Shown here: one piece after another, positions 1-64,000 of the stretch | Layout of the letters: every line of letters starts with the position of its first letter | Numbering within the stretch: position 1 is the stretch's first letter | Assembly (NCBI RefSeq): GCF_004122035.1 | Contig: NZ_SAXA01000004.1 | Span: 1-64,000 of the forward strand | Reading direction: 5' to 3' | Length of the DNA: 64,000 nt | DNA from: Ancylomarina salipaludis | GTDB taxonomy: Bacteria > Bacteroidota > Bacteroidia > Bacteroidales > Marinifilaceae | The notes under the pieces: generated by a model | The model's input: only the letters and a program-made list of their open reading frames with translations | What the model was told of the DNA's origin: nothing | Database searches by the model: none | Translations under genes and position numbers: made by a program

Positions 1-85
1 TTATTTCATAGTTATTGTAATTTATACTTTCACGTTTAAATCCACTCATTTCGTTGGTGAGCATCCCTTCTTTTCTTTTTTCCAT
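1..85 (-). CDS. Possible 5-prime end of an unidentified gene (partial, runs off left edge)
   Basis: Reading leftwards from an ATG at 85, 28 codons stay open to the window edge (begins MEKRKEGMLTNEMSGFKRES). The peptide is charged and has no signal peptide or recognisable motif. A small inverted repeat (TTGAC...GTCAA) lies just upstream. It may be the start of a real gene continuing outside the window, or chance; the visible part is too short to name. Confidence 0.35.
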   Translation of the reverse strand, partial: MEKRKEGMLTNEMSGFKRESINYNNYEI

Positions 86-189
86 TACCTTGACTTTTTG
101 TGTCAAGCTATTTCAGGGTATTACAAATCTATGCGAGATACAGGAGTTTATTTAAGGGGATTATCTATTTAAATATTAAGGTTAAATTT

Positions 190-492
190 TTAAAAAGAGT
201 AATCGATCGTCTTTTTGTCGATCGCCATTTCTTTAATAATATGGGCGGCTTTAACGTGTTCAGGATGATTCATATATGCAGGCAGAGCCTCAATATTATC
301 CAACACTACATTCACAACAAAATCGTAGGAAGATTCGCCTTGTAATTCATCAAATCCAATTTGAAGGAATTTTATTTCCGGCACTCGCTTGTCAAGTCCA
401 TCAAAAATGTCTCTGATTCGATTGTAATAATTCTCTTTGGCCTCTTCGGACTCAAAGGCTTTAAACTTAAAAAGGGCTATATGCTTAATCAT
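190..492 (-). CDS. Dabb-family (stress-responsive alpha/beta-barrel) protein
   Basis: This is a 100-residue soluble protein of the Dabb ferredoxin-like fold family. It begins MIKHIALFKFK, the usual first beta strand with a conserved His, and contains the G.......YDFV and Y..HP.H......I motifs of the family (here YMNHPEHVKAAHII near residues 73-86). Length matches single-domain Dabb proteins. Such proteins form dimeric barrels; most bacterial members have no assigned reaction, so none is given. The ATG at 490-492 is the natural start. It is divergent from the M3 peptidase gene, with about 215 bp between them. Confidence 0.85.
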   Translation of the reverse strand: MIKHIALFKFKAFESEEAKENYYNRIRDIFDGLDKRVPEIKFLQIGFDELQGESSYDFVVNVVLDNIEALPAYMNHPEHVKAAHIIKEMAIDKKTIDYSF

Positions 493-636
493 GTCTAAAT
501 TATAAAATGAATAGGATGGCCTAAAGTTAGGAGATTTGACTAAATGAAGGCTCTTTTTTTGTTTTTTAATCGATTTGGTATGGGTCTGATTGAAATTGAT
601 CCTTCATTTTCTGGTTAACCCGAATCAGATATTTCC

Positions 637-644
637 TATATTTG
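637..644 (+). promoter_or_regulatory. Candidate -7 promoter box for the M3 peptidase gene
   Basis: TATATTTG fits the Bacteroidota -7 consensus TAnnTTTG; the -33 region (around 614) is weak. It predicts a transcript start near 650, which argues against the TTG at 652 as start codon and for an ATG at 709 or 724. Confidence 0.45.
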
Positions 645-708
645 TTATTCTTTGAGAAAAGTGAATGTTTCACTTCCCTCAGGATTTATCTTAAATAAGA
701 AAATTAGA

Positions 709-2748
709 ATGAGAACAAAAAATATGAATCCTTTACTAAATCCTTTTGCTACGGTTCACCATACGGCTCCTTTTAGTCAAATTGAAATGGCGCATTATAT
801 GCCCGCTTTTGTTGAGGGGATTAAGCTTGCAAAAGAAGATGTTGATCTGATTGCGAATAATCCTGAGGCTGCCAGTTTTGAAAATACCATTGAGGCGATG
901 GAATTTATTGGGGAATTACTGGATCAGGTTTCCTCTGTCTTTTTTAATCTGAATCATGCTGACACTTGTGACGAAATGCAAGCTTTAGCACGTGAAGTAT
1001 CACCGCTTTTAAGCGAATTCTCCAATGATATTGTGATGAATGAGGCTTTGTTTGCAAGAGTGAAGGCGGTTCATGATAATAAGGAATCATTGAGTCTGAA
1101 TACGGAACAAAGCATGCTTTTGGATAAGCGATATAAATCTTTTGTACGTTCCGGAGCGAATCTTGAAGGCGATAAGAAAGCGCGAATTCGTGAAATTTCA
1201 AAAGAGCTTTCTCAACTCACCCTTCAGTTTGGTGAAAATGTATTGGCAGCGACCAATGCATTTGAGTTGAACATTACAGATGAGAAAGATTTGGCTGGTT
1301 TGCCGGATGGTATCTTGGAAGCTGCTGCAGCCACGGCAAAAGCAAAAGATAAGGAAGGCTGGGTTTTTACTTTACAATTCCCGTCTTATGTGCCTTTTAT
1401 GCAGTATGCTGACAATCGCGAATTGCGTGAGAAAATGTTTAAGGTTTATTCGTCGCGTTGTTTCAACGATAAATTCGATAACCAGGAAATCATTCGAAAA
1501 ATTGTGGCTTTACGTTTAGAGAAAGTGAAACTATTCGATTACCCAAACTATGCTCAATTTGTTTTGGAGGAGCGCATGGCTGAGACTCCGGATAAGGTGG
1601 TGAAATTCTTGAATGAATTGCTCGAAGCATCAATGCCAAAGGCGAAAGAGGAATTTGATGAGCTACAAGCCTATGCTAAAAAAATAGGCGCTGATTTTGA
1701 ATTGCAGCGTTGGGATTGGGCTTATTATGCTGAGAAATTGAAGACTGAAAAGTTTCAGGTGAACGATGAGCTGACTCGTCCTTACTTTGAATTGGAGAAA
1801 GTGAAACAGGGAATTTTCAATTTGGCTACCGATTTGTATGGTTTGAGTTTTAAATTAAACACTGAAATTGATAAATATCACGATGAAGTTGATGTTTATG
1901 AAGTGTTTGATAAAAAGGGCGATTTCCTTTCTGTATTTTATGCTGATTTTCATCCCCGTGATTCAAAACAAGGTGGGGCCTGGATGACCTCGTATCGTGA
2001 ACAGTTCTTACAAAACGGGAAAGATAACCGACCTCACATTTCTATTGTGTGTAATTTTACACGTCCAACAGAAACAAAACCCTCTTTGTTGAGTTTCTCA
2101 GAGGTGACAACTTTCTTGCACGAATTTGGTCATGCTTTGCATGGGATGCTTTCTCGTTGTACTTATCCAAGCTTGTCGGGAACCAGTGTGTATCGCGATT
2201 TTGTGGAACTACCTTCTCAGTTTATGGAGAACTACGCCTTTGAAAAAGAGTGGTTGGATAAGGTTGCAGAGCATTACGAAACCGGTGAAAAAATTCCGGC
2301 AGATTTGGTTCAGAAAATTATCGATAGTGGCAATTTTCATTCGGGGTATGCTTTTGTTCGTCAGATCAGCTTTGGTTTGAATGATATGGCCTGGCATTCT
2401 ATTGAGAAAGAAATTGATAAGTCGGTGTCTGATTTTGAAATGGAAGCCATGCAGTCCACGGAGCTTTTTCCACGTTTGGAAACCTCCTGTATGTCACCAG
2501 CTTTTTCACATATTTTTGCTGGTGGATATGCTGCGGGGTACTATGGCTACAAGTGGGCCGAGGTTCTCGATGCTGATGCTTTTGCTGCTTTCAAAGAAAA
2601 AGGAATATTCAATTCAGAAATGGCTGATGCTTTTAGAGTTGAAGTACTTGAAAAGGGAGGAAGTGAACATCCAATGAAACTTTATAAGCGATTCAGAGGT
2701 CAGGAACCTTCTATAGAGCCTTTGCTAAAGCGCAGCGGCTTAAAATAA
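709..2748 (+). CDS. M3 family oligopeptidase / peptidyl-dipeptidase
   Basis: This is a zinc metallopeptidase of the thimet oligopeptidase family (M3, Dcp/OpdA type), which cleaves short peptides in the cytoplasm or periplasm. The zinc motif HEFGH is at about residues 471-475 of the 679-residue product, followed by the downstream ELPSQFMENY segment that carries the third zinc ligand in this family, and a C-terminal HIFAGGYAAGYYGYKW block typical of M3. Length is normal. No clear signal peptide is seen with the 709 start. The reading frame stays open back to a TTG at 652, but a -7 promoter box ends at 644, so I prefer ATG 709; ATG 724 (MNPLLNPF...) is equally plausible. An intrinsic terminator follows directly, so the gene is probably monocistronic. 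Confidence 0.93.
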   Translation: MRTKNMNPLLNPFATVHHTAPFSQIEMAHYMPAFVEGIKLAKEDVDLIANNPEAASFENTIEAMEFIGELLDQVSSVFFNLNHADTCDEMQALAREVSPLLSEFSNDIVMNEALFARVKAVHDNKESLSLNTEQSMLLDKRYKSFVRSGANLEGDKKARIREISKELSQLTLQFGENVLAATNAFELNITDEKDLAGLPDGILEAAAATAKAKDKEGWVFTLQFPSYVPFMQYADNRELREKMFKVYSSRCFNDKFDNQEIIRKIVALRLEKVKLFDYPNYAQFVLEERMAETPDKVVKFLNELLEASMPKAKEEFDELQAYAKKIGADFELQRWDWAYYAEKLKTEKFQVNDELTRPYFELEKVKQGIFNLATDLYGLSFKLNTEIDKYHDEVDVYEVFDKKGDFLSVFYADFHPRDSKQGGAWMTSYREQFLQNGKDNRPHISIVCNFTRPTETKPSLLSFSEVTTFLHEFGHALHGMLSRCTYPSLSGTSVYRDFVELPSQFMENYAFEKEWLDKVAEHYETGEKIPADLVQKIIDSGNFHSGYAFVRQISFGLNDMAWHSIEKEIDKSVSDFEMEAMQSTELFPRLETSCMSPAFSHIFAGGYAAGYYGYKWAEVLDADAFAAFKEKGIFNSEMADAFRVEVLEKGGSEHPMKLYKRFRGQEPSIEPLLKRSGLK

Positions 2749-2769
2749 ACAGAGTTTAATGTACAAAAT

Positions 2770-2802
2770 GGGTCTTGGTTTTTTAACTGAGACCCTTTTT
2801 TT
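2770..2802 (+). terminator. Rho-independent terminator
   Basis: GGGTCT (2770-2775) pairs with AGACCC (2790-2795) and is followed by a T-run, 21 bp after the M3 peptidase stop codon. The rest of the 377-bp gap up to yitT shows only the promoter described next. Confidence 0.75.
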
Positions 2803-3027
2803 GTCTTAGTTTTTGGGCAAATTTCGACAAATTATAGCCATGACTTGCTGATAAAGTTGAATTGAACATCAAATGAAGGAAATTCTATGAGTTACAAATG
2901 GTTTAAAAGTCCTAAAATACAGGATGTATAGAGGTCTTTTCATGTTGAAATAAACAATCTTTATATACAATAGACAACGCCTAATAAAATAGTGTTTTTC
3001 GACATGTTATTTTCTTTATGTAAGTGC

Positions 3028-3057
3028 TTGTTATTATGCGGAAGCCGACTATTTTTG
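3028..3057 (+). promoter_or_regulatory. Bacteroidota-type promoter (-33 TTG, -7 TATTTTTG)
   Basis: TTG at 3028-3030, a 19-nt spacer, and TATTTTTG at 3050-3057 match the -33/-7 promoter arrangement of this phylum. The expected start, about 3064, leaves a leader of around 60 nt before the yitT-like gene. Confidence 0.5.
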
Positions 3058-3125
3058 TCGCCGATTTTAAACATATCTAAACATTGCAGGTACTGGAGTG
3101 TTTAGTTACTTAACAACAAAATAGA

Positions 3126-4028
3126 ATGGCTTTTATTACTAAAGAAAAATTTTTGTCGAACGAATGGCTTTCTGCTTATACTTACCTTATTGTAGGGAGT
3201 ATTATTTTTGCTGTTTCCGACATCTTATTTGTAGTACCCTACAAATTAGCACCAGGGGGTGTATATGGTATTGCAACAGTTCTAAACACAATGTTTAGCT
3301 GGAAAATTAGTTATTGTACTTTTGCAATGGAGATTCCGTTGGTCATAATTGGTACAATTATTTTGGGTCCACGATTCGGGATTAAAACAATTGTGAGTAT
3401 CACTACAATTTTGGTGACAGTTTGGGTGATGGAAACTTTTATCTCTCCTGATTATGCAAAAGTAATTGCTGATCCAATGTTGAATACTATTGTTGCAGGT
3501 GTATTCTATGGTATCTCAATTGGTTTGATTTTTAAGTCGCGTGCGACTTCAGGTGGGTCTGATATTATCGCCATGATTTTAGCTAAGTTTACTAAAATAT
3601 CTTTGGGTAAATTGGTTATGATTGTAGATGGTATCATTGTTCTATTCACTCTTGTTCAGCCAACTGAAACTGGTGCAATTGGATGGGAGTTTGCCATTTA
3701 TTCACTAATTATTATTTATATCGAAGGTAAAATTATCGATATGGTTGTAAGTGGAGCTAGTTACCACAAAACAGTAATGATTGTTTCTGATAACTACGAG
3801 TCTATTGCTTCAAAAATTAAGAATGATCTTAAGCGTGGTGCTACGATTTTTCAAGGAACAGGAGCTTATTCTGGTGAGGAAAGAAAAATGGTTTATTCTG
3901 TAATGAGCCGTAGAGAACTTGAGATTCTTAAATTGCACATTAAGGAAGTAGATCCTGAAGCATTTGTTAATGTTACAGAAGCTAATGAAATTATTGGTAA
4001 GGGATTTCAGTCTTTGAATGAAGACTAA
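3126..4028 (+). CDS. YitT family inner-membrane protein (DUF161 + DUF2179)
   Basis: This 300-residue protein has five or six hydrophobic segments in residues 15-205, including the family hallmark KLAPGGVYGIA near residue 38 and the repeated-type FKSRATSGGSDIIA near residue 140, then a soluble C-terminal DUF2179 domain (about 215-275: RGATIFQGTGAYSGEERK..., a ferredoxin-like fold). This is the standard YitT architecture and length. The transported substrate of the family is not established. The gene stands alone between a promoter at 3028-3057 and a bidirectional terminator at 4050-4083. Confidence 0.92.
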   Translation: MAFITKEKFLSNEWLSAYTYLIVGSIIFAVSDILFVVPYKLAPGGVYGIATVLNTMFSWKISYCTFAMEIPLVIIGTIILGPRFGIKTIVSITTILVTVWVMETFISPDYAKVIADPMLNTIVAGVFYGISIGLIFKSRATSGGSDIIAMILAKFTKISLGKLVMIVDGIIVLFTLVQPTETGAIGWEFAIYSLIIIYIEGKIIDMVVSGASYHKTVMIVSDNYESIASKIKNDLKRGATIFQGTGAYSGEERKMVYSVMSRRELEILKLHIKEVDPEAFVNVTEANEIIGKGFQSLNED

Positions 4029-4049
4029 TCTTTTCAACATATATATTAA

Positions 4050-4083
4050 AAAATGGCGACTGACAAGTCGCCATTTTTGTTTT
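4050..4083. terminator. Bidirectional terminator between yitT and trpB
   Basis: AAATGGCGAC (4051-4060) pairs with GTCGCCATTT (4067-4076), with T-runs on the 3-prime side of both strands. It serves the convergent yitT-like and trpB genes. Confidence 0.8.
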
Positions 4084-4098
4084 TCAAATAGAATCAGC

Positions 4099-5319
4099 TT
4101 AAGCTTTTCGGTCTTCAGGTAAACCATATGTGTCAATCACATAATCAAGATCTTTGTCGCCACGTCCACTTAAGTTCACCAATATGGATTGTTTGGGATT
4201 TGCTTTAGCCAATTTAATCGCGTAAGCAATGGCATGTGAACTTTCCAAAGCAGGAATGATTCCCTCTAATCGGCTTAATTCAAAAAAGGCATCTATACAT
4301 TCCTGATCATTGATATGATGGTACTCTGCTCGTTTTAAGTCTTTAAGCATAGAGTGTTCTGGACCGACACCAGGGTAATCCAGCCCACTGGCTACCGAAT
4401 AGACAGGTGCAGGCTCACCGGCTTTATCTTGGAGGAGATAACATTTAAACCCATGAATCACACCCGGACTTCCCAGGCTAAGAGTGGCAGCATGTTTACC
4501 TTCTTTATCAATTCCTTTCCCGGCAGGTTCCACACCATGAAGTTTGATGTTTTTTTCATCGAGAAAAGCCGAGAAAATACCCATAGCATTACTGCCACCA
4601 CCTACGCAAGCAACAATATTGTCAGGTAATTCACCTGTCATTTCTTCAAATTGATCTCGGGCTTCGATTCCCACAACACGTTGGAATTCGCGAACCATCA
4701 TGGGGAAGGGGTGTGGACCAACGACAGAGCCAATACAGTAGATGGTATTGATTGGATCCTGAAGATAGGCTTGAAATGCAGAATCAACAGCTTCCTTCAG
4801 CGTTTTTAATCCGTGAGTTACGGGAACAACGGTTGCTCCAAGTATTTTCATGCGCATGACATTGGGATGTTCCTTTGCGATATCAACTTCTCCCATATGA
4901 ATCTCACATTCCAATCCAAAGTAAGCTGCTGCAGTGGCTAGGGCAACCCCGTGTTGGCCAGCACCCGTTTCAGCAATGAGCTTCTTTTTTCCCATATATT
5001 TAGCCAACAAAGCTTCACCCATGCAGTGGTTTAATTTATGAGCACCTGAATGGTTGAGGTCTTCACGCTTCAGATAAATGCGACCACCGTATTTCTCGGA
5101 TAAACGATTACAGTAGTATACGGGTGTCGGACGTCCCTGAAAGTGTTTTCGAATACTTCTGAGTTCTGAAATAAATTCATGCGATTTACTGATTGAGTAA
5201 TAGGCTTCGTTTATACGTTTCATTTCCTCTTCGAGGACAGGAGGAATAAAGCTGCCACCAAATTCACCGAAGTAACCTTTTTCGTTTGGGTAATTTTTAA
5301 AGTAGTTTTTAAATGTCAT
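4099..5319 (-). CDS. trpB: Tryptophan synthase beta chain, orphan copy
   Basis: This is a PLP enzyme of 406 residues that condenses indole with serine to make tryptophan. The N terminus has the [11 protein letters not shown] motif; the PLP lysine is K95 in HSGAHKLNH and the catalytic glutamate E117 in AETGAGQHG; the phosphate-binding loop is CVGGGSNA, and GVEPAG and SGRGDKD follow. The [15 protein letters not shown] and [14 protein letters not shown] segments differ slightly from the usual GAHKINN, GPHPYP and YLLQDE versions, so this may be a stand-alone paralogue rather than the operon copy. No trpA or other trp gene is adjacent. The gene is preceded by a leader peptide and attenuator (5358-5481), so its expression probably responds to charged tRNA-Trp. 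The function call is firm; the paralogue status needs the rest of the genome. Confidence 0.93.
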
Positions 5320-5357
5320 GGTATTTTGGTTTAAAATTAGAATCTACGATTTAGAGC

Positions 5358-5388
5358 AAAAAAAAAGACCTGCGAGAAGCAGGCCTTT
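5358..5388 (-). terminator. Attenuator terminator upstream of trpB (segments 3:4)
   Basis: On the minus strand GGCCTGC-TTCTC-GCAGGTC forms a 7-bp stem (one G-U pair) with flanking A-U pairs and then nine T residues. It lies about 40 nt before the trpB ATG and after the leader peptide ORF, so it is a premature terminator rather than the end of a gene. Confidence 0.85.
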
Positions 5389-5443
5389 GGTATATGAATT
5401 ATGTGTATATGGCTAACCCTTCTCGATATTTATTATTGAGAAG
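5367..5443 (-). promoter_or_regulatory. trp attenuator: alternative 1:2, 2:3 and 3:4 hairpins
   Basis: Minus-strand segment 1 CTTCTC (5443-5438) pairs with segment 2 GAGAAG (5424-5419). Segment 2 can instead pair with the CTTCTC inside segment 3 (5379-5374), with a further GCC/GGC pairing, which would dissolve the 3:4 terminator. The two Trp codons sit immediately 5-prime of segment 1 and the leader stop codon lies within the segment 2 region. This is the geometry of classical ribosome-mediated attenuation: stalling at Trp codons frees segment 2 and permits read-through into trpB. The pairings are seen in the sequence; the mechanism is inferred. Confidence 0.8.
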
Positions 5444-5481
5444 TTCCACCAAAAATTATTTTGTGTCATACATGTTTTCAT
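5413..5481 (-). CDS. trp leader peptide (22 aa, tandem Trp codons)
   Basis: ATG at 5481 opens a 22-codon ORF ending in TAG at 5413-5415. The peptide starts MKTCMTQNNFWW, with Trp codons 11 and 12 at 5451-5446 (TGG TGG). Trp is rare, so two adjacent codons in a tiny ORF just ahead of an attenuator-like hairpin upstream of trpB is very unlikely by chance. An in-frame stop lies a few codons upstream. A second in-frame ATG at codon 5 could also serve. No Shine-Dalgarno is evident, which is normal in this phylum. Confidence 0.8.
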   Translation of the reverse strand: MKTCMTQNNFWWNFSIINIEKG

Positions 5482-5666
5482 GCAGCAATGTTATCGCATT
5501 TTTTTATTAAAAACAAATGATCTACGAAAAAAAAGAACAATGGGATTGAAACTTAGGGCTAGGATTCGTATCTTAAAGAGTTGATTTTTCATAGTTTATG
5601 ACTTGGTGTTTGAGCACAAAATGATTTTGTAAGCTTAAGTTTGAATTTTGAGAGGAAATAAGACCG

Positions 5667-6092
5667 ATGATAAGAAAATATAAGGACAGTGATATTGAAG
5701 AAATTCTTGAGGTTTGGTATCAGGCTTCAAGAATGGCTCATCCTTTTTTAGATGCTGATTTCATGGGAATGGAAAAACGGAATATTCGGGATGTTTATAT
5801 TCCTAATACCACAACCTGGGTGTATGAAAAAGAGGGTGTTATTTTGGGTTTTATTTCCATGATGGGAAATGAAGTGGGCGCTATTTTTGTTAGACCTGAT
5901 ATGCATGGGAAGGGGATTGGACGGCAACTAATGGATTTTGTTGCAGCTTATCACGATGTGATGGAAGTAGAGGTATTTGAAAGAAACACTGTGGGCAGAG
6001 CCTTCTACGATAAGTATGGTTTTGAGCTTATTGAAGAGTATATGCATAAATTTACAAATAACAGATTGCTTCGTTTGAGGTATAGAAAATAG
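5667..6092 (+). CDS. GNAT family N-acetyltransferase
   Basis: This 141-residue protein has the GNAT fold. The acetyl-CoA pyrophosphate loop R/QxxGxG/A is seen as RPDMHGKGIGRQL (residues 76-88), preceded by the beta4 strand GAIFV and followed by VEVFERNTVGRAFYDKYGF, the motif B region common to YjaB/YiaC-like members. It transfers acetyl from acetyl-CoA to an amine; the substrate cannot be told. An ATG with an upstream AGAGGAAATAAG stretch supports the start. It stands alone, downstream of and divergent from trpB. Confidence 0.9.
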   Translation: MIRKYKDSDIEEILEVWYQASRMAHPFLDADFMGMEKRNIRDVYIPNTTTWVYEKEGVILGFISMMGNEVGAIFVRPDMHGKGIGRQLMDFVAAYHDVMEVEVFERNTVGRAFYDKYGFELIEEYMHKFTNNRLLRLRYRK

Positions 6093-6225
6093 AGTTTGAA
6101 ATTTATGATAAGACTGTCTCGTCCTATTATGAGACTTTTTTATATTAATAGAGTGCTTAAGAGCCGTGATTATATTGGGTAATGATTATCTTTATTAAGA
6201 AAAATAATTTTTAACCGGATATAAG

Positions 6226-6903
6226 ATGATATTGAAGAATTCTATTTTTTTATTTTTAGCATTACTGTTGATGAGTTGCAGTAAAAGTGATGGACCAATT
6301 GAATATGGGATCGAAACTGAAGCAACATATACTGTTACATTTAAGATGAATTGGAATAGTACAGATTTTCCAAAGGATTATCCTGCAGGAGCACATTTCT
6401 CGAAGTTAATAGGTTGGAGTCATCCATCAACGACTAATCTTTTTAAAGAAGGAATGACAGCATCAGAGGGGATTGAATTGATGGCTGAAACAGGAGCAAT
6501 TGAAGTGTTACAAGCTGAATTGGAAGCAAAAATTGCGAATAATGAGGGTTTAAATTTTGTGTTGAGTCAGGATGGCTTGACAAGTGGTACGGGTGAATTT
6601 ACGGTTGAAGTTGCTGTTAATGCCGCAAATCCTTCTGTAAGTTTGGTTTCGATGCTTGCACCAAGTCCGGATTGGTATGTTGGAGCGCTTAATGTGAATT
6701 TGTATGACGGAAGCCATTTTGCCGCCAGCAAAACGGTGACAGCTAAAGTTTACGATGCAGGTACTGATAGCGGAACAACATATGAGGCAGCTGATCTTGA
6801 TACTGATCCTCAGGGAACAATTTCTTTATTTGTGGCTGATCCTCTGGGAGACGGAACAAATTTATTAAAGGATATTGCAAAAGTGACTTTTACAAAGAAC
6901 TAG
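6226..6903 (+). CDS. Spondin-domain lipoprotein
   Basis: A 225-residue exported protein. The signal peptide ends in a lipobox LLMSC with the lipidated cysteine at residue 18. Residues about 34-220 match the Spondin_N domain: YTVTFKMNWNS at the first strand, AHFSKLIGWSH, a MTASEGIELMAETG helix, SLVSMLAPSPDWYVG, and the acidic YDAGTDSGTTYEAADLDTDPQ loop that binds metal in eukaryotic spondins. Bacterial members are surface or periplasmic proteins of unknown partner. The domain call is strong, the function open. Confidence 0.88.
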   Translation: MILKNSIFLFLALLLMSCSKSDGPIEYGIETEATYTVTFKMNWNSTDFPKDYPAGAHFSKLIGWSHPSTTNLFKEGMTASEGIELMAETGAIEVLQAELEAKIANNEGLNFVLSQDGLTSGTGEFTVEVAVNAANPSVSLVSMLAPSPDWYVGALNVNLYDGSHFAASKTVTAKVYDAGTDSGTTYEAADLDTDPQGTISLFVADPLGDGTNLLKDIAKVTFTKN

Positions 6904-7011
6904 TTTTAGTTTATTCGTAATTTTTTTTGGAAGAGTAGAAAGCTTTAAAGATCTGGTAATAACCAGTCATTTTCAGATAAATATGTTTTACAGAATATAA
7001 AAATTGATGTG

Positions 7012-7404
7012 ATGAGCTACTATTTTAATAAGGTTTTGAAAACAAAGAATTTTGATGAAGCAATTGAGCAAGCTACAGACGAATTGAAAAAAGAAGGTTT
7101 TGGTGTTTTAACTCAGATTGATGTTAAAGCAACGCTTAAAAAGAAAATTGACGCTGATTTTAAGAAATATGTGATTTTGGGTGCATGTAATCCTCACTAC
7201 GCTCACAAAGCACTGAAAAGGGAAGATAAGATCGGTGTATTTCTGCCTTGTAATGTTATTGTTGAGGAACATGAGAATGGAGATATTGAAGTATCGGCTG
7301 TCGATCCTATTGCATCAATGGCTACAGTAGAAAACGATAGTTTAGGTGAAATTGCTGTTGAAATTCAACACAAACTTAAGCTTGTTATTGATAATTTAAA
7401 GTAG
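7012..7404 (+). CDS. DUF302 domain protein
   Basis: This 130-residue cytosolic protein matches the DUF302 family in full: an N-terminal FDEAIEQATDELKKEGFGVLTQIDV strand-helix unit, the YVILGACNPHYAHKAL segment with its conserved Cys-Asn-Pro, and the GVFLPCNVIVEE strand with a second conserved Cys. The two cysteines are family features, and no reaction is established. A GTG at 7009 precedes the ATG in frame; I take the ATG at 7012. A strong bidirectional terminator follows. Confidence 0.88.
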   Translation: MSYYFNKVLKTKNFDEAIEQATDELKKEGFGVLTQIDVKATLKKKIDADFKKYVILGACNPHYAHKALKREDKIGVFLPCNVIVEEHENGDIEVSAVDPIASMATVENDSLGEIAVEIQHKLKLVIDNLK

Positions 7405-7416
7405 TTAAGTCTTTCT

Positions 7417-7458
7417 AAACAAACAACGCCCAATCATATGATTGGGCGTTGTTTGTTT
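7417..7458. terminator. Long bidirectional terminator
   Basis: AAACAAACAACGCCCAAT and its exact complement flank the loop CATATG, a stem of 18 bp. It ends both the DUF302 gene and the convergent VTT-domain gene, whose stop codon lies two bases away. Confidence 0.9.
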
Positions 7459-7459
7459 A

Positions 7460-8089
7460 TTAGTTACTCATCAATGAAAAGATAGCCAGTGCGTATAGAT
7501 AAAATCGCAGAAATCTGAAAAGTCCAAACATGAGATATCTTTTGAAGTCATAATTAATGATGCCTGAGGCTATACTAACCATGGAAAATGGGATTGGTAA
7601 CAGGGCTCCTACAATAATTAGAAAACCGCCCCATTTTCGAATATTACTAATATGTTTTGCCATTTTGGATTCCATTGCAGTCTGAATCCTGGGGATAGTA
7701 AGAATACTTTTCCCAATAAAATAAGAAACGCAACCTCCTGAATAGGATAATAGGGCCAATAATGAAAGGTTCATAAATGGATTAGCCAGAGTTTTAACCC
7801 ATGCAATAAACAGTTCCGGAGGAATTAAACCCAGAAATGATTCGGAAGCAAAAAACAGAGCAAACAGACTTGCTGATGAGTAATTTTTTGTAATAAATTC
7901 AAAAAAATAGTTGAAATCGATAACAAATCTGTCAAGTATAATAAGTCCGCTTACAATTAGAATAAATGGCAGAATTGCTTTTTTAATATTTCCCCATATA
8001 AAAGTGTAAAAACCGGTATAGGCATAGTATTGATGAATAAGTTGAAGTTTTGATTTTCGATTTTTTTGTGCTGATTGAGGTCTCATCAT
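7460..8089 (-). CDS. VTT-domain (YqaA/DedA-like) membrane protein
   Basis: A 209-residue integral membrane protein with a basic N terminus and four or five hydrophobic stretches. The central ESFLGLIPPELFIAW and the YSGGCVSYFIGKSI...F--GALLPIPFSMVSIASGI segments have the P-E-x-x and G-x-x-P-x-P pattern of VTT/YqaA proteins, relatives of DedA scramblases that move lipids between leaflets. Two ATG codons stand in tandem at the start. It is upstream of no obvious partner; the small protein at 8255-8551 precedes it on the same strand after a 165-bp gap. Confidence 0.75.
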   Translation of the reverse strand: MMRPQSAQKNRKSKLQLIHQYYAYTGFYTFIWGNIKKAILPFILIVSGLIILDRFVIDFNYFFEFITKNYSSASLFALFFASESFLGLIPPELFIAWVKTLANPFMNLSLLALLSYSGGCVSYFIGKSILTIPRIQTAMESKMAKHISNIRKWGGFLIIVGALLPIPFSMVSIASGIINYDFKRYLMFGLFRFLRFYLYALAIFSLMSN

Positions 8090-8254
8090 CTTCTTTTTTT
8101 AATTGATAATGTAGCGTGTAAGTCCTGAAAATAAGGAATTACAAAGACTGTCCTATTTATTCGGATACAGTATTCTACATATGGTTTACTGACCAATAAT
8201 TGTATAGGTATATTGCCTTGATAGGACTGATCTATAAGGGTGAATTTTAGATTC

Positions 8255-8551
8255 CTAGGCCCTGAATTTGGGTGGGGGTAAAACAATAATATTGAGTCTG
8301 CTAAAGAATAGAGCAGAGGTCTGAAAAGTAACTGAAATTTTTGATGAGAAATATCTTATAGGTTTCAAAACCGGAGATGCGGCCCATGACTCACATTCTT
8401 CTGTGTCTTCATCAAGGGAGGTTTGGTCTGTATCAGAAATTGGGATACTGATATGTTCTTTTTGTTGAATTACCATAAGCATCTTCTGAATGACTGGCCC
8501 TCCAACAATAAGTACGATTATTAGTATGAGACGAATGCTAAATTTTTTCAT
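8255..8551 (-). CDS. Small membrane-anchored protein ending in PPPKF
   Basis: This 98-residue product starts MKKFSIRLILIIVLIVGG, a single hydrophobic signal/anchor segment, then has an acidic region (SDTDQTSLDEDTEECESW) and ends LNIIVLPPPKFRA. I do not recognise a named family, but short Bacteroidota proteins with one N-terminal hydrophobic segment and a C-terminal PPPKF-like end are common, often near metal or stress genes. The frame is open to a TTG at 8581, but ATG 8551 gives the better signal peptide. It is divergent from the usp operon. Confidence 0.5.
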   Translation of the reverse strand: MKKFSIRLILIIVLIVGGPVIQKMLMVIQQKEHISIPISDTDQTSLDEDTEECESWAASPVLKPIRYFSSKISVTFQTSALFFSRLNIIVLPPPKFRA

Positions 8552-8722
8552 ATTCTTTTCTGATCGCGTAAATGTAAACAAAAAACAGAAGTCTAAAATG
8601 GTATAAGAAATCCGGGACTGGTTTTAATTGGGAAAACAGATGAGTTATCTTCTTAATGTATTCTTAGCGAGCACATTAGGTGTTGCGCGTATAATTGTTA
8701 AATTATTTTAACAGGCTTAAAT

Positions 8723-8754
8723 GTAGGGTTTTCCCCCATTCGATTTAGGACTAG
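8723..8754 (+). promoter_or_regulatory. Shared stress-regulon element upstream of usp genes
   Basis: GTAGGGTTTTCCCCC (8723-8737) followed by ATTCGATTTAGGACTAG. A near copy (14 of 15 bases, then TTCGATTAGCCTAG) lies ahead of nhaA at 12815-12852. The GGG-N4-CCC core resembles the sites of NarL/DosR-type regulators, and such a regulator is encoded between the two sites. Confidence 0.55.
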
Positions 8755-8808
8755 CCCTGTTTCCCCAATATGGGAGAGCCCATACATTTGTCCAATAAAA
8801 ATTGTGAT

Positions 8809-9636
8809 ATGCCAACAGAAAAATTTGACAAATCTAAAAGGGAAAAATTGAATATTTTGATTTTAGCCGACTATTCAGAAGGCAATAGAGCTGCAATTCA
8901 TTTTGCAATGCGATATCTCTATCGTCCGGGTTCATTATTTCATTTTATACAAACCTGGCATAAACCGAATTTTGGATCTTCGATGGTTCGGGATTTAACA
9001 CCCATGCTTGAGGGAATCGCCAATAGTGAGTTGGAGAATTTGAGATTACACTTGAAAGATTGCTATTCGATGCCTGATGACCAGATTCGTCTAATATCTT
9101 TTGAAGGAGATTTATCGTCTTTTTTTAAATCTGATACCTATCAATCTCAGGATTGGACGCTTGTTCTGGGATCGCATGACTACGAAAACTTATTTGCTCA
9201 TAAGTATAGGATGAATGAGTTAATCAATCAGGTATCTCAAGATTTATTTGTCTTGGCAGGATTTGCTAATGATAACACGATTTCAGAAATTTTTATGCTT
9301 GCCGATACAGATCAGACCGCAACTTCAAATTTATCCTTATTGAAAAAAATCGCAATTAGTGAAAAACCTGATATTCATGTTTGTTTATCTCAGCGATTTG
9401 ATTCATCTGAAGCAAGAAGAAATAGGGCACTGCCATTGATCGAAGCTTGTAAGGGTGCTAAGATAAATTTTTCGATGATTGAAAATGGAGAAGGTCAGAA
9501 AGAGTTGAAAGAATTTTCGAGGTCTAAGGGGAATAAACTGATTCTGTTTGAGAAGAATTCTCAACGTCGATTTCAAAATGGAATGAGATCGTGTTTGGAC
9601 GTTTGGTTTTTAAAAAGTAAAGGTATTCGTATTTGA
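8809..9636 (+). CDS. Divergent universal stress protein-like, tandem domains
   Basis: A roughly 275-residue cytosolic protein with a UspA-type fold: LNILILADYSEGNRAAIHFAMRYL is the first strand and helix of a Usp domain, SQDWTLVLGSHD the fourth strand region, and a second, more degenerate half follows from about residue 150. The ATP-binding G-x2-G-x9-G loop is not visible, so nucleotide binding is doubtful. The frame also has an ATG at 8770 (MGEPIHLS...); I chose 8809 because the conserved promoter element ends only about 15 bp before 8770. It is 18 bp upstream of a second usp gene and probably co-transcribed with it. Confidence 0.75.
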   Translation: MPTEKFDKSKREKLNILILADYSEGNRAAIHFAMRYLYRPGSLFHFIQTWHKPNFGSSMVRDLTPMLEGIANSELENLRLHLKDCYSMPDDQIRLISFEGDLSSFFKSDTYQSQDWTLVLGSHDYENLFAHKYRMNELINQVSQDLFVLAGFANDNTISEIFMLADTDQTATSNLSLLKKIAISEKPDIHVCLSQRFDSSEARRNRALPLIEACKGAKINFSMIENGEGQKELKEFSRSKGNKLILFEKNSQRRFQNGMRSCLDVWFLKSKGIRI

Positions 9637-9654
9637 AATTATTAGGAGATTGAT

Positions 9655-10599
9655 ATGAAAGATATTAAACTAGAACGTATTCTTGTGCCTGTTAGTCTAA
9701 GTGGTGATGGGGAAGATGCCTTGAAGCAAGCTGTTTTTTTTAAGAAAAAAATGGGTTCTAAAGTGACATTGATTCATGTAACACCAGCGGCTTCAAATTT
9801 AAAGAGCTTGGTTCAAACGGAACTTAACAAACGCCTTCAGGCAAGGGCTATGGTAAGATTGATTCGATTTGCTAAAATTCACTTTAAGGGACGAATTCCT
9901 GATTATGTGGATTTAAGAGTTGAAGTTGGTCAGCATGTATCAAGAATAATTGAAATTGCTAATAAAGAGAATTACGATTTGGTAATTATTCGAAAGAATG
10001 AGCGTATAGAAGGTCTGGTTGGGAAATTTAAAAAGCACAGTGCCGATAAGATTGTTCAGGAAATTATATGTCCAGTTTTGTCAGTGAAAGATCGATGGAC
10101 ATATAGGGGTGTTCGAAATATCTTGGTGCCGATTGACGTCAGACGTCAATCACGAGATTTATTGAATTGGTCAGTTTATTTTGGGAAGATATTAAATGCA
10201 AAGATCACTTTAATTTCGGTATTAAGCGTGAAAATTGAACTTGAAAAGAGTTTAGCTTATAAAAAAGCCAAATTGCTCGAACGTTCAATTAGTGCAGAAG
10301 GGATCATTTGTGAAGCCAGAATATTTGAAAATGAGGGTGAAGATAAAATAGAAAGTCTACTGCAATATGCTAAGCAGGAAAAAGCCGATTTGGTATTAGC
10401 GCAAGCTGCACAGGAAGTTCTGTTTGGTGATTCCGAGTCAGAAAACTTTACGTCCAGATTATTGCATGATTCTATAAAACCGGTTTTAAGGTTGGGGTCT
10501 GTTAGGGCTCGTTATTTGAAAGGCTTATTAGGCGCTCAGATACCTCTTAGTTTGACAGTTGAGCAGCTTGTTTCAGATCAGATTGAGGTAGAATCATAA
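9655..10599 (+). CDS. Universal stress protein, two tandem Usp domains
   Basis: A 314-residue protein with two Usp domains. Domain 1 (about 5-150) begins LERILVPVSLSGDGEDALKQAVFF and ends IICPVLSV; domain 2 (about 158-295) begins VRNILVPIDVRRQSRDLLNWSVYF and contains KQEKADLVLAQAA and SIKPVLRLG. The usual G-x2-G-x9-G(S/T) ATP loop is only partly kept. Such proteins bind nucleotides or signal stress or redox state. An AGGAGATTGAT sequence 5 bp before the ATG is an unusually good Shine-Dalgarno for this phylum. Linked to the preceding usp gene, the downstream two-component pair and nhaA. Confidence 0.88.
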   Translation: MKDIKLERILVPVSLSGDGEDALKQAVFFKKKMGSKVTLIHVTPAASNLKSLVQTELNKRLQARAMVRLIRFAKIHFKGRIPDYVDLRVEVGQHVSRIIEIANKENYDLVIIRKNERIEGLVGKFKKHSADKIVQEIICPVLSVKDRWTYRGVRNILVPIDVRRQSRDLLNWSVYFGKILNAKITLISVLSVKIELEKSLAYKKAKLLERSISAEGIICEARIFENEGEDKIESLLQYAKQEKADLVLAQAAQEVLFGDSESENFTSRLLHDSIKPVLRLGSVRARYLKGLLGAQIPLSLTVEQLVSDQIEVES

Positions 10600-10680
10600 T
10601 GAGTTAAAATTATCATAAAGGTCAATTAACTGAAACAATCATGTGCGATAGTTTGGGGTAAATCGCAGTAGTTGACCATT

Positions 10681-10722
10681 AGGGAAACTTTCTTTATTTG
10701 TAGAAGGAAGTTTTCCCTATTT
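10681..10722 (+). terminator. Probable terminator after the usp operon
   Basis: AGGGAAACTTTCTT and AAGGAAGTTTTCCCT form a long imperfect stem, followed by ATTTTGG. The U-tract is short, so this could also be an operator palindrome for the kinase gene promoter. Confidence 0.45.
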
Positions 10723-10747
10723 TGGCTCAAATTTCTTATCAAATAGG

Positions 10748-10776
10748 TTTAGAGCTCGTTAATAATTGTAATTTTG
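10748..10776 (+). promoter_or_regulatory. Candidate promoter of the histidine kinase gene
   Basis: TAATTTTG at 10769-10776 matches TAnnTTTG, with GTTT near 10747-10750 at -33. The start codon lies 40 bp downstream. Confidence 0.45.
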
Positions 10777-10816
10777 TTTAGAGTCGTGTACAATACAATC
10801 CTAAGAATTTCAATTT

Positions 10817-12067
10817 ATGCTTTCAAAAAAGAATTTTCATACCAAGCAAAAGGTAATTTCTGTTTTGCTACTATTTAGCTTTTTTGCCTTTGCCGGAATT
10901 ATTTACACCTTTCGAATTAGTTCAATAATAGATGCCAGGCACATAAAGCTGGTTGAGTACTCTGAAAATGTAGAGGTTGAAGTTTTCAATGGTAGAATTC
11001 AAATGGATGATGGTCTGATTCAGAAAGATAGCTTAGCTTATATTGGAATTAAAAAAAGTTTTGATAAAGCCATTTTATATGTCAATCGATTGGCTGAGAT
11101 TGCAAATAAAACCAAAAGGGATGTTCCTGATAGTAATCAGATTTTTGAACAAAAACTTTCCGAAACCAAAACTTCAATAGAGCATTTGGAGCAGTTAATA
11201 ATGTCGGGGCATTATCATAAGAGACAAAGCTTGGATAGTACCATGTTGCGGGCTTATCTTGATTTTAATCGCATATTTACCGAGTACGAAAAAACGCTTC
11301 AGAATTATATCAATGAGAGTAATTCAAGGCTTAAAAAAAAGATATTCCTTCTGCTGGGGGCTATTTTTGTTATTCTTTTGGTTAGTCTGTTACTTATAGC
11401 CAGATTAATGGATTCGTTGATGAAGGCTGATCGACAAATTCTCAGTAATACCATGGATGTAGAACAAAGAGAGCGACGAAGAATTGCCATGGATCTACAC
11501 GATGGTTTAGGTGCTATTCTATCGAGTGTGGGCATGTACAGCAAAATTCTCGAGAAAGAACTTATAGACAATAAGCATGCGGGTGAAAAACTGAAACATA
11601 TAACAAATCTTTCCAATCAGGCACTGCAGGCAGTTGGTGAGATTATTAATAATCTGAATCCTTCTATTCTGAATCGATATAATATTGTTGAATCCTTGGA
11701 GAAATTGTGTGCCAAAATGAACAGCATTGGGAAAATGACAGTTGAGTTTGATAGTAGCCAGTTTAGCGGAGAAATGACCAAAAGTAAGGAGGTAATGCTT
11801 TATCGTATTTCAGGTGAATTGTTGAATAATAGTTTGAAACATGCCAATGCTGATCATGCTACAATTAAGCTATCACGAATCCGGAGTCATGTGATTCTTT
11901 CGTATCATGATAATGGAGTTGGTTTTGAAATAAGTAAATTAGCCATGCATGGTAATGATAAAATGGGTTTGTCCAATATTGTTGAACGCGTCGAGTCTAT
12001 AGGTGGGCATTGTGTTCTGGAAAGCTCACCGGGTAACGGTTTTACAATAAAAATTGAGTTTAATTAA
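10817..12067 (+). CDS. NarL/DegS-type sensor histidine kinase (HisKA_3)
   Basis: A 416-residue membrane kinase. Transmembrane segment 1 spans about 16-34, a helical extracytoplasmic sensor region about 35-170, and transmembrane segment 2 about 174-195. The dimerisation/phosphoacceptor motif is RERRRIAMDLHDGLG with the phosphorylated His at 228, typical of HisKA_3 kinases. The HATPase_c domain follows (N box GELLNNSLKHANA, G1 DNGVGFE, G2 MGLSNIVERVE). It belongs with the response regulator whose start is 22 bp after its stop codon. The sensed signal is unknown; usp and nhaA neighbours suggest an ionic or energy stress. Confidence 0.93.
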   Translation: MLSKKNFHTKQKVISVLLLFSFFAFAGIIYTFRISSIIDARHIKLVEYSENVEVEVFNGRIQMDDGLIQKDSLAYIGIKKSFDKAILYVNRLAEIANKTKRDVPDSNQIFEQKLSETKTSIEHLEQLIMSGHYHKRQSLDSTMLRAYLDFNRIFTEYEKTLQNYINESNSRLKKKIFLLLGAIFVILLVSLLLIARLMDSLMKADRQILSNTMDVEQRERRRIAMDLHDGLGAILSSVGMYSKILEKELIDNKHAGEKLKHITNLSNQALQAVGEIINNLNPSILNRYNIVESLEKLCAKMNSIGKMTVEFDSSQFSGEMTKSKEVMLYRISGELLNNSLKHANADHATIKLSRIRSHVILSYHDNGVGFEISKLAMHGNDKMGLSNIVERVESIGGHCVLESSPGNGFTIKIEFN

Positions 12068-12089
12068 AGGGATTTTAAAGAGCAATAAG

Positions 12090-12743
12090 ATGGAAAAGAT
12101 AAAGATAGTTTTGGTAGACGATCATAAGATTTTTAGAGATGGTTTTCGTCTTTTGTTGCAGAGTTTTCCCTATGTAGAGATTATTGGGGAAGCGTCAAAT
12201 GGACAGGAATTTCTTGATTTACTAAAAATACAAGTTCCCGAAATTGTCTTTATGGATATTAATATGCCTCAGGTTGATGGGGTTGAGGCCAGTAGACGAG
12301 CCGTAGAGCAATTCCCTGATATTAAAATTATTGCTCTCACGACTTTTCTCGATGAGGATTATCTTGAACAGATGCTTATGGCTGGTGTAGAGGCTTATAT
12401 GCTTAAAAATTCTGAATTGGATGAATTTGAGAAAGCGATCATGAAGGTTCACACAGGTGGCAACTATTTTTCTGGTGAGATTGTTAGTTTGTTGTCGGAT
12501 AAACTGAATCGTTTTAGAAAACGTAAGAAGGAACAAGCTGTTTTACCCGTATTCACCGAGAGAGAAAAGGAAATTATTGATTTAATTTGTAAAGGCTACG
12601 GTAACAAGGAAATAGCTGAGAAGACATTTTTAAGCACTAAAACAGTTGAAAAGCATAAGAGTAGTCTTTTTCAAAAAACCAATACGTTCAATACGGTTAA
12701 TCTGGTTATATATGCCTTCAAAAATCAGATTGTAAATCCGTAA
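12090..12743 (+). CDS. LuxR/NarL-family response regulator
   Basis: A 217-residue DNA-binding response regulator. The REC domain (about 1-120) has the acidic pair in VDDHKIFRDG, the phosphoacceptor Asp56 in IVFMDINMPQVDG, the switch residue in IALTTFLDEDYL, and the conserved Lys in YMLKNSE. The C-terminal HTH (about 148-212: FTEREKEIIDLICKGYGNKEIAEKTFLSTKTVEKH) is a textbook LuxR helix-turn-helix. The frame opens at a TTG at 12054 inside the kinase gene, but ATG 12090 starts the standard MEKIKIVLVDDH. Likely targets are the matching elements at 8723 and 12815 (inference). Confidence 0.94.
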   Translation: MEKIKIVLVDDHKIFRDGFRLLLQSFPYVEIIGEASNGQEFLDLLKIQVPEIVFMDINMPQVDGVEASRRAVEQFPDIKIIALTTFLDEDYLEQMLMAGVEAYMLKNSELDEFEKAIMKVHTGGNYFSGEIVSLLSDKLNRFRKRKKEQAVLPVFTEREKEIIDLICKGYGNKEIAEKTFLSTKTVEKHKSSLFQKTNTFNTVNLVIYAFKNQIVNP

Positions 12744-12814
12744 TTAAGCATGCATTATAATTTTATAGTGAGGACGTGATTTTAAGCAAGCTTGTTTTGA
12801 AGAGGTTTTTCGAA

Positions 12815-12860
12815 GTAGGGATTTCCCCCTTTATAAAGTTCGATTAGCCTAGTAATTTTG
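12815..12860 (+). promoter_or_regulatory. Shared stress-regulon element and promoter of nhaA
   Basis: GTAGGGATTTCCCCC (12815-12829), then TTCGATTAGCCTAG (12839-12852), then the -7 box TAATTTTG (12853-12860). It is a near copy of the element at 8723-8754 before the usp genes. Transcription would start near 12867, leaving a leader of about 95 nt. Confidence 0.6.
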
Positions 12861-12962
12861 CCACGTACAGAGGGAGCCGCCTTTTTATTTTCTCATTGAA
12901 GCAATTGGGTTTTAAACAAAATTGCAAGCGTACAGAAGACCGATTTTGACTAAAAAAGAATA

Positions 12963-14300
12963 ATGATGATACAATTTTTAAAAAAGAAATTACCACTCGA
13001 TCGAATAAAAGATCCACTTGTTGAATTTGTTAAACTTGAAGCCTTTGGAGGAATAGTTTTAATGACTTTTACTCTTTTGGCCTTAGGGTTGGCAAACTCA
13101 TTTTTGGGCGATATTTTTATAGCCTATTGGGAAAAGCATGTTGGTTTGCATTTTGGCGACTGGGAGCTGAGTAAAACATTAATTCACTGGATTAATGATG
13201 GCTTGATGGCAATTTTCTTTTTTGTTGTAGGACTTGAAATAAAAAGGGAAATGTTGACGGGAGGTTTGTCTTCTTTGAAAAATGCAACCCTTCCTATTTT
13301 TGCAGCTGTTGGTGGTATGTTAATACCTGCACTTATTTATGTTTTCTTCAATAGAGAAGGTGCAGGAACTCATGGTTGGGGAATTCCCATGGCCACTGAT
13401 ATTGCTTTTGCTTTGGGTATTCTGATTCTACTGGGGAATAGAATTCCTGTTTCCTTGAAACTTCTCTTAACTTCAATCGCTATTGTTGACGATATAGGTG
13501 CTGTAATTGTGATTGCTTTGTTTTATACGTCTGAGATCGATTGGATGTATCTGATTTATGGAGGAGGAATATATGTTCTGCTATGGGGATTAAACCTATT
13601 GAAAATAAGAAGTATACCTGTCTATTTGTTTCTGGGGCTTTTGTTATGGTATGCATTATTAAAATCAGGTGTGCATGCTACCTTAGCGGGTATCCTTTTG
13701 GCATTAACGATTCCGGCTCGTGCTAATTGTAATGTGCTTGAATTTATTAAGTCAGGTACTTCTTTGCTAACACAAATGAGTACAATGCCGGCCAACAGTA
13801 CGGTAGCTGAAAAGGACAAGCACATTCAATCATCAATTGAAACGATAGAGGATAATTGTAAGGAAGTTATTTCTCCTTTACAACGTTTGGAGCATGCACT
13901 TCATCCCTGGGTTGCCTATCTTATTGTGCCTTTGTTTGCATTTGCCAATGCGGGTATTTTTATCGATCATCAACTTTTAAATCAGGTTTTCGAACCGATT
14001 TCACTGGGAATTATATTGGGGCTTTTTCTTGGTAAACCCCTTGGGATATTTCTTTTTTCTTTTGTGGGAGTTCGTTTGGGATTTGCTCAGAAGCCACTTG
14101 ACGTTTGTTGGTCACAAATTTTAGGAATTGGTTTTCTAGGAGGTATTGGCTTTACCATGTCATTTTTTGTATCACAGCTAGCCTTCAGCGATGCCAGTGT
14201 ATTGAGTCTTGCAAAAGTGGCTGTTCTGATTGCATCACTGCTGTCAGGTCTAATCGGTTTTCTGATACTAAAATATTTTTGTAACAATCAAACTAATTAA
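12963..14300 (+). CDS. nhaA: Na+/H+ antiporter NhaA
   Basis: An inner-membrane electrogenic antiporter of 445 residues with 11-12 hydrophobic segments. NhaA signatures: INDGLMAIFFFVVGLEIKRE near residue 78, GWGIPMATDIAFALG near 138, the adjacent essential aspartates D176-D177 in AIVDDIGAVIVIALFY, and GIGFLGGIGFTMSFF near 390. It is longer than the E. coli protein because of a hydrophilic insert (about residues 270-310, TMPANSTVAEKDKHIQSSIE) seen in Bacteroidota members. It sits under the same promoter-element type as the usp genes, so it is likely induced with them. ATG ATG in tandem at the start. Confidence 0.96.
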   Translation: MMIQFLKKKLPLDRIKDPLVEFVKLEAFGGIVLMTFTLLALGLANSFLGDIFIAYWEKHVGLHFGDWELSKTLIHWINDGLMAIFFFVVGLEIKREMLTGGLSSLKNATLPIFAAVGGMLIPALIYVFFNREGAGTHGWGIPMATDIAFALGILILLGNRIPVSLKLLLTSIAIVDDIGAVIVIALFYTSEIDWMYLIYGGGIYVLLWGLNLLKIRSIPVYLFLGLLLWYALLKSGVHATLAGILLALTIPARANCNVLEFIKSGTSLLTQMSTMPANSTVAEKDKHIQSSIETIEDNCKEVISPLQRLEHALHPWVAYLIVPLFAFANAGIFIDHQLLNQVFEPISLGIILGLFLGKPLGIFLFSFVGVRLGFAQKPLDVCWSQILGIGFLGGIGFTMSFFVSQLAFSDASVLSLAKVAVLIASLLSGLIGFLILKYFCNNQTN

Positions 14301-14336
14301 TTTCAGATCAAGTTTAGTTTTTCAAGTTTAGTTTGT

Positions 14337-14365
14337 GGGCCGGAACCTTAGTTTCGGTCCTTTTT
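14337..14365 (+). terminator. Terminator after nhaA
   Basis: A 10-bp stem with two G-U pairs, GGGCCGGAAC / GTTTCGGTCC, loop CTTA, then TTTTT. Confidence 0.75.
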
Positions 14366-14400
14366 GTATATATATATAGATGTGAAATTGACAAAATAAA

Positions 14401-14414
14401 AGTGAACGTTCATT
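14401..14414. promoter_or_regulatory. TetR operator 1 (AGTGAACGTTCATT)
   Basis: A 10-bp perfect palindrome TGAACGTTCA with one mismatch in the outer bases relative to the copy at 16185-16198. It lies about 20 bp ahead of the -7 box of the doxX-tetR-SDR operon, where binding would block the -33 region. Confidence 0.7.
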
Positions 14415-14433
14415 CATTTTTAAAATATTTATC

Positions 14434-14441
14434 TATATTTG
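14434..14441 (+). promoter_or_regulatory. -7 box of the doxX-tetR-SDR operon
   Basis: TATATTTG matches TAnnTTTG. The operator at 14401-14414 covers the expected -33 position. Confidence 0.5.
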
Positions 14442-14491
14442 CATGTGTAAAGACAATCTGATGTGTTGAATAATTAAACGAATTGAGAATA

Positions 14492-14881
14492 ATGAAGAAT
14501 AGTACAAACAAAATATGGCTAGCAGTGAGAATCCTTTTTGCCATTTTCATGATAATGGGTGGGGTACAGCATTTTCTAAAACCAGATTTCTATTTGCCAT
14601 TTGTTCCGGGATTTATGCCATTTCCTATGGCAATTATTTATCTGTCGGGACTGGTTGAAATTTTGTTGGGAGCTTTACTTATTTTTCCTAAGTATAAAAA
14701 GCTTGCTTCTTTGGGAATATTCATTCTCATGCTGATATTCTTGCCAATTCATATTAGAGATGTATTTTCTGATACACCGGCAATTGGGAGTCATAAGGCC
14801 GCACTCATTCGTTTACCTTTTCAATTCCTGTTTATGGCAATAGCCTGGAAAATTTATCAAGTAGCATCAAAGAAACAATAG
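14492..14881 (+). CDS. DoxX-like membrane protein
   Basis: A 129-residue protein with four transmembrane helices (about 10-28, 45-65, 72-90, 105-122). The first helix continues into GGVQHFLKPDFYLPFVPGFMP, a typical DoxX-family loop, followed by YLSGLVEILLGALL. DoxX relatives are often linked to quinone or thiol redox enzymes, which suits the reductase neighbours. The frame opens at a TTG at 14483; ATG 14492 is preferred. First gene of a three-gene operon; the tetR start is 7 bp after its stop. Confidence 0.82.
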   Translation: MKNSTNKIWLAVRILFAIFMIMGGVQHFLKPDFYLPFVPGFMPFPMAIIYLSGLVEILLGALLIFPKYKKLASLGIFILMLIFLPIHIRDVFSDTPAIGSHKAALIRLPFQFLFMAIAWKIYQVASKKQ

Positions 14882-14887
14882 CAAAGC

Positions 14888-15466
14888 ATGGCAACACGAG
14901 TAAAAAGTATGGATAAGCGAAATGCATTATTAAAAGCAACCCTAAATTTGGTTAATAATAATGGTTTTCATGATGCGCCCATGTCGAAAATTGCTAAGAT
15001 GGCTAAAGTTTCACCTGCAACCATTTATATCTATTTCGAAAACAAGCAAGATTTAATTAATCAGTTATACCTGGAGGTTAAAATGGCTTTCACGCAATAT
15101 GCTTTTAAAGGCTATTGTTCCGAGATGCCTGTTAAGAAAGCTTTCGATTATATTTGGCACAATATAGCAGATTACAAACTCAAGGAAGTTGATGAAGCCT
15201 GGTTTCTATCCCAGTGTGATAACACCATCATGATTGATGAGGCTAGTAGAGAAGAAGGTTTGAAACAATTGCAACCTCTTCTCGATTTATGGGAAAGAGG
15301 ACAGAAGGAGGGAATTATCAAAGAGATGTCACCCTATTTATTATATGCTTATACCATTTATCCATTGGCTTTTTTGATGAATAGCCAAAAGCGAGGGTAT
15401 TATCATTTGGATGATAAAAGTTTGGAGCAAGCTTTGCAAGCGGCTTGGGATAGTATTCGAATTTAA
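14888..15466 (+). CDS. TetR/AcrR family transcriptional regulator
   Basis: A 192-residue repressor. The N-terminal HTH spans about residues 12-60 (ATLNLVNNNGFHDAPMSKIAKMAKVSPATIYIYFENKQDLI), the canonical TetR arrangement; the helical C-terminal ligand domain has no recognisable effector motif. It is in the middle of the operon it probably represses. Two copies of the palindrome AATGAACGTTCATT stand before this operon and before the next one, making it the likely binder of both. By analogy with related regulators of enone reductase and YqhD genes, the effector may be an electrophile or aldehyde (inference). Confidence 0.92.
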   Translation: MATRVKSMDKRNALLKATLNLVNNNGFHDAPMSKIAKMAKVSPATIYIYFENKQDLINQLYLEVKMAFTQYAFKGYCSEMPVKKAFDYIWHNIADYKLKEVDEAWFLSQCDNTIMIDEASREEGLKQLQPLLDLWERGQKEGIIKEMSPYLLYAYTIYPLAFLMNSQKRGYYHLDDKSLEQALQAAWDSIRI

Positions 15467-15477
15467 TGGGTTGAAAA

Positions 15478-16140
15478 ATGGGAAAAACAGCGATTATATT
15501 AGGTGCCACAGGGCTGACAGGAAAATTACTTTTAAATCGTTTATTGGCTGATGAAAGCTATGAAACGGTTAAAGTGTTTTCACGAAGAGTTTTTGGATTA
15601 GAACATCCTAAATTGGATGTGTATGTAGGTGATCTTTTAAAACTTGAACATTTTCAGTCCGATTTTACGGGAGATGAATTGTTTTGTTGCATAGGGACTA
15701 CAGCAAAGAAAACGAAAGATAAAGCCATTTATAAGAAAATTGATTATGGCATTCCTGTAGCTGCAGCTAAACTTTGTAAGAAGAATGGTGTTGAAAGTTT
15801 TACGGTTGTATCAGCTTTGGGGGCAGATGCGTCCAGTCGAATTTTTTACAACAGAATTAAGGGAGAGATGGAGCAGGAGGTTTTGAATCTGAAAATAAGG
15901 AACACTTATATTTTAAGACCTTCTTTAATAAAAGGACTACGAATTGAAAAGCGTCTGGGTGAAGCTATCGCTTCGTGTTTTATGAATCTGATTCAGGTGT
16001 TTTTGGTAGGTAGATATAGAAAATACAGAGTCATTGAAGCTGAAACTATTGCTTCTGCTATGCATCAGTTGAATCAAATAAAACCTGAGGATCAGATTTT
16101 TGAATCAGACCGGATACAGGAATTTGGACAAAGATTATAA
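15478..16140 (+). CDS. Atypical SDR, NAD(P)H-binding protein (TIP30-like)
   Basis: A 220-residue Rossmann protein. The dinucleotide motif is GATGLTGKLL (residues 9-18), with SRR binding the NADP phosphate near residue 35, GDLL near 51 and a VSALGADASSRIFYNRIKGEME segment carrying the YxxxK pair (Y-N-R-I-K). It resembles HTATIP2/TIP30 and YbjT-like atypical short-chain reductases. The substrate is unknown. Third gene of the TetR operon, 11 bp after tetR. A CTAAGG...CCTTAG inverted repeat follows the stop (16153-16178) and may end the transcript. Confidence 0.82.
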   Translation: MGKTAIILGATGLTGKLLLNRLLADESYETVKVFSRRVFGLEHPKLDVYVGDLLKLEHFQSDFTGDELFCCIGTTAKKTKDKAIYKKIDYGIPVAAAKLCKKNGVESFTVVSALGADASSRIFYNRIKGEMEQEVLNLKIRNTYILRPSLIKGLRIEKRLGEAIASCFMNLIQVFLVGRYRKYRVIEAETIASAMHQLNQIKPEDQIFESDRIQEFGQRL

Positions 16141-16184
16141 ATAAAGAAGACGCTAAGGCAAAACTTTTTTTCACCTTAGTAAAG

Positions 16185-16198
16185 AATGAACGTTCATT
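16185..16198. promoter_or_regulatory. TetR operator 2 (AATGAACGTTCATT, perfect palindrome)
   Basis: A 14-bp perfect palindrome 20 bp before the ATG of the enone/quinone reductase gene, and the same sequence (13 of 14 bases) as operator 1 at 14401. It marks the reductase-yqhD-DJ-1 genes as members of the same regulon. Confidence 0.75.
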
Positions 16199-16218
16199 AA
16201 TAAATAAAAAGCTAAGAT

Positions 16219-17211
16219 ATGAAAACAATACTATTGAATAATAGACCGGTTGGAACACCTAAGTTATCCGATTTTAAATTAGCAACTGAAGAGAAACCTG
16301 ATATAAAGGCAGGTGAAATGCTTTTAAAGGCAAGCTATATTTCAGTTGACCCTTATTTAAGGGGGCGTATGAGTGATGCAAAATCATATATCGCTCCATT
16401 TGAATTGAATAAAGCTATGAGTTCTGGTATGATTGCTGAAGTGATTGAATCGAATCTGGAAAACTTTAGCAAAGGAGATTTTGTTTCGGGTATGTTGGAA
16501 TGGAAAGAATACCAAAGCTCAAATGGTGAAGGTTTGATTAAGGTGGATGCTGGTCAAGCACCTCTATCGGCTTATTTAGGTGTGTTGGGCATGACAGGTT
16601 TAACGGCTTATTTAGGAATGACTGAAATTGGAAAGCCTAAAGCCGGAGAGACCCTTGTGGTTTCGGGTGCAGCAGGTGCAGTTGGTAGTGTGGTCGGTCA
16701 AATTGCAAAACTTTTAGGTTGTCGTGTTGTGGGTATCGCGGGTAGCGACGAGAAAGTGGAGCAATTGAAGTCGGAATATGCATTCGATGAGGCGATCAAC
16801 TACAACAGCACGTCGAATATGAGTCAGGCCATTGCTGAGGCCTGTCCCAATGGTGTGGATGTGTATTTTGATAATGTGGGCGGCGAAATTTCGGATGCTG
16901 TGATGATGAATGTCAACCGTTTTGCCAGAATCATAGTGTGTGGTGCCATCTCGCTTTATAATGCAACATCAGTACCTATGGGACCGCGTGTTCAGCCAAT
17001 TTTGATTAAGAATTCCGTTTTGATGCAAGGTTTTATTGTTTCCAATTATATGGAAAAATTTGCTCAGGCAATTCCTCAATTGGCCCAATGGTTAGCTGAA
17101 GGGAAATTAAAATCTACAGAAACGCTTGTAGAAGGATTTGAGAATACGCCTCAGGCATTTATCGATCTTTTTGAAGGGAAAAATAAGGGCAAGATGCTTG
17201 TGAAAATCTAA
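16219..17211 (+). CDS. Zinc-free NADP-dependent oxidoreductase (MDR family, CurA/LTB4DH-like)
   Basis: A 330-residue medium-chain reductase without zinc ligands. The N-terminal GroES-like domain has SVDPYLRGRM (residues 42-51), a hallmark of the leukotriene B4 dehydrogenase/CurA branch; the nucleotide loop is SGAAGAVGS (149-157), and the YFDNVGGEI motif is near 215. These enzymes reduce alpha,beta-unsaturated ketones and aldehydes with NADPH in the cytosol. It is preceded directly by the TetR operator and followed by an aldehyde-reducing alcohol dehydrogenase and a DJ-1-like protein, which fits a reactive-carbonyl detoxification unit. Confidence 0.93.
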   Translation: MKTILLNNRPVGTPKLSDFKLATEEKPDIKAGEMLLKASYISVDPYLRGRMSDAKSYIAPFELNKAMSSGMIAEVIESNLENFSKGDFVSGMLEWKEYQSSNGEGLIKVDAGQAPLSAYLGVLGMTGLTAYLGMTEIGKPKAGETLVVSGAAGAVGSVVGQIAKLLGCRVVGIAGSDEKVEQLKSEYAFDEAINYNSTSNMSQAIAEACPNGVDVYFDNVGGEISDAVMMNVNRFARIIVCGAISLYNATSVPMGPRVQPILIKNSVLMQGFIVSNYMEKFAQAIPQLAQWLAEGKLKSTETLVEGFENTPQAFIDLFEGKNKGKMLVKI

Positions 17212-17266
17212 TTAGATCATCTTATAAATTATTAACTATTTATTATCCATTATTAAATTGTAAAAA

Positions 17267-18427
17267 ATGAATCAGTTCGAATATAAAAACCCAACCAAAA
17301 TCATTTTCGGACAGAATAAGATTGCTGAACTGGCAAAAGAAATTCCTGCAAAGGCAAAGGTTCTGATCCTTTATGGAGGAGGGAGCATTAAAAGCAATGG
17401 TATTTACGATCAGGTTAAAGCGGCTTTGGCTGATTTTAATGTGATGGAATTTGGTGGCATTCCTCCAAATCCTGAGTATGCTGTTTTGATGGATGCATTG
17501 GATTTCATTAAATCGAATGAAATAAACTTTCTTTTAGCTGTTGGAGGAGGATCGGTTATCGATGGAACGAAATTTCTTGCAGCTGCGGCTTATTACGAAG
17601 GCGAAACGCCCTGGGATATTTTAACGAGTAGAAAACCGGTACTGAAAGCCATGCCTTTTGCTTCTGTATTAACACTTCCGGCAACGGGTTCGGAGATGAA
17701 TTCCGGAGCTGTAGTGACACGAAATGAGACTAAAGAGAAGTTAGCTATGGGAGGTCCTGCTTTGTTTCCTCAGTTTTCAATTCTCGATCCTCAGGTTATT
17801 CAATCAATTCCAGAGAGACAAATCGCAAATGGTTTGGCTGATGCCTTTACTCATGTTTTGGAGCAATATCTGACCTATCCAACTGAGGCTTTATTGCAGG
17901 ATCGGTTTGCTGAAAGCATTCTGCAAACTCTAACCGAAGTGGCACCAAAGGTTTTAAAAGATCCGAGTGATTATAAGGCTGCAGCCAATTTTATGTGGAG
18001 CTGTACCATGGCTCTAAATGGTTTGATTTCACAGGGTGTGCCTTCTGACTGGGCTGTGCATGCGATGGGACATGAGTTAACCGCTCTTTTTGGAATCGAT
18101 CATGCTCGTACATTAGCCATTATTGCTCCTAGTCATTATAAGTACAATATGGATAGCAAGCAGGAAAAGCTGGCTCAGTATGCCGAGCGTGTTTTTAACA
18201 TCAACGAAGGCAGTACTGAAGAAAAAGCACTTGCAGTTATCGATGCCACAGAATCCTTTTTCCATTCTTTGGGAATTAAAACAAGGCTCTCAGAGTATAC
18301 ACAAGATTATAAAGGAACATCAGAATTAATATCTGAACGTTTTACTCAGCGAGGCTGGATGGGAATTGGTGAGCGAGGCAGTTTAAGTCCGGATGATGTG
18401 GCGAAAATTGTCGAAATGGCTTATTAA
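17267..18427 (+). CDS. yqhD: Iron-dependent alcohol dehydrogenase, YqhD/butanol dehydrogenase type
   Basis: A 386-residue group III alcohol dehydrogenase that reduces aldehydes with NADPH. N-terminal FEYKNPTKIIFG and YGGGSIK (36-42) bind the cofactor with GGGSVIDG (93-100). Metal ligands are the Asp and His of NGLADAFTHVLEQY and the two His of HAMGHELTALFGIDHA. Length and order match E. coli YqhD. Located 55 bp after the enone reductase and before the DJ-1 homologue, presumably one transcript under TetR operator 2. YqhD proteins protect against glyoxal, acrolein and lipid aldehydes. Confidence 0.93.
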   Translation: MNQFEYKNPTKIIFGQNKIAELAKEIPAKAKVLILYGGGSIKSNGIYDQVKAALADFNVMEFGGIPPNPEYAVLMDALDFIKSNEINFLLAVGGGSVIDGTKFLAAAAYYEGETPWDILTSRKPVLKAMPFASVLTLPATGSEMNSGAVVTRNETKEKLAMGGPALFPQFSILDPQVIQSIPERQIANGLADAFTHVLEQYLTYPTEALLQDRFAESILQTLTEVAPKVLKDPSDYKAAANFMWSCTMALNGLISQGVPSDWAVHAMGHELTALFGIDHARTLAIIAPSHYKYNMDSKQEKLAQYAERVFNINEGSTEEKALAVIDATESFFHSLGIKTRLSEYTQDYKGTSELISERFTQRGWMGIGERGSLSPDDVAKIVEMAY

Positions 18428-18492
18428 GAGTTGATATTAACAGTAATAAATAATTATAAAATTTAATTCAGATGTTATTAAAAACAGGAATC

Positions 18493-19176
18493 ATGAATAT
18501 TCTATTTGTATTGACCTCTCATTCACAAATGGGAGATACAGGACATAAAACAGGTTTTTGGGTTGAAGAATTTGCCAATCCTTATTATGCACTTCTTGAT
18601 GCAGGAGCGAACATTACCATTGCCACGCCTAAAGGGGGTGTAGCACCAATCGATCCTACTTCGGATTTGCCACAAAACAGCACAGAAGATACCGAGCGTT
18701 TTAAGAATGATGCCGAAGCTCAGAAAAAGATTAATGAAACACTGGCTTTAGCTGATATTAATTTTGAGGATTACGATGCCGTATTTTACCCAGGAGGTCA
18801 TGGACCGCTTTGGGATTTGGCTGAAGATTCTATTTCTGCAAAGTTGATTCAGGATTTTGATGGAGCCAATAAACCGATTGCTTTTGTGTGTCATGCACCG
18901 GCTGCATTGCGCCACGTTAAGAATGCTGAAGGCGAATTTTTGGTAAAAGGGAAGAGGGTAACGGGTTTTAGCAACGAGGAAGAAGACGCTGTTCAACTCA
19001 GTACCATTGTCCCATTTTTGGTAGAGGATATACTCAAATCTAAAGGGGGAATTTATTCCAGAGGTAAAGTCTGGGAAGCTTATGCCATTGAAGACGGTAA
19101 TCTGATTACAGGTCAGAATCCGGCCTCATCGGCTCTTGTGGCAGAGATTCTTTTGAAGAAGCTTCAAAAGAAATAG
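18493..19176 (+). CDS. DJ-1/PfpI (Hsp31-like) type 1 glutamine amidotransferase-fold protein
   Basis: A 227-residue protein of the DJ-1 superfamily. The nucleophile is Cys133 in the elbow AFVCHAPAALRH, with a following His; the N-terminal HSQMGDTGHKTGFWVEEFANPYY and ASPKGG-like ATPKGGVAPIDP blocks are those of Hsp31/YhbO-type members, which act as glyoxalase III or protein deglycase-like enzymes. ATG 18472 lies upstream in frame, but homologues begin at MN(V/I)LFVLTSH, so 18493 is preferred. Last gene of the aldehyde-detoxification set; a terminator follows. Confidence 0.9.
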   Translation: MNILFVLTSHSQMGDTGHKTGFWVEEFANPYYALLDAGANITIATPKGGVAPIDPTSDLPQNSTEDTERFKNDAEAQKKINETLALADINFEDYDAVFYPGGHGPLWDLAEDSISAKLIQDFDGANKPIAFVCHAPAALRHVKNAEGEFLVKGKRVTGFSNEEEDAVQLSTIVPFLVEDILKSKGGIYSRGKVWEAYAIEDGNLITGQNPASSALVAEILLKKLQKK

Positions 19177-19200
19177 CGTGATCCCATTATTAAAATTTAA

Positions 19201-19234
19201 AAAGCCGCAGCTTGATTTTGTTTAAGCTGTGGCT
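19201..19234. terminator. Bidirectional terminator
   Basis: AAAGCCGCAGCTT / AAGCTGTGGCTTT stem with one G-U or mismatch pair, 13 bp, loop of 8-10 nt. The U-tract is better on the minus strand, where it ends the TPR kinase gene. Confidence 0.7.
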
Positions 19235-19262
19235 TTAGTTATGAATACTGATGGCTTTTTTA

Positions 19263-21389
19263 TTAATCAGGACTTGCTGTAACGAGTGAGAATCTAAATG
19301 TTGAACCTTCTCCTTCTTTACTCTCGACCCAAATTTGGCCATCGTTTTTTTCAATGAATTCCTGACACAAAATGAGTCCCAATCCTGTTCCCGTTTCGTT
19401 ATTCGTTCCAAGGGTTGATTTGTTCTTGCCTAGTTTGAAAAGCTGATTCATTTGCTCTTGAGACATACCGACACCATTGTCACTGATGGAGATAATGGTT
19501 TTGCCTCCCTTTTCTTCACCGGAAATTTTTATGGAGCCACCTTCATTGGTAAATTTTAGTGCATTATTAATCAGGTTCACCATAAGGGTCTTAATCATAA
19601 ACATGTCAATTAAGACTTTTGATTTTAGGTTTACTGTATTTTCGATTGAAATGTTTTTAAGTTTTGCTGTTGCCTCGAGTGGCTCAATACTTTCTTTAAT
19701 AAGTAAGGAAATATCCTCTTTTTGTTTCTGGATTTTTAGACTGTCTTGTTGTACTCTGGCCCATGTTAGCAGGTTATCGAGTAAGCTAAATGCACTCTCA
19801 GATGCTGTATTCAAATCATGAATGAAATTTTTTCGCTCTTCATCGCTCAGGTGATCATAGGATGAAGATAATAGGTTGCTGAGTCCAATTAGTGCATTGA
19901 AGGGGGACCTTAAATCGTGTGCAATGATTGAAAAGAATTTGTCTTTGGTTTTATTGAGTATTTCTAATTCAGATTTCTGAGCCTCAATAATTTGATGCGA
20001 CTTTTTCTTGAGCCTGGCCCTGTTAAGTAAGATAAAAATCAGGCCAATAACAATGAGAGTGATGACAATTAAGAGATCCCTAACTTGATTTTGTTTCTCT
20101 ATCTGTAGCCTGTTTAAAGAAATATCCTTGCGTAACGACTCATTTTCAATCTGTTTTTGCTTTGTTTCGAATTTGGTTTGTAGTTCAGATATCTGTTGCT
20201 GACGTGATTCGTTGAAAATACTGTCTTTTAAATTCAGTTCTTTTTGTTTGTATTCTAGGGCTTGTTCAAATTGTTTTCTTTCAGAATAATAATAACTGTA
20301 GGTTTGGTATAAATCACCTTTGTTATAGTTGATATTGTATTCGTTTGCCAGGCCTAGAGCTTCATCTAAATTGTATTTAGCCTCTCTAAAGTTTGAGTCT
20401 TCGATATTGAGTTTTGCAAGTAGAATTAAATTAACAATAAGCTGATTTTGGGATTGGTTTTTTCGGTTTAGGTTGATTGCATTTTTTAAGTATTTTGATG
20501 CAAGTTCAACATTGTCAATAAAGTAGTTCGATTGTCCTAAATTGGTGTAAACCTGTGCAATTTGGTAGTTGTTATTTAGTTTGATATAAGCAGGTAGAGC
20601 TTTATCAAAATAGGTCAATGCTTTTTTATGTTTTCCCATTCGGCTATAACAAGCTCCTATATTATTTAAAGCGGATGCATAGGCTATAGTGACATTTGCT
20701 GTATCGGAAATTGAGATTACCTTTTCAAAATATTCTAGTGCTTTATCCAGTTCTTCGTTGTATAAAAAAGTGGTCCCAATATTTAGTGACAGGTTAATGA
20801 GCTTGTCCTTCATTACTAAACTATCTGCCAGATGATAGGCCCTTGTAAATTTCTCCAAAGCATCTTTATACTTGCCCTGAGTGAGGTAATTGGCGGCAAT
20901 TGTGTTGAGGCATTTAAGTTGTAAACTTAAATCTTTGAACTGCATCCCTTTCTCATAAACCTGATTTAAAACTTTTAATGAACTATCGGGTTGTCCTGTG
21001 GCGTAAAGAATATAGCCCCTGTAATAGTTTGATAAAGCTTTTTCGTTGTTTAAGTTTTTTGATTCAGAGATGTCTGTTGCTTTTTTATTGTAGGCTATAG
21101 CCTCGTCAAGTCGACCTGCATTAATGGCTGCATATGATAGATAATTAAGGGCATTTACCTGAATGCTGTCAATTTGATAATGTTCAGCCAAGGAGTCTGC
21201 TTTCTTCGAATAGGCAATAAGTTGATGCGTGTCTTTGTATAACATCTCTTTGGCTAATAAAAAGTAGAGATACGCTTGATTTTTTTCGTCAGATTTTTTT
21301 AAAAGGCTCTGGAGGCTATCTGTTTTGCTTTGACCAAAACAGAACTGTGTAAGAAGTAAGAAAAATATAAGCAGAGGACGATGTTTCAT
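19263..21389 (-). CDS. Tetratricopeptide-repeat sensor histidine kinase
   Basis: A 708-residue kinase. A signal peptide (about 1-20, ending CFGQ) precedes a periplasmic array of TPR repeats (about 30-400; for example LKCLNTIAANYLTQGKYKDALEKF-type units), then a coiled-coil stretch, a transmembrane helix (about 437-458, LLIVITLIVIGLIFILL), the HisKA motif FFSIIAHDLRSPFNALIG with the phosphoacceptor His near residue 490, and an HATPase_c domain (NLINNALKFT, DNGVGMS, GTGLGLILCQEF). No receiver domain is attached and no partner regulator is adjacent, so it is an orphan kinase here. This architecture is common in Bacteroidota. Confidence 0.94.
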   Translation of the reverse strand: MKHRPLLIFFLLLTQFCFGQSKTDSLQSLLKKSDEKNQAYLYFLLAKEMLYKDTHQLIAYSKKADSLAEHYQIDSIQVNALNYLSYAAINAGRLDEAIAYNKKATDISESKNLNNEKALSNYYRGYILYATGQPDSSLKVLNQVYEKGMQFKDLSLQLKCLNTIAANYLTQGKYKDALEKFTRAYHLADSLVMKDKLINLSLNIGTTFLYNEELDKALEYFEKVISISDTANVTIAYASALNNIGACYSRMGKHKKALTYFDKALPAYIKLNNNYQIAQVYTNLGQSNYFIDNVELASKYLKNAINLNRKNQSQNQLIVNLILLAKLNIEDSNFREAKYNLDEALGLANEYNINYNKGDLYQTYSYYYSERKQFEQALEYKQKELNLKDSIFNESRQQQISELQTKFETKQKQIENESLRKDISLNRLQIEKQNQVRDLLIVITLIVIGLIFILLNRARLKKKSHQIIEAQKSELEILNKTKDKFFSIIAHDLRSPFNALIGLSNLLSSSYDHLSDEERKNFIHDLNTASESAFSLLDNLLTWARVQQDSLKIQKQKEDISLLIKESIEPLEATAKLKNISIENTVNLKSKVLIDMFMIKTLMVNLINNALKFTNEGGSIKISGEEKGGKTIISISDNGVGMSQEQMNQLFKLGKNKSTLGTNNETGTGLGLILCQEFIEKNDGQIWVESKEGEGSTFRFSLVTASPD

Positions 21390-21770
21390 AGTTGCTGATT
21401 TTTAGATGTTTTGATCTCAAAACCTTTTGAATAGTCTATTTTATCAGTATAGATAAGCAATATATATCGAATCAAAGTACAAAAAATAATAGGATTTGAA
21501 ATAGATTGTGAGATAAAATATTCTTAAATAATTTGGGCAGAAATATTTCGTCGAATATAAAAGTTTCTTTTAGCCTGGTAGGGTGAAATCTACAAGAAGC
21601 CTTAAGATTGAGTTTGTTACCTATTTTTCAAGGGTGCGAAAAACAGATGCGTATCTGTCAGAATTAGATTGATAATTTTATTTATCTGGTTGATGAAGAA
21701 GGATATATTTTTATTATATTTAAGATAATTTATTCATTATGTTATTTTATTGGTGCTGATTTTTTGCAAT
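21390..21770. other. Intergenic region, divergent promoters presumed
   Basis: About 380 bp between divergent genes. It is very AT-rich. I see no ORF, strong hairpin or consensus promoter box; it must carry both promoters. Confidence 0.4.
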
Positions 21771-22334
21771 ATGAGAAGAATATTAAAATGTCGTTCAATT
21801 ATAATTGTTGTAATCCTTATTGGCATCGCTTTTACAGGATGTAAAACTCAGAAGGGAATGGTTGACAATACAGTAGTCCGGGAATTAGATATTAACAGGT
21901 ACCTGGGCACATGGTACGAAATTGCAAGATTCGATCATCGTTTTGAACGAGGACTTGTTGGAGTTACAGCGAATTACAGTATGCGCGATGATGGCAAAAT
22001 ACAGGTGATTAATAGTGGCTATAAAAATCGTTTAGATGGGGCGTTTTCAGAGGCAATAGGTAAGGCCAAGATTCCCGATCCTGAGAATGAGCCTGCTAAG
22101 TTAAAAGTGTCATTTTTCTTGTTTTTTTATGGTGATTACTTTGTTTTAGAATTAGATGATGATTACCAATGGGCCATTATTGGGAGCAGTTCAGATAAAT
22201 ACCTTTGGATTTTGAGTCGTACGCCTCAAATTGACAAAGACTTGTACACAGCTTTGCTTGAAAACCTGAAAAGGCGTGGCTATGATATTTCGAAATTATT
22301 GAAGGTTGAGCAACAAACGAATATTAAAGATTAA
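21771..22334 (+). CDS. Outer-membrane lipocalin (Blc-like)
   Basis: A 187-residue lipoprotein lipocalin. The signal peptide ends in the lipobox IAFTGC. The lipocalin SCR1 motif is NRYLGTWYEIARFDHRFERG, followed by NYSMRDDGKIQVINSG, the FFFYGDYFVLELDDDYQWAIIGSSSDKYLWILSRTP strand pair, and a C-terminal helix. This is the bacterial Blc/apolipoprotein D family, which binds fatty acids or lysophospholipids at the outer membrane. A TTG at 21750 is in frame; ATG 21771 gives a proper signal peptide. The neighbouring lipid genes may be functionally related. Confidence 0.92.
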   Translation: MRRILKCRSIIIVVILIGIAFTGCKTQKGMVDNTVVRELDINRYLGTWYEIARFDHRFERGLVGVTANYSMRDDGKIQVINSGYKNRLDGAFSEAIGKAKIPDPENEPAKLKVSFFLFFYGDYFVLELDDDYQWAIIGSSSDKYLWILSRTPQIDKDLYTALLENLKRRGYDISKLLKVEQQTNIKD

Positions 22335-22464
22335 GAGTGTTTTTATAGGGCTTGAATATGTTTTGATTCTTTGGTTTGGTTGTATCGTTGAGTTTGTTTG
22401 ACTCTAAGTTTATTTATAGTGTTGGTTTTAGAGGGAGCCAAATTGTTTAATTAAGATTATATGT

Positions 22465-24264
22465 ATGTCTAAAATTGACACTTTTGAAATAAATGGAAAA
22501 TTTCTTTACTATGCTTTTGTTGCTGGAGGGAATCAAATTCTTCAAAATCAAGTCGAATTAAATGCGATAAATGTTTTCCCTGTAAATGATAATGATACAG
22601 GCACTAACCTTGCCTCCACAGTTCGTTCTGTTATCGATAATATCAAACCCCATAAGTCGTATAAAACAACTGTAAATAATATTGCTGATGCCGCATTAAC
22701 TGGGGCCAGAGGAAATTCGGGTGTTATCTTTGCCCAATTTTTACATGGCTTGAGTCGTGAAACTCAAAATAAAGCGAGTATTACCTTTTTTGAATTTGTT
22801 GAAAGTGTAAAGAAGTCGATCCCCTACATTTATGAAGCTATTGCCATTCCTATTGAGGGGACCATGTTGACCGTGATTAAAGACTGGGCAGAATTCCTGA
22901 CTTGTAAAAAAGGGATCATTTCTGATTTCAAGAAAATAATGATAGACTCTCTGGTTGTCCTGGAGAAATCATTGGCTGAAACGACTTTGAAATTGAAGGC
23001 TTTAAATAAAACGGGCTTTGTTGATGCGGGAGCAAAAGGTTTTGTTCTTTTTGTAAAAGGGATTATTGATTTCATAAGCGATTGGAATATCCGGACCTTG
23101 AAAGTTGAATTAACCGAAACGATTTCTCTCGTGCATTCTGATAAAATGACAGACGAAGAAATGACTCACCGTTTTTGTACCGAAGCCATTTTAAAGAATG
23201 TCAATATTACTAAAAAAGAACTTCAGGAGATATTGACTGATCGCGGTGATTCAGTTGTTGTTGCAGGGTCGGAAAGTATTTGTAGAATTCATTTGCACAC
23301 CAATCAACCAGATGAACTTTTCCATCATTTGAAAGATAAGGGAATTATCACATATCAAAAGGTGGATGATATGCTTCGTCAACACGAGGTGCTTACCAAA
23401 CGTAAATGGAATATTGCTCTTGTTACGGATTCGACTTGTGACTTGTCGCAGGATCTAATCGATTATTATCAGATTCATGTTGTGCCTCTTAATTTAAATT
23501 TTGGCGACTATCATTATTTGGATAAGGTCACCATTCAACCCAATCGATTCTACGATTTGCTTGAGTCCAGTTCAGAATTTCCCAAAACATCTCAAATAAA
23601 CGAACAGACATTTACCAATTTGTATTCGCATTTGGCTTCACATTACGATGCCATTATCGCCCTACACTTAACCAGTGAGTTTAGTGGCACTTGTTCGAAT
23701 AGTTTAAAGGCAAGCGAGCGAATAAAAAAAGAATTTAATAAACCCGTTCATGTTATCAATTCGAAGAATTTATCAGGAGCACTCGGCTTATTGGTTCTGA
23801 AAACGGCTCAAAATATTGAAGCTGGAGAATCGCTTGAATTGATTATTGAATCGCTTGAGCGAGATGTTAGCACGACAAAAATTTTTGTCAGCGTAAGAGA
23901 TTTAAAGCATATGATCAGGGGAGGACGCGTTTCCAAGCCTAAAGGTTTCATAGCCCGTTTGATTGGTTTAAATCCGATTGTTTCGATGGATGAAAATGGA
24001 AAATCACTTCTATTTGGAAAAACGTTTAGCCAACAAGCCAGTTTGAGAAAAATATATTCACATATAAAACAAATCGGACATGGAAAATCGGTTTGGAACT
24101 ATATTATTCTTCACGCTCACAATCCTGAGGGGGGGCAAAATGCTGAGGACAAAATGTTTGAGATTACAGGAAAGAAACCCGTTTCGGTTATGGATATTTC
24201 TCCGGTAATTGGTATGCATGCAGGAAATGGAGCCATTGCCATCGCCGTGTTGTTTAATCACTAA
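22465..24264 (+). CDS. DAK2-DegV fusion protein (fatty acid kinase FakA + FakB in one chain)
   Basis: A 599-residue cytosolic fusion. Residues about 10-200 form a DAK2/DhaL ATP-binding domain (NVFPVNDNDTGTN, TGARGNSGVIFAQFLHGL), about 200-305 a FakA-like linker, and about 312-595 a DegV fatty-acid-binding domain (ALVTDSTCDLS, FPKTSQ, HLTSEFSGTC, RGGRVSKPKG). In Firmicutes, FakA phosphorylates fatty acids bound by separate FakB proteins to give acyl-phosphates. Here both functions are in one polypeptide, so it is probably a self-contained fatty acid kinase (inference). PlsY, which uses acyl-phosphate, lies four genes downstream in the same direction. Confidence 0.88.
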   Translation: MSKIDTFEINGKFLYYAFVAGGNQILQNQVELNAINVFPVNDNDTGTNLASTVRSVIDNIKPHKSYKTTVNNIADAALTGARGNSGVIFAQFLHGLSRETQNKASITFFEFVESVKKSIPYIYEAIAIPIEGTMLTVIKDWAEFLTCKKGIISDFKKIMIDSLVVLEKSLAETTLKLKALNKTGFVDAGAKGFVLFVKGIIDFISDWNIRTLKVELTETISLVHSDKMTDEEMTHRFCTEAILKNVNITKKELQEILTDRGDSVVVAGSESICRIHLHTNQPDELFHHLKDKGIITYQKVDDMLRQHEVLTKRKWNIALVTDSTCDLSQDLIDYYQIHVVPLNLNFGDYHYLDKVTIQPNRFYDLLESSSEFPKTSQINEQTFTNLYSHLASHYDAIIALHLTSEFSGTCSNSLKASERIKKEFNKPVHVINSKNLSGALGLLVLKTAQNIEAGESLELIIESLERDVSTTKIFVSVRDLKHMIRGGRVSKPKGFIARLIGLNPIVSMDENGKSLLFGKTFSQQASLRKIYSHIKQIGHGKSVWNYIILHAHNPEGGQNAEDKMFEITGKKPVSVMDISPVIGMHAGNGAIAIAVLFNH

Positions 24265-24274
24265 TTTGATACCC

Positions 24275-25051
24275 ATGTTAACTATCTTTTTACAAGGATC
24301 GCTTATTATTTTTATTCTGGTAACACTGCTATGGGTATTAAGTGTTATGCTAACAAATGCAAGTATTGTTGACCTGTTTTGGGGATTTGGTTTTGTAGTG
24401 GTAAATGCCTTCTATTTTTTGGTTTCTGAGGATTTTAATTTACGAAAAATACTATTACTGACTCTCGTGACAATTTGGGGTTTACGACTTTCCATTTACC
24501 TTTCGTGGCGGAATATCGGTAAGGGTGAAGATTTCAGATATCAAAAATTTAGGCAAGATTATGGCCCGAAACGCTATTGGTGGTTTAGTTATTTTCAGGT
24601 TTTTTTATTGCAAGGTGCTTTAATAATGCTTGTTTCATTACCCTTAATGGGTACTAATCTTTGGGAACAATTCGATACGCTAATCTGGTTAGATTATTTG
24701 GGGATTGTGGTTTGGTGTATCGGTTTTCTTTTTGAAGCAGGAGGTGACTTTCAGTTGGCTAGGTTTAAAAAGAATCCTAAAAATAAAGGGAAGGTATTGA
24801 ATACTGGGTTTTGGAAGTATACCCGTCATCCCAATTATTTTGGCGATTCGGCTGTTTGGTGGGCATATGCAATATTCTCAATAGCTGCCGGAGCTTATTG
24901 GCCTATTGTTGGTTCTGTTTTAATGACTGTGATTATTATTAAGGTTTCCGGAGTTGCTTTGCTCGAAAAAACATTGAATAATACGAAACCTGAATACCAC
25001 AACTACATTAAGAAAACCAACTCATTTTTCCCTTGGTTCCCTAAAAAATAA
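24275..25051 (+). CDS. DUF1295 membrane protein (steroid 5-alpha-reductase-like)
   Basis: A 258-residue membrane protein with six or so helices. The C-terminal signature is GFWKYTRHPNYFGDSAVWWAYA, then LLEKTLNNTKPEYHNYIKKTNSFFPWFPK, which is the isoprenylcysteine-methyltransferase/5-alpha-reductase-like pattern of DUF1295. Such proteins reduce or modify lipids in the membrane; the substrate is unknown. An in-frame ATG at 24209 would overlap the fusion gene by 56 bp, so ATG 24275, 10 bp after its stop, is preferred. Co-directional with fakAB-like, peroxiredoxin and plsY genes. Confidence 0.9.
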   Translation: MLTIFLQGSLIIFILVTLLWVLSVMLTNASIVDLFWGFGFVVVNAFYFLVSEDFNLRKILLLTLVTIWGLRLSIYLSWRNIGKGEDFRYQKFRQDYGPKRYWWFSYFQVFLLQGALIMLVSLPLMGTNLWEQFDTLIWLDYLGIVVWCIGFLFEAGGDFQLARFKKNPKNKGKVLNTGFWKYTRHPNYFGDSAVWWAYAIFSIAAGAYWPIVGSVLMTVIIIKVSGVALLEKTLNNTKPEYHNYIKKTNSFFPWFPKK

Positions 25052-25054
25052 ATT

Positions 25055-25795
25055 ATGCTTGATTATTTGAGTTCGAATATTTGGTTTGTGCTTTTCTTCG
25101 TTTGGGGGCTGCCCTTAGGTTTCTATCGAAGTAAGTTTCGTAAAATCGTATACCAAACCGATAGTTGGACAATCAATATCAAACCCGTTTTCATGAAAGA
25201 ACTTAAAGGACTTTTCGGTAATATTTACCCCGATAATAAAAAATACAAGAAGTTTAGAAACTTCTATTTGTTTTATTTATCCATTTATTTTGTTTTGAGT
25301 ACAAGCTTTGTAGTTTTTAAAGATAATACAGAGAAGATGAAAAAAATTGAAATAGGAAGTTCAGTACCAGTTTTTGAATTAAAGGATCAAAACGGGGAGT
25401 TGTTTCAGCTTAAATCCGTATTGGGGAAGAAAAATCTGGTGATTTATTTTTACCCCAAAGATGATAGCCCGGGTTGTACCAAGGAGGCTTGCGCTTTTCG
25501 AGATCAATTTGAAGTGTTTGAAGAAGCCGATGCTCTGATTATTGGAATTAGTGGACAGTCGGTTGAGAGTCACTTGGACTTTGCAACAAAATACAAGCTG
25601 AACTATACGCTGCTTAGCGATAAGGGAAACAAAGTGCGTAAACTTTTTGGTGTTCCTGGTAATTTATTCGGATTGATTCCCGGAAGAGTGACTTATCTCG
25701 TAAATAAGGAAGGGAAGGTAATTTATATGTTTAATTCTCAAATACAAGCTGAGAAACATATTGATGAAGCCTTACGCATATTACAAGAATTATGA
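25055..25795 (+). CDS. Membrane-tethered BCP-type peroxiredoxin (N-terminal membrane domain fusion)
   Basis: A 246-residue protein in two parts. Residues 1-94 have two hydrophobic helices (about 7-24 and 70-87) joined by a basic loop. Residues 95-246 are a complete bacterioferritin comigratory protein/PrxQ domain with peroxidatic Cys141 (DDSPGCTKEAC) and a second Cys146, five residues apart as in two-cysteine atypical PrxQ. An internal ATG at 25337 (MKKIEIGSSVPVF) could start a free peroxiredoxin, but the reading frame is continuous from the ATG 3 bp after the DUF1295 stop. The membrane anchor suggests repair or protection of membrane lipid peroxides. The last codon overlaps the plsY start. 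Confidence 0.85.
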   Translation: MLDYLSSNIWFVLFFVWGLPLGFYRSKFRKIVYQTDSWTINIKPVFMKELKGLFGNIYPDNKKYKKFRNFYLFYLSIYFVLSTSFVVFKDNTEKMKKIEIGSSVPVFELKDQNGELFQLKSVLGKKNLVIYFYPKDDSPGCTKEACAFRDQFEVFEEADALIIGISGQSVESHLDFATKYKLNYTLLSDKGNKVRKLFGVPGNLFGLIPGRVTYLVNKEGKVIYMFNSQIQAEKHIDEALRILQEL

Positions 25796-26394
25796 TGAGT
25801 TTAAGTCATGAAATATTATTCGTTTTATTTTCCTATTTACTAGGAGCAATACCTATGGGTTATCTATTAACTAAGCGATTTGCAGGGAAGAATATACTCG
25901 AATTAGGTAGTGGGAATATAGGTTCAACAAATGTAAGGCGCATAGCCGGAAAAAGACTTTCGATTGTAACACAAGTTCTGGATATGCTAAAAGGGCTTTT
26001 ACCCATTGCTTTGTTTATGTGCTTTGATGATAAAGCGTCAGCTTCTTCAAATTTTATTTATTTTTTGGCTATAGCTGCAATTATGGGACACAATTTTAGT
26101 CTCTTTTTAAAATTCAAAGGAGGTAAGGGGGTTAATATTAGTTTGGGCGCATCCTTACTACTTGCTCCTTATTCTGTTTTGATTTCGGTAATGGTGTATT
26201 TTCTTGTGAAATGGCAGTTTAAATATGTTTCGTTAGGTTCCATTCTATTGGGAATTTCACTACCAATTACTGAACTTATTATTCACGGTTTAACATCAAC
26301 ATTTTATTATTTATGCATTTGTTGTTTTCTGATTATCATGATGCACATCAAAAATATTGGTCGTTTATTAAAGAATAAAGAACTCATTTCATAA
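25792..26394 (+). CDS. plsY: Acyl-phosphate:glycerol-3-phosphate acyltransferase PlsY
   Basis: A 200-residue membrane acyltransferase with about five helices. Motif 1 SGNIGSTNVRR (about 39-49), motif 2 GHNFSLFLKFKGGKGV (about 103-118) and the later SLGSILLGISLP segment are those of PlsY, which acylates glycerol-3-phosphate from acyl-phosphate, the first step in phospholipid synthesis. The start ATG overlaps the stop of the peroxiredoxin gene (ATGA). The same operon encodes a putative fatty acid kinase that would supply acyl-phosphate. Confidence 0.93.
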   Translation: MMSLSHEILFVLFSYLLGAIPMGYLLTKRFAGKNILELGSGNIGSTNVRRIAGKRLSIVTQVLDMLKGLLPIALFMCFDDKASASSNFIYFLAIAAIMGHNFSLFLKFKGGKGVNISLGASLLLAPYSVLISVMVYFLVKWQFKYVSLGSILLGISLPITELIIHGLTSTFYYLCICCFLIIMMHIKNIGRLLKNKELIS

Positions 26395-26412
26395 GCCTTA
26401 AAACCTCAATAT

Positions 26413-26874
26413 ATGGGATTTTTTCAATTTCAGCGAGAACAGATCATTCATGCTTCCATGGACGAAGTTTGGGATTTTATAAGTTCACCTCAAAATTTAA
26501 AGAAAATTACTCCGGAGTATATGGGCTTCGATATTCGCACTCCCAATGCTGCAGACAAAATATACGAGGGAATGATCATTCGTTATACGGTTCGGCCCTT
26601 ATTAGGTATTAATACCAATTGGGTTACAGAGATCACGCACGTCGTTGATAAATCGTATTTTGTGGATGAGCAGCGAGTTGGTCCTTATGCCTTTTGGCAC
26701 CATCAACATAGAATTGTACAGACTGAAGAGGGAGTGTTAATGAGAGATATTGTCAGTTATAAACCTCCATTGGGTTTTCTTGGTAGCATTGTCAATACAC
26801 TATTCATTGAAAAAATGTTAAAGCAGATATTTGATCACAGAACAAAAGTGTTTGAAAAATTATTTCCATTATGA
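26413..26874 (+). CDS. SRPBCC family protein
   Basis: A 153-residue START/Bet v1-like (SRPBCC) protein, beginning FQFQREQIIHASMDEVWDFISSPQNLKKITPEYMGFDI, with the conserved MIIRYTVRPLLGINTNWVTEIT and DEQRVGPYAFWHHQHRI strands. These single-domain proteins, often annotated as cell-division-inhibitor-like, bind hydrophobic ligands in a cavity. It is the last gene of the lipid-linked run, 18 bp after plsY. Confidence 0.85.
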   Translation: MGFFQFQREQIIHASMDEVWDFISSPQNLKKITPEYMGFDIRTPNAADKIYEGMIIRYTVRPLLGINTNWVTEITHVVDKSYFVDEQRVGPYAFWHHQHRIVQTEEGVLMRDIVSYKPPLGFLGSIVNTLFIEKMLKQIFDHRTKVFEKLFPL

Positions 26875-27239
26875 GAATTTGGTCTTAACATCCTAAATGC
26901 CTTGATTCGAAAGGTCTGGTCGCTTTGTAGCCTGAAGCCTTGTTAGCCCCAAATGTACCGGAGGGCAAAATGAAGGGGTGTATCAATCATCCACGACTTA
27001 TGCGTATTTGAAATTTACCCCATTCCTTTGCTTATATCATTCAATATTTGGCAGCAGTTTATGAGGAATCTCTAAACCGGGTATATAAATTACAATTTAG
27101 ACATCCCCTTACTACTGCTTGTCGATTTTGGAAACTTATAAGGAAATAATTTATCTTGCAGTCTCCGTATTTTGATAAATGTATCAATGAAAAAGAGAGA
27201 ACATATTGCTTAACAGTTGCAAATCTAAAACGAATCATA
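26875..27239. other. Intergenic region, nothing recognised
   Basis: About 365 bp without an ORF of note, hairpin terminator or consensus promoter. The stretch 26900-26990 is more GC-rich than its surroundings. It presumably carries the promoter of the Nudix gene. Confidence 0.3.
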
Positions 27240-27851
27240 TTGGAAAATAATATTTTAAAAATAGCCAAGCAGATACAGGCTATCTCACAAAGTGGAATCA
27301 GATTTACTAAAGATCATTTTGATAAGCAACGCTTTGAGGAATTGCGGGAATTAAGTGTTCAGTTAGTCGCTCAGGTGACTGATGCTAAGATTGAAAAGAT
27401 AAAAGACTTATTTACCTGTGAAACAGGATTTCAAACGCCTAAGGTTGATGTGAGGGCTGTTGTGATTGAAAATGGAGAAATTCTATTAACTAAAGAAAAG
27501 TCGGATGATAAATGGTCCTTGCCAGGAGGTTATGCCGACGTGAATTATTCTCCCAATACCATTGCTGAGAAGGAGGTTTATGAAGAGACTGGTTTGCGAG
27601 TAAAAGCTAATCGTACTCTTGCTATTATTGATACCAATAAACACAATTTTCCTCCTCTTGAATACCATTTTTATAAAATAGTGATTCTTTGTGATAAAAT
27701 TGATGGGGAATTACGAGGAAGTGATGAAACACAAGAATCCCGCTTTTTTAAGTTAGAAAACTTACCTGAGCTCTCGGTTAAACGAAACACTTATGAATTA
27801 ATTGATTTGATACAAGAAAAAATTAAAGATAAACAGACCTATTCAGACTAA
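27240..27851 (+). CDS. Nudix hydrolase with N-terminal NUDIX_N_2-type domain
   Basis: A cytosolic Nudix hydrolase. The N-terminal helical region (ILKIAKQIQAISQSGIRFTKDHFDKQRFEELREL) matches proteins of the YjhB type that hydrolyse nucleoside-diphosphate derivatives. The Nudix box GGYADVNYSPNTIAEKEVYEETGL holds the G-x5-E-x7-REUxEExGU pattern with KE-V-YEE instead of RE-V-xEE. No ATG lies in the N-terminal part of the frame. The frame opens at a TTG at 27156; a TTG at 27240 gives the family-standard N terminus (203 residues), so I prefer that. Confidence 0.85.
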   Translation: MENNILKIAKQIQAISQSGIRFTKDHFDKQRFEELRELSVQLVAQVTDAKIEKIKDLFTCETGFQTPKVDVRAVVIENGEILLTKEKSDDKWSLPGGYADVNYSPNTIAEKEVYEETGLRVKANRTLAIIDTNKHNFPPLEYHFYKIVILCDKIDGELRGSDETQESRFFKLENLPELSVKRNTYELIDLIQEKIKDKQTYSD

Positions 27852-28017
27852 TGGGCTACTTTTCTGTAATGGAAATGATGAAAGACTTTTTCATCACATA
27901 TCGATAGTGTAATTTTTATGGAAGGCTTCGTTTATAAATGTTTGTTTGGGAGCCTGCTGTTGACTTTGGGTACAGAAAAGCTTATCTTACTGCTTATTCA
28001 CTAAATGGAGGAAGAAA

Positions 28018-28383
28018 ATGAGTGAAATTTTGTATGAGAGATTAGGAGGAACCGAAGGAATTACAAAGATTGCGAGTGATGCTGTAGATTTTCATTTGGC
28101 TAATCCACGAATAGCAACCCGCTTTCAGAATGCGAAGGCCAGTGTAGAAGAAATGAAGCATGGTGCAGCGACTTTTTTTATTGTAGGGACAGGAGGTCCA
28201 TCTGTTTATAAAGGAAAGGATATGATGGGCACACACAGGGGTATGAATATTAGTAATACCGAATTTGTGGAAGTTCTATCGGATGTATTAGAAGCGCTCG
28301 ATAAGAATAATATTGGGCAGAGAGAGAAAGAAGAAGTTCTCTATGTTCTTTTTAGTATGAAAGACGAGATTGTTTCAGTTTAG
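28018..28383 (+). CDS. Group 1 truncated haemoglobin
   Basis: A 121-residue 2-on-2 globin. It begins ILYERLGGTEGITKIASDAV, has TFFIVGTGGPSVYKGKDMMGTHRGMNIS with the probable proximal haem ligand His73, and a terminal helix. The usual Phe-Tyr pair of helix B (B9-B10) is replaced by Ala-Val in SDAVDFHLANPRI, so the tyrosine that stabilises bound oxygen in TrHbN is missing. It may bind NO or other ligands differently. A good Shine-Dalgarno (GGAGGAAGAAA) precedes the ATG. Single gene with a terminator. Confidence 0.9.
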   Translation: MSEILYERLGGTEGITKIASDAVDFHLANPRIATRFQNAKASVEEMKHGAATFFIVGTGGPSVYKGKDMMGTHRGMNISNTEFVEVLSDVLEALDKNNIGQREKEEVLYVLFSMKDEIVSV

Positions 28384-28402
28384 TTGATGTAAATTTTATA
28401 AT

Positions 28403-28437
28403 AAATCCCAAGCCTAGAGGTTTGGGATTTTTTTGTG
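28403..28437 (+). terminator. Terminator after truncated haemoglobin gene
   Basis: AAATCCCAAGCC / GG-TTTGGGATTT stem followed by TTTTTTT. The convergent AAA ATPase gene ends at 28441. Confidence 0.8.
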
Positions 28438-28440
28438 TTA

Positions 28441-29172
28441 TTAGTTCAGACAAGGATTTGTTTCCAGCCTGTCTTGTTTACTGAGTTCAGATACAATAAT
28501 ATTGTTTTTTACTGTTCGGAAGACAATATCTTGTGCTTCAGCATATGAAATATCGTATTGTCTCGTTACATCGCGATATTCTTCGGGATATTTAGCCAGC
28601 AGCTTGTCGTAGAAACTATCCAGTAATTCCTTGCTAGGGTTTCTGAATTCCAATTTCAATTCGAAACGACGAAGCAAAGCCGAATCAATCATATCAATCT
28701 GATTGGTTGCGGCAATGATGATAGAATGCTTAGGCAAGGAGTCAATCAACTGAAGCATGGTGTTGACCACACGTTTCATTTCATTACTATCGGTATTGTC
28801 GTAGTCACGTTCTTTGCCCAGCGAATCGAATTCATCGAAAAAGAGAACAGCTTCCTGACTCTCTACCAAACGGAAAGCCGAAGCGATATTGGCAGAGGTT
28901 TCACCCAATTTAGAAGAAACGATTCCTCCCAGATTGATGACTTTGATTTTTTTACCCAGTTTGCGGGCAATAGCACGTGCCGTCATGGTTTTACCGCAGC
29001 CACTTTTTCCGTGAAGCAGAAGCTTATTACTTAAAGGGAGATTGTATTTTGACAGGATATCGCAATGTTCATATTCGCGTAAAAACTGATTGATTTCAGC
29101 ACCAAGCTTCTCATCAAATACAATATCCTCAAAAACGACATGGCCCCTGTTGGGAACATATAATCTTTCCAT
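28441..29172 (-). CDS. AAA family ATPase
   Basis: A 243-residue single AAA module: Walker A GKSGCGKT (55-62), Walker B AVLFFDEFD near 115, sensor 1 IIAATNQ near 155, and the arginine finger region LLRRFELKLEF. The N-terminal FEDIVFDEKLGAEINQFLREYEH is a short linker without a recognised substrate domain, so it resembles minimal FtsH/spastin-like ATPases of unknown substrate. Stands alone; the next gene on this strand begins 163 bp away. Confidence 0.9.
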   Translation of the reverse strand: MERLYVPNRGHVVFEDIVFDEKLGAEINQFLREYEHCDILSKYNLPLSNKLLLHGKSGCGKTMTARAIARKLGKKIKVINLGGIVSSKLGETSANIASAFRLVESQEAVLFFDEFDSLGKERDYDNTDSNEMKRVVNTMLQLIDSLPKHSIIIAATNQIDMIDSALLRRFELKLEFRNPSKELLDSFYDKLLAKYPEEYRDVTRQYDISYAEAQDIVFRTVKNNIIVSELSKQDRLETNPCLN

Positions 29173-29335
29173 TACTTATAGAGTTTTGTGTTGTTGTGTT
29201 TAGACTGCAAACCTACAGTTTTTTCATAATACGCTTTCAGTTTAACAACATCTTTTAACAAAATAAGAATGTCATAAAAGGCCTAAAGTCTGAAAAACAG
29301 AAAAATCAGGGGTTGTAAATACGTGCTGGGTTGTT

Positions 29336-30016
29336 TTAAATTTGAAATAAAGGTGAAAAATCGACGTAAGGTGATTCTCCAATTTTGAATTCAGGAATTT
29401 CGACAATCGGGCAATTGTAGCCATATTTATTTAAATAAGTTCTGAAAACCTCAATGGAATCTTTCAAAATCACATCGCTGTTGTTCGGATAGTGATTGTA
29501 GATTAAGCCTTGTATTGGGAGTTTTCTCTTTGCAGCCAATTCCAGGGTCATTAGGGTATGGTTTATACTTCCTAATTTTGATGAGGTAATCAGTATCAGG
29601 GGATGTTTGGTTTCTTCAAGATAATCCAGGAGAGAATATTCCAGTGTAATGGGAACATGAATACCGCCCACACCTTCAATCAAAAGCGTTTCAAACTGAT
29701 CCTGAAGTTTTTTGGTTGAGGCATTTATCACATTCATATCGATTTCCTGACCATCAATCTTGGCTGCCAAATGAGGCGAAGCCGGATAAGTGAATACGTA
29801 AGGACAAGTGGTTCCGTCCTTATCCACATTGTAGGGGGGAACACCCATAATATCGCGATGAGCCAGAATATCTTCTGAAACACCCACGCAACCCGTTTGA
29901 GCAAACTTTTGAGTCATGACATTTACCTTTTTGTCGAGAAGGTATTTAGCCATTAAGCCCGTAGCGAATGTTTTTCCGGCATTCGTGTCAATTCCTGTAA
30001 TAAAGTAAGTGCTCAT
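29336..30016 (-). CDS. bioD: Dethiobiotin synthetase
   Basis: A 226-residue P-loop ligase that closes the ureido ring of dethiobiotin with CO2 and ATP. The N-terminal P-loop TGIDTNAGKTFATGL, the QTGCVG-like QKFAQTGCVG loop, the TYPASPHLAA motif and the LLIEGVGGIHVPI switch are those of BioD. The frame is open further upstream to 30082, but ATG 30016 begins the canonical MSTYFITGIDT. Last gene of the bio operon, after a 126-bp gap containing repeated TGTTGATGTG sequences. Confidence 0.94.
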   Translation of the reverse strand: MSTYFITGIDTNAGKTFATGLMAKYLLDKKVNVMTQKFAQTGCVGVSEDILAHRDIMGVPPYNVDKDGTTCPYVFTYPASPHLAAKIDGQEIDMNVINASTKKLQDQFETLLIEGVGGIHVPITLEYSLLDYLEETKHPLILITSSKLGSINHTLMTLELAAKRKLPIQGLIYNHYPNNSDVILKDSIEVFRTYLNKYGYNCPIVEIPEFKIGESPYVDFSPLFQI

Positions 30017-30142
30017 AATTGATGATTTTGTTGATGTGTTAATTTGTTGATGTGCTGATTCTGTCAATCTGGAAATTACCACATCATCATATCAACACAT
30101 CCTCTGGAAATGATCCGAGTAAAATTTCTTGACCTTCTCTCT

Positions 30143-30916
30143 TTAACCTTTATCCTTATTTTTCGGTTTTGCAATAAAGTAGATAGGCTGGTAGCTCAAT
30201 GGAACTCCCAATTCGATACCAAAAAGATCCTTATAGCGTTCGTCAAAGTTTTTTAAATCGGTTTTGGTCCATACTTTACCGGGTAAGCCATTCACACCGG
30301 TTCGTTTCATATGATGCAGAACTTCGATGGGTTCAGGAAAGTGACGGGTGATGATTTCTTTTTCGCTCCAAATCACATCAAAGTGTTTTTCGAGGAGTTC
30401 CAAATGCTCGTTAAAGGATAGATAATTTAACCCACTGCCTTCAACGGCTCTGATTTCGCGATAGTTTTCAGGTCCAAAACTACTAAATGCCAGAAAGCCA
30501 TTTTTCGAAAGGGCAGCATGACATTTTTCAAGAAATGTATCCAAATCGTGAAACCATTGAAAGGTTGATCCCGATAAAATGAGATCCAGATTTTGAGGTA
30601 AATCGGAGCTTTCAATGTCCCCGCCCATAAACTGAATTTTGGGATTGAGAGATTCTAAAACGGGGGCATATTCTTCCACAATATCGTTTGCCAGGTAAGT
30701 ATCTGCATCAAAGAATTGGAAAAACTTTTCAGTCAGCACAGCCGGGCCGCAACCAATTTCCAATACCGAATGGTGATGCTCAGGACAACGCCACCTCATT
30801 TCAGCAATCAAACGGGAAGCAATGGCTTCCTGTACAATAGCGTGTTTGCGATAGGTTGTGATGCTCTTCACAAATCCCTTCTGCACCTTATCTTTATTTA
30901 CCTGTTGTTTGTTCAC
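30143..30916 (-). CDS. bioC: Malonyl-ACP O-methyltransferase
   Basis: A 257-residue SAM-dependent methyltransferase that masks malonyl-ACP to start pimelate synthesis. It has the BioC N terminus (FVKSITTYRKHAIVQEAIASRL), SAM motif I VLEIGCGPAVLT, and the LDLILSGSTFQWFHDLDTF motif found in BioC. The start is a GTG at 30914-30916; a second GTG 30 nt further in is also possible. Lies 42 bp after bioG, consistent with an operon in which BioG later removes the methyl group. Confidence 0.92.
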   Translation of the reverse strand: MNKQQVNKDKVQKGFVKSITTYRKHAIVQEAIASRLIAEMRWRCPEHHHSVLEIGCGPAVLTEKFFQFFDADTYLANDIVEEYAPVLESLNPKIQFMGGDIESSDLPQNLDLILSGSTFQWFHDLDTFLEKCHAALSKNGFLAFSSFGPENYREIRAVEGSGLNYLSFNEHLELLEKHFDVIWSEKEIITRHFPEPIEVLHHMKRTGVNGLPGKVWTKTDLKNFDERYKDLFGIELGVPLSYQPIYFIAKPKNKDKG

Positions 30917-30958
30917 CCTCTGTTTATTGACTTTTTGTCTCTTTGATCGTTTGATTTT

Positions 30959-31633
30959 TTAAGACTTTTCAAGTTTTAGTATCTCATCCCAACTGTTCCA
31001 GGCTGCGAAACAGAAATGGGGCAGATCGAAAATAAGTTTTTGAGATTTAGTCTCCCAGGCTTTTTCCAGATTCTTAAAGGGAAAGATCATATCCCGTGAC
31101 GAAAGTAATACCTTATCGAAAATATCCCAAGTAATTGGCTGGTTCAAAATCATGTTTTGCAAACAGATCAACTCTTCTTTCTGATCGCCAAGCTGGCGTT
31201 TGGGTAGTTGTTCTGAAAAGTCTGCGTATCCCGAGCGGCCTCCGCACATACGCATGAAAAATTTGTCGCGGCCTTTTTCGTTTAGCCCGTCAATGGTGCC
31301 CTGAAATATGGCTGGCGGAATGCCTTGTTCCTCATCAATGGGAGATAAGCTACCATTAATTGCGAGACGGCTTTTGAATAATTCCTTATCATCTTTAAAC
31401 AAAAGTGAACTGATAAATACACCCAATGACCAGGCAATCAGATGGCACTCCTGATAGGATTGAATCTCTTCTTTTAATTTCTGAATCTGGCTTAAATCAC
31501 GATAGTCGTAGCACATCAGTACATCATATTCATTCGCCTCAATCTTAAGGAATGGCAGTTCGTCGCAGCCCCAACCGCTCATAAAGAGGATGAGTTTTGG
31601 TGAATTGTTTTTGTGTAAATATCTAAATTCCAT
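30959..31633 (-). CDS. bioG: Pimeloyl-ACP methyl ester esterase BioG (DUF452)
   Basis: A 224-residue alpha/beta hydrolase of the DUF452/BioG type, which hydrolyses pimeloyl-ACP methyl ester. Catalytic Ser69 sits in HLIAWSLGVF; the N-terminal LILFMSGWGCDELPF has the family's SGWG oxyanion motif, and LIFDLPHFCFA near the C terminus holds the catalytic His. It takes the place of BioH in this operon. Located between bioF and bioC with gaps of about 40 bp. Confidence 0.9.
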   Translation of the reverse strand: MEFRYLHKNNSPKLILFMSGWGCDELPFLKIEANEYDVLMCYDYRDLSQIQKLKEEIQSYQECHLIAWSLGVFISSLLFKDDKELFKSRLAINGSLSPIDEEQGIPPAIFQGTIDGLNEKGRDKFFMRMCGGRSGYADFSEQLPKRQLGDQKEELICLQNMILNQPITWDIFDKVLLSSRDMIFPFKNLEKAWETKSQKLIFDLPHFCFAAWNSWDEILKLEKS

Positions 31634-31670
31634 TTCTTAATTGGCATTTGAATTAATTACTAATCGATAA

Positions 31671-32798
31671 TCACGAATTGTATTTCGATTGTAAATTCTT
31701 AATCATGACCGGAAGTTCTTTTAAGTCTTCCCATTGCATATCAGCTGAAAGTGACAGTCGAAGTCTGGCCGTATTGGGTGGTACCGATGGTGGTCGGATG
31801 GGGAAGACCAGATAGCCCAGGTCTTGTAATTGTTCGGCCAATTGTTTGCATTTTTCGCTATCACCAATCATGATGGGAATAATATTGGAGTCGCCACCGG
31901 TTTGTATGCCGAGCTCCTGCAAAGCCGTTCTGAATTGGTTCGAAAGTTCTTGCAAATGCAAGCGCTCTTTTTGCATGCCAAGGCTTTGTTTAAGAATTTG
32001 AAGGTTCCAGGCAATGCTGATAGGAGGCAAAGCTGTGGTAAAAATCAGCGAACGCATCTTGTTAATCAAATACTCCTTGATAATCGCATTACAAATGAGA
32101 TAAGCCCCTACTGAATTCATGGCTTTTCCAAAGGTTCCCACCAACAGATCAATTTGCGATAAGCAGTTTTGTTCTTCGGCTATACCCAAGCCTTTTTCAC
32201 CTCGGGTTCCCAGGGCGTGAGCCTCATCCACATAAAGAAAACACTTGTGTTTGTTCTTAATCCTGATGAGTTCATGTAAATCGGCCACATCACCATCCAT
32301 ACTGAAAATAGATTCGCTTACGATAAATACCCGTTTGTAGTTGCTGCGGTATTTTTTGAGTAAGCGTGTCAGGTGTTGGGTGTCGAGGTGTTTGTAACGA
32401 TGATAATCAGCATCACTCAGCTTAATACCATCAATAATACTGGCATGGTTGAGTTTGTCGGATAAAATGAGATCACCCTTTTGTGCCAAAGCAGGTAGAA
32501 TTCCAATATTGGCATGATAACCTGAGTTAAAGAAGAGTGCCGGAGCCCCGAATTGCTTTTCAAGCTCATCTTCAAGTGCCTGATAGGCCTGAAAGTTGCC
32601 TGTAAGCAGACGGGAAGAACCCGATCCCATACCTGTTTCAGCGGGAAGAGATAAGCCCAGTTTGGCAATGCCCATATAGTCGTTTGAGGACAGGTTCAGC
32701 TTAAACTGACTTTCGTCGATCTGCTTTAAATAACGCAGATTGCCTGTCTGGTTTAGCTTTTCCAGCTCGTCCTGATAGGATTTTAGAATATCGCTCAT
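31671..32798 (-). CDS. bioF: 8-amino-7-oxononanoate synthase
   Basis: A 375-residue PLP enzyme of the alpha-oxoamine synthase family, joining pimeloyl-ACP and alanine. The N-terminal NLSSNDYMGIA, GSGSSRLLTGN, YVDEAHALGTRGEKGLGI and the PLP Lys225 in GTFGKAMNS are typical. Length is standard. It follows bioA by 51 bp and precedes bioG by 37 bp. Confidence 0.94.
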   Translation of the reverse strand: MSDILKSYQDELEKLNQTGNLRYLKQIDESQFKLNLSSNDYMGIAKLGLSLPAETGMGSGSSRLLTGNFQAYQALEDELEKQFGAPALFFNSGYHANIGILPALAQKGDLILSDKLNHASIIDGIKLSDADYHRYKHLDTQHLTRLLKKYRSNYKRVFIVSESIFSMDGDVADLHELIRIKNKHKCFLYVDEAHALGTRGEKGLGIAEEQNCLSQIDLLVGTFGKAMNSVGAYLICNAIIKEYLINKMRSLIFTTALPPISIAWNLQILKQSLGMQKERLHLQELSNQFRTALQELGIQTGGDSNIIPIMIGDSEKCKQLAEQLQDLGYLVFPIRPPSVPPNTARLRLSLSADMQWEDLKELPVMIKNLQSKYNS

Positions 32799-32849
32799 TG
32801 TATCAAGGAAAAAGTATAAAGGTTAAAGTCAAGATATAGTTAAACTGAC

Positions 32850-34136
32850 CTACTGTTTTTTCACAACTTCAATCATGGCCTGACATAAAGTTCGTAAATC
32901 CTTTTCAGAAATCACGAAAGGCGGCATGATATAAACCAGTTTGCCAAAAGGGCGCACCCAAATACCAGCTTCTACAAATTGTTTTTGGATCTGCGCCATA
33001 TTCACCGCTTCTTTCATCTCAATCACACCAATGGCACCCAATATTCTAACATCTGCTACCTGGGCTAGTTTTTCTGCAGCTTTCAGTTCTTCATTTAGAA
33101 TCTCTTCAATGCTATCAACTTTCCTTTTCCAATCGGATTGCAATAAGAGATTGATACTGGCTACACCCACTGAGCAGGCTAAAGGATTGCCCATAAATGT
33201 AGGGCCGTGCATAAAACAGCCGGGAACACCTTGCGAAATGCCAGCGCTGACTTTTTGATTGGCAAGTGTTGCCGCAAAACTCATATACCCGCCTGTAATC
33301 GCTTTGCCCACACACATGATGTCCGGTGAAATGCCGGCATGTTCGCAAGCAAAGAGTTTACCTGATCGGCCAAAGCCTGTGGCAATCTCATCAACAATCA
33401 GAAGAATATTGTGTTCATCGCAAAGCTGACGCACTTCTTTCAGATATTGAGGGTGATAGAAACGCATGCCTCCTGCACCCTGAACGATAGGCTCTAAAAT
33501 GATAGCAGCTAATTCATGTTGATATAGTGTAATGGCCTCTTTCATTGAGAGGATATCCTTCTCGTCCCAATCATCATAGAATCCACATTGCGGAGCTGTG
33601 ACAAAATGATTGATCGGTAAAACCCCTGTGAAGATTTCGTGCATACCCGTAACCGGATCGCAAACCGACATGGCATTAAAAGTATCTCCGTGATAACCGG
33701 ATCGTATAGTCAGAAATTTGTTTTTTTTCTGCTGCCCTTTGGTAAACCAATACTGCATCGCCATTTTCATCGCCACTTCAACGGATACAGAGCCCGAATC
33801 AGCAAAGAAAACCTTATCCAATCCTTCAGGACTGATTGCAACCAATAATTTTGCCAGTTCGATGGCGGGTTTGTGGGTGATGCCTCCAAACATCACATGC
33901 GACATGTTTTTGATTTGTTCCTCGACAGCTTGATTCAAAACTGGATGGTTGTAGCCGTGTACGGCGCACCACCAGGATGACATGCCATCGATTAACTCTT
34001 GTCCGCTGTTAAGTTTCAGACGTACACCATCGGCTGAAGCAACCGGGTAAACGGGTAATGGGTTTTCCATTGAGGTATAAGGGTGCCAAATATGTTCTCT
34101 GTCGAATGTGAGATCTTCCTGTGTAATTTCTGCCAT
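32850..34136 (-). CDS. bioA: Adenosylmethionine-8-amino-7-oxononanoate aminotransferase
   Basis: A 428-residue class III aminotransferase that converts 8-amino-7-oxononanoate to 7,8-diaminononanoate with SAM as donor. [14 protein letters not shown] at the N terminus and [13 protein letters not shown] are BioA-specific; [16 protein letters not shown] and [11 protein letters not shown] (PLP lysine) follow. First gene of bioA-F-G-C-D on the minus strand; an AGAAGGATAAAA sequence precedes the ATG, and TAGCTTTA about 40 bp upstream is a possible -7 box. bioB is not in the window. Confidence 0.94.
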
Positions 34137-34219
34137 TTTTATCCTTCTGTAATAATTGGCATAAAGCTAATGTTTATGGCTTTATTTTGTAGCAAACAGA
34201 ATCATGTTTTTGAATTGTT

Positions 34220-35518
34220 TTAAACTTCTTCATTTTCAGATGGTTTTTCTGTGTCCCATCTCTCAACAATGGCGGCACCCACGCTGTCGCCCCAAACATT
34301 TATTGTGGTTCTGAACCTATCAAGAAGCCAGTCAATGCTTAAGAGTAGGCCTATCCCTTCAATGGGCAGGTTTACGGCTCGTAAAACAATAAGCATGGTC
34401 ACCAATCCGGCTTCAGGAATACCGGCTGCACCTATAGCTGCAAGAGTTGCGGTTAAAATAACAATCAATTGCTGAATCCAAGAGAGTTCAATGCCATATA
34501 GCTGAGCGATGAAAATGGCAGCGACTGCCTCATACAGGGCCGTTCCGTCCATATTAATGGTGGCACCCAAAGGCAGAACAAAATTGCTGACTTTTTCAGA
34601 AACCTTATTTTCTTCGTGCACGCCTTGTAGAGTTAAAGGAAGTGTGGCAGTACTCGAAGCGGTTGAAAAGGCATTCAGAAGAGCAGTTGCCACTCCTTTT
34701 AGATAGCTGGCAATAGATCGTTTCCCGAATAATTTCAACAGTAAACTTAAAAAGAGAAAACCATGCAGAGCAAGACCAATAAGCACAGTTAGTGCATATA
34801 AACCCAAAGAAAGGAGCTCGGGAATAAAGGCTTTAAATCCTCCGGAATGGGCAACGCGAGCAGCAATTAATCCCAGAATTCCTAATGGAGCTAAATACAT
34901 CACCCAATGCACTAATTTGAGAATGGCATCGTTCATCACAGAAAAGAGTTCAATGCTTTTCTTTGCCTTTTTGCCCAGTGATGAGAGGGCAGCACCAAAA
35001 AAAATGGAGAATAGAATGAGAGGCAGGATATCCATTTTTTCCATGGCGAGAAAGAGGTTGTAGCCTATTAATCCTTGTTGTTCTTTTTCGGGATTGCCTA
35101 CGATCAGTTCTTTTAAAGCCGTGAAAATATCAACCGGTAGAAATTCTGAATTGGCGGGGAGTTCGTTGGTGGCAATTACTTGATTGATGCCGGGTTGAAT
35201 CAGGTTTACCAAAACAATACCGATACTTGCGGCAACGGCTGTGGTAATTAAATAATAGGCCAATGTTTTACTGCCCAGTGTGCCCAGTTGACTTAAGTTT
35301 TGAATGCGGGAGATACCCACAATCATGGATAGAACCACAATAGGAACAACCAGTAGCATCAGAATATTGAGAAAGATTTGGCCGAAAATTTCAAGTTTGA
35401 TCCCAATGGAAGGGAAGAAGCCACCCAGAATAAATCCTAAGATGATTGCCGTAACAATGGCAATCAGCAGAATCAGGCTTTCTTTCGAAGCCTTGGGTTT
35501 TGTCTGGGATGCATTCAT
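34220..35518 (-). CDS. Dicarboxylate/amino acid:cation symporter (DAACS family)
   Basis: A 432-residue sodium- or proton-coupled transporter related to GltP/GltT. It has eight or more transmembrane segments and the family signatures: GIPEAGLVTMLIVLRA, NMDGTALYEAVAAIFIAQLYG with the conserved NMDGT, and the serine-rich hairpin FSTASSTATLPLTL. The DRFRTTINVWGD motif near the C terminus binds substrate in DAACS members, where the Arg is usual for acidic substrates. Likely imports glutamate, aspartate or C4-dicarboxylates. Probably a single gene, upstream of and separate from the bio operon. Confidence 0.93.
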   Translation of the reverse strand: MNASQTKPKASKESLILLIAIVTAIILGFILGGFFPSIGIKLEIFGQIFLNILMLLVVPIVVLSMIVGISRIQNLSQLGTLGSKTLAYYLITTAVAASIGIVLVNLIQPGINQVIATNELPANSEFLPVDIFTALKELIVGNPEKEQQGLIGYNLFLAMEKMDILPLILFSIFFGAALSSLGKKAKKSIELFSVMNDAILKLVHWVMYLAPLGILGLIAARVAHSGGFKAFIPELLSLGLYALTVLIGLALHGFLFLSLLLKLFGKRSIASYLKGVATALLNAFSTASSTATLPLTLQGVHEENKVSEKVSNFVLPLGATINMDGTALYEAVAAIFIAQLYGIELSWIQQLIVILTATLAAIGAAGIPEAGLVTMLIVLRAVNLPIEGIGLLLSIDWLLDRFRTTINVWGDSVGAAIVERWDTEKPSENEEV

Positions 35519-35669
35519 AAGAGAAAAATCATTGGTTTCTCATAAAAGTTACGAATTTTTGTTTTTATACTTGTCAGGATTGTTTCCTTTTAAAAAAAGA
35601 AACCTGATAAATAGAGTCCTAAAAGAGAGCTTATTATCAGGTTTAAATATCTGTAACTGTTCTGAAGAT

Positions 35670-36398
35670 TTATAAGGAAGCTTCCTCCGTTTTACTTGAA
35701 TCTTCAATTAGGGCTTTCAATTCCTTCAGTTCAGGTCCGGTAAATGAACGGTATTTCCCGCGTTTCAGACTTCCCAGCTTGATGTTCATAATTCGAATGC
35801 GTTTCAGTTCCTTAACCTCATAGTCAAGATAGTCGCACATGCGACGGATCTGACGATTTAAGCCTTGAGTCAGGATAATATTAAAGGTGTAAGTATCAAT
35901 TTGTTTCACTTTGCATTTCTCGGTTACTGTATCGAGAATCGGAATTCCATTGCTCATTCTTCGGATGAAATCAGGTGTAATCGGTTTATTGACACGTACC
36001 ACATATTCTTTCTCATGATTATTTTTAGCACGAAGAATTTTGTTGACGATGTCACCATCATTGGTCATGAAAATAAGACCTTCGCTGGGTTTATCGATTC
36101 GCCCCACCGGGAAAATACGCTCGGGGTAGCCAATGAAATCGATGATATTACCTTTGATACTGGTGTCGGTTGTGCAGGTGATACCCACAGGCTTGTTGAA
36201 AATCAAATAGATATTGCCCACCTCTTTTGTAATCACTTTACCATCAACCGTAATTTTATCGGCAGCTGTTACTTTCAGCCCCATTTCGGCAGGCTGTCCA
36301 TTTACTTTAACTTTCCCTTCTTCAATCAGTCTGTCAGCAGCCCGACGCGAGCAGAAGCCTGTTTCGGATATGGCTTTATTGAGTCGTTTGTATTCCAT
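35670..36398 (-). CDS. rluF: 23S rRNA pseudouridine synthase RluF
   Basis: A 242-residue RsuA-family enzyme. Residues 3-50 form an S4 RNA-binding domain (RLNKAISETGFCSRRAADRLIEEGKVKVNG); the catalytic Asp is in VGRIDKPSEGLIFMTNDG (about residues 98-115), and the C-terminal LTQGLNRQIRRMCDYLDYEVKELKRIRIMNIKLG is characteristic of RluF, which modifies U2604 of 23S rRNA. Stand-alone gene. Confidence 0.93.
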   Translation of the reverse strand: MEYKRLNKAISETGFCSRRAADRLIEEGKVKVNGQPAEMGLKVTAADKITVDGKVITKEVGNIYLIFNKPVGITCTTDTSIKGNIIDFIGYPERIFPVGRIDKPSEGLIFMTNDGDIVNKILRAKNNHEKEYVVRVNKPITPDFIRRMSNGIPILDTVTEKCKVKQIDTYTFNIILTQGLNRQIRRMCDYLDYEVKELKRIRIMNIKLGSLKRGKYRSFTGPELKELKALIEDSSKTEEASL

Positions 36399-36730
36399 GT
36401 TATACTCCTGTAATTTTTTACAAAAAACGGACTATTACAGCTTCTTTGCAATTAATTTTATGACTATTTCATTGTTAATGGCAAAAGTTCTGTCTGTCAG
36501 AAGCTAAGTTAGCTGATTCAGGTGTTTTTATCGTAAAATAAACATGCTCAAAAATCAGTTGTTCTGGGCTTGATTCTCTCTGTAAATGAATTTCTTGTGG
36601 AATGTACTTGCTTGGTGTGTAAAGATATTTCGTGAAAAAATAAAGTTGATTTAATACAGGGCGTATATAAATTTAATTCTAATGGTTAACTTCGTTATAA
36701 TATGAAAACTATAAATTAAGCTATCAGGTG
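36399..36730. other. Intergenic region between divergent genes
   Basis: About 330 bp, AT-rich, no ORF, no strong hairpin. It should contain the promoters of rluF and of the exported protein gene at 36731. Confidence 0.3.
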
Positions 36731-37798
36731 ATGAAAAAAAGCTTGGGAATACTGGTAATTGGACTAATACTGGGTGTTGGTACGATTAATGCACAAGTTT
36801 CGAATAAACGATTTATGATTAAGTCGGGACATGTGGAATACAAACTTGAGGGAATGACTAAAGGGACATGCTCGATTTGGTTTGATGATTACGGGCGTTT
36901 GTATCGTGAGGAAAAGAAAGCAACTACAACTACAAATGTATTAGGAATGAAAAGTGTGGAAGATGATCATACCTTGAAGATTGTTGATGGCGTAAATTCT
37001 TATAATATTGATTTGATAAATCAAACAGGAACAAAACACCGTTTTAAACTTCCTGCCGAATTCCAGAATTTTGTAGATGGGATGGATGAGCAGCAAAAAA
37101 AGAAATTAGCACTTGAAACCTTACAGGCATTTGGGGGTAAAATGATGGGGATAGAAACGTTTATGGGACGTGAGTGCGAGATAATTGAAGTTATGGGAAC
37201 GACTCAGAGTACATACAAAGGCATCCCGTTGAAAACGAAGTCAGAGATTATGGGAACTTCCACCGAAATAGCAGATTTATTCGAGGAGAACATTTCTGTA
37301 TCAGCCAGTTTGTTTGAAGTTCCGGACGGGATCGAGATGATGGATTTAAATCAGGAAACAGATGCTATGGACCTGGACCTTTCGGATGATGATGCGGATG
37401 AGGAGATTGTGCCATTAACATATTCTTTCCAGAAGTTTGAGATGGCGATTGATAAGGTGCAATATCAAGGCTATAAAAAAAGCATGTGTATGCCAATGGG
37501 AGGTCAGTATATGGCTGCCTTTATGAAAGGTTTGCAAGAAAGTTTTATGATTTCGGCTCTTTCAAATCAAGGTTTTCAATCAGAGATGTTGAATACTGAG
37601 GCCAACGAATACGAACGATTCGTGAAGAATGGAAGAGAGATGTATTTTGGCAAAATGAGAGATGAGGAATCAGGCGAGGATGATGGGAATGTTTTGTTTA
37701 TTGAATACCCTCAGCACGAAATGGTTATTTCGATAATGAGTCCGTCGGCCATGTCAAAAGAAAGTTTATTGGTTATAGCCAATCAATTGCAGTTTTAA
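36731..37798 (+). CDS. Exported protein of unknown function (DUF4412-like pattern)
   Basis: A 355-residue secreted or periplasmic protein with a signal peptide ending INAQ (about residue 21). The body has a beta-rich first half (HVEYKLEGMTKGTCSIWFDDYGRLYREEK, then KHRFKLPAEF) and ETFMGRECEIIEVMG, a layout seen in DUF4412/LolA-like exported proteins of Bacteroidota. A very acidic linker (DLDLSDDDADEE) separates a second domain rich in Met. No catalytic motif is visible. GTG 36728 is in frame just before the ATG. It is followed by the transposase gene 115 bp later. Confidence 0.65.
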   Translation: MKKSLGILVIGLILGVGTINAQVSNKRFMIKSGHVEYKLEGMTKGTCSIWFDDYGRLYREEKKATTTTNVLGMKSVEDDHTLKIVDGVNSYNIDLINQTGTKHRFKLPAEFQNFVDGMDEQQKKKLALETLQAFGGKMMGIETFMGRECEIIEVMGTTQSTYKGIPLKTKSEIMGTSTEIADLFEENISVSASLFEVPDGIEMMDLNQETDAMDLDLSDDDADEEIVPLTYSFQKFEMAIDKVQYQGYKKSMCMPMGGQYMAAFMKGLQESFMISALSNQGFQSEMLNTEANEYERFVKNGREMYFGKMRDEESGEDDGNVLFIEYPQHEMVISIMSPSAMSKESLLVIANQLQF

Positions 37799-37913
37799 TG
37801 GATTCAATGTAATTAAAGTAAGCTTATAAAATAGTGTTAAAGCTATGGTACTGTGAGGATTCATTCCAAAGGAGTGCGGATTATTTATTATCTTTAATAG
37901 AAAATTGTTAGAT

Positions 37914-38366
37914 ATGCCTCAATCCTTAGTACAGAACTACATTCATATTTGCTTTAGCACTAAAGCTCGTCTGCCCTTAATTCATGATTCAATTCAGAAT
38001 GAGTTGTTTGCATATTTAGGAGGTATTTGCAAAAAATTAGAATCACAACCGTTAATTGTTGGCGGAACCAATGATCATGTTCATTTATTGGTAAACCTTT
38101 CCCGCAAGATGGCTTTAATGGATTTGATTGAAAAGCTAAAAACACATTCATCGAAATGGATTAAATTAAAAGATCCCAAATTTTCAAATTTCTATTGGCA
38201 GCATGGTTATGGTGGGTTTTCTGTTAATCCCCAACAGGTTGATAGGGTGGTTGCGTATATTCAAAATCAGAGGGCACATCATCGTAAAGCATCATTTCAA
38301 GAGGAATATCGGATGATATTGAGAAGATATAGTATAGATTTTGATGAGCGATTTTTGTGGGATTAG
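37914..38366 (+). CDS. IS200-like Y1 (REP-associated) transposase
   Basis: A 150-residue HUH single-strand transposase. The HUH motif is His55-x-His57 in TNDHVHLLV, and the catalytic Tyr115 sits in VVAYIQNQRAHHRK. The short N terminus SLVQNYIHICFSTKARLPLI and absence of a tnpB partner place it with single-copy REP-associated (RAYT-like) proteins rather than active IS605 elements. No flanking terminal inverted repeats were seen. About 1.15 kb of dense palindromes starts right after its stop codon, the classic RAYT-REP arrangement. TTG 37905 is in frame upstream. Confidence 0.85.
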   Translation: MPQSLVQNYIHICFSTKARLPLIHDSIQNELFAYLGGICKKLESQPLIVGGTNDHVHLLVNLSRKMALMDLIEKLKTHSSKWIKLKDPKFSNFYWQHGYGGFSVNPQQVDRVVAYIQNQRAHHRKASFQEEYRMILRRYSIDFDERFLWD

Positions 38367-39520
38367 TTTGTAGTGACGACGCACCTTTGGTGCTTAGAAT
38401 TGTTTATGATTCTTGCATAGCCCTAACGGACTATGTTTTATGATTATGCACCTTCGGTGCTTTTCCTATTCAATTATTTATGTATAGCCCTAATGGACTA
38501 GGCATTATGATTATGCTCTTTGGTGTAAATTTTCTAATATCATAAGTCGCACCAAGGGTGCGATGTTTGCTAGCCTTGTCTGATAAGGCAAGGCTAATGT
38601 ATATGGTTATCGAGGTAAGCTCTAAGGGAGCGAAATATTCTGATGAGAACTATTCATAATAGGAAGTTGAATTCATTGAATTAAGATGTTTAGCAATCAC
38701 CCCAAACCCCTAAAGGGGCTTAAACAGTTTGGTTTCATTTAGATCCCCTTTAGGGGACTAAGGGGTGGATGTTTTTATGATTGTGCACCTTCGGTGCAAA
38801 TTCCCATTTTGAAATCATATTGAGGTATGCGTATATGATTATAGCACGTTTGGGAAAATAGTTAGCACCAAGGGTGCGTTATTTTATAGTCTTGTCTTAA
38901 TAAGGCAAGGCTAAGGTGTAGGGTCATTTGGCTAAGCTCCAAAGGAGCGAAATCTTTTTGGGAGCTATTTTTAACAGGGCGTCAGAGTCGTTAAATTTAA
39001 ATGTTGTGATTACCCCAAACCCCTAAAGGGGCTTAAATATCTTGGTTTAATCCAGATCCCCTTTAGGGGACTTAGGGGTGGATGTTTTTATGATTGTGCA
39101 CCTTCGGTGCTAGTTTTTTCTGTTATAATGCATTGAGGAAAGCGTATCTGATTTCAGTTGTGTTTTTTATTATAAGTCGCACCAAGGGTGCGATGTTTGC
39201 TAGCCTTGTCTGATAAGGCAAGGCTAAGGTGTATGGTTATCTAGGTAAGCTCTAAGGGAGCGAAATATTCTGATGAGAACTATTTATAATAGGAAGTTGA
39301 ATTCATTGAATTAAGATGTTTAGCAATCACCCCAACCCCTAAAGGGGCTTAAACAGTTTGGTTTCATTTAAATCCCCTTCAGGGGACTTAGGGGTGGATG
39401 CCTTTGTTGTCTCATCATTTCTGCATAGCACCAAGGGTGCGATGTTTGCAAGCCTTGTCTGATAAGGCTAAGATGTATGGTCATTTGGCTAAGCTCCAAA
39501 GGAGCGGAATCATCGTTTAG
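38367..39520. repeat. Array of interspersed palindromes in a ~315-bp tandem unit (REP-like), next to the RAYT gene
   Basis: Five small palindrome families recur: GCACCTTCGGTGC (38447, 38785, 39098), GCACCAAGGGTGC (38549, 38865, 39179, 39428), an AGCCTTG...CAAGGCT stem (38572, 38888 degenerate, 39202, 39450 truncated), AAGCTCC/T-AAAGGAGCG (about 38617, 38935, 39247, 39491), and a paired CCCCTAAAGGGG...CCCCTTTAGGGG block inside CACCCC...GGGGTG (38698, 39012, 39329). They keep the same order, giving units beginning near 38549, 38865, 39179 and a shortened one at 39428. The first and third units are nearly identical over more than 200 bp. Two further TAGCCCTAACGGACTA-type palindromes (38418, 38484) lie nearest the transposase. 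No coding potential. Confidence 0.85.
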
Positions 39521-39632
39521 CTCAGGCTTAATAAGGATCGATTGCATTTTACTATAATGTAGAAAATACCGGATGCTAAGCTCTAAATTATTATCTTTGT
39601 TCCCATTAATAAAAGACTACAAACTGAATCTC

Positions 39633-39893
39633 ATGTCAGAACATTATAAGTTTTTCCAGAATACCGAGTGTGAATATTTTCCTTGCCATAAAGTTGAAAA
39701 CGAGGCGGATTTTAATTGTCTGTTTTGTTTTTGTCCCTTATACATGTTAAAAGATAAGTGCGGGGGGAATTTTAAATACACCAATGGGTTTAAAAATTGT
39801 GCTGACTGTACCATTCCGCATACCCGAAAATCGCATGAATATATGATGAGTAAAATGGGAGAGGTGTGTAAACTGGCAAGTGAAAAGGAGTAA
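39633..39893 (+). CDS. Small cysteine-rich metal-binding domain protein
   Basis: An 86-residue protein of the cysteine-rich small domain family: HYKFFQNTECEYFPCHKVENEADFNCLFCFCPLYMLKDKCGGNFKYTNGFKNCADCTIPH. Nine or more cysteines in this spacing suggest a zinc or Fe-S site. The family often sits beside cobalamin or metal genes, which is not the case here. The frame is open to 39573, but homologues start at MSxHYKFFQN, hence ATG 39633. It is just after the palindrome array. Confidence 0.88.
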   Translation: MSEHYKFFQNTECEYFPCHKVENEADFNCLFCFCPLYMLKDKCGGNFKYTNGFKNCADCTIPHTRKSHEYMMSKMGEVCKLASEKE

Positions 39894-40022
39894 TGCGTTG
39901 AGATCAGCTATTTTGCTAAAGCCACTCATCTGACAGCTAATACCGATTGCTATTTCAAATCAAATTGTTTGAGTGACGCTTGTTTTACGTGTTGGTTTCT
40001 AGGGTTTTAGTTAGGCTTTTTT

Positions 40023-40036
40023 AACGTTTAAACGTT
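40023..40036. promoter_or_regulatory. Perfect palindrome AACGTTTAAACGTT, possible operator
   Basis: A 14-bp perfect palindrome ending 9 bp before the -33 TTG of the promoter at 40046-40075. Its position suits an activator or repressor site for the lipoprotein gene; no regulator is adjacent. Confidence 0.4.
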
Positions 40037-40045
40037 TGAGAAAGA

Positions 40046-40075
40046 TTGTTAGCTTCATTCTTTTCCATAATTTTG
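40046..40075 (+). promoter_or_regulatory. Bacteroidota-type promoter (-33 TTG, -7 TAATTTTG)
   Basis: TTG 40046-40048, 19-nt spacer, TAATTTTG 40068-40075. The expected start near 40082 leaves about 80 nt of leader before ATG 40164. Confidence 0.55.
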
Positions 40076-40163
40076 CACCGCTTTTAAAAAGCCAGCCGAT
40101 TCTTTATTAATTAAGAGTCTGGTTCTGATTTGTATGCATTTATTTAAAAGAAAGGTTTTGACA

Positions 40164-40904
40164 ATGAGAAATTTATTGATGGCAGTTTTGCTTGGTTTTA
40201 GTGCATTCGTACTTTTTAGCTGTTCGGGTGATGATACGGTAGTAAAGGATGACAGAAGTTTTGTGACGCATACCGATGTCGATTATTTTATCAATCGTGA
40301 CGGAACTATCGATGTGATGCTGACCGGCGCCTTTGATGATGGATCTCAGAACCTGGGGAGCGTGGTCAGACGTGCCTTTGTGTATGGAACCGCATCGAAA
40401 CCTGTCGTGAATACAAGTAATACAGCTATAGCAGTAGGCCCCGGAGATGTTCGTGCGACGCTTGAAAACCTGAAACGAAATACCCGCTATTTTATCAGAG
40501 GATTTCTAGAAATGAGCGATGGCAGCTTTTTTTATGGCAACGAAATACAAGCCAATACCCAAGTTGATGCCAGCCAAAGCCGATCGATAGTTATGGAGGT
40601 GATCACACCTAAATCCATTGCTATAGAAGCTACAGTTATTAATGCTGCCGTAAAAGTGATTGAACTGGAAGAGGAGTCGCCTGTTGAACTTGGATTGCAG
40701 TACAGTATGAACAGCGATTTTACCGATGCAGTGACCTTGCTTGCTGATAATTTGGAAGGCAATGTTTTTGAGACCAGTTATTTTGCTGATGCTACCAATC
40801 TAACTCCAAATACCGATTATCATTTTAGACCTTACGCCAAATATGCTGATGGCAGTATCAGTTATGGCGGATCTCATACGCTTGTTATTCGTACAAGAAA
40901 CTAG
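40164..40904 (+). CDS. Lipoprotein with fibronectin-III-like repeats, unknown function
   Basis: A 246-residue lipoprotein with the signal peptide MRNLLMAVLLGFSAFVLFSC. The mature part looks like two Fn3-like beta domains: the first with LENLKRNTRYFIRGFLEMSDGSFFYGNE, the second with LTPNTDYHFRPYAKYADGSISYGG; both show the L.PnT.Y..R.y....G...yG pattern of surface Fn3 modules in this phylum. No enzymatic motif. ATG 40134 is in frame but would add ten residues before the signal peptide. Strong terminator downstream. Confidence 0.75.
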   Translation: MRNLLMAVLLGFSAFVLFSCSGDDTVVKDDRSFVTHTDVDYFINRDGTIDVMLTGAFDDGSQNLGSVVRRAFVYGTASKPVVNTSNTAIAVGPGDVRATLENLKRNTRYFIRGFLEMSDGSFFYGNEIQANTQVDASQSRSIVMEVITPKSIAIEATVINAAVKVIELEEESPVELGLQYSMNSDFTDAVTLLADNLEGNVFETSYFADATNLTPNTDYHFRPYAKYADGSISYGGSHTLVIRTRN

Positions 40905-40941
40905 TTTTTTTCGCCCTTTCAGGAGAGGTCCTCAAATTATA

Positions 40942-40982
40942 AAACAAGCCCCATAGTGTATTTCGCATTGCGGGGCTTGTTT
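40942..40982. terminator. Bidirectional terminator
   Basis: AAACAAGCCCC / GGGGCTTGTTT, an 11-bp perfect stem with a 19-nt loop, between two convergent genes. Confidence 0.75.
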
Positions 40983-41002
40983 CGTTTCGCTACTCATCAT
41001 CA

Positions 41003-41636
41003 TTATTCTATTGGATTCAGAACCACCCGAATAATTTCTGATTGTTTACCAACCTTTTTGCCACCGTATATGTAGTAGGCATAATACTCTCTGACCTCTG
41101 TCTGTTTTGGGTTCAATCGCGGACGCGTGTCGTCAAAACCAGATGCTCTCACGCTGGTTTGGAAATTATAGTCCCCGTCGTTGATCTTGCCGTAAAGCAT
41201 GATGCCTTCGAAAGGAAATTTTGTAAAACTCAGATGGGGAACTCCACCCACTTCTTTTCCTTTTAAATCGGGTTTCTTATTATTGGTATTTTCTATTCGG
41301 TCCTCATTAACCAATCCCAGTTCCAATTTAATCTCAGGCGTTACCAAAGGGGTGTTGTCAATCAGCTTTTTATAATTTCTTAGGTTTTTACTTACCTGAT
41401 TGTGCCCGCTTACATATATTTTTCTGGAATCGTAAGATACTTTTCTGTCTATGTTTTTTTGATTGCGCCGTGTTTCGTCGGCTTGCAATTCTGCGATTAG
41501 AGTTTCTGTGGCCTCTTTAGGTAAAATCCCCGATTCGATGTATTTGGGGGGCATTTAACAGAAAGTTATCTCTTTTCTGAGCAAAACCTTCTTCGTTAGA
41601 TTCGATAAAATCCTTTTTAATAATTATTTGTGCCAT
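41003..41636 (-). pseudogene. Unknown Bacteroidota protein with Fn3-like C terminus, frameshifted at a G6/C6 run
   Basis: Two overlapping frames make one gene. From ATG 41636 the first 28 codons (MAQIIIKKDFIESNEEGF...) run into a run of six C on the coding strand (41546-41551); dropping one C joins them in frame to the remaining 182 codons (PKYIESGILPKEATETLI...). The restored product is about 210 residues, cytosolic, with a helical N-terminal half and a C terminus (REYYAYYIYGGKKVGKQSEIIRVVL) like the domain ending many small Bacteroidota proteins of unknown role. It could be a decayed gene, a phase-variable one, or a sequencing error. An intact ORF of 183 codons remains if translation starts at 41554. 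Confidence 0.65.
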
Positions 41637-41781
41637 TGTTTTTAATTTTATGGGTAAAACATATTGTTTAGGATCCTATAATAAAGTTATGGAAGTTTTT
41701 TTTTTGAAAAAACAATTATTTTGAACTGATTTTTTTTTAATGTACCCTACATCCCGAATTTACTGGTGTTTTGACTTATTG

Positions 41782-41814
41782 TTGTATTGTATTGTATTGT
41801 ATTGTATTGTATTG
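41782..41814. repeat. Pentanucleotide microsatellite (TTGTA)6 TTG
   Basis: Six uninterrupted copies of TTGTA plus TTG. A five-base unit would change spacing by half a helical turn on slippage. It lies about 145 bp upstream of the frameshifted minus-strand gene. Confidence 0.9.
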
Positions 41815-42148
41815 ACAGACTGCACATTAGTGTTTTGTGGTGCTGTTTTTTTATGTTGCAATTTGCAAAATAATATTTCGTTAAGTTTTTGGAAAAGGTA
41901 AAATGGGAGGTGTACAAAAAATCTAATGATTTTTAATGTTTGTTTCAGATTGATTATCTGGTGATTAATTGATTTTGTGGGGGATGGAGCATAAATTGAC
42001 GTTTTATAAGAAATAATTTATTTCGTTAAGTTTGTTTTAAGGTTGAAAAGAGTTGAAACTCTCATAAAACATAGTCTTGCATGTGTTTGTTTTATTTTGG
42101 TGTAAAATACGTTGAGTCAGCGTTTTTTTGAGAAAATTTGTTTTTTTA

Positions 42149-42197
42149 CAAATTGTAACGGGCATTTTGCAAATTGTAAAATGCCCGTTACAGTTTG
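42149..42197. repeat. Large palindrome (20-bp arms)
   Basis: Arms 42149-42168 and 42178-42197 around TAACGGGCATTTT pair with one G-T wobble; the loop is 9 nt (GCAAATTGT). There is no T-run directly after it, so it is not a plain terminator. The motif GTAACGGG recurs at 42281 flanked by TTTTGCAAAACG copies. Confidence 0.8.
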
Positions 42198-42269
42198 CAA
42201 AAGACTCTTTTTAATTCATTTTGGACCTTTTTCAAGACGGAAAAGACCCTTTTTGAGTCCATTTTTCTC

Positions 42270-42302
42270 TTTTGCAAAACGTAACGGGTCTTTTGCAAAA
42301 CG
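42270..42302. repeat. Direct repeats TTTTGCAAAACG flanking TAACGGGTC
   Basis: Two copies of TTTTGCAAAACG, at 42270-42281 and 42291-42302, enclose TAACGGGTC, a variant of the core of the palindrome 80 bp upstream. TTTGCAAA itself is palindromic. Confidence 0.7.
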
Positions 42303-42574
42303 ATTTGAGCCCAAACTAAAACGTAAAATGCTCTATATTTTCTGATTTTCCCCCTTCCCAATTTGACAAAAACGCTTTTATTATGAAGAGTGATTCTATT
42401 TTACACTTGTTTATAGTTTTACTTCAGCTCAGAATACTGTTTAGTTCAGATAATTTTTAATTTTAGTGAGCCAAATTTAGAGGTGTTCTTATCCCTTCAA
42501 TTTAGGGTGTAAAAAGACCTTGGTAGAAGATATATAAGAAATAACAGCCATATGGTTGTTATAGCCCATTATAA

Positions 42575-43705
42575 ATGAAGCAACGAACAACTATATTAAT
42601 CATGATTTTGACTTCGATTGGTGTACAAGCCCAAACGATTGACACATTTCTTTTGCAATTTCCGATTTCAAAATATGATACAGTTGTTTACAAAAGAATA
42701 ATTGAAAAATCGGATAAAAATAACTTGATTCATGTTCGTGATTTTTATGCAAACGGACAGATTCAGATGGATGCCACTTACTCGAATTTCGATAAAAACG
42801 TAAAAGAAGAGCTTCAATGTAATTACCGATCAAATACAAAACAAGGAAATTACAAAGAGTGGTCAAAGAATGGACAGCTTATTTACGATGCAAATTACAA
42901 TAATGGATTAAGAGACGGATTAGCTGTTTCATGGTACAACACTGGAATTAAAGAATCTGAAAAAACATGGAAGAATGGACAATTAAATAATGTTTGTAAA
43001 TACTGGAGTGAGAAAGGCGATTTGGAATTTGAAATAAAATTCAAAAATGGCATTAATCAATCTCCAGAAACAAAATCATATAATTACATTACTTATTTGC
43101 CAACCGATTATACAAATGATTCATCTAAAAAATATCCTTTATTAATTTTCTTACATGGTGGCTCTGCTCGGGGGACAGATACTCTTGATTTATATGATGC
43201 TGGCCCATTTGACCAAATTTATAGAGGACGTAGTTTCCCTTTTATAGTTGTTGCCCCACAATGTCCAAAACATATTCGCTGGTCGACTGAAAACTGGTTT
43301 GATAATTTCTATTCCGACTTGAAACAAAAATACAGATTTGATACTAACAGAGTTTATTTAACAGGAGCTAGTCTTGGTGGCTCTGGAACTTGGTATCTCG
43401 CAACAAAATATCCTGATAAATTTACTGCAATTGCCCCAATGAGTGGTTTTACCAGACATATGGATTATATTTCTGAAAATATTGAAAATTTAAAAAACAT
43501 ACCAATTTGGGCTTTTCATGGAGAATCAGATAATATCGTGCCAGTTGAAGAAACTGATTATTTGATAAATAAACTATCCGAAATAAATAACCAAACCAAA
43601 TATACAAGAGAAAAAGATGTTGGACATTCAATTCATTGGTTAGTTTATCCAGAAACTGAAATATATGATTGGTTTTTGAAATATGAAAAAAGAAATTATA
43701 AATAA
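42575..43705 (+). CDS. Exported MORN-repeat / alpha-beta hydrolase (esterase) fusion
   Basis: A 376-residue exported protein. After a signal peptide (about 1-20, ending VQAQ) come four or five YwqK-type MORN repeats (about 55-150: ANGQIQMDATYSN, NGQLIYDANYNNGLRDG, KESEKTWKNGQL...), then an alpha/beta-hydrolase domain (about 165-370) with the oxyanion region LLIFLHGGSARG, nucleophile Ser266 in LTGASLGGSGTW, acid near HGESDNIVPVEE, and His351 in DVGHSIHW. The hydrolase resembles LpqC/feruloyl-esterase-like secreted esterases. The fusion of MORN repeats to an esterase is unusual. First gene of the accessory island. Confidence 0.8.
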   Translation: MKQRTTILIMILTSIGVQAQTIDTFLLQFPISKYDTVVYKRIIEKSDKNNLIHVRDFYANGQIQMDATYSNFDKNVKEELQCNYRSNTKQGNYKEWSKNGQLIYDANYNNGLRDGLAVSWYNTGIKESEKTWKNGQLNNVCKYWSEKGDLEFEIKFKNGINQSPETKSYNYITYLPTDYTNDSSKKYPLLIFLHGGSARGTDTLDLYDAGPFDQIYRGRSFPFIVVAPQCPKHIRWSTENWFDNFYSDLKQKYRFDTNRVYLTGASLGGSGTWYLATKYPDKFTAIAPMSGFTRHMDYISENIENLKNIPIWAFHGESDNIVPVEETDYLINKLSEINNQTKYTREKDVGHSIHWLVYPETEIYDWFLKYEKRNYK

Positions 43706-43710
43706 CGGGG

Positions 43711-43842
43711 CTATAACAAAGTACATATTTCAGAGCGGGCTCGGTGCGGTTAGAAACGGCGGATTTTCGCATCACAATTCAGTCCTAGCGTACATGAACG
43801 CTCTCCGAAATCCGCTCCGCAACAAGTACCAACCGTTGGCGG
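43711..43842. other. Structured inter-gene element 1 (cassette-end-like)
   Basis: Begins CTATAACAAAGTACATATTT and ends ACAAGTACCAACCGTTGGCGG. Inside, GCGGATTTTCG (43759) pairs with CGAAATCCGC (43806) with one bulge. It is far more GC-rich than its flanks. Its ends resemble those of the other elements at 44916, 45754 and 48285, each located just after a gene's stop codon. Confidence 0.5.
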
Positions 43843-43920
43843 TAATTTTGAAAACTGCATAATCATTGACAATATTTTGAGAAAATAAGACACTAAATAA
43901 TTAAACCAAAAACGAACAAA

Positions 43921-44910
43921 ATGACTACAGTAAAAGGAGTAATGCGTTCATATGGTGCTGCTGTCCGAAGAATTGAACGCGATCAACAGAGACAAGCCAG
44001 AGAAGCTGCAAAAAGATTTAAAGAACAACAAAAATTAAAAGAAATTGACGATGCCAGGCAAGCTGTAGAAGATTGGGAAAATTACGTAAATATGATTCAA
44101 TCTGTTCATAAAGATTGCTGTGAAACAATAGATTGGGATAAAATTCAAAAAACTCAACCTCCCAAAGAACCAACGAAAAGATTTGATAATGAGAAATTCG
44201 CTAAAGAAAAATTAGATAGTTTCAAACCATCATTCTTTGACAAGTTGTTCGGTTCAACCGAAAAAAAGATAGATAAATTAAAAAAACAAATAGAAACAGC
44301 CAGGCGTAAAGACGAAACAGATAACGAATCAAGACACAATCAGTATCAAGAAGATTTGAAAGATTGGCAAGAACTTCAGCGAATTGCTGACGGAGTCAAA
44401 AACGGAGAAATTGAAGCATATAAAAATGCGATTGAATATTATAACCTATTCTCAGAAATCGGAGAACTAGGCACTCACCTAAACATAAATTTCGAAAGTA
44501 AATATTTGGATGTAGATTTAAGTGTCAATAGCGACGAAGTTATTCCTAACTATGAACTTAGACAAACGGCGACAGGTAAACTTTCTAAGAAAAATATGGC
44601 AAAAGGTAAATTTAATGAATTATATCAAGACCATATTTGCAGTTCTGTAATCAGAGTTGCGAGAGAAATATTTGCTTATTTACCTCTTGAGTTTATTCGA
44701 GTTAATGCAATGGCTGAAATATTAAACAGTGCGACAGGACATCTAGAAAATCAGCCTATATTATCAATTATTCTGCCACCTGTGACAATTGAAAAATTAA
44801 ATTTAAAAACAATTGACCCATCTGATAGTATGCAAAACTTTGTACATAATATGAAATTTAGTAAAACAAAAGGCTTCGATGCAGTAGATAAAGTTGAATT
44901 AATAAATTAA
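43921..44910 (+). CDS. Coiled-coil protein of unknown function
   Basis: A 329-residue cytosolic protein without signal peptide. Residues 15-45 and 120-165 are strongly charged helical/coiled-coil (RDQQRQAREAAKRFKEQQKLKE...), with a conserved-looking SVHKDCCETIDWDKI between them; the C-terminal 150 residues are globular (YLPLEFIRVNAMAEILNSATGHLENQPILSIILPPVTIEKL). I recognise the pattern MxTVKGVxRSxGAAxRxxER from scattered bacterial proteins of unknown role but cannot assign a function. A hairpin terminator directly follows its stop. Confidence 0.75.
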   Translation: MTTVKGVMRSYGAAVRRIERDQQRQAREAAKRFKEQQKLKEIDDARQAVEDWENYVNMIQSVHKDCCETIDWDKIQKTQPPKEPTKRFDNEKFAKEKLDSFKPSFFDKLFGSTEKKIDKLKKQIETARRKDETDNESRHNQYQEDLKDWQELQRIADGVKNGEIEAYKNAIEYYNLFSEIGELGTHLNINFESKYLDVDLSVNSDEVIPNYELRQTATGKLSKKNMAKGKFNELYQDHICSSVIRVAREIFAYLPLEFIRVNAMAEILNSATGHLENQPILSIILPPVTIEKLNLKTIDPSDSMQNFVHNMKFSKTKGFDAVDKVELIN

Positions 44911-44915
44911 AAAAC

Positions 44916-45050
44916 TACCACCAACAAATTGTATATGGCTGGTGGTGGTTTTAGCGGTCTGACAAGTCAGACCTTGCGCCCACTTTCCTGTGAGTTTGAC
45001 ATGATTTCTTCCAGAAATCCCGCCCGACCACATACAAGTGACCGTTAGAG
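44916..45050. other. Structured inter-gene element 2 with terminator-like hairpin
   Basis: Starts with ACCACCA...TGGTGGT followed by TTTT, a likely terminator for the preceding gene; the segment AACAAATTGTATATGG opens the element, an 8-bp hairpin GGTCTGAC-AA-GTCAGACC lies at 44956-44973, and it closes with CATACAAGTGACCGTTAG. The ends match element 1 (AACAAA...ATAT and ACAAGT..ACCGTTRG). Confidence 0.5.
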
Positions 45051-45187
45051 TTAATTTAAAAACGAAATGCATACAAAATGGCAATGATGATCATTTGAGT
45101 ATTAACAAGGATATATAAACAAAAACCCCAGTTGGATCAGCCTAACAAGAGTGACCTTACATTTATTAACCCATAATTACACACTTA

Positions 45188-45703
45188 ATGAAACCAAAAT
45201 TCTTATTACCCTTAGCCTTCCTTTTATTATCGATTACCACTATTACAAAGGCACAAGATTGCAAGTATACCTATGATAAAGTAGATGAATTTTCCGGGAA
45301 AGTGGAAAGAAGAATCGCTAAGCAGTATAATTTCTATTTTAAGTTTGCTTTTTACAGGTCAGGCGATGATTTTAGGTTAGAATCCTATGTCAACATTCCT
45401 GGAGACCAGGCCTTTTTAATTCCTGAAGGGAGCAAATTGAATTTGAAATTAGGCGATAAGTCGGTAATGGAACTCATTTCTGTTAAAAATGCAACGCCTC
45501 AGTCGTTTGTGTCAGGCAGTCAAATATTTTCGGGCTTTGCAATGACCTACCCAATTACAAAAGAACAATTGAAGAAAATTGAAGAAGTGGGCATTAAATT
45601 TATTAGAACTTACCTGAAAGATGAATCATATTACGACATGGATTTGAAAAAGAAAAAGATTGAGAAGACTAAAAATTATGCAAGTTGCATTCTTAAAGAC
45701 TAA
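45188..45703 (+). CDS. Exported protein of unknown function
   Basis: A 171-residue protein with a signal peptide (about 1-22, ending TKAQ). The mature part contains two cysteines, one near each end (DCKYTYDKVDEFSG and YASCILKD), which could form a disulfide, and a beta-rich middle (FKFAFYRSGDDFRLESYVNIPGDQAFLIPEGSKLNLKLGDKSVMEL). I recognise no family. Flanked by structured elements 2 and 3 on either side, as for other single-gene modules here. Confidence 0.7.
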   Translation: MKPKFLLPLAFLLLSITTITKAQDCKYTYDKVDEFSGKVERRIAKQYNFYFKFAFYRSGDDFRLESYVNIPGDQAFLIPEGSKLNLKLGDKSVMELISVKNATPQSFVSGSQIFSGFAMTYPITKEQLKKIEEVGIKFIRTYLKDESYYDMDLKKKKIEKTKNYASCILKD

Positions 45704-45753
45704 ACTAAATCAACATTTCGTGTCGCAGCTATAATAGCTAAAAAACAAAGCTT

Positions 45754-45824
45754 AACAATGGCTTATAAAGCCTGGCTTGCCGCAGGCGCAATGCAAGCCA
45801 GGCTTTATAGTCAAGTTCGTTTCC
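45754..45824. other. Structured inter-gene element 3 with 17-bp stem
   Basis: AACAATGGC opens it; arms 45764-45780 and 45793-45809 (TATAAAGCCTGGCTTGC and its complement) enclose a 12-nt GC-rich loop; CAAGTTCGTT closes it. The upstream part of the frame translated across this stem (from ATG 45758) is an artefact of the repeat. Confidence 0.6.
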
Positions 45825-45856
45825 AAAAAAAAAATCAATCAAATAGAATTAAAAAA

Positions 45857-46093
45857 ATGAATCGATCAATCGAGACAAACAATAGGATTTCAAGACTAGT
45901 AAATGTGGTGTTCGCACTATTTATTTTCTCATTTATATATTCACTTATCGACAATTATCCCACTTATCAATCAGCATTCGAGCTTGGTCGATCGACCGGA
46001 CAAATGTTTGGTTATTTGCTTAAAATTTTAGGATCAATTGTTTTTCTGGCTTTGACCGTTAGAAGCTTTAAATCGCTTTTGTTAAAGGCATAA
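45857..46093 (+). CDS. Small membrane protein, unknown function
   Basis: A 78-residue product with two hydrophobic helices (about 16-33 and 52-70), beginning MNRSIETNNRISRLVNVVFAL. The frame is open back to 45758 but that part lies in a repeat hairpin, so ATG 45857 is preferred. No family recognised. Confidence 0.5.
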   Translation: MNRSIETNNRISRLVNVVFALFIFSFIYSLIDNYPTYQSAFELGRSTGQMFGYLLKILGSIVFLALTVRSFKSLLLKA

Positions 46094-46214
46094 GAATGCC
46101 TTTTTAAAAGTTAAGATTGGTGAATACCTTTTAAACAGTGGGTAAAGCAAGTTTTTGAAATCGCACAGGAACCTCAGTAAGTCTTAAAATTGAATATCCC
46201 CATAAGAGCAGCAA

Positions 46215-47549
46215 ATGGAAGAAACTAACAACAAAAATTTATTAAAAAAACTCCTTGATAGGTTACAGGAAGATTCCTGGCAATTGGAATTGCTGGTTTC
46301 CGGCTTTACCATTTTCGGATTGTTCTACGCACTTGAGGCTGTACGAAATGCTTATGATATAGAAGTGTATGAAGGTGGTATGCTTGAATATGTCTATCAA
46401 ATAGTATACATGGCTATCTTAATTTTAATTTTCAACTTAATTCTGCATGTCATCTTACGTAGCATATGGATTGGAGCCTTGGGCTTGCGCTATGTATCTG
46501 GCGAAGTTGAAATTGACAAATTAAATTACAGTGAACGTTTTAGAAATTATCTGAATAAAAAAATTGGTTCGTTTGATGGCTATATCGAAAAACTTGAAAA
46601 ATTCTGCAGTATTATTTTTGCGATTTCCTTTTTGCTCATTTTTTATGTCGCTGCATTTTTCATTGTTTATCTATTAATAGATGCTGTTGAATTGTTATAT
46701 CCGGATAATGATTCGATATTGCTCTTTCTACTTGCGGGAGCAATACAATCTTTTTTATTGATAGGTGCTGTACTTACCTTTTTCGATTATTTAAGCCAGG
46801 GACTCCTTAAAAAAAATAAATGGGTCGCTCTGGTCTATTTTCCTTTTTATTGGGTATTCAGTTATATCACCCTGTCGTTTTTATACCGGCCTCTGTATTA
46901 TAATCTTATCGACAACAAGTTTGGACGACGAGTCAGTATCCTTTTATTGCCTTTTTACTTTACGATTCTATTTATATCGACCACATACAATGTCAAATCC
47001 AATTATTTCAGTTTATCCTCAACGAATCCCTTAAGTACGATTGTATCCAATAGTGAAAACTATGAAGATTTAGTGGAAAAAAATGACCTGTTTATTGATG
47101 TAATAGCCATACAATCAAAAGTAATCAGTGATTCTTTTATAAAAGTGAAAATCCCCTTCTCGTATGCGATTGAAGACCAAATTTATGAGTTTAATGAAAG
47201 TTTGAGACCTAAAAAAGACAGACGTGGATATCATTTCAGCAAGATTATAACAATTGGAAGCAGTCAAAACACGACTTTGTTAAGAAAAACAGATAGTTTA
47301 CAACATGAATACTTAAATACGTTTCAGAAAATCTATTCGATTAAAATCGATTCTATTCCTTATCAATCAAATTTTTCCATACTTAAAGAGAATAATGGTA
47401 AGATGCGTAGCATTGGTTTTGAAAGCTATCTGGGGACAAAGAATTTGGCAGAGGGAAAACATGTTCTGACTTTTTCAAGATGTAAACATCCGGGTACAGA
47501 TTCAATTGTTACGATTCAGAAAATTCCATTTTGGTATTATAAAGATTAA
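46215..47549 (+). CDS. Polytopic membrane protein of unknown function
   Basis: A 444-residue protein. The N-terminal two thirds has six or seven transmembrane segments (about 28-47, 60-85, 130-155, 172-195, 205-228, 245-265); the C-terminal 170 residues are hydrophilic and probably extracytoplasmic, with aromatic/charged beta character. Start context is QEDSWQLELLVSGFTIFGLF, which I have seen in unannotated Bacteroidota membrane proteins, but no family or function can be named. Confidence 0.75.
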   Translation: MEETNNKNLLKKLLDRLQEDSWQLELLVSGFTIFGLFYALEAVRNAYDIEVYEGGMLEYVYQIVYMAILILIFNLILHVILRSIWIGALGLRYVSGEVEIDKLNYSERFRNYLNKKIGSFDGYIEKLEKFCSIIFAISFLLIFYVAAFFIVYLLIDAVELLYPDNDSILLFLLAGAIQSFLLIGAVLTFFDYLSQGLLKKNKWVALVYFPFYWVFSYITLSFLYRPLYYNLIDNKFGRRVSILLLPFYFTILFISTTYNVKSNYFSLSSTNPLSTIVSNSENYEDLVEKNDLFIDVIAIQSKVISDSFIKVKIPFSYAIEDQIYEFNESLRPKKDRRGYHFSKIITIGSSQNTTLLRKTDSLQHEYLNTFQKIYSIKIDSIPYQSNFSILKENNGKMRSIGFESYLGTKNLAEGKHVLTFSRCKHPGTDSIVTIQKIPFWYYKD

Positions 47550-47628
47550 ATATGACTTGCTTGCTATAGATACAGGTCGGTGGGTAGGGCATTGGTTTTA
47601 ATCGCCCACGAAGTTTAGAAAGATTATT

Positions 47629-48285
47629 ATGGACAATATAAAAAAAGACAGTAGAATGATATACGATAAGGAAAAATACAAAATTTGGAATTGGAAAAGC
47701 CCTGTGATTTTACATTGGATTATTAATCCTGGCTTGGTGATTAATGAATTGATTTTGGGACAAACAATTCCTAAAGTGATGTTGATTGAGCGGGAAGGAG
47801 ATAAACCTTTTATACAACGTTCATTAATACCATGTCCTCACTGTGGAGAACTACATTCAGGTTTGAAATATTCTGCTCAAAACAAGACGGCTATAAAAAA
47901 CTGGTTTGGTTTCTATTGTGATAAGTGTACCAAAATAATTCCTGTACAGAGGAATCTGACCTCATTACTCGTTTTGATAATGACGTTCCCGATTTGGGGC
48001 TGGTTCAGAAATTCTCTAAAGCAGAGTTGGTTAGATAAACAACCAGAAAGGTATAAGAATTTAAATCTGGAACTGGTAACACCCCAAATGACAACTAAGA
48101 ATTGGTTGAAGATGGGCTTAGCCTGGGGCTTATTTATGTACCTGACTATGGTTTTTATATTTCCATTTATTATGCAAGAGGAAATTACGCAGAAGAGTAT
48201 GTTAATAGGCATTCCTATCTGGCTTATAGGGGGCTTGGGTTTTGGTTTTACGATGAAAATATGGATGAATAAAAAGGCAAGATAG
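47629..48285 (+). CDS. Zinc-ribbon membrane protein of unknown function
   Basis: A 218-residue protein. A zinc ribbon is formed by CPHCG (near 69) and CDKC (near 97); one transmembrane helix follows at about 108-125 (LLVLIMTFPIWGWF) and two more near the C terminus (about 160-180 and 190-210). The N-terminal part (NWKSPVILHWIINPGLVINELILGQ) is conserved-looking. Function unknown. One module of the accessory island. Confidence 0.72.
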   Translation: MDNIKKDSRMIYDKEKYKIWNWKSPVILHWIINPGLVINELILGQTIPKVMLIEREGDKPFIQRSLIPCPHCGELHSGLKYSAQNKTAIKNWFGFYCDKCTKIIPVQRNLTSLLVLIMTFPIWGWFRNSLKQSWLDKQPERYKNLNLELVTPQMTTKNWLKMGLAWGLFMYLTMVFIFPFIMQEEITQKSMLIGIPIWLIGGLGFGFTMKIWMNKKAR

Positions 48286-48358
48286 TCTATAACAACTAAG
48301 TACTTGCGTGAAAGGCACAGACCAGCATGACCAGTGGCGTATCATCTGAGAGTTAGTT
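48285..48358. other. Degenerate inter-gene element 4
   Basis: TCTATAACAACTAAGTAC follows the stop directly and AGTTAGTTT closes it, resembling the ends of the elements at 43711 and 44916, but no strong internal stem remains. Confidence 0.35.
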
Positions 48359-48450
48359 TAATTAATAAACACAGCAAGCATACTATTAAATCTCTACAGT
48401 TGATGTTAAATACATTATAAAAAAAACAATCATATTAATAAATATAATTT

Positions 48451-49413
48451 ATGAGGCAAGTAACTAAGCTAATCTTTCTATTATTTATAATAACTCATAT
48501 AAGTTGTACTAAAGAAACTAGTGAAACTCCTTTATCACAATTTTCTTTCCTTAACTCTTTAAATAAAATTGTCTCAATTCAAATCTCTAACAGTTGTAAT
48601 GAAGGAGTTTGCAAAAACCTATCGCTTAATTATAAATTCATTTATGATGATGATAAAGTTATAGCTATTTCATCAGATACTACGCTTGATTTAAATTTTA
48701 TTACTTCAAAACCCTTAATTAGAAAAGGATATGGTTATGAAAATCAAGAGGCACTTGGATTTTATTACTATTCATATGAATCAAAATATTTGCATGAATT
48801 TTATAGATTCAATTATACCAATAATGAGATTACAAGTTACATCCATATTTGTGAGAACGCATTTGCCAGTAGAACCGATTTTTGTAGTGTTATAAGATCA
48901 GCTGATGAATTAAGAATTGAAACTGATTCTAGTTTTTTATGGGGATCTGATACTGATGAAAAAATATCCCGAACTATTAAATTTCAATCGGGTTTACCTG
49001 TTCAGATCATCGATAGTAGTTATTACAAACCCATGGGAGGATCACTTATTACTCATGAAAAACAATTAAAATATGATGAGTTTGGGAATTTGAGGACATT
49101 AAATTATAGAAAAGATGTTCAGGGTTTAAATTCAGAATCAGATAATGTTTTCAATCTGTCATCAAAATATAATAACACAAATATTGAAAATCCATTATTG
49201 TACTTAATTAAGGGTATAGGTTTTCCTATATTATTTGATGTTGAGCTGATATGTAGCCAAAATATAATTGATGATATTTCCTCAGATTACAATGGTAAAC
49301 TCATTAAACAAATTGACGAAGTTGATGTACTGAACAACAATTTATATAAGATAGTTTACGGTTATGATGAGGTGTTTGAAAATAATACAGAAATTTTAAT
49401 TAGAACTGAATAA
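48451..49413 (+). CDS. Lipoprotein of unknown function
   Basis: A 320-residue lipoprotein with signal peptide and lipobox (ITHISC, cysteine at residue 19). The mature part is rich in Tyr, Ser and Asn and contains YDDDKVIAISS and QLKYDEFGNLRTLNYR, similar to the YD-like repeats of Bacteroidota lipoproteins. Four cysteines in pairs could be disulfide-bonded. No enzymatic motif. The base composition is especially AT-rich compared with core genes. Confidence 0.72.
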   Translation: MRQVTKLIFLLFIITHISCTKETSETPLSQFSFLNSLNKIVSIQISNSCNEGVCKNLSLNYKFIYDDDKVIAISSDTTLDLNFITSKPLIRKGYGYENQEALGFYYYSYESKYLHEFYRFNYTNNEITSYIHICENAFASRTDFCSVIRSADELRIETDSSFLWGSDTDEKISRTIKFQSGLPVQIIDSSYYKPMGGSLITHEKQLKYDEFGNLRTLNYRKDVQGLNSESDNVFNLSSKYNNTNIENPLLYLIKGIGFPILFDVELICSQNIIDDISSDYNGKLIKQIDEVDVLNNNLYKIVYGYDEVFENNTEILIRTE

Positions 49414-49548
49414 GAAACGTTACATAACAAAGATTGGATTGTTATTAACATTGATGAGTTGAAAGAGCACTTGAATAAGAATAGATATAAGCAAGTTGCT
49501 GAAATGAATCATGAGCTTTATTTTAAAATGGTATGGTTTCATAATTAA
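49414..49548 (+). pseudogene. 3-prime remnant of an unknown gene
   Basis: Directly after the preceding stop, the same frame stays open for 44 codons with protein-like content (DWIVINIDELKEHLNKNRY...) to a TAA at 49546-49548, but without a proper start. It looks like the C-terminal end of a lost cassette gene. Confidence 0.4.
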
Positions 49549-49571
49549 AAAAAACAGATTAAAGCGATTTG

Positions 49572-50020
49572 ATGATGGATGATATGACACGTATAAGCAA
49601 TTGGATAAATTCTAATTTGAAAGAGCTCGCACAGCTTAAGGATAAACAAGGGATTGATATACTGCATAAGTGTGGCGGGGCTTGTTGTGAATCGTCCGAT
49701 CTTTATCAGGGGGCTTGTAAAGTCAGAAATGAAAATGCCTCTGAAACGGATATGGATGTTCTTTTCAATGCCTTTAAAACGGACTATTACAATTCAGACA
49801 ATTTTACAAAAGAGGGAACACCCTAAGCTTGATATTTGAATCCTGTACTTGTCCTATGGTCAAAAATGGAGTGAATGATGCATTCCTGTGCAACTGTACA
49901 GTTGGCTACTCTAAAAACTTATTCGAGACCTTATTTGATAAAAAGGTGAGAATCGACCTGGAAAAATCGATTTTAAGAGGAGACTCTATTTGCAAGCAAA
50001 TCATAAGCGTTTTAGATTAA
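49572..50020 (+). pseudogene. Cysteine-rich protein (DUF6144-like), frameshifted
   Basis: The first frame (from ATG 49572) codes MMDDMTRISNWI...ILHKCGGACCESS...NFTKEG and then hits TAA at 49824; the following frame continues with SLIFESCTCPMVKNG...CNCTVGYSKNLFETLF...DLEKSILRGDSICKQ to 50020. One missing G in the GAGGGA near 49812-49816 would join them into one protein of about 149 residues. The C-G-x-x-C-C, C-x-C-P and C-N-C pattern resembles DUF6144/L-2-amino-thiazoline hydrolase-like proteins with a metal or Fe-S site. Either pseudogene or sequencing error. Confidence 0.65.
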
Positions 50021-50127
50021 AAGAGATAGCGTATACAGACATCAGAAATGAAATTCTGTTGAATACTTTTTAAAATATAAGCCTATAATATAATTCCTCA
50101 CTAACAAAAAGAATCACTTAAATCCAG

Positions 50128-50229
50128 ATGAAAACATATAACGAATACCTTATTGTATCCCTTTTTATTGGCCTCATTAGTTGCCAAAAGGATGGGATAA
50201 TTATTAAACCAGAACTGGAAACTATATGA
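50128..50229 (+). pseudogene. Truncated 5-prime copy of the S41 lipoprotein gene
   Basis: This 33-codon ORF (MKTYNEYLIVSLFIGLISCQ...) and about 35 bp before it closely match the start of the S41 protease gene at 53292 (MKTYYNYLIVFLFIVLTCCQ...), including upstream CTCACTAACAAAAA and CTTAAATCCAG. After about 28 codons the similarity ends at the start of the serine hydrolase gene, whose ATG overlaps the stop. It may be a duplication scar that left a promoter for the hydrolase. Confidence 0.6.
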
Positions 50230-52115
50230 AATTTTTAAAAAAGATACTTACAATTTTAGTATTTGTGATTATAAGCAAATCATTAATTTTTGCACAAAAT
50301 AAAGCTTGTATTAACAAGCCGCAAACGCTAAGCGAATTAGAAGCTTCAATTCAGAAGGTATTAACTAAAACAAGTACCCCTGGAGCAGGTGTTGTAATGG
50401 TTGCGGCCGATTCTATTGTTTTTTTAAAAGGGATAGGTAAAGCTGATATTGAGAGAAATCTCGATGTTGATGAAAACACCATGTTTCGACTTGGTTCAGT
50501 TTCAAAATTATTTGTTGGTTTAGCTATTTTAAAATTACAGGAAGAGGGGCGTTTAAATTTAAAAGATAAACTTGTAGATATACTACCTAATCTAGAAATA
50601 GTAAATCCATGGGAATCGGAATATCCAATCAGAATTGAGAATCTTCTAGAACATACATCAGGTTTAAATGATTGGAGTTTGGCTGAGCTAGGTAGTAATG
50701 ATTCCAAACCTAAAACACTGAAAGAATCACTGGAGTATTATCCGAAAGGCCGAGTGGCGAGATTTGTTCCAGGCACACGGATTCAATATAGCAATCTTGC
50801 TGTTAGTATAGCCGCATATATTGTGGAAACAGTTTCGGGCATGACCTATGAGGATTATGTAGCTAAATATTTCTTTAAGCCTATGGGGATGAGGAATATG
50901 ACCTTTCGTGAGTCTGAACAATACAAAAAGATAGGGGCAAAAGGATACGATAATGGTGTGCCGATGCCATATTTACATGTACTGTATCGACCTTCGGCAG
51001 CGCTTACGGGTTCACCCAAAGAGCTGGTTGGCCTGCTCAATTTCTTTATTAATAGAGGAAAGATAGATGGTACCCCGTTACTATCAGAGAGTAGTTTAGA
51101 GAGAATGGAAAGAAATGAAAGCTTACATGTTGAGAAATCGGAGTTATTTAATCGTAATGGATTAACAAATTATGCCTCACCTTACAAGAGTTTTATTTAT
51201 CGCGGGCATGGAGGTTCTGTTCCTGGTAGCAATACGGACTTTTGTTATCTTCCAGAATATAATATGGGCTTTGCAGTCATGATAAATGACAATAATGAAA
51301 GCGTATTAAATGAAATATCCAATTTAATAAAAGAATACCAAACAAAGGATTTAGTTCAAGACATTGCTGAACGAAAAAGAAGTATCCATAAATCGGCAAA
51401 GGATCTTACGGGGTATTATATATCTGTCGGAGCTAAATTTGATTGCATTAAGTTTTTAAAAAAAATTAAAAGCATTCAAAAATTCTGGCATCAAGAAGAT
51501 ACTTTGTATGTGAAAAGTATGTTAGGAGCACCTTATGTTTATAAGTTTTATTCAAATGGGAACAAGGAATTTGTATCTGAATACTCAGATAAGTTTGTTA
51601 TATTTCAAACAAATGATCCTTTAGAAGGAGAAGTTATTAACGGAAATATGGGCATGTTAAAAAAGATATCGCCTATCTATGCTTACACACTGCTTACTCT
51701 GTTTTGTGCATTTTTAATTGTTCCTGTTAGTGTGCTTATTTTTGTGCTACTACGACTATTTATTTACTTTTTGGGTAAGAAGAAAGATAAAATTGCATTG
51801 TGGATTTGCCTCTGGCCAATGGTCAGCACTGCTATTATTTTAGTAATTGCTTTAGCAATTGTTATAAGTCTACAAACCCCATTAGATACTTTTATCTTAT
51901 TAGGAAACATGAGTTCACTTTCAATATTAATTTTCATTGGAACTATTGGTTTTGCAGTGACTTCGTTGTGGACTGTTTATTACATTTTTAAGAATCGAAA
52001 TGTGAAAATGTCTAAGTTATTCTATTATCATTCCGCCTTAGCAGCTATTTTTAATTTAGCATTTACAGTTTACTTTTTTAGCAATGGTATAATTGGACTT
52101 ATGACATGGATTTAA
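50226..52115 (+). CDS. Serine hydrolase (class C beta-lactamase/penicillin-binding fold) with C-terminal membrane helices
   Basis: A 629-residue protein. After a signal peptide (about 1-23) comes the beta-lactamase family domain (about 35-375): nucleophile Ser91 and Lys94 in LGSVSKLF, Tyr188-x-Asn190 in IQYSNL, and HGGSVPG near 332. Residues 480-629 form four transmembrane helices. The combination is common in Bacteroidota peptidase-like serine hydrolases (class C related esterases or D-aminopeptidases), not necessarily antibiotic resistance. Its ATG overlaps the stop of the truncated gene fragment upstream. Confidence 0.88.
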   Translation: MKFLKKILTILVFVIISKSLIFAQNKACINKPQTLSELEASIQKVLTKTSTPGAGVVMVAADSIVFLKGIGKADIERNLDVDENTMFRLGSVSKLFVGLAILKLQEEGRLNLKDKLVDILPNLEIVNPWESEYPIRIENLLEHTSGLNDWSLAELGSNDSKPKTLKESLEYYPKGRVARFVPGTRIQYSNLAVSIAAYIVETVSGMTYEDYVAKYFFKPMGMRNMTFRESEQYKKIGAKGYDNGVPMPYLHVLYRPSAALTGSPKELVGLLNFFINRGKIDGTPLLSESSLERMERNESLHVEKSELFNRNGLTNYASPYKSFIYRGHGGSVPGSNTDFCYLPEYNMGFAVMINDNNESVLNEISNLIKEYQTKDLVQDIAERKRSIHKSAKDLTGYYISVGAKFDCIKFLKKIKSIQKFWHQEDTLYVKSMLGAPYVYKFYSNGNKEFVSEYSDKFVIFQTNDPLEGEVINGNMGMLKKISPIYAYTLLTLFCAFLIVPVSVLIFVLLRLFIYFLGKKKDKIALWICLWPMVSTAIILVIALAIVISLQTPLDTFILLGNMSSLSILIFIGTIGFAVTSLWTVYYIFKNRNVKMSKLFYYHSALAAIFNLAFTVYFFSNGIIGLMTWI

Positions 52116-52339
52116 CAATTTATGGACTGAAGTTGGTTAATAGTATTTTGAGAAGAGGGTGGTAGTTATTTCAAACACAGATAGCAGATATCTTTAAATT
52201 AAGGCTAAGGTATTGTAAGGAGGTTGGTGATAGAGCCCACCGCTGGTGCTCGATGATATCACGTTTCTTTAGATAAAGTAAAACCCACATGATAAAATCG
52301 TGCGGTAGAAAGGGAGGGTTTAAATAGAAGAAGATTAGT

Positions 52340-52913
52340 ATGAAATATTTTTTAACATTAGTATTAGGAGTCACATTTTTATGTGTGAGAGGACAAGCCT
52401 TTATGCCTCTCAAAAAAGTTGAAAAGGGATGATTTTATGAATCAAAATCAGGCAATCATTTATGGGAGTTTTATACAACGCTTAGGATTTAGTAGTGGTG
52501 GATTTCCTCAGGATATTAGTATTCAGAATTTAGAAACTAAAGCGTCTTATAAGTCAAAAAAAGAAAATCCATTTATTTTTCACATTCCGGCAGGGCATTA
52601 TAAAATTCTTAATTATTGGTGGACAAAAAGTCAATGGTATGGCGGTAAGGTGTTTACTGAGGCTATATTTAAAGGGATTGATACATCGACAAAGACATTT
52701 AAGAAAAAAAAGGAAAGTAATGGGATACTCGAAAAGGATTTATTGCAATATGAATTTACTGTTGAGAAAAATAGAATTAATTACTTGGGAACGTGGCATT
52801 TTAACACAGGATTGGTTTCATTTTCAGATGACAAAATTCAGCTTGACAAAGCATTTAAACTTAAATTTAAGACTTTTGATTTTGACAATGCTCTGATCAG
52901 CTTACCAAAATAA
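52340..52913 (+). pseudogene. Exported protein of unknown function, frameshifted after the signal peptide
   Basis: ATG 52340 codes a clear signal peptide (MKYFLTLVLGVTFLCVRGQA) and ten more residues, then a TGA at 52430. The next frame (from about 52419) continues 164 codons (...FMNQNQAIIYGSFIQRLGFSSGGFPQDISI...) to 52913. Removing one G from GGG at 52426-52428 joins them (VEK-DDFMNQ). The restored protein is about 190 residues, exported, beta-rich, with no known family. As written the mature part would lack its signal peptide. Confidence 0.6.
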
Positions 52914-52984
52914 CCTGGAGAATTAGGAACCTAAACAAGGTCTTTGAATATTGATAGAAAACGAATTAACAAGAAAATTTAATT

Positions 52985-53194
52985 ATGAAAGGAACTATAT
53001 GGCAACCAGTATTAATGACGATGATCGTAATGTGGAGATTATCAACAGCTGAAAAAAGGGTCGAATTACTTGAGGGTAATTTTATTCTATGGTTAATTAT
53101 TATTGCATTTGTCGTAAGTTGGTTTGTTTATTTTATGCAAAAAAGAAAGAAGATAAAAAGGATAGAAAACGACCGTCCAATGGTGCGCGATTAG
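52985..53194 (+). CDS. Small membrane protein, unknown function
   Basis: A 69-residue protein with one strong transmembrane helix (about 33-51, FILWLIIIAFVVSWFVYF) and a basic tail (MQKRKKIKRIE). A hairpin (CGTCCAA 53174-53180 with TTGGACG 53200-53206) overlaps its stop codon. No family recognised; it could be a real small gene of the island. Confidence 0.45.
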   Translation: MKGTIWQPVLMTMIVMWRLSTAEKRVELLEGNFILWLIIIAFVVSWFVYFMQKRKKIKRIENDRPMVRD

Positions 53195-53291
53195 TTTCGT
53201 TGGACGCCTTTCAATGGATGGCTTTGCCTTCCTTTTTTAATTACCACACAAAATAGTCCCTCACTAACAAAAAAGAATTTCTTAAATCCAG

Positions 53292-54305
53292 ATGAAAACA
53301 TATTACAACTACCTTATAGTATTCCTTTTTATTGTCCTTACGTGTTGCCAAAAGGTTGATGAGCCAGTTATTAAATCAAAGTATGATAATTATTTTGAGC
53401 AGTTTTGGAAAGATTTTGATCAAACGTATTCATACTTTAGTCTGAAACAAGTCGATTGGGATGCTGTTTATGATGCAAGTAAGAGTAAGATAAACTCCGA
53501 AACGACTCCTGCCGAATTTGAAAATTTGCTTGCTGATATTATTCTTTCGTTTAGGGATATTCATGTTCGGTTAATCACCGATACGCAAACGCATAGTTAT
53601 TCTAACAGCAATTTGTTTGATCGAAATTCACCGACAAATGCAAACCGGTATCTGACATCAGTTCGTGTCAACTCCGAAACAATGACTATTGGCGATATTC
53701 AAAACACCAATATTGCCTATGTGAGAGTGAAAAACTTGATTCCAACAGGCGATTTTAATCCTCTGAATTCGGTTTTAACCGAATTGCCCTCGAAGGATGG
53801 CTTAATTCTCGATCTTAGAGATAATTATGGCGGGAATGATGGCATCGCGAAGCAATTTGTAAATCGGCTCACACATAAAAATTTGATTCACGGCTATGTA
53901 CGTGTCAGAAACGGGGCGGGGAGAGATGATTTTGGAGCATGGCAGGCCCGACAGCTGATATCTGATAATCCCGTTGACTTTAACAAACCCATTACGGTAT
54001 TAACCAATCGTTTTGTTGTAAGCTCGGGTGAAGGTTTTGTTAGCATGATGATGGTGTTGCCTAATACAACTTTAATTGGTGATACAACACGAGGTGCTAC
54101 GGCCAATCCTAAAGAGTTTACCTTAGCCAATGGATGGAAATATCGGGTGTCGAGCTGGCAGGCAACAACAGCAAGGCATCAGCTGATCGAAGATCAGGGC
54201 ATTGCTCCAGATATACTGGTAACAAATACGGAAGAATCGATGAAAGAGGGTAAAGATTTAATCCTCGAAAAAGCCATAGACGTGATTCAAAGTTCTAACA
54301 GATAA
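53292..54305 (+). CDS. S41 family peptidase lipoprotein (CtpA-like)
   Basis: A 337-residue lipoprotein: signal peptide with lipobox VLTCC, an N-terminal cap (FEQFWKDFDQTYSYFSLKQVDWDAVYD) typical of S41 tail-specific proteases, no obvious PDZ domain, then the catalytic core with DGLILDLRDNYGGND, nucleophile Ser in TNRFVVSSGEGFVSM, and GDTTRGATANPKEFTL. The Lys general base is not certain. It likely cleaves at the cell surface or in the periplasm. Its 5-prime region is duplicated at 50095-50210. Confidence 0.9.
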   Translation: MKTYYNYLIVFLFIVLTCCQKVDEPVIKSKYDNYFEQFWKDFDQTYSYFSLKQVDWDAVYDASKSKINSETTPAEFENLLADIILSFRDIHVRLITDTQTHSYSNSNLFDRNSPTNANRYLTSVRVNSETMTIGDIQNTNIAYVRVKNLIPTGDFNPLNSVLTELPSKDGLILDLRDNYGGNDGIAKQFVNRLTHKNLIHGYVRVRNGAGRDDFGAWQARQLISDNPVDFNKPITVLTNRFVVSSGEGFVSMMMVLPNTTLIGDTTRGATANPKEFTLANGWKYRVSSWQATTARHQLIEDQGIAPDILVTNTEESMKEGKDLILEKAIDVIQSSNR

Positions 54306-54348
54306 GGCAGCCTGATACAGTAATATATAACTTAAAATAAAATATTGG

Positions 54349-55230
54349 ATGAAAAATATAGGATATCGGATTTTAAACTTCCCATTGACACGTATTGTCA
54401 TCGGATTTGTATTCGTAGTAGGTCTGTTTAATCTATCGCAAGCTTTCCTTTCAAAGGTATTATACCAAACGCCATTAGGTCGTGAATTTTTTTATTTGTG
54501 CATTGGTATCGTTCCTGCGGCATTAGCTGTCTTGTCCTATCTGTTTTTGTACAGGTTTTATGAGAAAAGAAAAGTAACTGAATTATCGGTAAACAGAATA
54601 GGTCGCGACTTAGCTCTGGGTGTTTTGTTGGGGGCTGTTTTGCAGTCTCTAACCATTGGGGTAATTTATTTAAAGGGTGGTTTTGTTGTTGAGTCGGTTA
54701 ACAGCTTTCTTTTTGTAATTCCGGGTTTGACGATGGCATTTTCGACAGCAGTTTTAGAAGAACTCTTACTGAGAGGAATTGTGTTTAGAATTATGGAAGA
54801 AAAACTGGGCAGTTATCTGGCTTTAGCATTGTCGGCATTATTATTTGGTTTAATGCATTTAGCTAATCCTCACAGCTCATTTGTTGCATCATTGGGAATT
54901 GCTATACAGGCAGGGCTCTTGTTGGGTATAGCCTATATCTATACACGAAAATTATGGTTTCCTATCGCGATACATTTTGCCTGGAACTTTACACAAGCAG
55001 GTATATTTGGCGCAAATGTATCAGGAGGTTCACTAAGCAAATCCTTGTTAAATACAAAGATAACTGGTGCCGAATGGTTTACCGGTGGAGCATTTGGACC
55101 GGAAGGCTCCGTGCAGGCGACCTTGTTTTGTTTATGTGCAAGCCTTGTGTTATTCGTTTTGTGTCGTAAATACAATAAAATGATAAAGCCTTTTTGGATC
55201 AGGAATCAACAAAGGCTTATCAAGGCATAG
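54349..55230 (+). CDS. CPBP family intramembrane metalloprotease
   Basis: A 293-residue membrane protein with eight or so helices. The CPBP (Abi/CAAX protease) motifs are seen in order: AVLEELLLRGIVFR (EExxxR), FGLMHLANP (FxxxH), and IAIHFAWNFTQAGIFG (HxxxN). These are putative glutamic-type intramembrane proteases or CAAX processors; some protect against bacteriocins. It follows the S41 lipoprotein by 43 bp and may be co-transcribed. Confidence 0.9.
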   Translation: MKNIGYRILNFPLTRIVIGFVFVVGLFNLSQAFLSKVLYQTPLGREFFYLCIGIVPAALAVLSYLFLYRFYEKRKVTELSVNRIGRDLALGVLLGAVLQSLTIGVIYLKGGFVVESVNSFLFVIPGLTMAFSTAVLEELLLRGIVFRIMEEKLGSYLALALSALLFGLMHLANPHSSFVASLGIAIQAGLLLGIAYIYTRKLWFPIAIHFAWNFTQAGIFGANVSGGSLSKSLLNTKITGAEWFTGGAFGPEGSVQATLFCLCASLVLFVLCRKYNKMIKPFWIRNQQRLIKA

Positions 55231-55303
55231 AAGCTACAGCTAATCGTGTCGCTGAAGTTCACTTTGGGACTACCAGTATAAAAATAAATAATTGACTGAC
55301 TTA

Positions 55304-56311
55304 ATGAATAGGATAAAAATACATTTAATGGCATTATGCCTTATGTTGGTATTTGCTGCTTGTAGCCATCATAATGGTAGAAGTATCGAAGACATTCGGA
55401 ATGCGAGTTTTGATAAGAAACAGATATCAAGAGGTGACAATAATCCGAATCGGATTGTTTACGAGGATGATGTTGATGCTTTAATGGTTTCTTTGTTTTA
55501 TGGAAAAACACTTAAAGAGATCAATCGTGTTTTAGGATGGGATGATTCTAAAATGACCGAAACAACAAACTTGCTTATAGAGAATGGGATGCTTAGCGAG
55601 AAGAATGGCGTTTATACACCAACTGTCTTTGTTTTACCACTGAAAGAGGGGCTTGCCTTAATGGAAGAATCCAACTCAATTGCTAAGGAAATTGCTGATG
55701 GTATGATTGCCCAATTAGGCAGGTTTAAAGCCTTGCATGATAAAATGGATATATCGAAACAATATTCATTTCACGATTTGTCATTCTTTTACTTGAGTGA
55801 TATTGTATTGGATATGGGACAGATTAGAGATGTGGAAAGGCTTTATTTGAAAAAAGAAAGACCCTTGAGAAATGGTAAGCAGTACTATTTTTCTATCATG
55901 GAAAAGGATACAACGAGAGGTGAAGAAGCATTGGGCATATATGGAAATCAAGGCTTAGTAAATAATGACTCTATTTATATCGGGGTTTATGGAAATACAA
56001 GATTTCAGAAAGCTGATTGGGACGATTATAAAAACAAAGAGATGTATTGCTTTAGCAAGAACGATTTCAATATCCTGTTCAATGAATTCAATAAACAGTT
56101 TCTTCCAACACTCATTGATATTTTAGAGAAGAACAGGGCGGAATTTCAGAAGCTCTACATTGATTATGGGTATTCGGGGAAAATTAGTTTTGAGGAGTTC
56201 TTTATCTGGTATTATCATTTGATTTATACGGAAGCAACAAACCAATTAATAAAGAAAGGTGTCATTAAAAAACCTGAATCGGGTGTTTTGTATTATCAAT
56301 TAAAACATTAA
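55304..56311 (+). CDS. Lipoprotein of unknown function
   Basis: A 335-residue lipoprotein with the lipobox VFAAC in the leader MNRIKIHLMALCLMLVFAAC. The mature protein is helical and acidic; LSFFYLSDIVLDMGQIRDVERLYL and LKEINRVLGWDDSKMTETTNLLIENGMLSEKNG suggest a winged-helix-like N-terminal part, which is odd for an exported protein. No catalytic motif and no family recognised. TTG 55292 is in frame; ATG 55304 gives the good leader. Confidence 0.7.
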   Translation: MNRIKIHLMALCLMLVFAACSHHNGRSIEDIRNASFDKKQISRGDNNPNRIVYEDDVDALMVSLFYGKTLKEINRVLGWDDSKMTETTNLLIENGMLSEKNGVYTPTVFVLPLKEGLALMEESNSIAKEIADGMIAQLGRFKALHDKMDISKQYSFHDLSFFYLSDIVLDMGQIRDVERLYLKKERPLRNGKQYYFSIMEKDTTRGEEALGIYGNQGLVNNDSIYIGVYGNTRFQKADWDDYKNKEMYCFSKNDFNILFNEFNKQFLPTLIDILEKNRAEFQKLYIDYGYSGKISFEEFFIWYYHLIYTEATNQLIKKGVIKKPESGVLYYQLKH

Positions 56312-56409
56312 TTCAAGTCTGATAATAGACCTTTCCTGATACACATCTTACAAATGATGGTGAGATTTTAAATAATTAATACAGTAATATTAAACGTGAC
56401 AAAATATTT

Positions 56410-56991
56410 ATGAGAAAAAAAATCATCAATAAAAGAGTTCTTTTTGAATTTGTATCGATAAGCTTTGCGGTATTTTTAGGTATGATGTTGAATACATGGA
56501 AAGAAGCACGAGATAACTCTGAACTTGCCGAAAAATCAGTACAAAATATAAAAACTGAAATATTAAATAACAAAGAAGAAGTCGCTAAACTTTTAAAAGC
56601 CCATAAAGAGCTTTTGATCACAGTGGATAGCTTAATACTTGAAATAAAAGACTCAATAAAGGTAACAAACCGAACAGCGAATATGGATCTGTGCTTACTA
56701 AGTTCGACATCATGGGAGACAGCAAAAATAACACAAGCTGTAGCTAATATGAATCTTGCTTTAGTTACAGAGATTTCCGGAATTTATGAATATCAAAAGT
56801 ATTACGATAGTTTAATAAAAGTTTATTCTCAAGAAAGGATGACGTCTATCCCTGAAGAAAATAAAAAAGATTTACTTGTAAAGCGACAAGTTTTTATTTC
56901 ATCAATAATTGAAATGGAAGAAACATTGATTATATATTACGACGATTTTTTAAAGTCTGATCTCTTGGCGGAGGTGGATACCAAGAGCTAG
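56410..56991 (+). CDS. Membrane-anchored coiled-coil protein (DUF6090-like)
   Basis: A 193-residue protein with one N-terminal transmembrane anchor (about 11-28, LFEFVSISFAVFLGMMLNTWKEAR) followed by a helical extracytoplasmic domain with heptad-like segments. The FVSISFAVFLGMMLNTWKE anchor ending in a conserved N-x-W-x-E resembles the DUF6090-type family abundant in Bacteroidota (usually VxIGILIAxxxNNWNE). Function unknown. A terminator follows. Confidence 0.68.
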   Translation: MRKKIINKRVLFEFVSISFAVFLGMMLNTWKEARDNSELAEKSVQNIKTEILNNKEEVAKLLKAHKELLITVDSLILEIKDSIKVTNRTANMDLCLLSSTSWETAKITQAVANMNLALVTEISGIYEYQKYYDSLIKVYSQERMTSIPEENKKDLLVKRQVFISSIIEMEETLIIYYDDFLKSDLLAEVDTKS

Positions 56992-57012
56992 GCGAAGTTT
57001 GAAGAAATTAGG

Positions 57013-57048
57013 AATAGAGTTGCAATTATTGTGACTCTATTTTTTTTG
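57013..57048 (+). terminator. Terminator at the end of the accessory island
   Basis: AATAGAGT / ACTCTATT stem (57013-57020, 57034-57041) with a T-run of eight. Confidence 0.75.
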
Positions 57049-57239
57049 GATGAGGATCTATAATAATGATAAGCCTGTGATTTGTCGCGTATAACGAGAA
57101 AGGCCTATAGGATATAGAATAGAATTGAAATGCTCAAATAATTGGTCTATTTTGGGTTTTTGATTGTAACTCAAAGACTATTTTTATTGTCTAATAGATA
57201 TTTTGATTACATATATTATACGAACCCAAATTAATTGAT

Positions 57240-60200
57240 ATGAATGACAATTATTTGAAGAAACTGAGTCTGTTTCTTGTCTGTTTTATAGTGTTTACGG
57301 CCTATGTACAGGCGCAGGGTACGCGTCTTTTGAGGCAGCCCACATTATCTGAAACACATATTGCCTATACCTATGCAGGCGATTTATGGGTCTCCGATAT
57401 CAATGGAGGACAAACTCTGCGTTTAACCAGTACACCTGCTGTTGAAAGCGATCCGCATTTCTCACCGGATGGCCAAACCATTGCTTTTACGTCGAACCGT
57501 TCGGGTGTGGATGCCGTTTATACGGTTTCTGTTACGGGAGGAGAGCTTAAACAATTGACATGGTATCCTGCAGCATCGAATGTACGTGGCTGGACACCTG
57601 ATGGCAAACGGGTATTGTACGCTTCAACCCGTGAGACAGCACCATCAAATTATGACCGTTTATGGACTGTATCACGAGACGGGGGTGTTTCGACCATGCT
57701 GAACGCGCAATGGGGAACCAAAGCGTCTTTTTCTGCGGATGCTAAACGAATTGTAATTGATAAGGTGCGTCGTTGGGATTGGGAATGGCGTGCCTACCGT
57801 GGCGGACAAAATACCCCATTGATTATTCTGAACCTTGATGATTCCAGTGAAAAACTACTGCCCAACGAATCGACCACTGATGTTCAGCCGGTATGGCTAG
57901 GGGATAAAATCTATTTCCTTTCGGACAGAGACTGGGCGATGAATATTTGGATGTATGATACAAAGACCAGCGAATTAGAGCAAATCACCAAATTCAAAGA
58001 TATTGATATCAAGTCGCTTTCGGGTTATAAGAACAAACTTGTTTTCGAAAGAGATGGCTATTTGCATACTTATGATTTGGCTTCAGGAAAAACAACACAA
58101 CTTGAAATTGAGCTTAGTGGTGATTTCCCCTGGGCTGCAACCCGATGGGAAGATGTGAGTGATCGTGTCGCTTCGGCATCATTGTCACCAACTGGTAAGC
58201 GAGCCATTATGTCGGCTCGTGGCGAAGTGTTTACCATTCCGGTTGAGCATGGCGATGCGAGAAACATCACCAATAATTCAGCAGCAGCTGATCGCGCACC
58301 TATTTGGTCGCCTAAAGGTGATAAAATTGCCTGGTTTTCGGATGTAAATGGAAAAGGCTACCAATTGATGATTACCAATCAGGATGGCTTGTCAGAGCCT
58401 GAAGCGATATCGATTGGTGAATCGAAAATGGCCTGGGAACCCGCCTGGTCACCTGATGGGAAATATATTGCGTTTACCGATGATGATGTGCGTATTCGTT
58501 TGATTGATATTGAAGCCAGGAGCATTAAGACCATTGATGTAGGGGGCAATAATCTGGAACGTGGTGATCTTGGCCTGACCTGGTCGAAGGATTCCAAATG
58601 GCTGGCTTATGCCAAGTCGGGAGCCAACAATTTCCGACGTATTTGCATCTGGTCGATGGCTGATGATAGAGTAAGACCTATTACCAATGTATTAGCCGAT
58701 GCTTTTTCACCTGCCTGGGATGCCGATACGCATCACCTGTACTTTTTGGCAAGTACCGATTTAGCATTGCTGTCGGGTTATGTAAACACTTCGGTAATGG
58801 GAGCAAAAGCACCTAATTACGAGGCTTATGTGGTTAACCTGCTTAAGAAAGATGCTTCACCTTTTGAGCCAAGAAGCGATGAAGAAAAGGCGCCTAAAAA
58901 AGAGGATAAAAAGGAAACTAAGGATAAGAAAAAGGATGATAAATCAGCGAAAGCCAAGGAAAAAGCCGATAGCCTGATGCAAATCGATTTTAACGGTATT
59001 GAGCGAAGAATTATTCCTCTGCCTATGGAAAAAGGAAAATATCGTTTCATTCTGGCTGGAACCAAAGGCACTGTGTTTATTGCTGAAGCCAGTCCTAAAG
59101 GGAGAACCTCTACACTGCATAAATTCGATTTAAAAGAAAGAGAAGCGAAGGAGTTTGTTTCCGGTGTTCGATCTGTTTCGATTTCTGCCGATGGGAACCA
59201 AATGCTGACTAAAATAGGATCAGCCTGGAAAGTGATTGGAACCAAAGGACCTAACGGAAAAAGCGCAAAAGCTTTAAAGATAAACCTGAAAACACAGCTC
59301 GATCGTATGGCGGAATGGAATCAGATGTTTGAAGAGGCATGGCGATACCAGCGCGACTATTTTTATGATCCGAATATGCACGGCAGAGATTGGAATGAGG
59401 TTTACGAACGTTATACGCCTCTTATTCCTTACATCAAGCATCGCAGCGATTTAAATTATGTGCTCGATCAGGTGAATGGTGAACTTTCGGTAGGTCATAG
59501 TTTTGTCTTTGGTGGCGATTTTCCTAAAACCGATCGTCCATCGGTAGGTTTATTGGGAGCCGATTTGGTTGCTGATGGCAAGCATTGGAAGATCAAACGC
59601 ATTTATACTTCGGAGAGTTGGAATCCTGAATTGTCAAGTCCATTGGATCGTCCCGGAATGAAAGTGGAAGAGGGCAATTATATTGTGGGAGTTAATGGTA
59701 AGGAAATCAGTAACAAGCAGGATCCTTATATGGCTTTGGATGGAACTGCTGGTCAGCAAACCGTTCTTCATATCAATAGCAAGTCTGATTTTAAAGGCTC
59801 CTGGAAAATTACTGTGAAGCCTATAAGTAGCGAAAGAGCCCTTCGTCAACGCGCCTGGGTTGAAGACAACCGACGTTTGGTTGATAAGCTTTCCGGCGGA
59901 CGTTTGGCTTACATTTGGGTACCGAATACCTCAAGTAATGGCTTTATCTCCTTCAATCGCTATTATTTTGCTCAGCAAGATAAGGAAGGGGCTGTAATTG
60001 ATGAGCGTTTCAATGGCGGGGGATTATTGGATGACTATATGGTTGATTTGATGAAACGGGAAACAAGAGCCTGTTTAACCAACGAGGTACCCAATGGCGA
60101 TCCGATTCGTTTGCCTGCAGGAATTGTTGGTCCAAAGGTTTTAATTATTAATGAGCTTGCCGGATCAGGAGGTGATTTCTTCCCATGGGTATTCAAGCAT

Positions 60201-60512
60201 CAGAAAATTGGTCCTGTGGTCGGCGCACGCACCTGGGGTGGTTTGGTGAAATCATCTGTTCATTATCGCTTGGTCGATGGCGGTGCACTAACAGCTCCTG
60301 ATAATGCCGTATTTGATCCAAACAAAAACGAATGGGTTGGCGAAAACAAGGGAATCGCTCCAACGATAGACGTTCGTCAGGATGCAAAATCATTAAATAA
60401 GGGTATCGATCCACAGCTTGAGCGTGCAGTAAAGGAAGCCCTTTCTCGTTTACCTGAGACAAAAAGGAAAATAACACCACCACCGTTCTCAACACCTGCA
60501 CTTAAGAAGTAG
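57240..60512 (+). CDS. Tricorn protease homologue (S41 family, beta-propeller)
   Basis: A 1090-residue exported protease. A signal peptide (about 1-25) is followed by WD40-like/TolB-type beta-propellers (about 30-540; repeats such as SDPHFSPDGQTIAFTSNRSG), a lysine-rich disordered linker (about 545-580: alternating K, D, E), the C1 domain, a PDZ domain (about 760-860), and the S41 catalytic domain. Catalytic His753 lies in SVGHSFVFGG and Ser976 in NELAGSGGDFFPW, closely matching the Tricorn His746 and Ser965 positions. It degrades oligopeptides, probably in the periplasm. Good length for the family. A terminator follows its stop. Confidence 0.94.
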   Translation: MNDNYLKKLSLFLVCFIVFTAYVQAQGTRLLRQPTLSETHIAYTYAGDLWVSDINGGQTLRLTSTPAVESDPHFSPDGQTIAFTSNRSGVDAVYTVSVTGGELKQLTWYPAASNVRGWTPDGKRVLYASTRETAPSNYDRLWTVSRDGGVSTMLNAQWGTKASFSADAKRIVIDKVRRWDWEWRAYRGGQNTPLIILNLDDSSEKLLPNESTTDVQPVWLGDKIYFLSDRDWAMNIWMYDTKTSELEQITKFKDIDIKSLSGYKNKLVFERDGYLHTYDLASGKTTQLEIELSGDFPWAATRWEDVSDRVASASLSPTGKRAIMSARGEVFTIPVEHGDARNITNNSAAADRAPIWSPKGDKIAWFSDVNGKGYQLMITNQDGLSEPEAISIGESKMAWEPAWSPDGKYIAFTDDDVRIRLIDIEARSIKTIDVGGNNLERGDLGLTWSKDSKWLAYAKSGANNFRRICIWSMADDRVRPITNVLADAFSPAWDADTHHLYFLASTDLALLSGYVNTSVMGAKAPNYEAYVVNLLKKDASPFEPRSDEEKAPKKEDKKETKDKKKDDKSAKAKEKADSLMQIDFNGIERRIIPLPMEKGKYRFILAGTKGTVFIAEASPKGRTSTLHKFDLKEREAKEFVSGVRSVSISADGNQMLTKIGSAWKVIGTKGPNGKSAKALKINLKTQLDRMAEWNQMFEEAWRYQRDYFYDPNMHGRDWNEVYERYTPLIPYIKHRSDLNYVLDQVNGELSVGHSFVFGGDFPKTDRPSVGLLGADLVADGKHWKIKRIYTSESWNPELSSPLDRPGMKVEEGNYIVGVNGKEISNKQDPYMALDGTAGQQTVLHINSKSDFKGSWKITVKPISSERALRQRAWVEDNRRLVDKLSGGRLAYIWVPNTSSNGFISFNRYYFAQQDKEGAVIDERFNGGGLLDDYMVDLMKRETRACLTNEVPNGDPIRLPAGIVGPKVLIINELAGSGGDFFPWVFKHQKIGPVVGARTWGGLVKSSVHYRLVDGGALTAPDNAVFDPNKNEWVGENKGIAPTIDVRQDAKSLNKGIDPQLERAVKEALSRLPETKRKITPPPFSTPALKK

Positions 60513-60536
60513 AACGGGAATAGGTATTGAATATTT

Positions 60537-60576
60537 AGCCGAATCTGAAAATGGTTTTTCAGATTCGGCTTTTTTA
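60537..60576 (+). terminator. Terminator after the Tricorn homologue
   Basis: AGCCGAATCTGAAAA / TTTTCAGATTCGGCT, a 14-15 bp stem with TGGT loop, then TTTTTTA. Confidence 0.9.
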
Positions 60577-60900
60577 TGGGGAATTTATTCTGTGTTATTT
60601 TTTAGTGTTATGATTATGAGATAAGTGTGTATTTGATTTTATACTGTTTTATGGTCGGTGGAATTTACTCGTAAATAAACCCATCAGATTAGTGTTATCT
60701 TTTCTATAGTTTTTATACTTTCGCACTCCCAATCAAAAGAATTCAGAAACCATGTTAGATTAAGTTTGGAGCATTTTGCTTCTTGCCTTGTTGTATCTAA
60801 TCTGTAGGTTTTTATTCTCATGTGATGTCAATATTCTATTGCATTTCTATCTGAATCCCGTTCGAGGATTCATTATATAACTAATATTAATTAATTTAAA
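60577..60900. other. Intergenic region ahead of the antiporter gene
   Basis: About 320 bp, AT-rich. TTATACTTTCGC near 60714 could be a degenerate -7 box, giving a long leader of around 180 nt, but I see no conserved leader structure. Confidence 0.3.
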
Positions 60901-62157
60901 ATGTTTGATTCATTTGTCATCGTACTTGCTTTTTCAGCACTTTTTAGTCTTATTAACACCAAATACCTGAAGTTAAGTCCGACTATTGGGATGATGATAT
61001 TGGCACTTATTATGTCTGTCTTTATTCTTTTAGTTAAAGAGTTTGCACCTTCAGTTTATCAATTTATCCCAACCTTTGAAAGAGATATTCACTTTAGAGA
61101 GTTTCTGCTGGAGATTATTCTGAGTTTTTTACTCTTTGCGGGGGCAATGCACATCAATATTAAAGATTTGCAAAAGCAAAGAAAAGCCGTTTTTGTGTTT
61201 GCGATCTTCGGAACCCTTATTTCGACATTTTTGGTCGGAACCCTAACATTTTATGCGGCTCATTTGTTTTCATTGAACATCCCTTATGTCTATTCTCTTT
61301 TATTTGGGGCGCTCATTTCACCTACTGATCCCATTGCTGTACTTAGTATTTTAAAAAATTACAGTGTGAGAAAAGATTTGCAAATGAATATCGAAGGTGA
61401 GTCTTTGTTTAATGACGGTGTGGGTATGGTTCTTTTTGTTGTGATTTTACAGGTAATAAACAAGGGATATATGAATGTACAGGTTGATGAAGTGATCTTT
61501 TTATTCCTGAGAGAAGCTGTTGGTGGGATTGCTTTTGGATTGTTAATTGGTTTTTTAGGCTTTCAGATTCTAAAAAGAACCGAAAACAATGCGAAGACGC
61601 ATGTTATGCTGAGCATAGTTATGGCATCGGGAGGGTATTCTTTAGCTGAAAATATTCATGTGTCACCTGCTTTGGCCATGGTTGCTGCTGGTTTATATCT
61701 TGGGAATATGATACATAGTAAGGACTATTCCAAAAAGAATATGTTGCAATTGGTGACCTTTTGGGATGTTTTAGATGAAATTTTAAATGGGGTTTTATTT
61801 GTAATGCTTGGATTTTTTATAACATTAATCAACCCTTCAGTGGTTCATATCCCATTTGCAATCATTACAATACTTGTGGTCTTAATAGCAAGGTATATTT
61901 CAGTTTTAGTTCCTTTCCAGTTAATTAAACATTCGAATAAAAAAGTAAACCGAAAAACGATTCTGATCCTGACTTGGGGTGGTTTGCGAGGTGCACTGGG
62001 GATTGCCCTGGCTTTAGCCGTTCCTCCGGAACATTTTGGTGACTTATTTGTCTTTCTGATGTATTCCGTAGCTTTATTTTCAATTATTATTCAAGGATTA
62101 ACAATTGGTAAGTTGGTGAAAAAACTGAATCTGGTTAATCTGAAAGATGTGAAGTAA
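60901..62157 (+). CDS. Cation:proton antiporter, CPA1 family
   Basis: A 418-residue membrane antiporter with 11-13 helices. The CPA1 signatures are GALISPTDPIAVLSILKN (about 138-155) with the essential Asp, EGESLFNDGVGMVLFV (about 165-180), and LTWGGLRGALGIALAL (about 358-373). The ion-binding motif ND rather than DD marks it as an electroneutral CPA1 member (NhaP/NHE-like) exchanging Na+ or K+ for H+. It is the second sodium/proton antiporter in the window. No long C-terminal regulatory tail. Confidence 0.94.
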   Translation: MFDSFVIVLAFSALFSLINTKYLKLSPTIGMMILALIMSVFILLVKEFAPSVYQFIPTFERDIHFREFLLEIILSFLLFAGAMHINIKDLQKQRKAVFVFAIFGTLISTFLVGTLTFYAAHLFSLNIPYVYSLLFGALISPTDPIAVLSILKNYSVRKDLQMNIEGESLFNDGVGMVLFVVILQVINKGYMNVQVDEVIFLFLREAVGGIAFGLLIGFLGFQILKRTENNAKTHVMLSIVMASGGYSLAENIHVSPALAMVAAGLYLGNMIHSKDYSKKNMLQLVTFWDVLDEILNGVLFVMLGFFITLINPSVVHIPFAIITILVVLIARYISVLVPFQLIKHSNKKVNRKTILILTWGGLRGALGIALALAVPPEHFGDLFVFLMYSVALFSIIIQGLTIGKLVKKLNLVNLKDVK

Positions 62158-62199
62158 TAAAACTGATTGAATCTGTGTCAATAGCTTTCTAAGATTCAC

Positions 62200-62236
62200 A
62201 AAAAAAACCGAACTCATATGAGTTCGGATTTTTTTA
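62200..62236. terminator. Bidirectional terminator
   Basis: The perfect palindrome CCGAACTCATATGAGTTCGG (62208-62227) is flanked by A-run and T-run, ending both the antiporter and the convergent sulfatase-fold gene. Confidence 0.9.
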
Positions 62237-62261
62237 TACCTGTTTCTTTTAGAAAAATGAT

Positions 62262-64000
62262 TTATTCCTCTGTGAAATTGTAAAGCTTATTATGGAAGAG
62301 GTAACTCGCCGTTTGGTAATAGGTAATGGCATCTCTTAATTCCTCTTGATTCAGTTTTGTTGTTTGTTGTTCCAAATTGTCAACCTGAAAGGCTTCTGTT
62401 CTTTTTGTTGGAACTTGAAGTGTTAGTTGATTGTGTTGCAACAAACCAATTTTTTGGTAAGTTCCCAAAAGAGCACGATTAGGCTGATCCAACAGAATAT
62501 CTTTACCAAAGAATTTCGATTTGTAATCCATATTTAATAGGCCCAGAATTGTAGGTGCAAAATCGATTTGTGAAGCCAATGTGGTATTTTCCCCCGGTGT
62601 AATAATAGCCGGTGCGTAAACGATTAGTGGAATGTGATATTTCTTGATCGGAAGCGATGTTTTTCCTGCACTCGATGCACAATGGTCAGCAACTACAACA
62701 AAGATGGTGTTCTCAAACCAGGGATGTTTTTTCGCCTCGCGAAAGAATTTAGCTATCGCATAATCGGTGTATTTTACAGCGCCATTTCTTCCCGAGTGAG
62801 ATGGAATGTCAATTCTACCCTCAGGATAGGTATAAGGGCGGTGATTGGACGTTGTCATGATGAAGTTGTGGAAAGGCTGTCCTTTTTTATATAAGCTATC
62901 AGCGACTTGTGTTGCTTTAGCAAACAGGTCTTCATCACATACTCCCCAGGCATTTTCGAACGTAATTTCATCACTTGAGAAATCTTTGTGATCGATAATA
63001 TCATACCCGCTATTTCCAAAGAAATAGTTCATATTATCGAAATAGCCATTGCCTGCATAGATAAAATTATTGGCATAGCCTTTCGATTTTAAAACATTCC
63101 CTAAGGTGAACATGTTTTCGTTATGCGGGCGCTTTACGATAGAAAAACCGGGTGTTGGCGGTAAAGATAGTGTAAGCGCTTCCATGCCTCGAACCGTACG
63201 TGTTCCTGTTGCATAAAAGTTGGTGAAAAATAAGGATTGCAGGGCAATACTATCCAAATTAGGGGTGATGTTGTTTGTGTTACCAAAACGCGTAAAAAAG
63301 GATGCACTCAAACTTTCAACCGTTATCAGCATTACATTATAGTGTTTATTTTCACCTGTGTAAGTAATCTGACGAGTGATATCAAAGACATCATCACTGA
63401 CAAACTCACTGTTTGAGGTTTTTAATAGCTGACGCAGGTGGCTGAAAGCTTCTTTATTATCTATGGTTTTGTAAAAAGCTTTATAATCCAACTCATTGTT
63501 TCTGAAAGCAGAAAAAATCTGGTAAATACCATTGTGGGCCAGTTCGTTGGAGTAGGTGTTGTCCATGATCTCGGCTGTACTCTTATTCACAGAATAGAAA
63601 GCCAGAAGGGGAATGAGCCATAAAATCAGGCTGAGTTTTAAACGCGAAACAAAACGCGACTCCGAATTGATACTTTTATCGAAATGCTTTTTAACAAGGG
63701 CAAAGATACTTGCCGAAAGCAACAACATGCCTAAAATGATAATGGGCATAGGGTATGATTCACGGATGTTCGAAATTACTTCATGTGTATAAACCAGATA
63801 GTCAACGGCAATAAAATTGTAACGCACGCTAAATTCTTCCCAAAAAAACCACTCACCAATACCTGAAAATACAAGTATGCCTATCGTGATAATAAAAAAC
63901 ACATAAGAAATCCATTTGTGTATTTTCGAACTAAATATACGATCCGGAACAATTAGCAGGTAAAATACAAAGGGGATTATAAAGTACGAGATGGTAACCA
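62262..64000 (-). CDS. LtaS-like phosphoglycerol transferase / sulfatase-fold membrane enzyme (5-prime end outside window)
   Basis: The frame stays open from its stop at 62262 to the window edge, so the start lies outside and the visible 579 codons are partial. Several transmembrane helices occupy the N-terminal part, followed by an alkaline-phosphatase/sulfatase-fold domain with VMLITVESLSASFFTRFGN (metal and nucleophile region), NFIYAGNGYFDNMNYFFGNSGYD, MTTSNHRPYTYPEG and the metal-binding VVVADHCASSAGK. This is the LtaS/OpgB superfamily; in Bacteroidota, members modify membrane glycans or lipids with phosphoglycerol-type groups. A GTG at 63902 is in frame but would cut off the first helix. 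Confidence 0.9.
   Translation of the reverse strand, partial: VTISYFIIPFVFYLLIVPDRIFSSKIHKWISYVFFIITIGILVFSGIGEWFFWEEFSVRYNFIAVDYLVYTHEVISNIRESYPMPIIILGMLLLSASIFALVKKHFDKSINSESRFVSRLKLSLILWLIPLLAFYSVNKSTAEIMDNTYSNELAHNGIYQIFSAFRNNELDYKAFYKTIDNKEAFSHLRQLLKTSNSEFVSDDVFDITRQITYTGENKHYNVMLITVESLSASFFTRFGNTNNITPNLDSIALQSLFFTNFYATGTRTVRGMEALTLSLPPTPGFSIVKRPHNENMFTLGNVLKSKGYANNFIYAGNGYFDNMNYFFGNSGYDIIDHKDFSSDEITFENAWGVCDEDLFAKATQVADSLYKKGQPFHNFIMTTSNHRPYTYPEGRIDIPSHSGRNGAVKYTDYAIAKFFREAKKHPWFENTIFVVVADHCASSAGKTSLPIKKYHIPLIVYAPAIITPGENTTLASQIDFAPTILGLLNMDYKSKFFGKDILLDQPNRALLGTYQKIGLLQHNQLTLQVPTKRTEAFQVDNLEQQTTKLNQEELRDAITYYQTASYLFHNKLYNFTEE

Follow-up and report, generated by a model that had tools for sequence, protein, structure and literature searches.

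A probable tryptophan attenuator ahead of an orphan trpB gene in Ancylomarina salipaludis

An orphan trpB gene of Ancylomarina salipaludis is preceded by a leader that we read, with a probability of about 0.86, as a ribosome-mediated transcription attenuator tying the gene to the charging of tRNA-Trp. This reading builds on observed sequence elements, their conservation and their computed energies (Table 1). The window, meaning the whole 64,000-nt stretch of DNA analysed, carries the gene on its minus strand, and every element that a preliminary description had reported upstream could be read there directly: a 22-codon ORF with Trp codons at positions 11 and 12, a 1:2 hairpin, an alternative 2:3 pairing that uses the same GAGAAG, and a terminator tailed by nine U. 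The same description had placed these parts within 125 nt ahead of trpB; the 124-nt block itself is correct, but the U-run ends 38 nt and the leader ATG lies 162 nt before the trpB start.

Table 1. Positions of the trpB leader features in the window, and of structured RNA copies in other loci.
Feature	Position	Strand	Basis
Orphan trpB, 406 aa	4099..5319	minus	TIGR00263, 540.6 bits (cut-off 392.45)
U-tract, nine consecutive T	5358..5366	minus	sequence
Terminator hairpin AAAGGCCTGC-TTCTC-GCAGGTCTTT, -14.0 kcal/mol	5364..5388	minus	folding
Segment 3, CTTCTCG, terminator loop and top	5373..5379	minus	antiterminator partner of segment 2 (folding)
Leader ORF MKTCMTQNNFWWNFSIINIEKG, 22 codons plus stop	5413..5481	minus	sequence; WW kept in 5/5 species
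Segment 2, CGAGAAG	5419..5425	minus	GAGAAG (5424-5419) invariant; first C is A in G003
Segment 1, CTTCTC	5438..5443	minus	pairs with segment 2 without ribosome; invariant in 5 species
Regulatory codons Trp11-Trp12 (TGGTGG)	5446..5451	minus	sequence and conservation
Putative -7 box TAACATTG, one mismatch to TAnnTTTG	5486..5493	minus	TAACATT[G/A] in 5/5 species
Putative -33 box TTTG, presumably the Bacteroidota sigma-A -33 motif	5514..5517	minus	20-nt spacing to -7 box; TTTG in 4/5, CTTG in 1/5 species
Structured RNA copies (models R1, R2)	L126:1501-1568 (G000:C34:246780-246847)	minus	
	L017:1300-1365		
	L026:1310-1375; others		

With ample charged tRNA-Trp, a ribosome would reach the leader stop codon and mask segment 2, the terminator would fold, and the transcript would end at about position 5358. 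With charged tRNA-Trp scarce, the ribosome would halt at Trp11 or Trp12 and mask segment 1; segment 2, left free, would pair with segment 3 before the 3' arm of the terminator is transcribed, and polymerase would continue into trpB. An untranslated leader would form both 1:2 and the terminator, an off state. The promoter, leader translation, termination and Trp response in this scheme are predicted from sequence. In E. coli trpL a short leader ORF with WW is followed by 1:2, 2:3 and a terminator with U-tract. The trpB leader has this order of parts in common with E. coli trpL and its Rfam family RF00513, and differs from trpL in that its antiterminator takes the terminator loop and top pairs, not the 5' arm, and in that its stop codon is located past segment 2.

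The 141-nt leader has a minimum free energy of -32.5 kcal/mol (z -3.05; 1 of 200 shuffles was equally stable), in a structure that includes 1:2 and the terminator. The three states of the leader were folded by masking an assumed ribosome footprint. When the ribosome was masked at Trp11 or Trp12 and the RNA extended out to segment 3, the 2:3 antiterminator formed (-11.5 kcal/mol, and -11.9 five bases further). Masking at the stop codon left no structure ahead of the terminator (-14.3), and with no ribosome the complete leader folded into both 1:2 and the terminator. In masked folding, then, 1:2, 2:3 and the terminator exclude one another and are placed for a ribosome to choose among them. The antiterminator, which uses the terminator loop and top pairs and leaves the terminator 5' arm unpaired with segment 2, is at these energies less stable than the terminator (-14), and when a stalled ribosome was combined with the complete leader the terminator was again the minimum (-15.9). 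Antitermination must therefore be kinetic.

As a chance test we searched for TGGTGG in ORFs that begin with ATG and reach a stop codon within 75 nt, with a hairpin at least as stable as -12 kcal/mol and a U-tract no more than 150 nt further on; the 1:2 and 2:3 pairings were excluded from the criteria. Only the trpB leader qualified among the 23 TGGTGG sites on both strands of the window, and none of 20,000 dinucleotide shuffles of the 300-nt trpB upstream region did so.

Five Ancylomarina genomes, A. salipaludis included, were compared by mean pairwise identity, with gaps scored as differences. Identity was 58.2% far upstream and 70.0% in the promoter stretch, rose to 90.3% in the leader ORF, 91.2% from its stop to the terminator and 92.9% over terminator and U-tract, and was 85.3% between U-tract and trpB and 55.3% at trpB third codon positions. 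The short ORF, predicted to be translated, kept its WW codons in all five genomes. Trp and stem codons were invariant while the encoded amino acid varies at codons 16–18, within the 1:2 loop, which indicates that it is the RNA with its Trp codons, not the peptide, that is conserved. Given the shuffles, the five genomes and the three-state masked folding, the trpL-like design of Trp leader, 1:2, 2:3 and terminator proves to be real. One detail speaks against the attenuator reading: the 2:3 helix has 6 bp rather than 7 in one genome (G003), whose trpB upstream region is identical to that of Ancylomarina sp. DW003 (L042). Alignment of relatives had been proposed as a check for conserved WW codons and compensatory stem changes. 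The codons are conserved throughout the genus, but compensatory changes were absent and the comparison uninformative, since 13 of the 14 pairs counted never vary and the other, a terminator pair, is G-U or A-U through a one-sided change; and the leader was not found before trpB in 19 regions (16 distinct) from sister genera.

The stretch between U-tract and trpB needs no attenuator structure, so its 85.3% identity suggests that some of the conservation may stem from something else. It would suit a terminator that closes a separate tiny unit, with trpB expressed constitutively from its own promoter downstream, and in A. salipaludis a near match, TAATTTTA, lies 20 nt before trpB. We consider this arrangement improbable: the near match was not found in the other four species, TAnnTTTG was absent between terminator and trpB in all five, 38 nt leave little room, and a plain terminator would not need segments 1, 2 and 3 and the WW codons to be invariant.

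Ahead of the leader, four bases separate the putative -7 box from the ATG at 5481, and from the position of this box transcription is predicted to start at about 5481, on that first ATG. For the TAnnTTTG consensus and the placing of the box at -12 to -5 we follow the available portion of PMC9723704. Because the predicted start coincides with the first ATG, codon 5 (5469), a second in-frame ATG that is ATG in all five genus genomes, may be the true leader start. Inspection of the sequence found no Shine-Dalgarno-like stretch before either ATG, a difference from E. coli trpL and RF00513, and the start may be leaderless. This uncertainty over where translation begins, leaderless at ATG1 or at ATG5, is a point against the attenuator reading. 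In a group mostly lacking Shine-Dalgarno signals, the leader would serve as a test of transcription-translation coupling.

At gathering thresholds no Rfam family, T-box families included, matched anywhere in the window. A permissive scan of positions 5300–5560 returned 15 matches, the top two scores being those of RF01692 Bacteroid-trp (34.5 bits, E 0.016, gathering 49) and RF00513 Trp_leader (30.5 bits, E 1.4e-4, cut-off 41). Both fall below their cut-offs, which counts against the attenuator reading. Within the family, 6 of 56 genomes matched RF01692 at E <= 0.1, one of them above cut-off; the six include the A. salipaludis leader and its G004 counterpart (37.8 bits). Neither RF01692 nor RF00513 appeared at E 0.5 or better in a permissive scan of nine other loci, among them trp operon leaders and two candidate attenuators described below (L034 and L102).

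The leader might instead be a ligand- or protein-binding RNA, which would account for the stretch past the leader stop: at 91.2% this is as conserved as the leader, exceeding what plain attenuation needs. We think this very unlikely, as no Rfam family reached threshold in the window, the 15 permissive matches held neither a riboswitch nor a T-box, and the Trp codons are placed so that stalling masks segment 1. Just as remote is a leader that encodes a functional micropeptide, or a short RNA working in trans, with trpB control as a by-product: peTrpL of Sinorhizobium meliloti, a Trp leader peptide, is reported to have a trans function (PMC7298713, in the portion available), but here codons 16–18 vary in amino acid while stem nucleotides are constant, and the leader position and terminator suit cis control of trpB.

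Attenuators of the kind we propose are already known in the phylum, as RF01692 and published predictions attest. Bacteroid-trp is a row in Table 1 of a 2010 survey (PMC2864571), and a 2019 paper likens its structure to that of the E. coli leader and states that it is conserved upstream of the trp operon in F. psychrophilum (PMC6414381); a 2021 transcriptome paper reports strong indications that leader peptides act by attenuation upstream of amino-acid operons (PMC9723704), each of the three being cited for its available portion. To the predicted leaders in these sources the present one would add a clean trp attenuator. It is like Bacteroid-trp in belonging to the same phylum and in being a Trp leader-peptide RNA, and differs in preceding a lone trpB, not a trp operon, and in its sub-threshold score. 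The preliminary description had implied that classical attenuators are rare in Bacteroidota; this was too strong, since an Rfam family is known there and the genome's own trp operon has such a leader. What is new is a second attenuator in the genome, before a separate orphan trpB; among the titles and abstract openings listed from open-licence papers, none describes such a leader ahead of an orphan trpB in Bacteroidota.

The word orphan is true of the gene's place, between a GNAT acetyltransferase gene pointing away and a gene for a YitT/DUF2179 membrane protein converging on trpB, but a second trpB, about 50% identical to the orphan, belongs to a trp operon elsewhere in the genome. ARAGORN found no tRNA genes in the window. 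By sequence, the best solved match of the orphan TrpB is 5ey5_B, LBCA-b, which we take to be a reconstructed ancestral TrpB. The genome also encodes a tryptophanase (TnaA; NF053783, 888.8 bits, cut-off 750), so that the orphan enzyme may reasonably be assigned to the recapture of indole when Trp runs short; it likely serves to make Trp from indole and serine at such times.

The operon appears to be complete, trpE-G-D-C-F-B-A, where names other than trpB come from ORF reading only. It has its own WWW leader, MNASVCKFWWWHNTNLSNTLSRNVRPICKI, with a terminator and TTTG and TAnnTTTG boxes (L004:1126-1281). Should the trpB leader act as proposed, the trp operon and a separate trpB would be controlled within one cell by two Trp leaders that are unrelated to each other. 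The two are alike in their Trp-rich leader ORF, terminator and TTTG and TAnnTTTG boxes, and differ in showing no significant sequence similarity. Searches with nhmmer, using 5 or 14 trpE leaders, gave E values of at least 0.012 against the orphan leaders (a search of 11 sequences), hence no sign of recent copying from the operon leader; an origin as its copy is unsupported.

A search with the TrpE of this operon matched in 29 of the 56 family genomes. WW or WWW leaders stand ahead of trpE in 23 of these 29 loci (21 WWW, 2 WW), so this clade uses this mode of control. The remaining six trpE loci, at 52–61% identity, comprise one with a W-x-x-W ORF, four with no such leader, and one fragment without upstream sequence. 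At five canonical family trpB loci (L036, L038, L039, L040 and L041) it is trpB that a WWW leader precedes instead.

Orphan trpB genes of this lineage occur widely: among 584 matching places, the 80 best cover Bacteroidota, Spirochaetota, Colwellia, Thermodesulfobacteriota and other groups. We collected 121 upstream regions (110 distinct) of orphan trpB genes with an identity of at least 66%; eight were shorter than 350 nt and two of those were empty. By our test a terminator was present in 26 of the 121. A W-x(0-2)-W ORF occurred together with a terminator in eight (the five Ancylomarina genomes, DW003, L034 from G053 of the same family, and L102 from a Bacteroidales MAG) and without a terminator in seven. 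L034 and L102 are candidate attenuators, like the A. salipaludis leader in having a WW or WRW leader, a terminator and three-state folding; they differ in that their sequences are unrelated and their trpBs fall outside the Ancylomarina TrpB clade. Both share the caveat that the complete leader with a stalled ribosome folds as terminator. The L102 candidate lies at about 3780-3930, before its orphan trpB.

A quick tree built from 105 TrpB rows, supported by SH-aLRT only, placed the Ancylomarina rows within a 24-row starred clade (98) and L034 and L102 within another starred clade, of 34 rows (98). Inside the latter the two are separate on the best tree, by unstarred branches (80, 84), the L034 branch being long. 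These positions indicate that Trp leaders before orphan trpB were probably gained more than once. With a leader, none, or a different RNA before relatives of one gene, this is a compact case for the origin of ribosome-sensing leaders. A wider reading is possible, although we hold it to be doubtful: attenuators of independent origin, two or more by the starred branches and three on the best tree (in Ancylomarina, G053 and L102), would have brought a separate, indole-using TrpB lineage under the control of tRNA-Trp charging, with an unrelated, undescribed structured RNA before the gene in close relatives. The gene for indole recapture would then be one whose regulatory RNA is readily gained or exchanged while its enzyme stays unchanged.

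The structured RNA came from the sister-genus set of 19 regions (16 distinct), of which 17 are from genomes of g9-g12 and g14 and two from named records, Labilibaculum manganireducens and Marinifilum breve. A WW leader before the orphan trpB was absent from all 19 regions, and each carries a 66-nt structured RNA there. A TAnnTTTG box lies 32 nt upstream of the RNA, as it does in 23 of 23 copies examined, and a further TAnnTTTG lies between the RNA and trpB in seven of the 19. In an alignment of 13 sequences, four of them from Ancylomarina, every sequence keeps the same 15 pairs, and four of the 15 pairs show changes on both sides in some sequence. In four of the five Ancylomarina genomes the RNA lies 213–410 nt before an L-serine ammonia-lyase gene, for which TIGR00720 was run on the A. 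salipaludis protein only.

No Rfam family matched the structured RNA at gathering in five trpB-linked loci, and a permissive scan of the A. salipaludis copy gave one chance-level match (E 4.7). Single copies were present in 21 of the 56 family genomes. A class search found A. salipaludis alone among 395 genomes, and an order search found A. salipaludis and G175 among 247; we set aside the G175 match (E 9.5e-4), which lies inside a coding ORF. The first model had three weak matches among 79 sources, the best at E 0.018 (L083), and the second one match, at E 0.31, among 57 sources. According to these searches, convincing copies are restricted to the family. Three features keep us from claiming a riboswitch for serine, which trpB and sdaA share as a substrate: in Ancylomarina the RNA carries a separate terminator, sdaA there has a TAnnTTTG box to itself, and each genome has a single copy, at a place that differs between genomes. 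A free-standing small RNA is as likely as a serine riboswitch.

Two further observations concern the movement of orphan trpB genes. The orphan trpB of Colwellia (L077, L078 and L079) nests among Flavobacteriaceae in a starred clade of 10, which suggests transfer between phyla. The trpB of L017 (G050:C1:602499-603695) groups by its coding sequence with Ancylomarina, at 93% identity, while in its upstream region and gene neighbours L017 follows the sister genera; this mismatch suggests recombination near the gene start.
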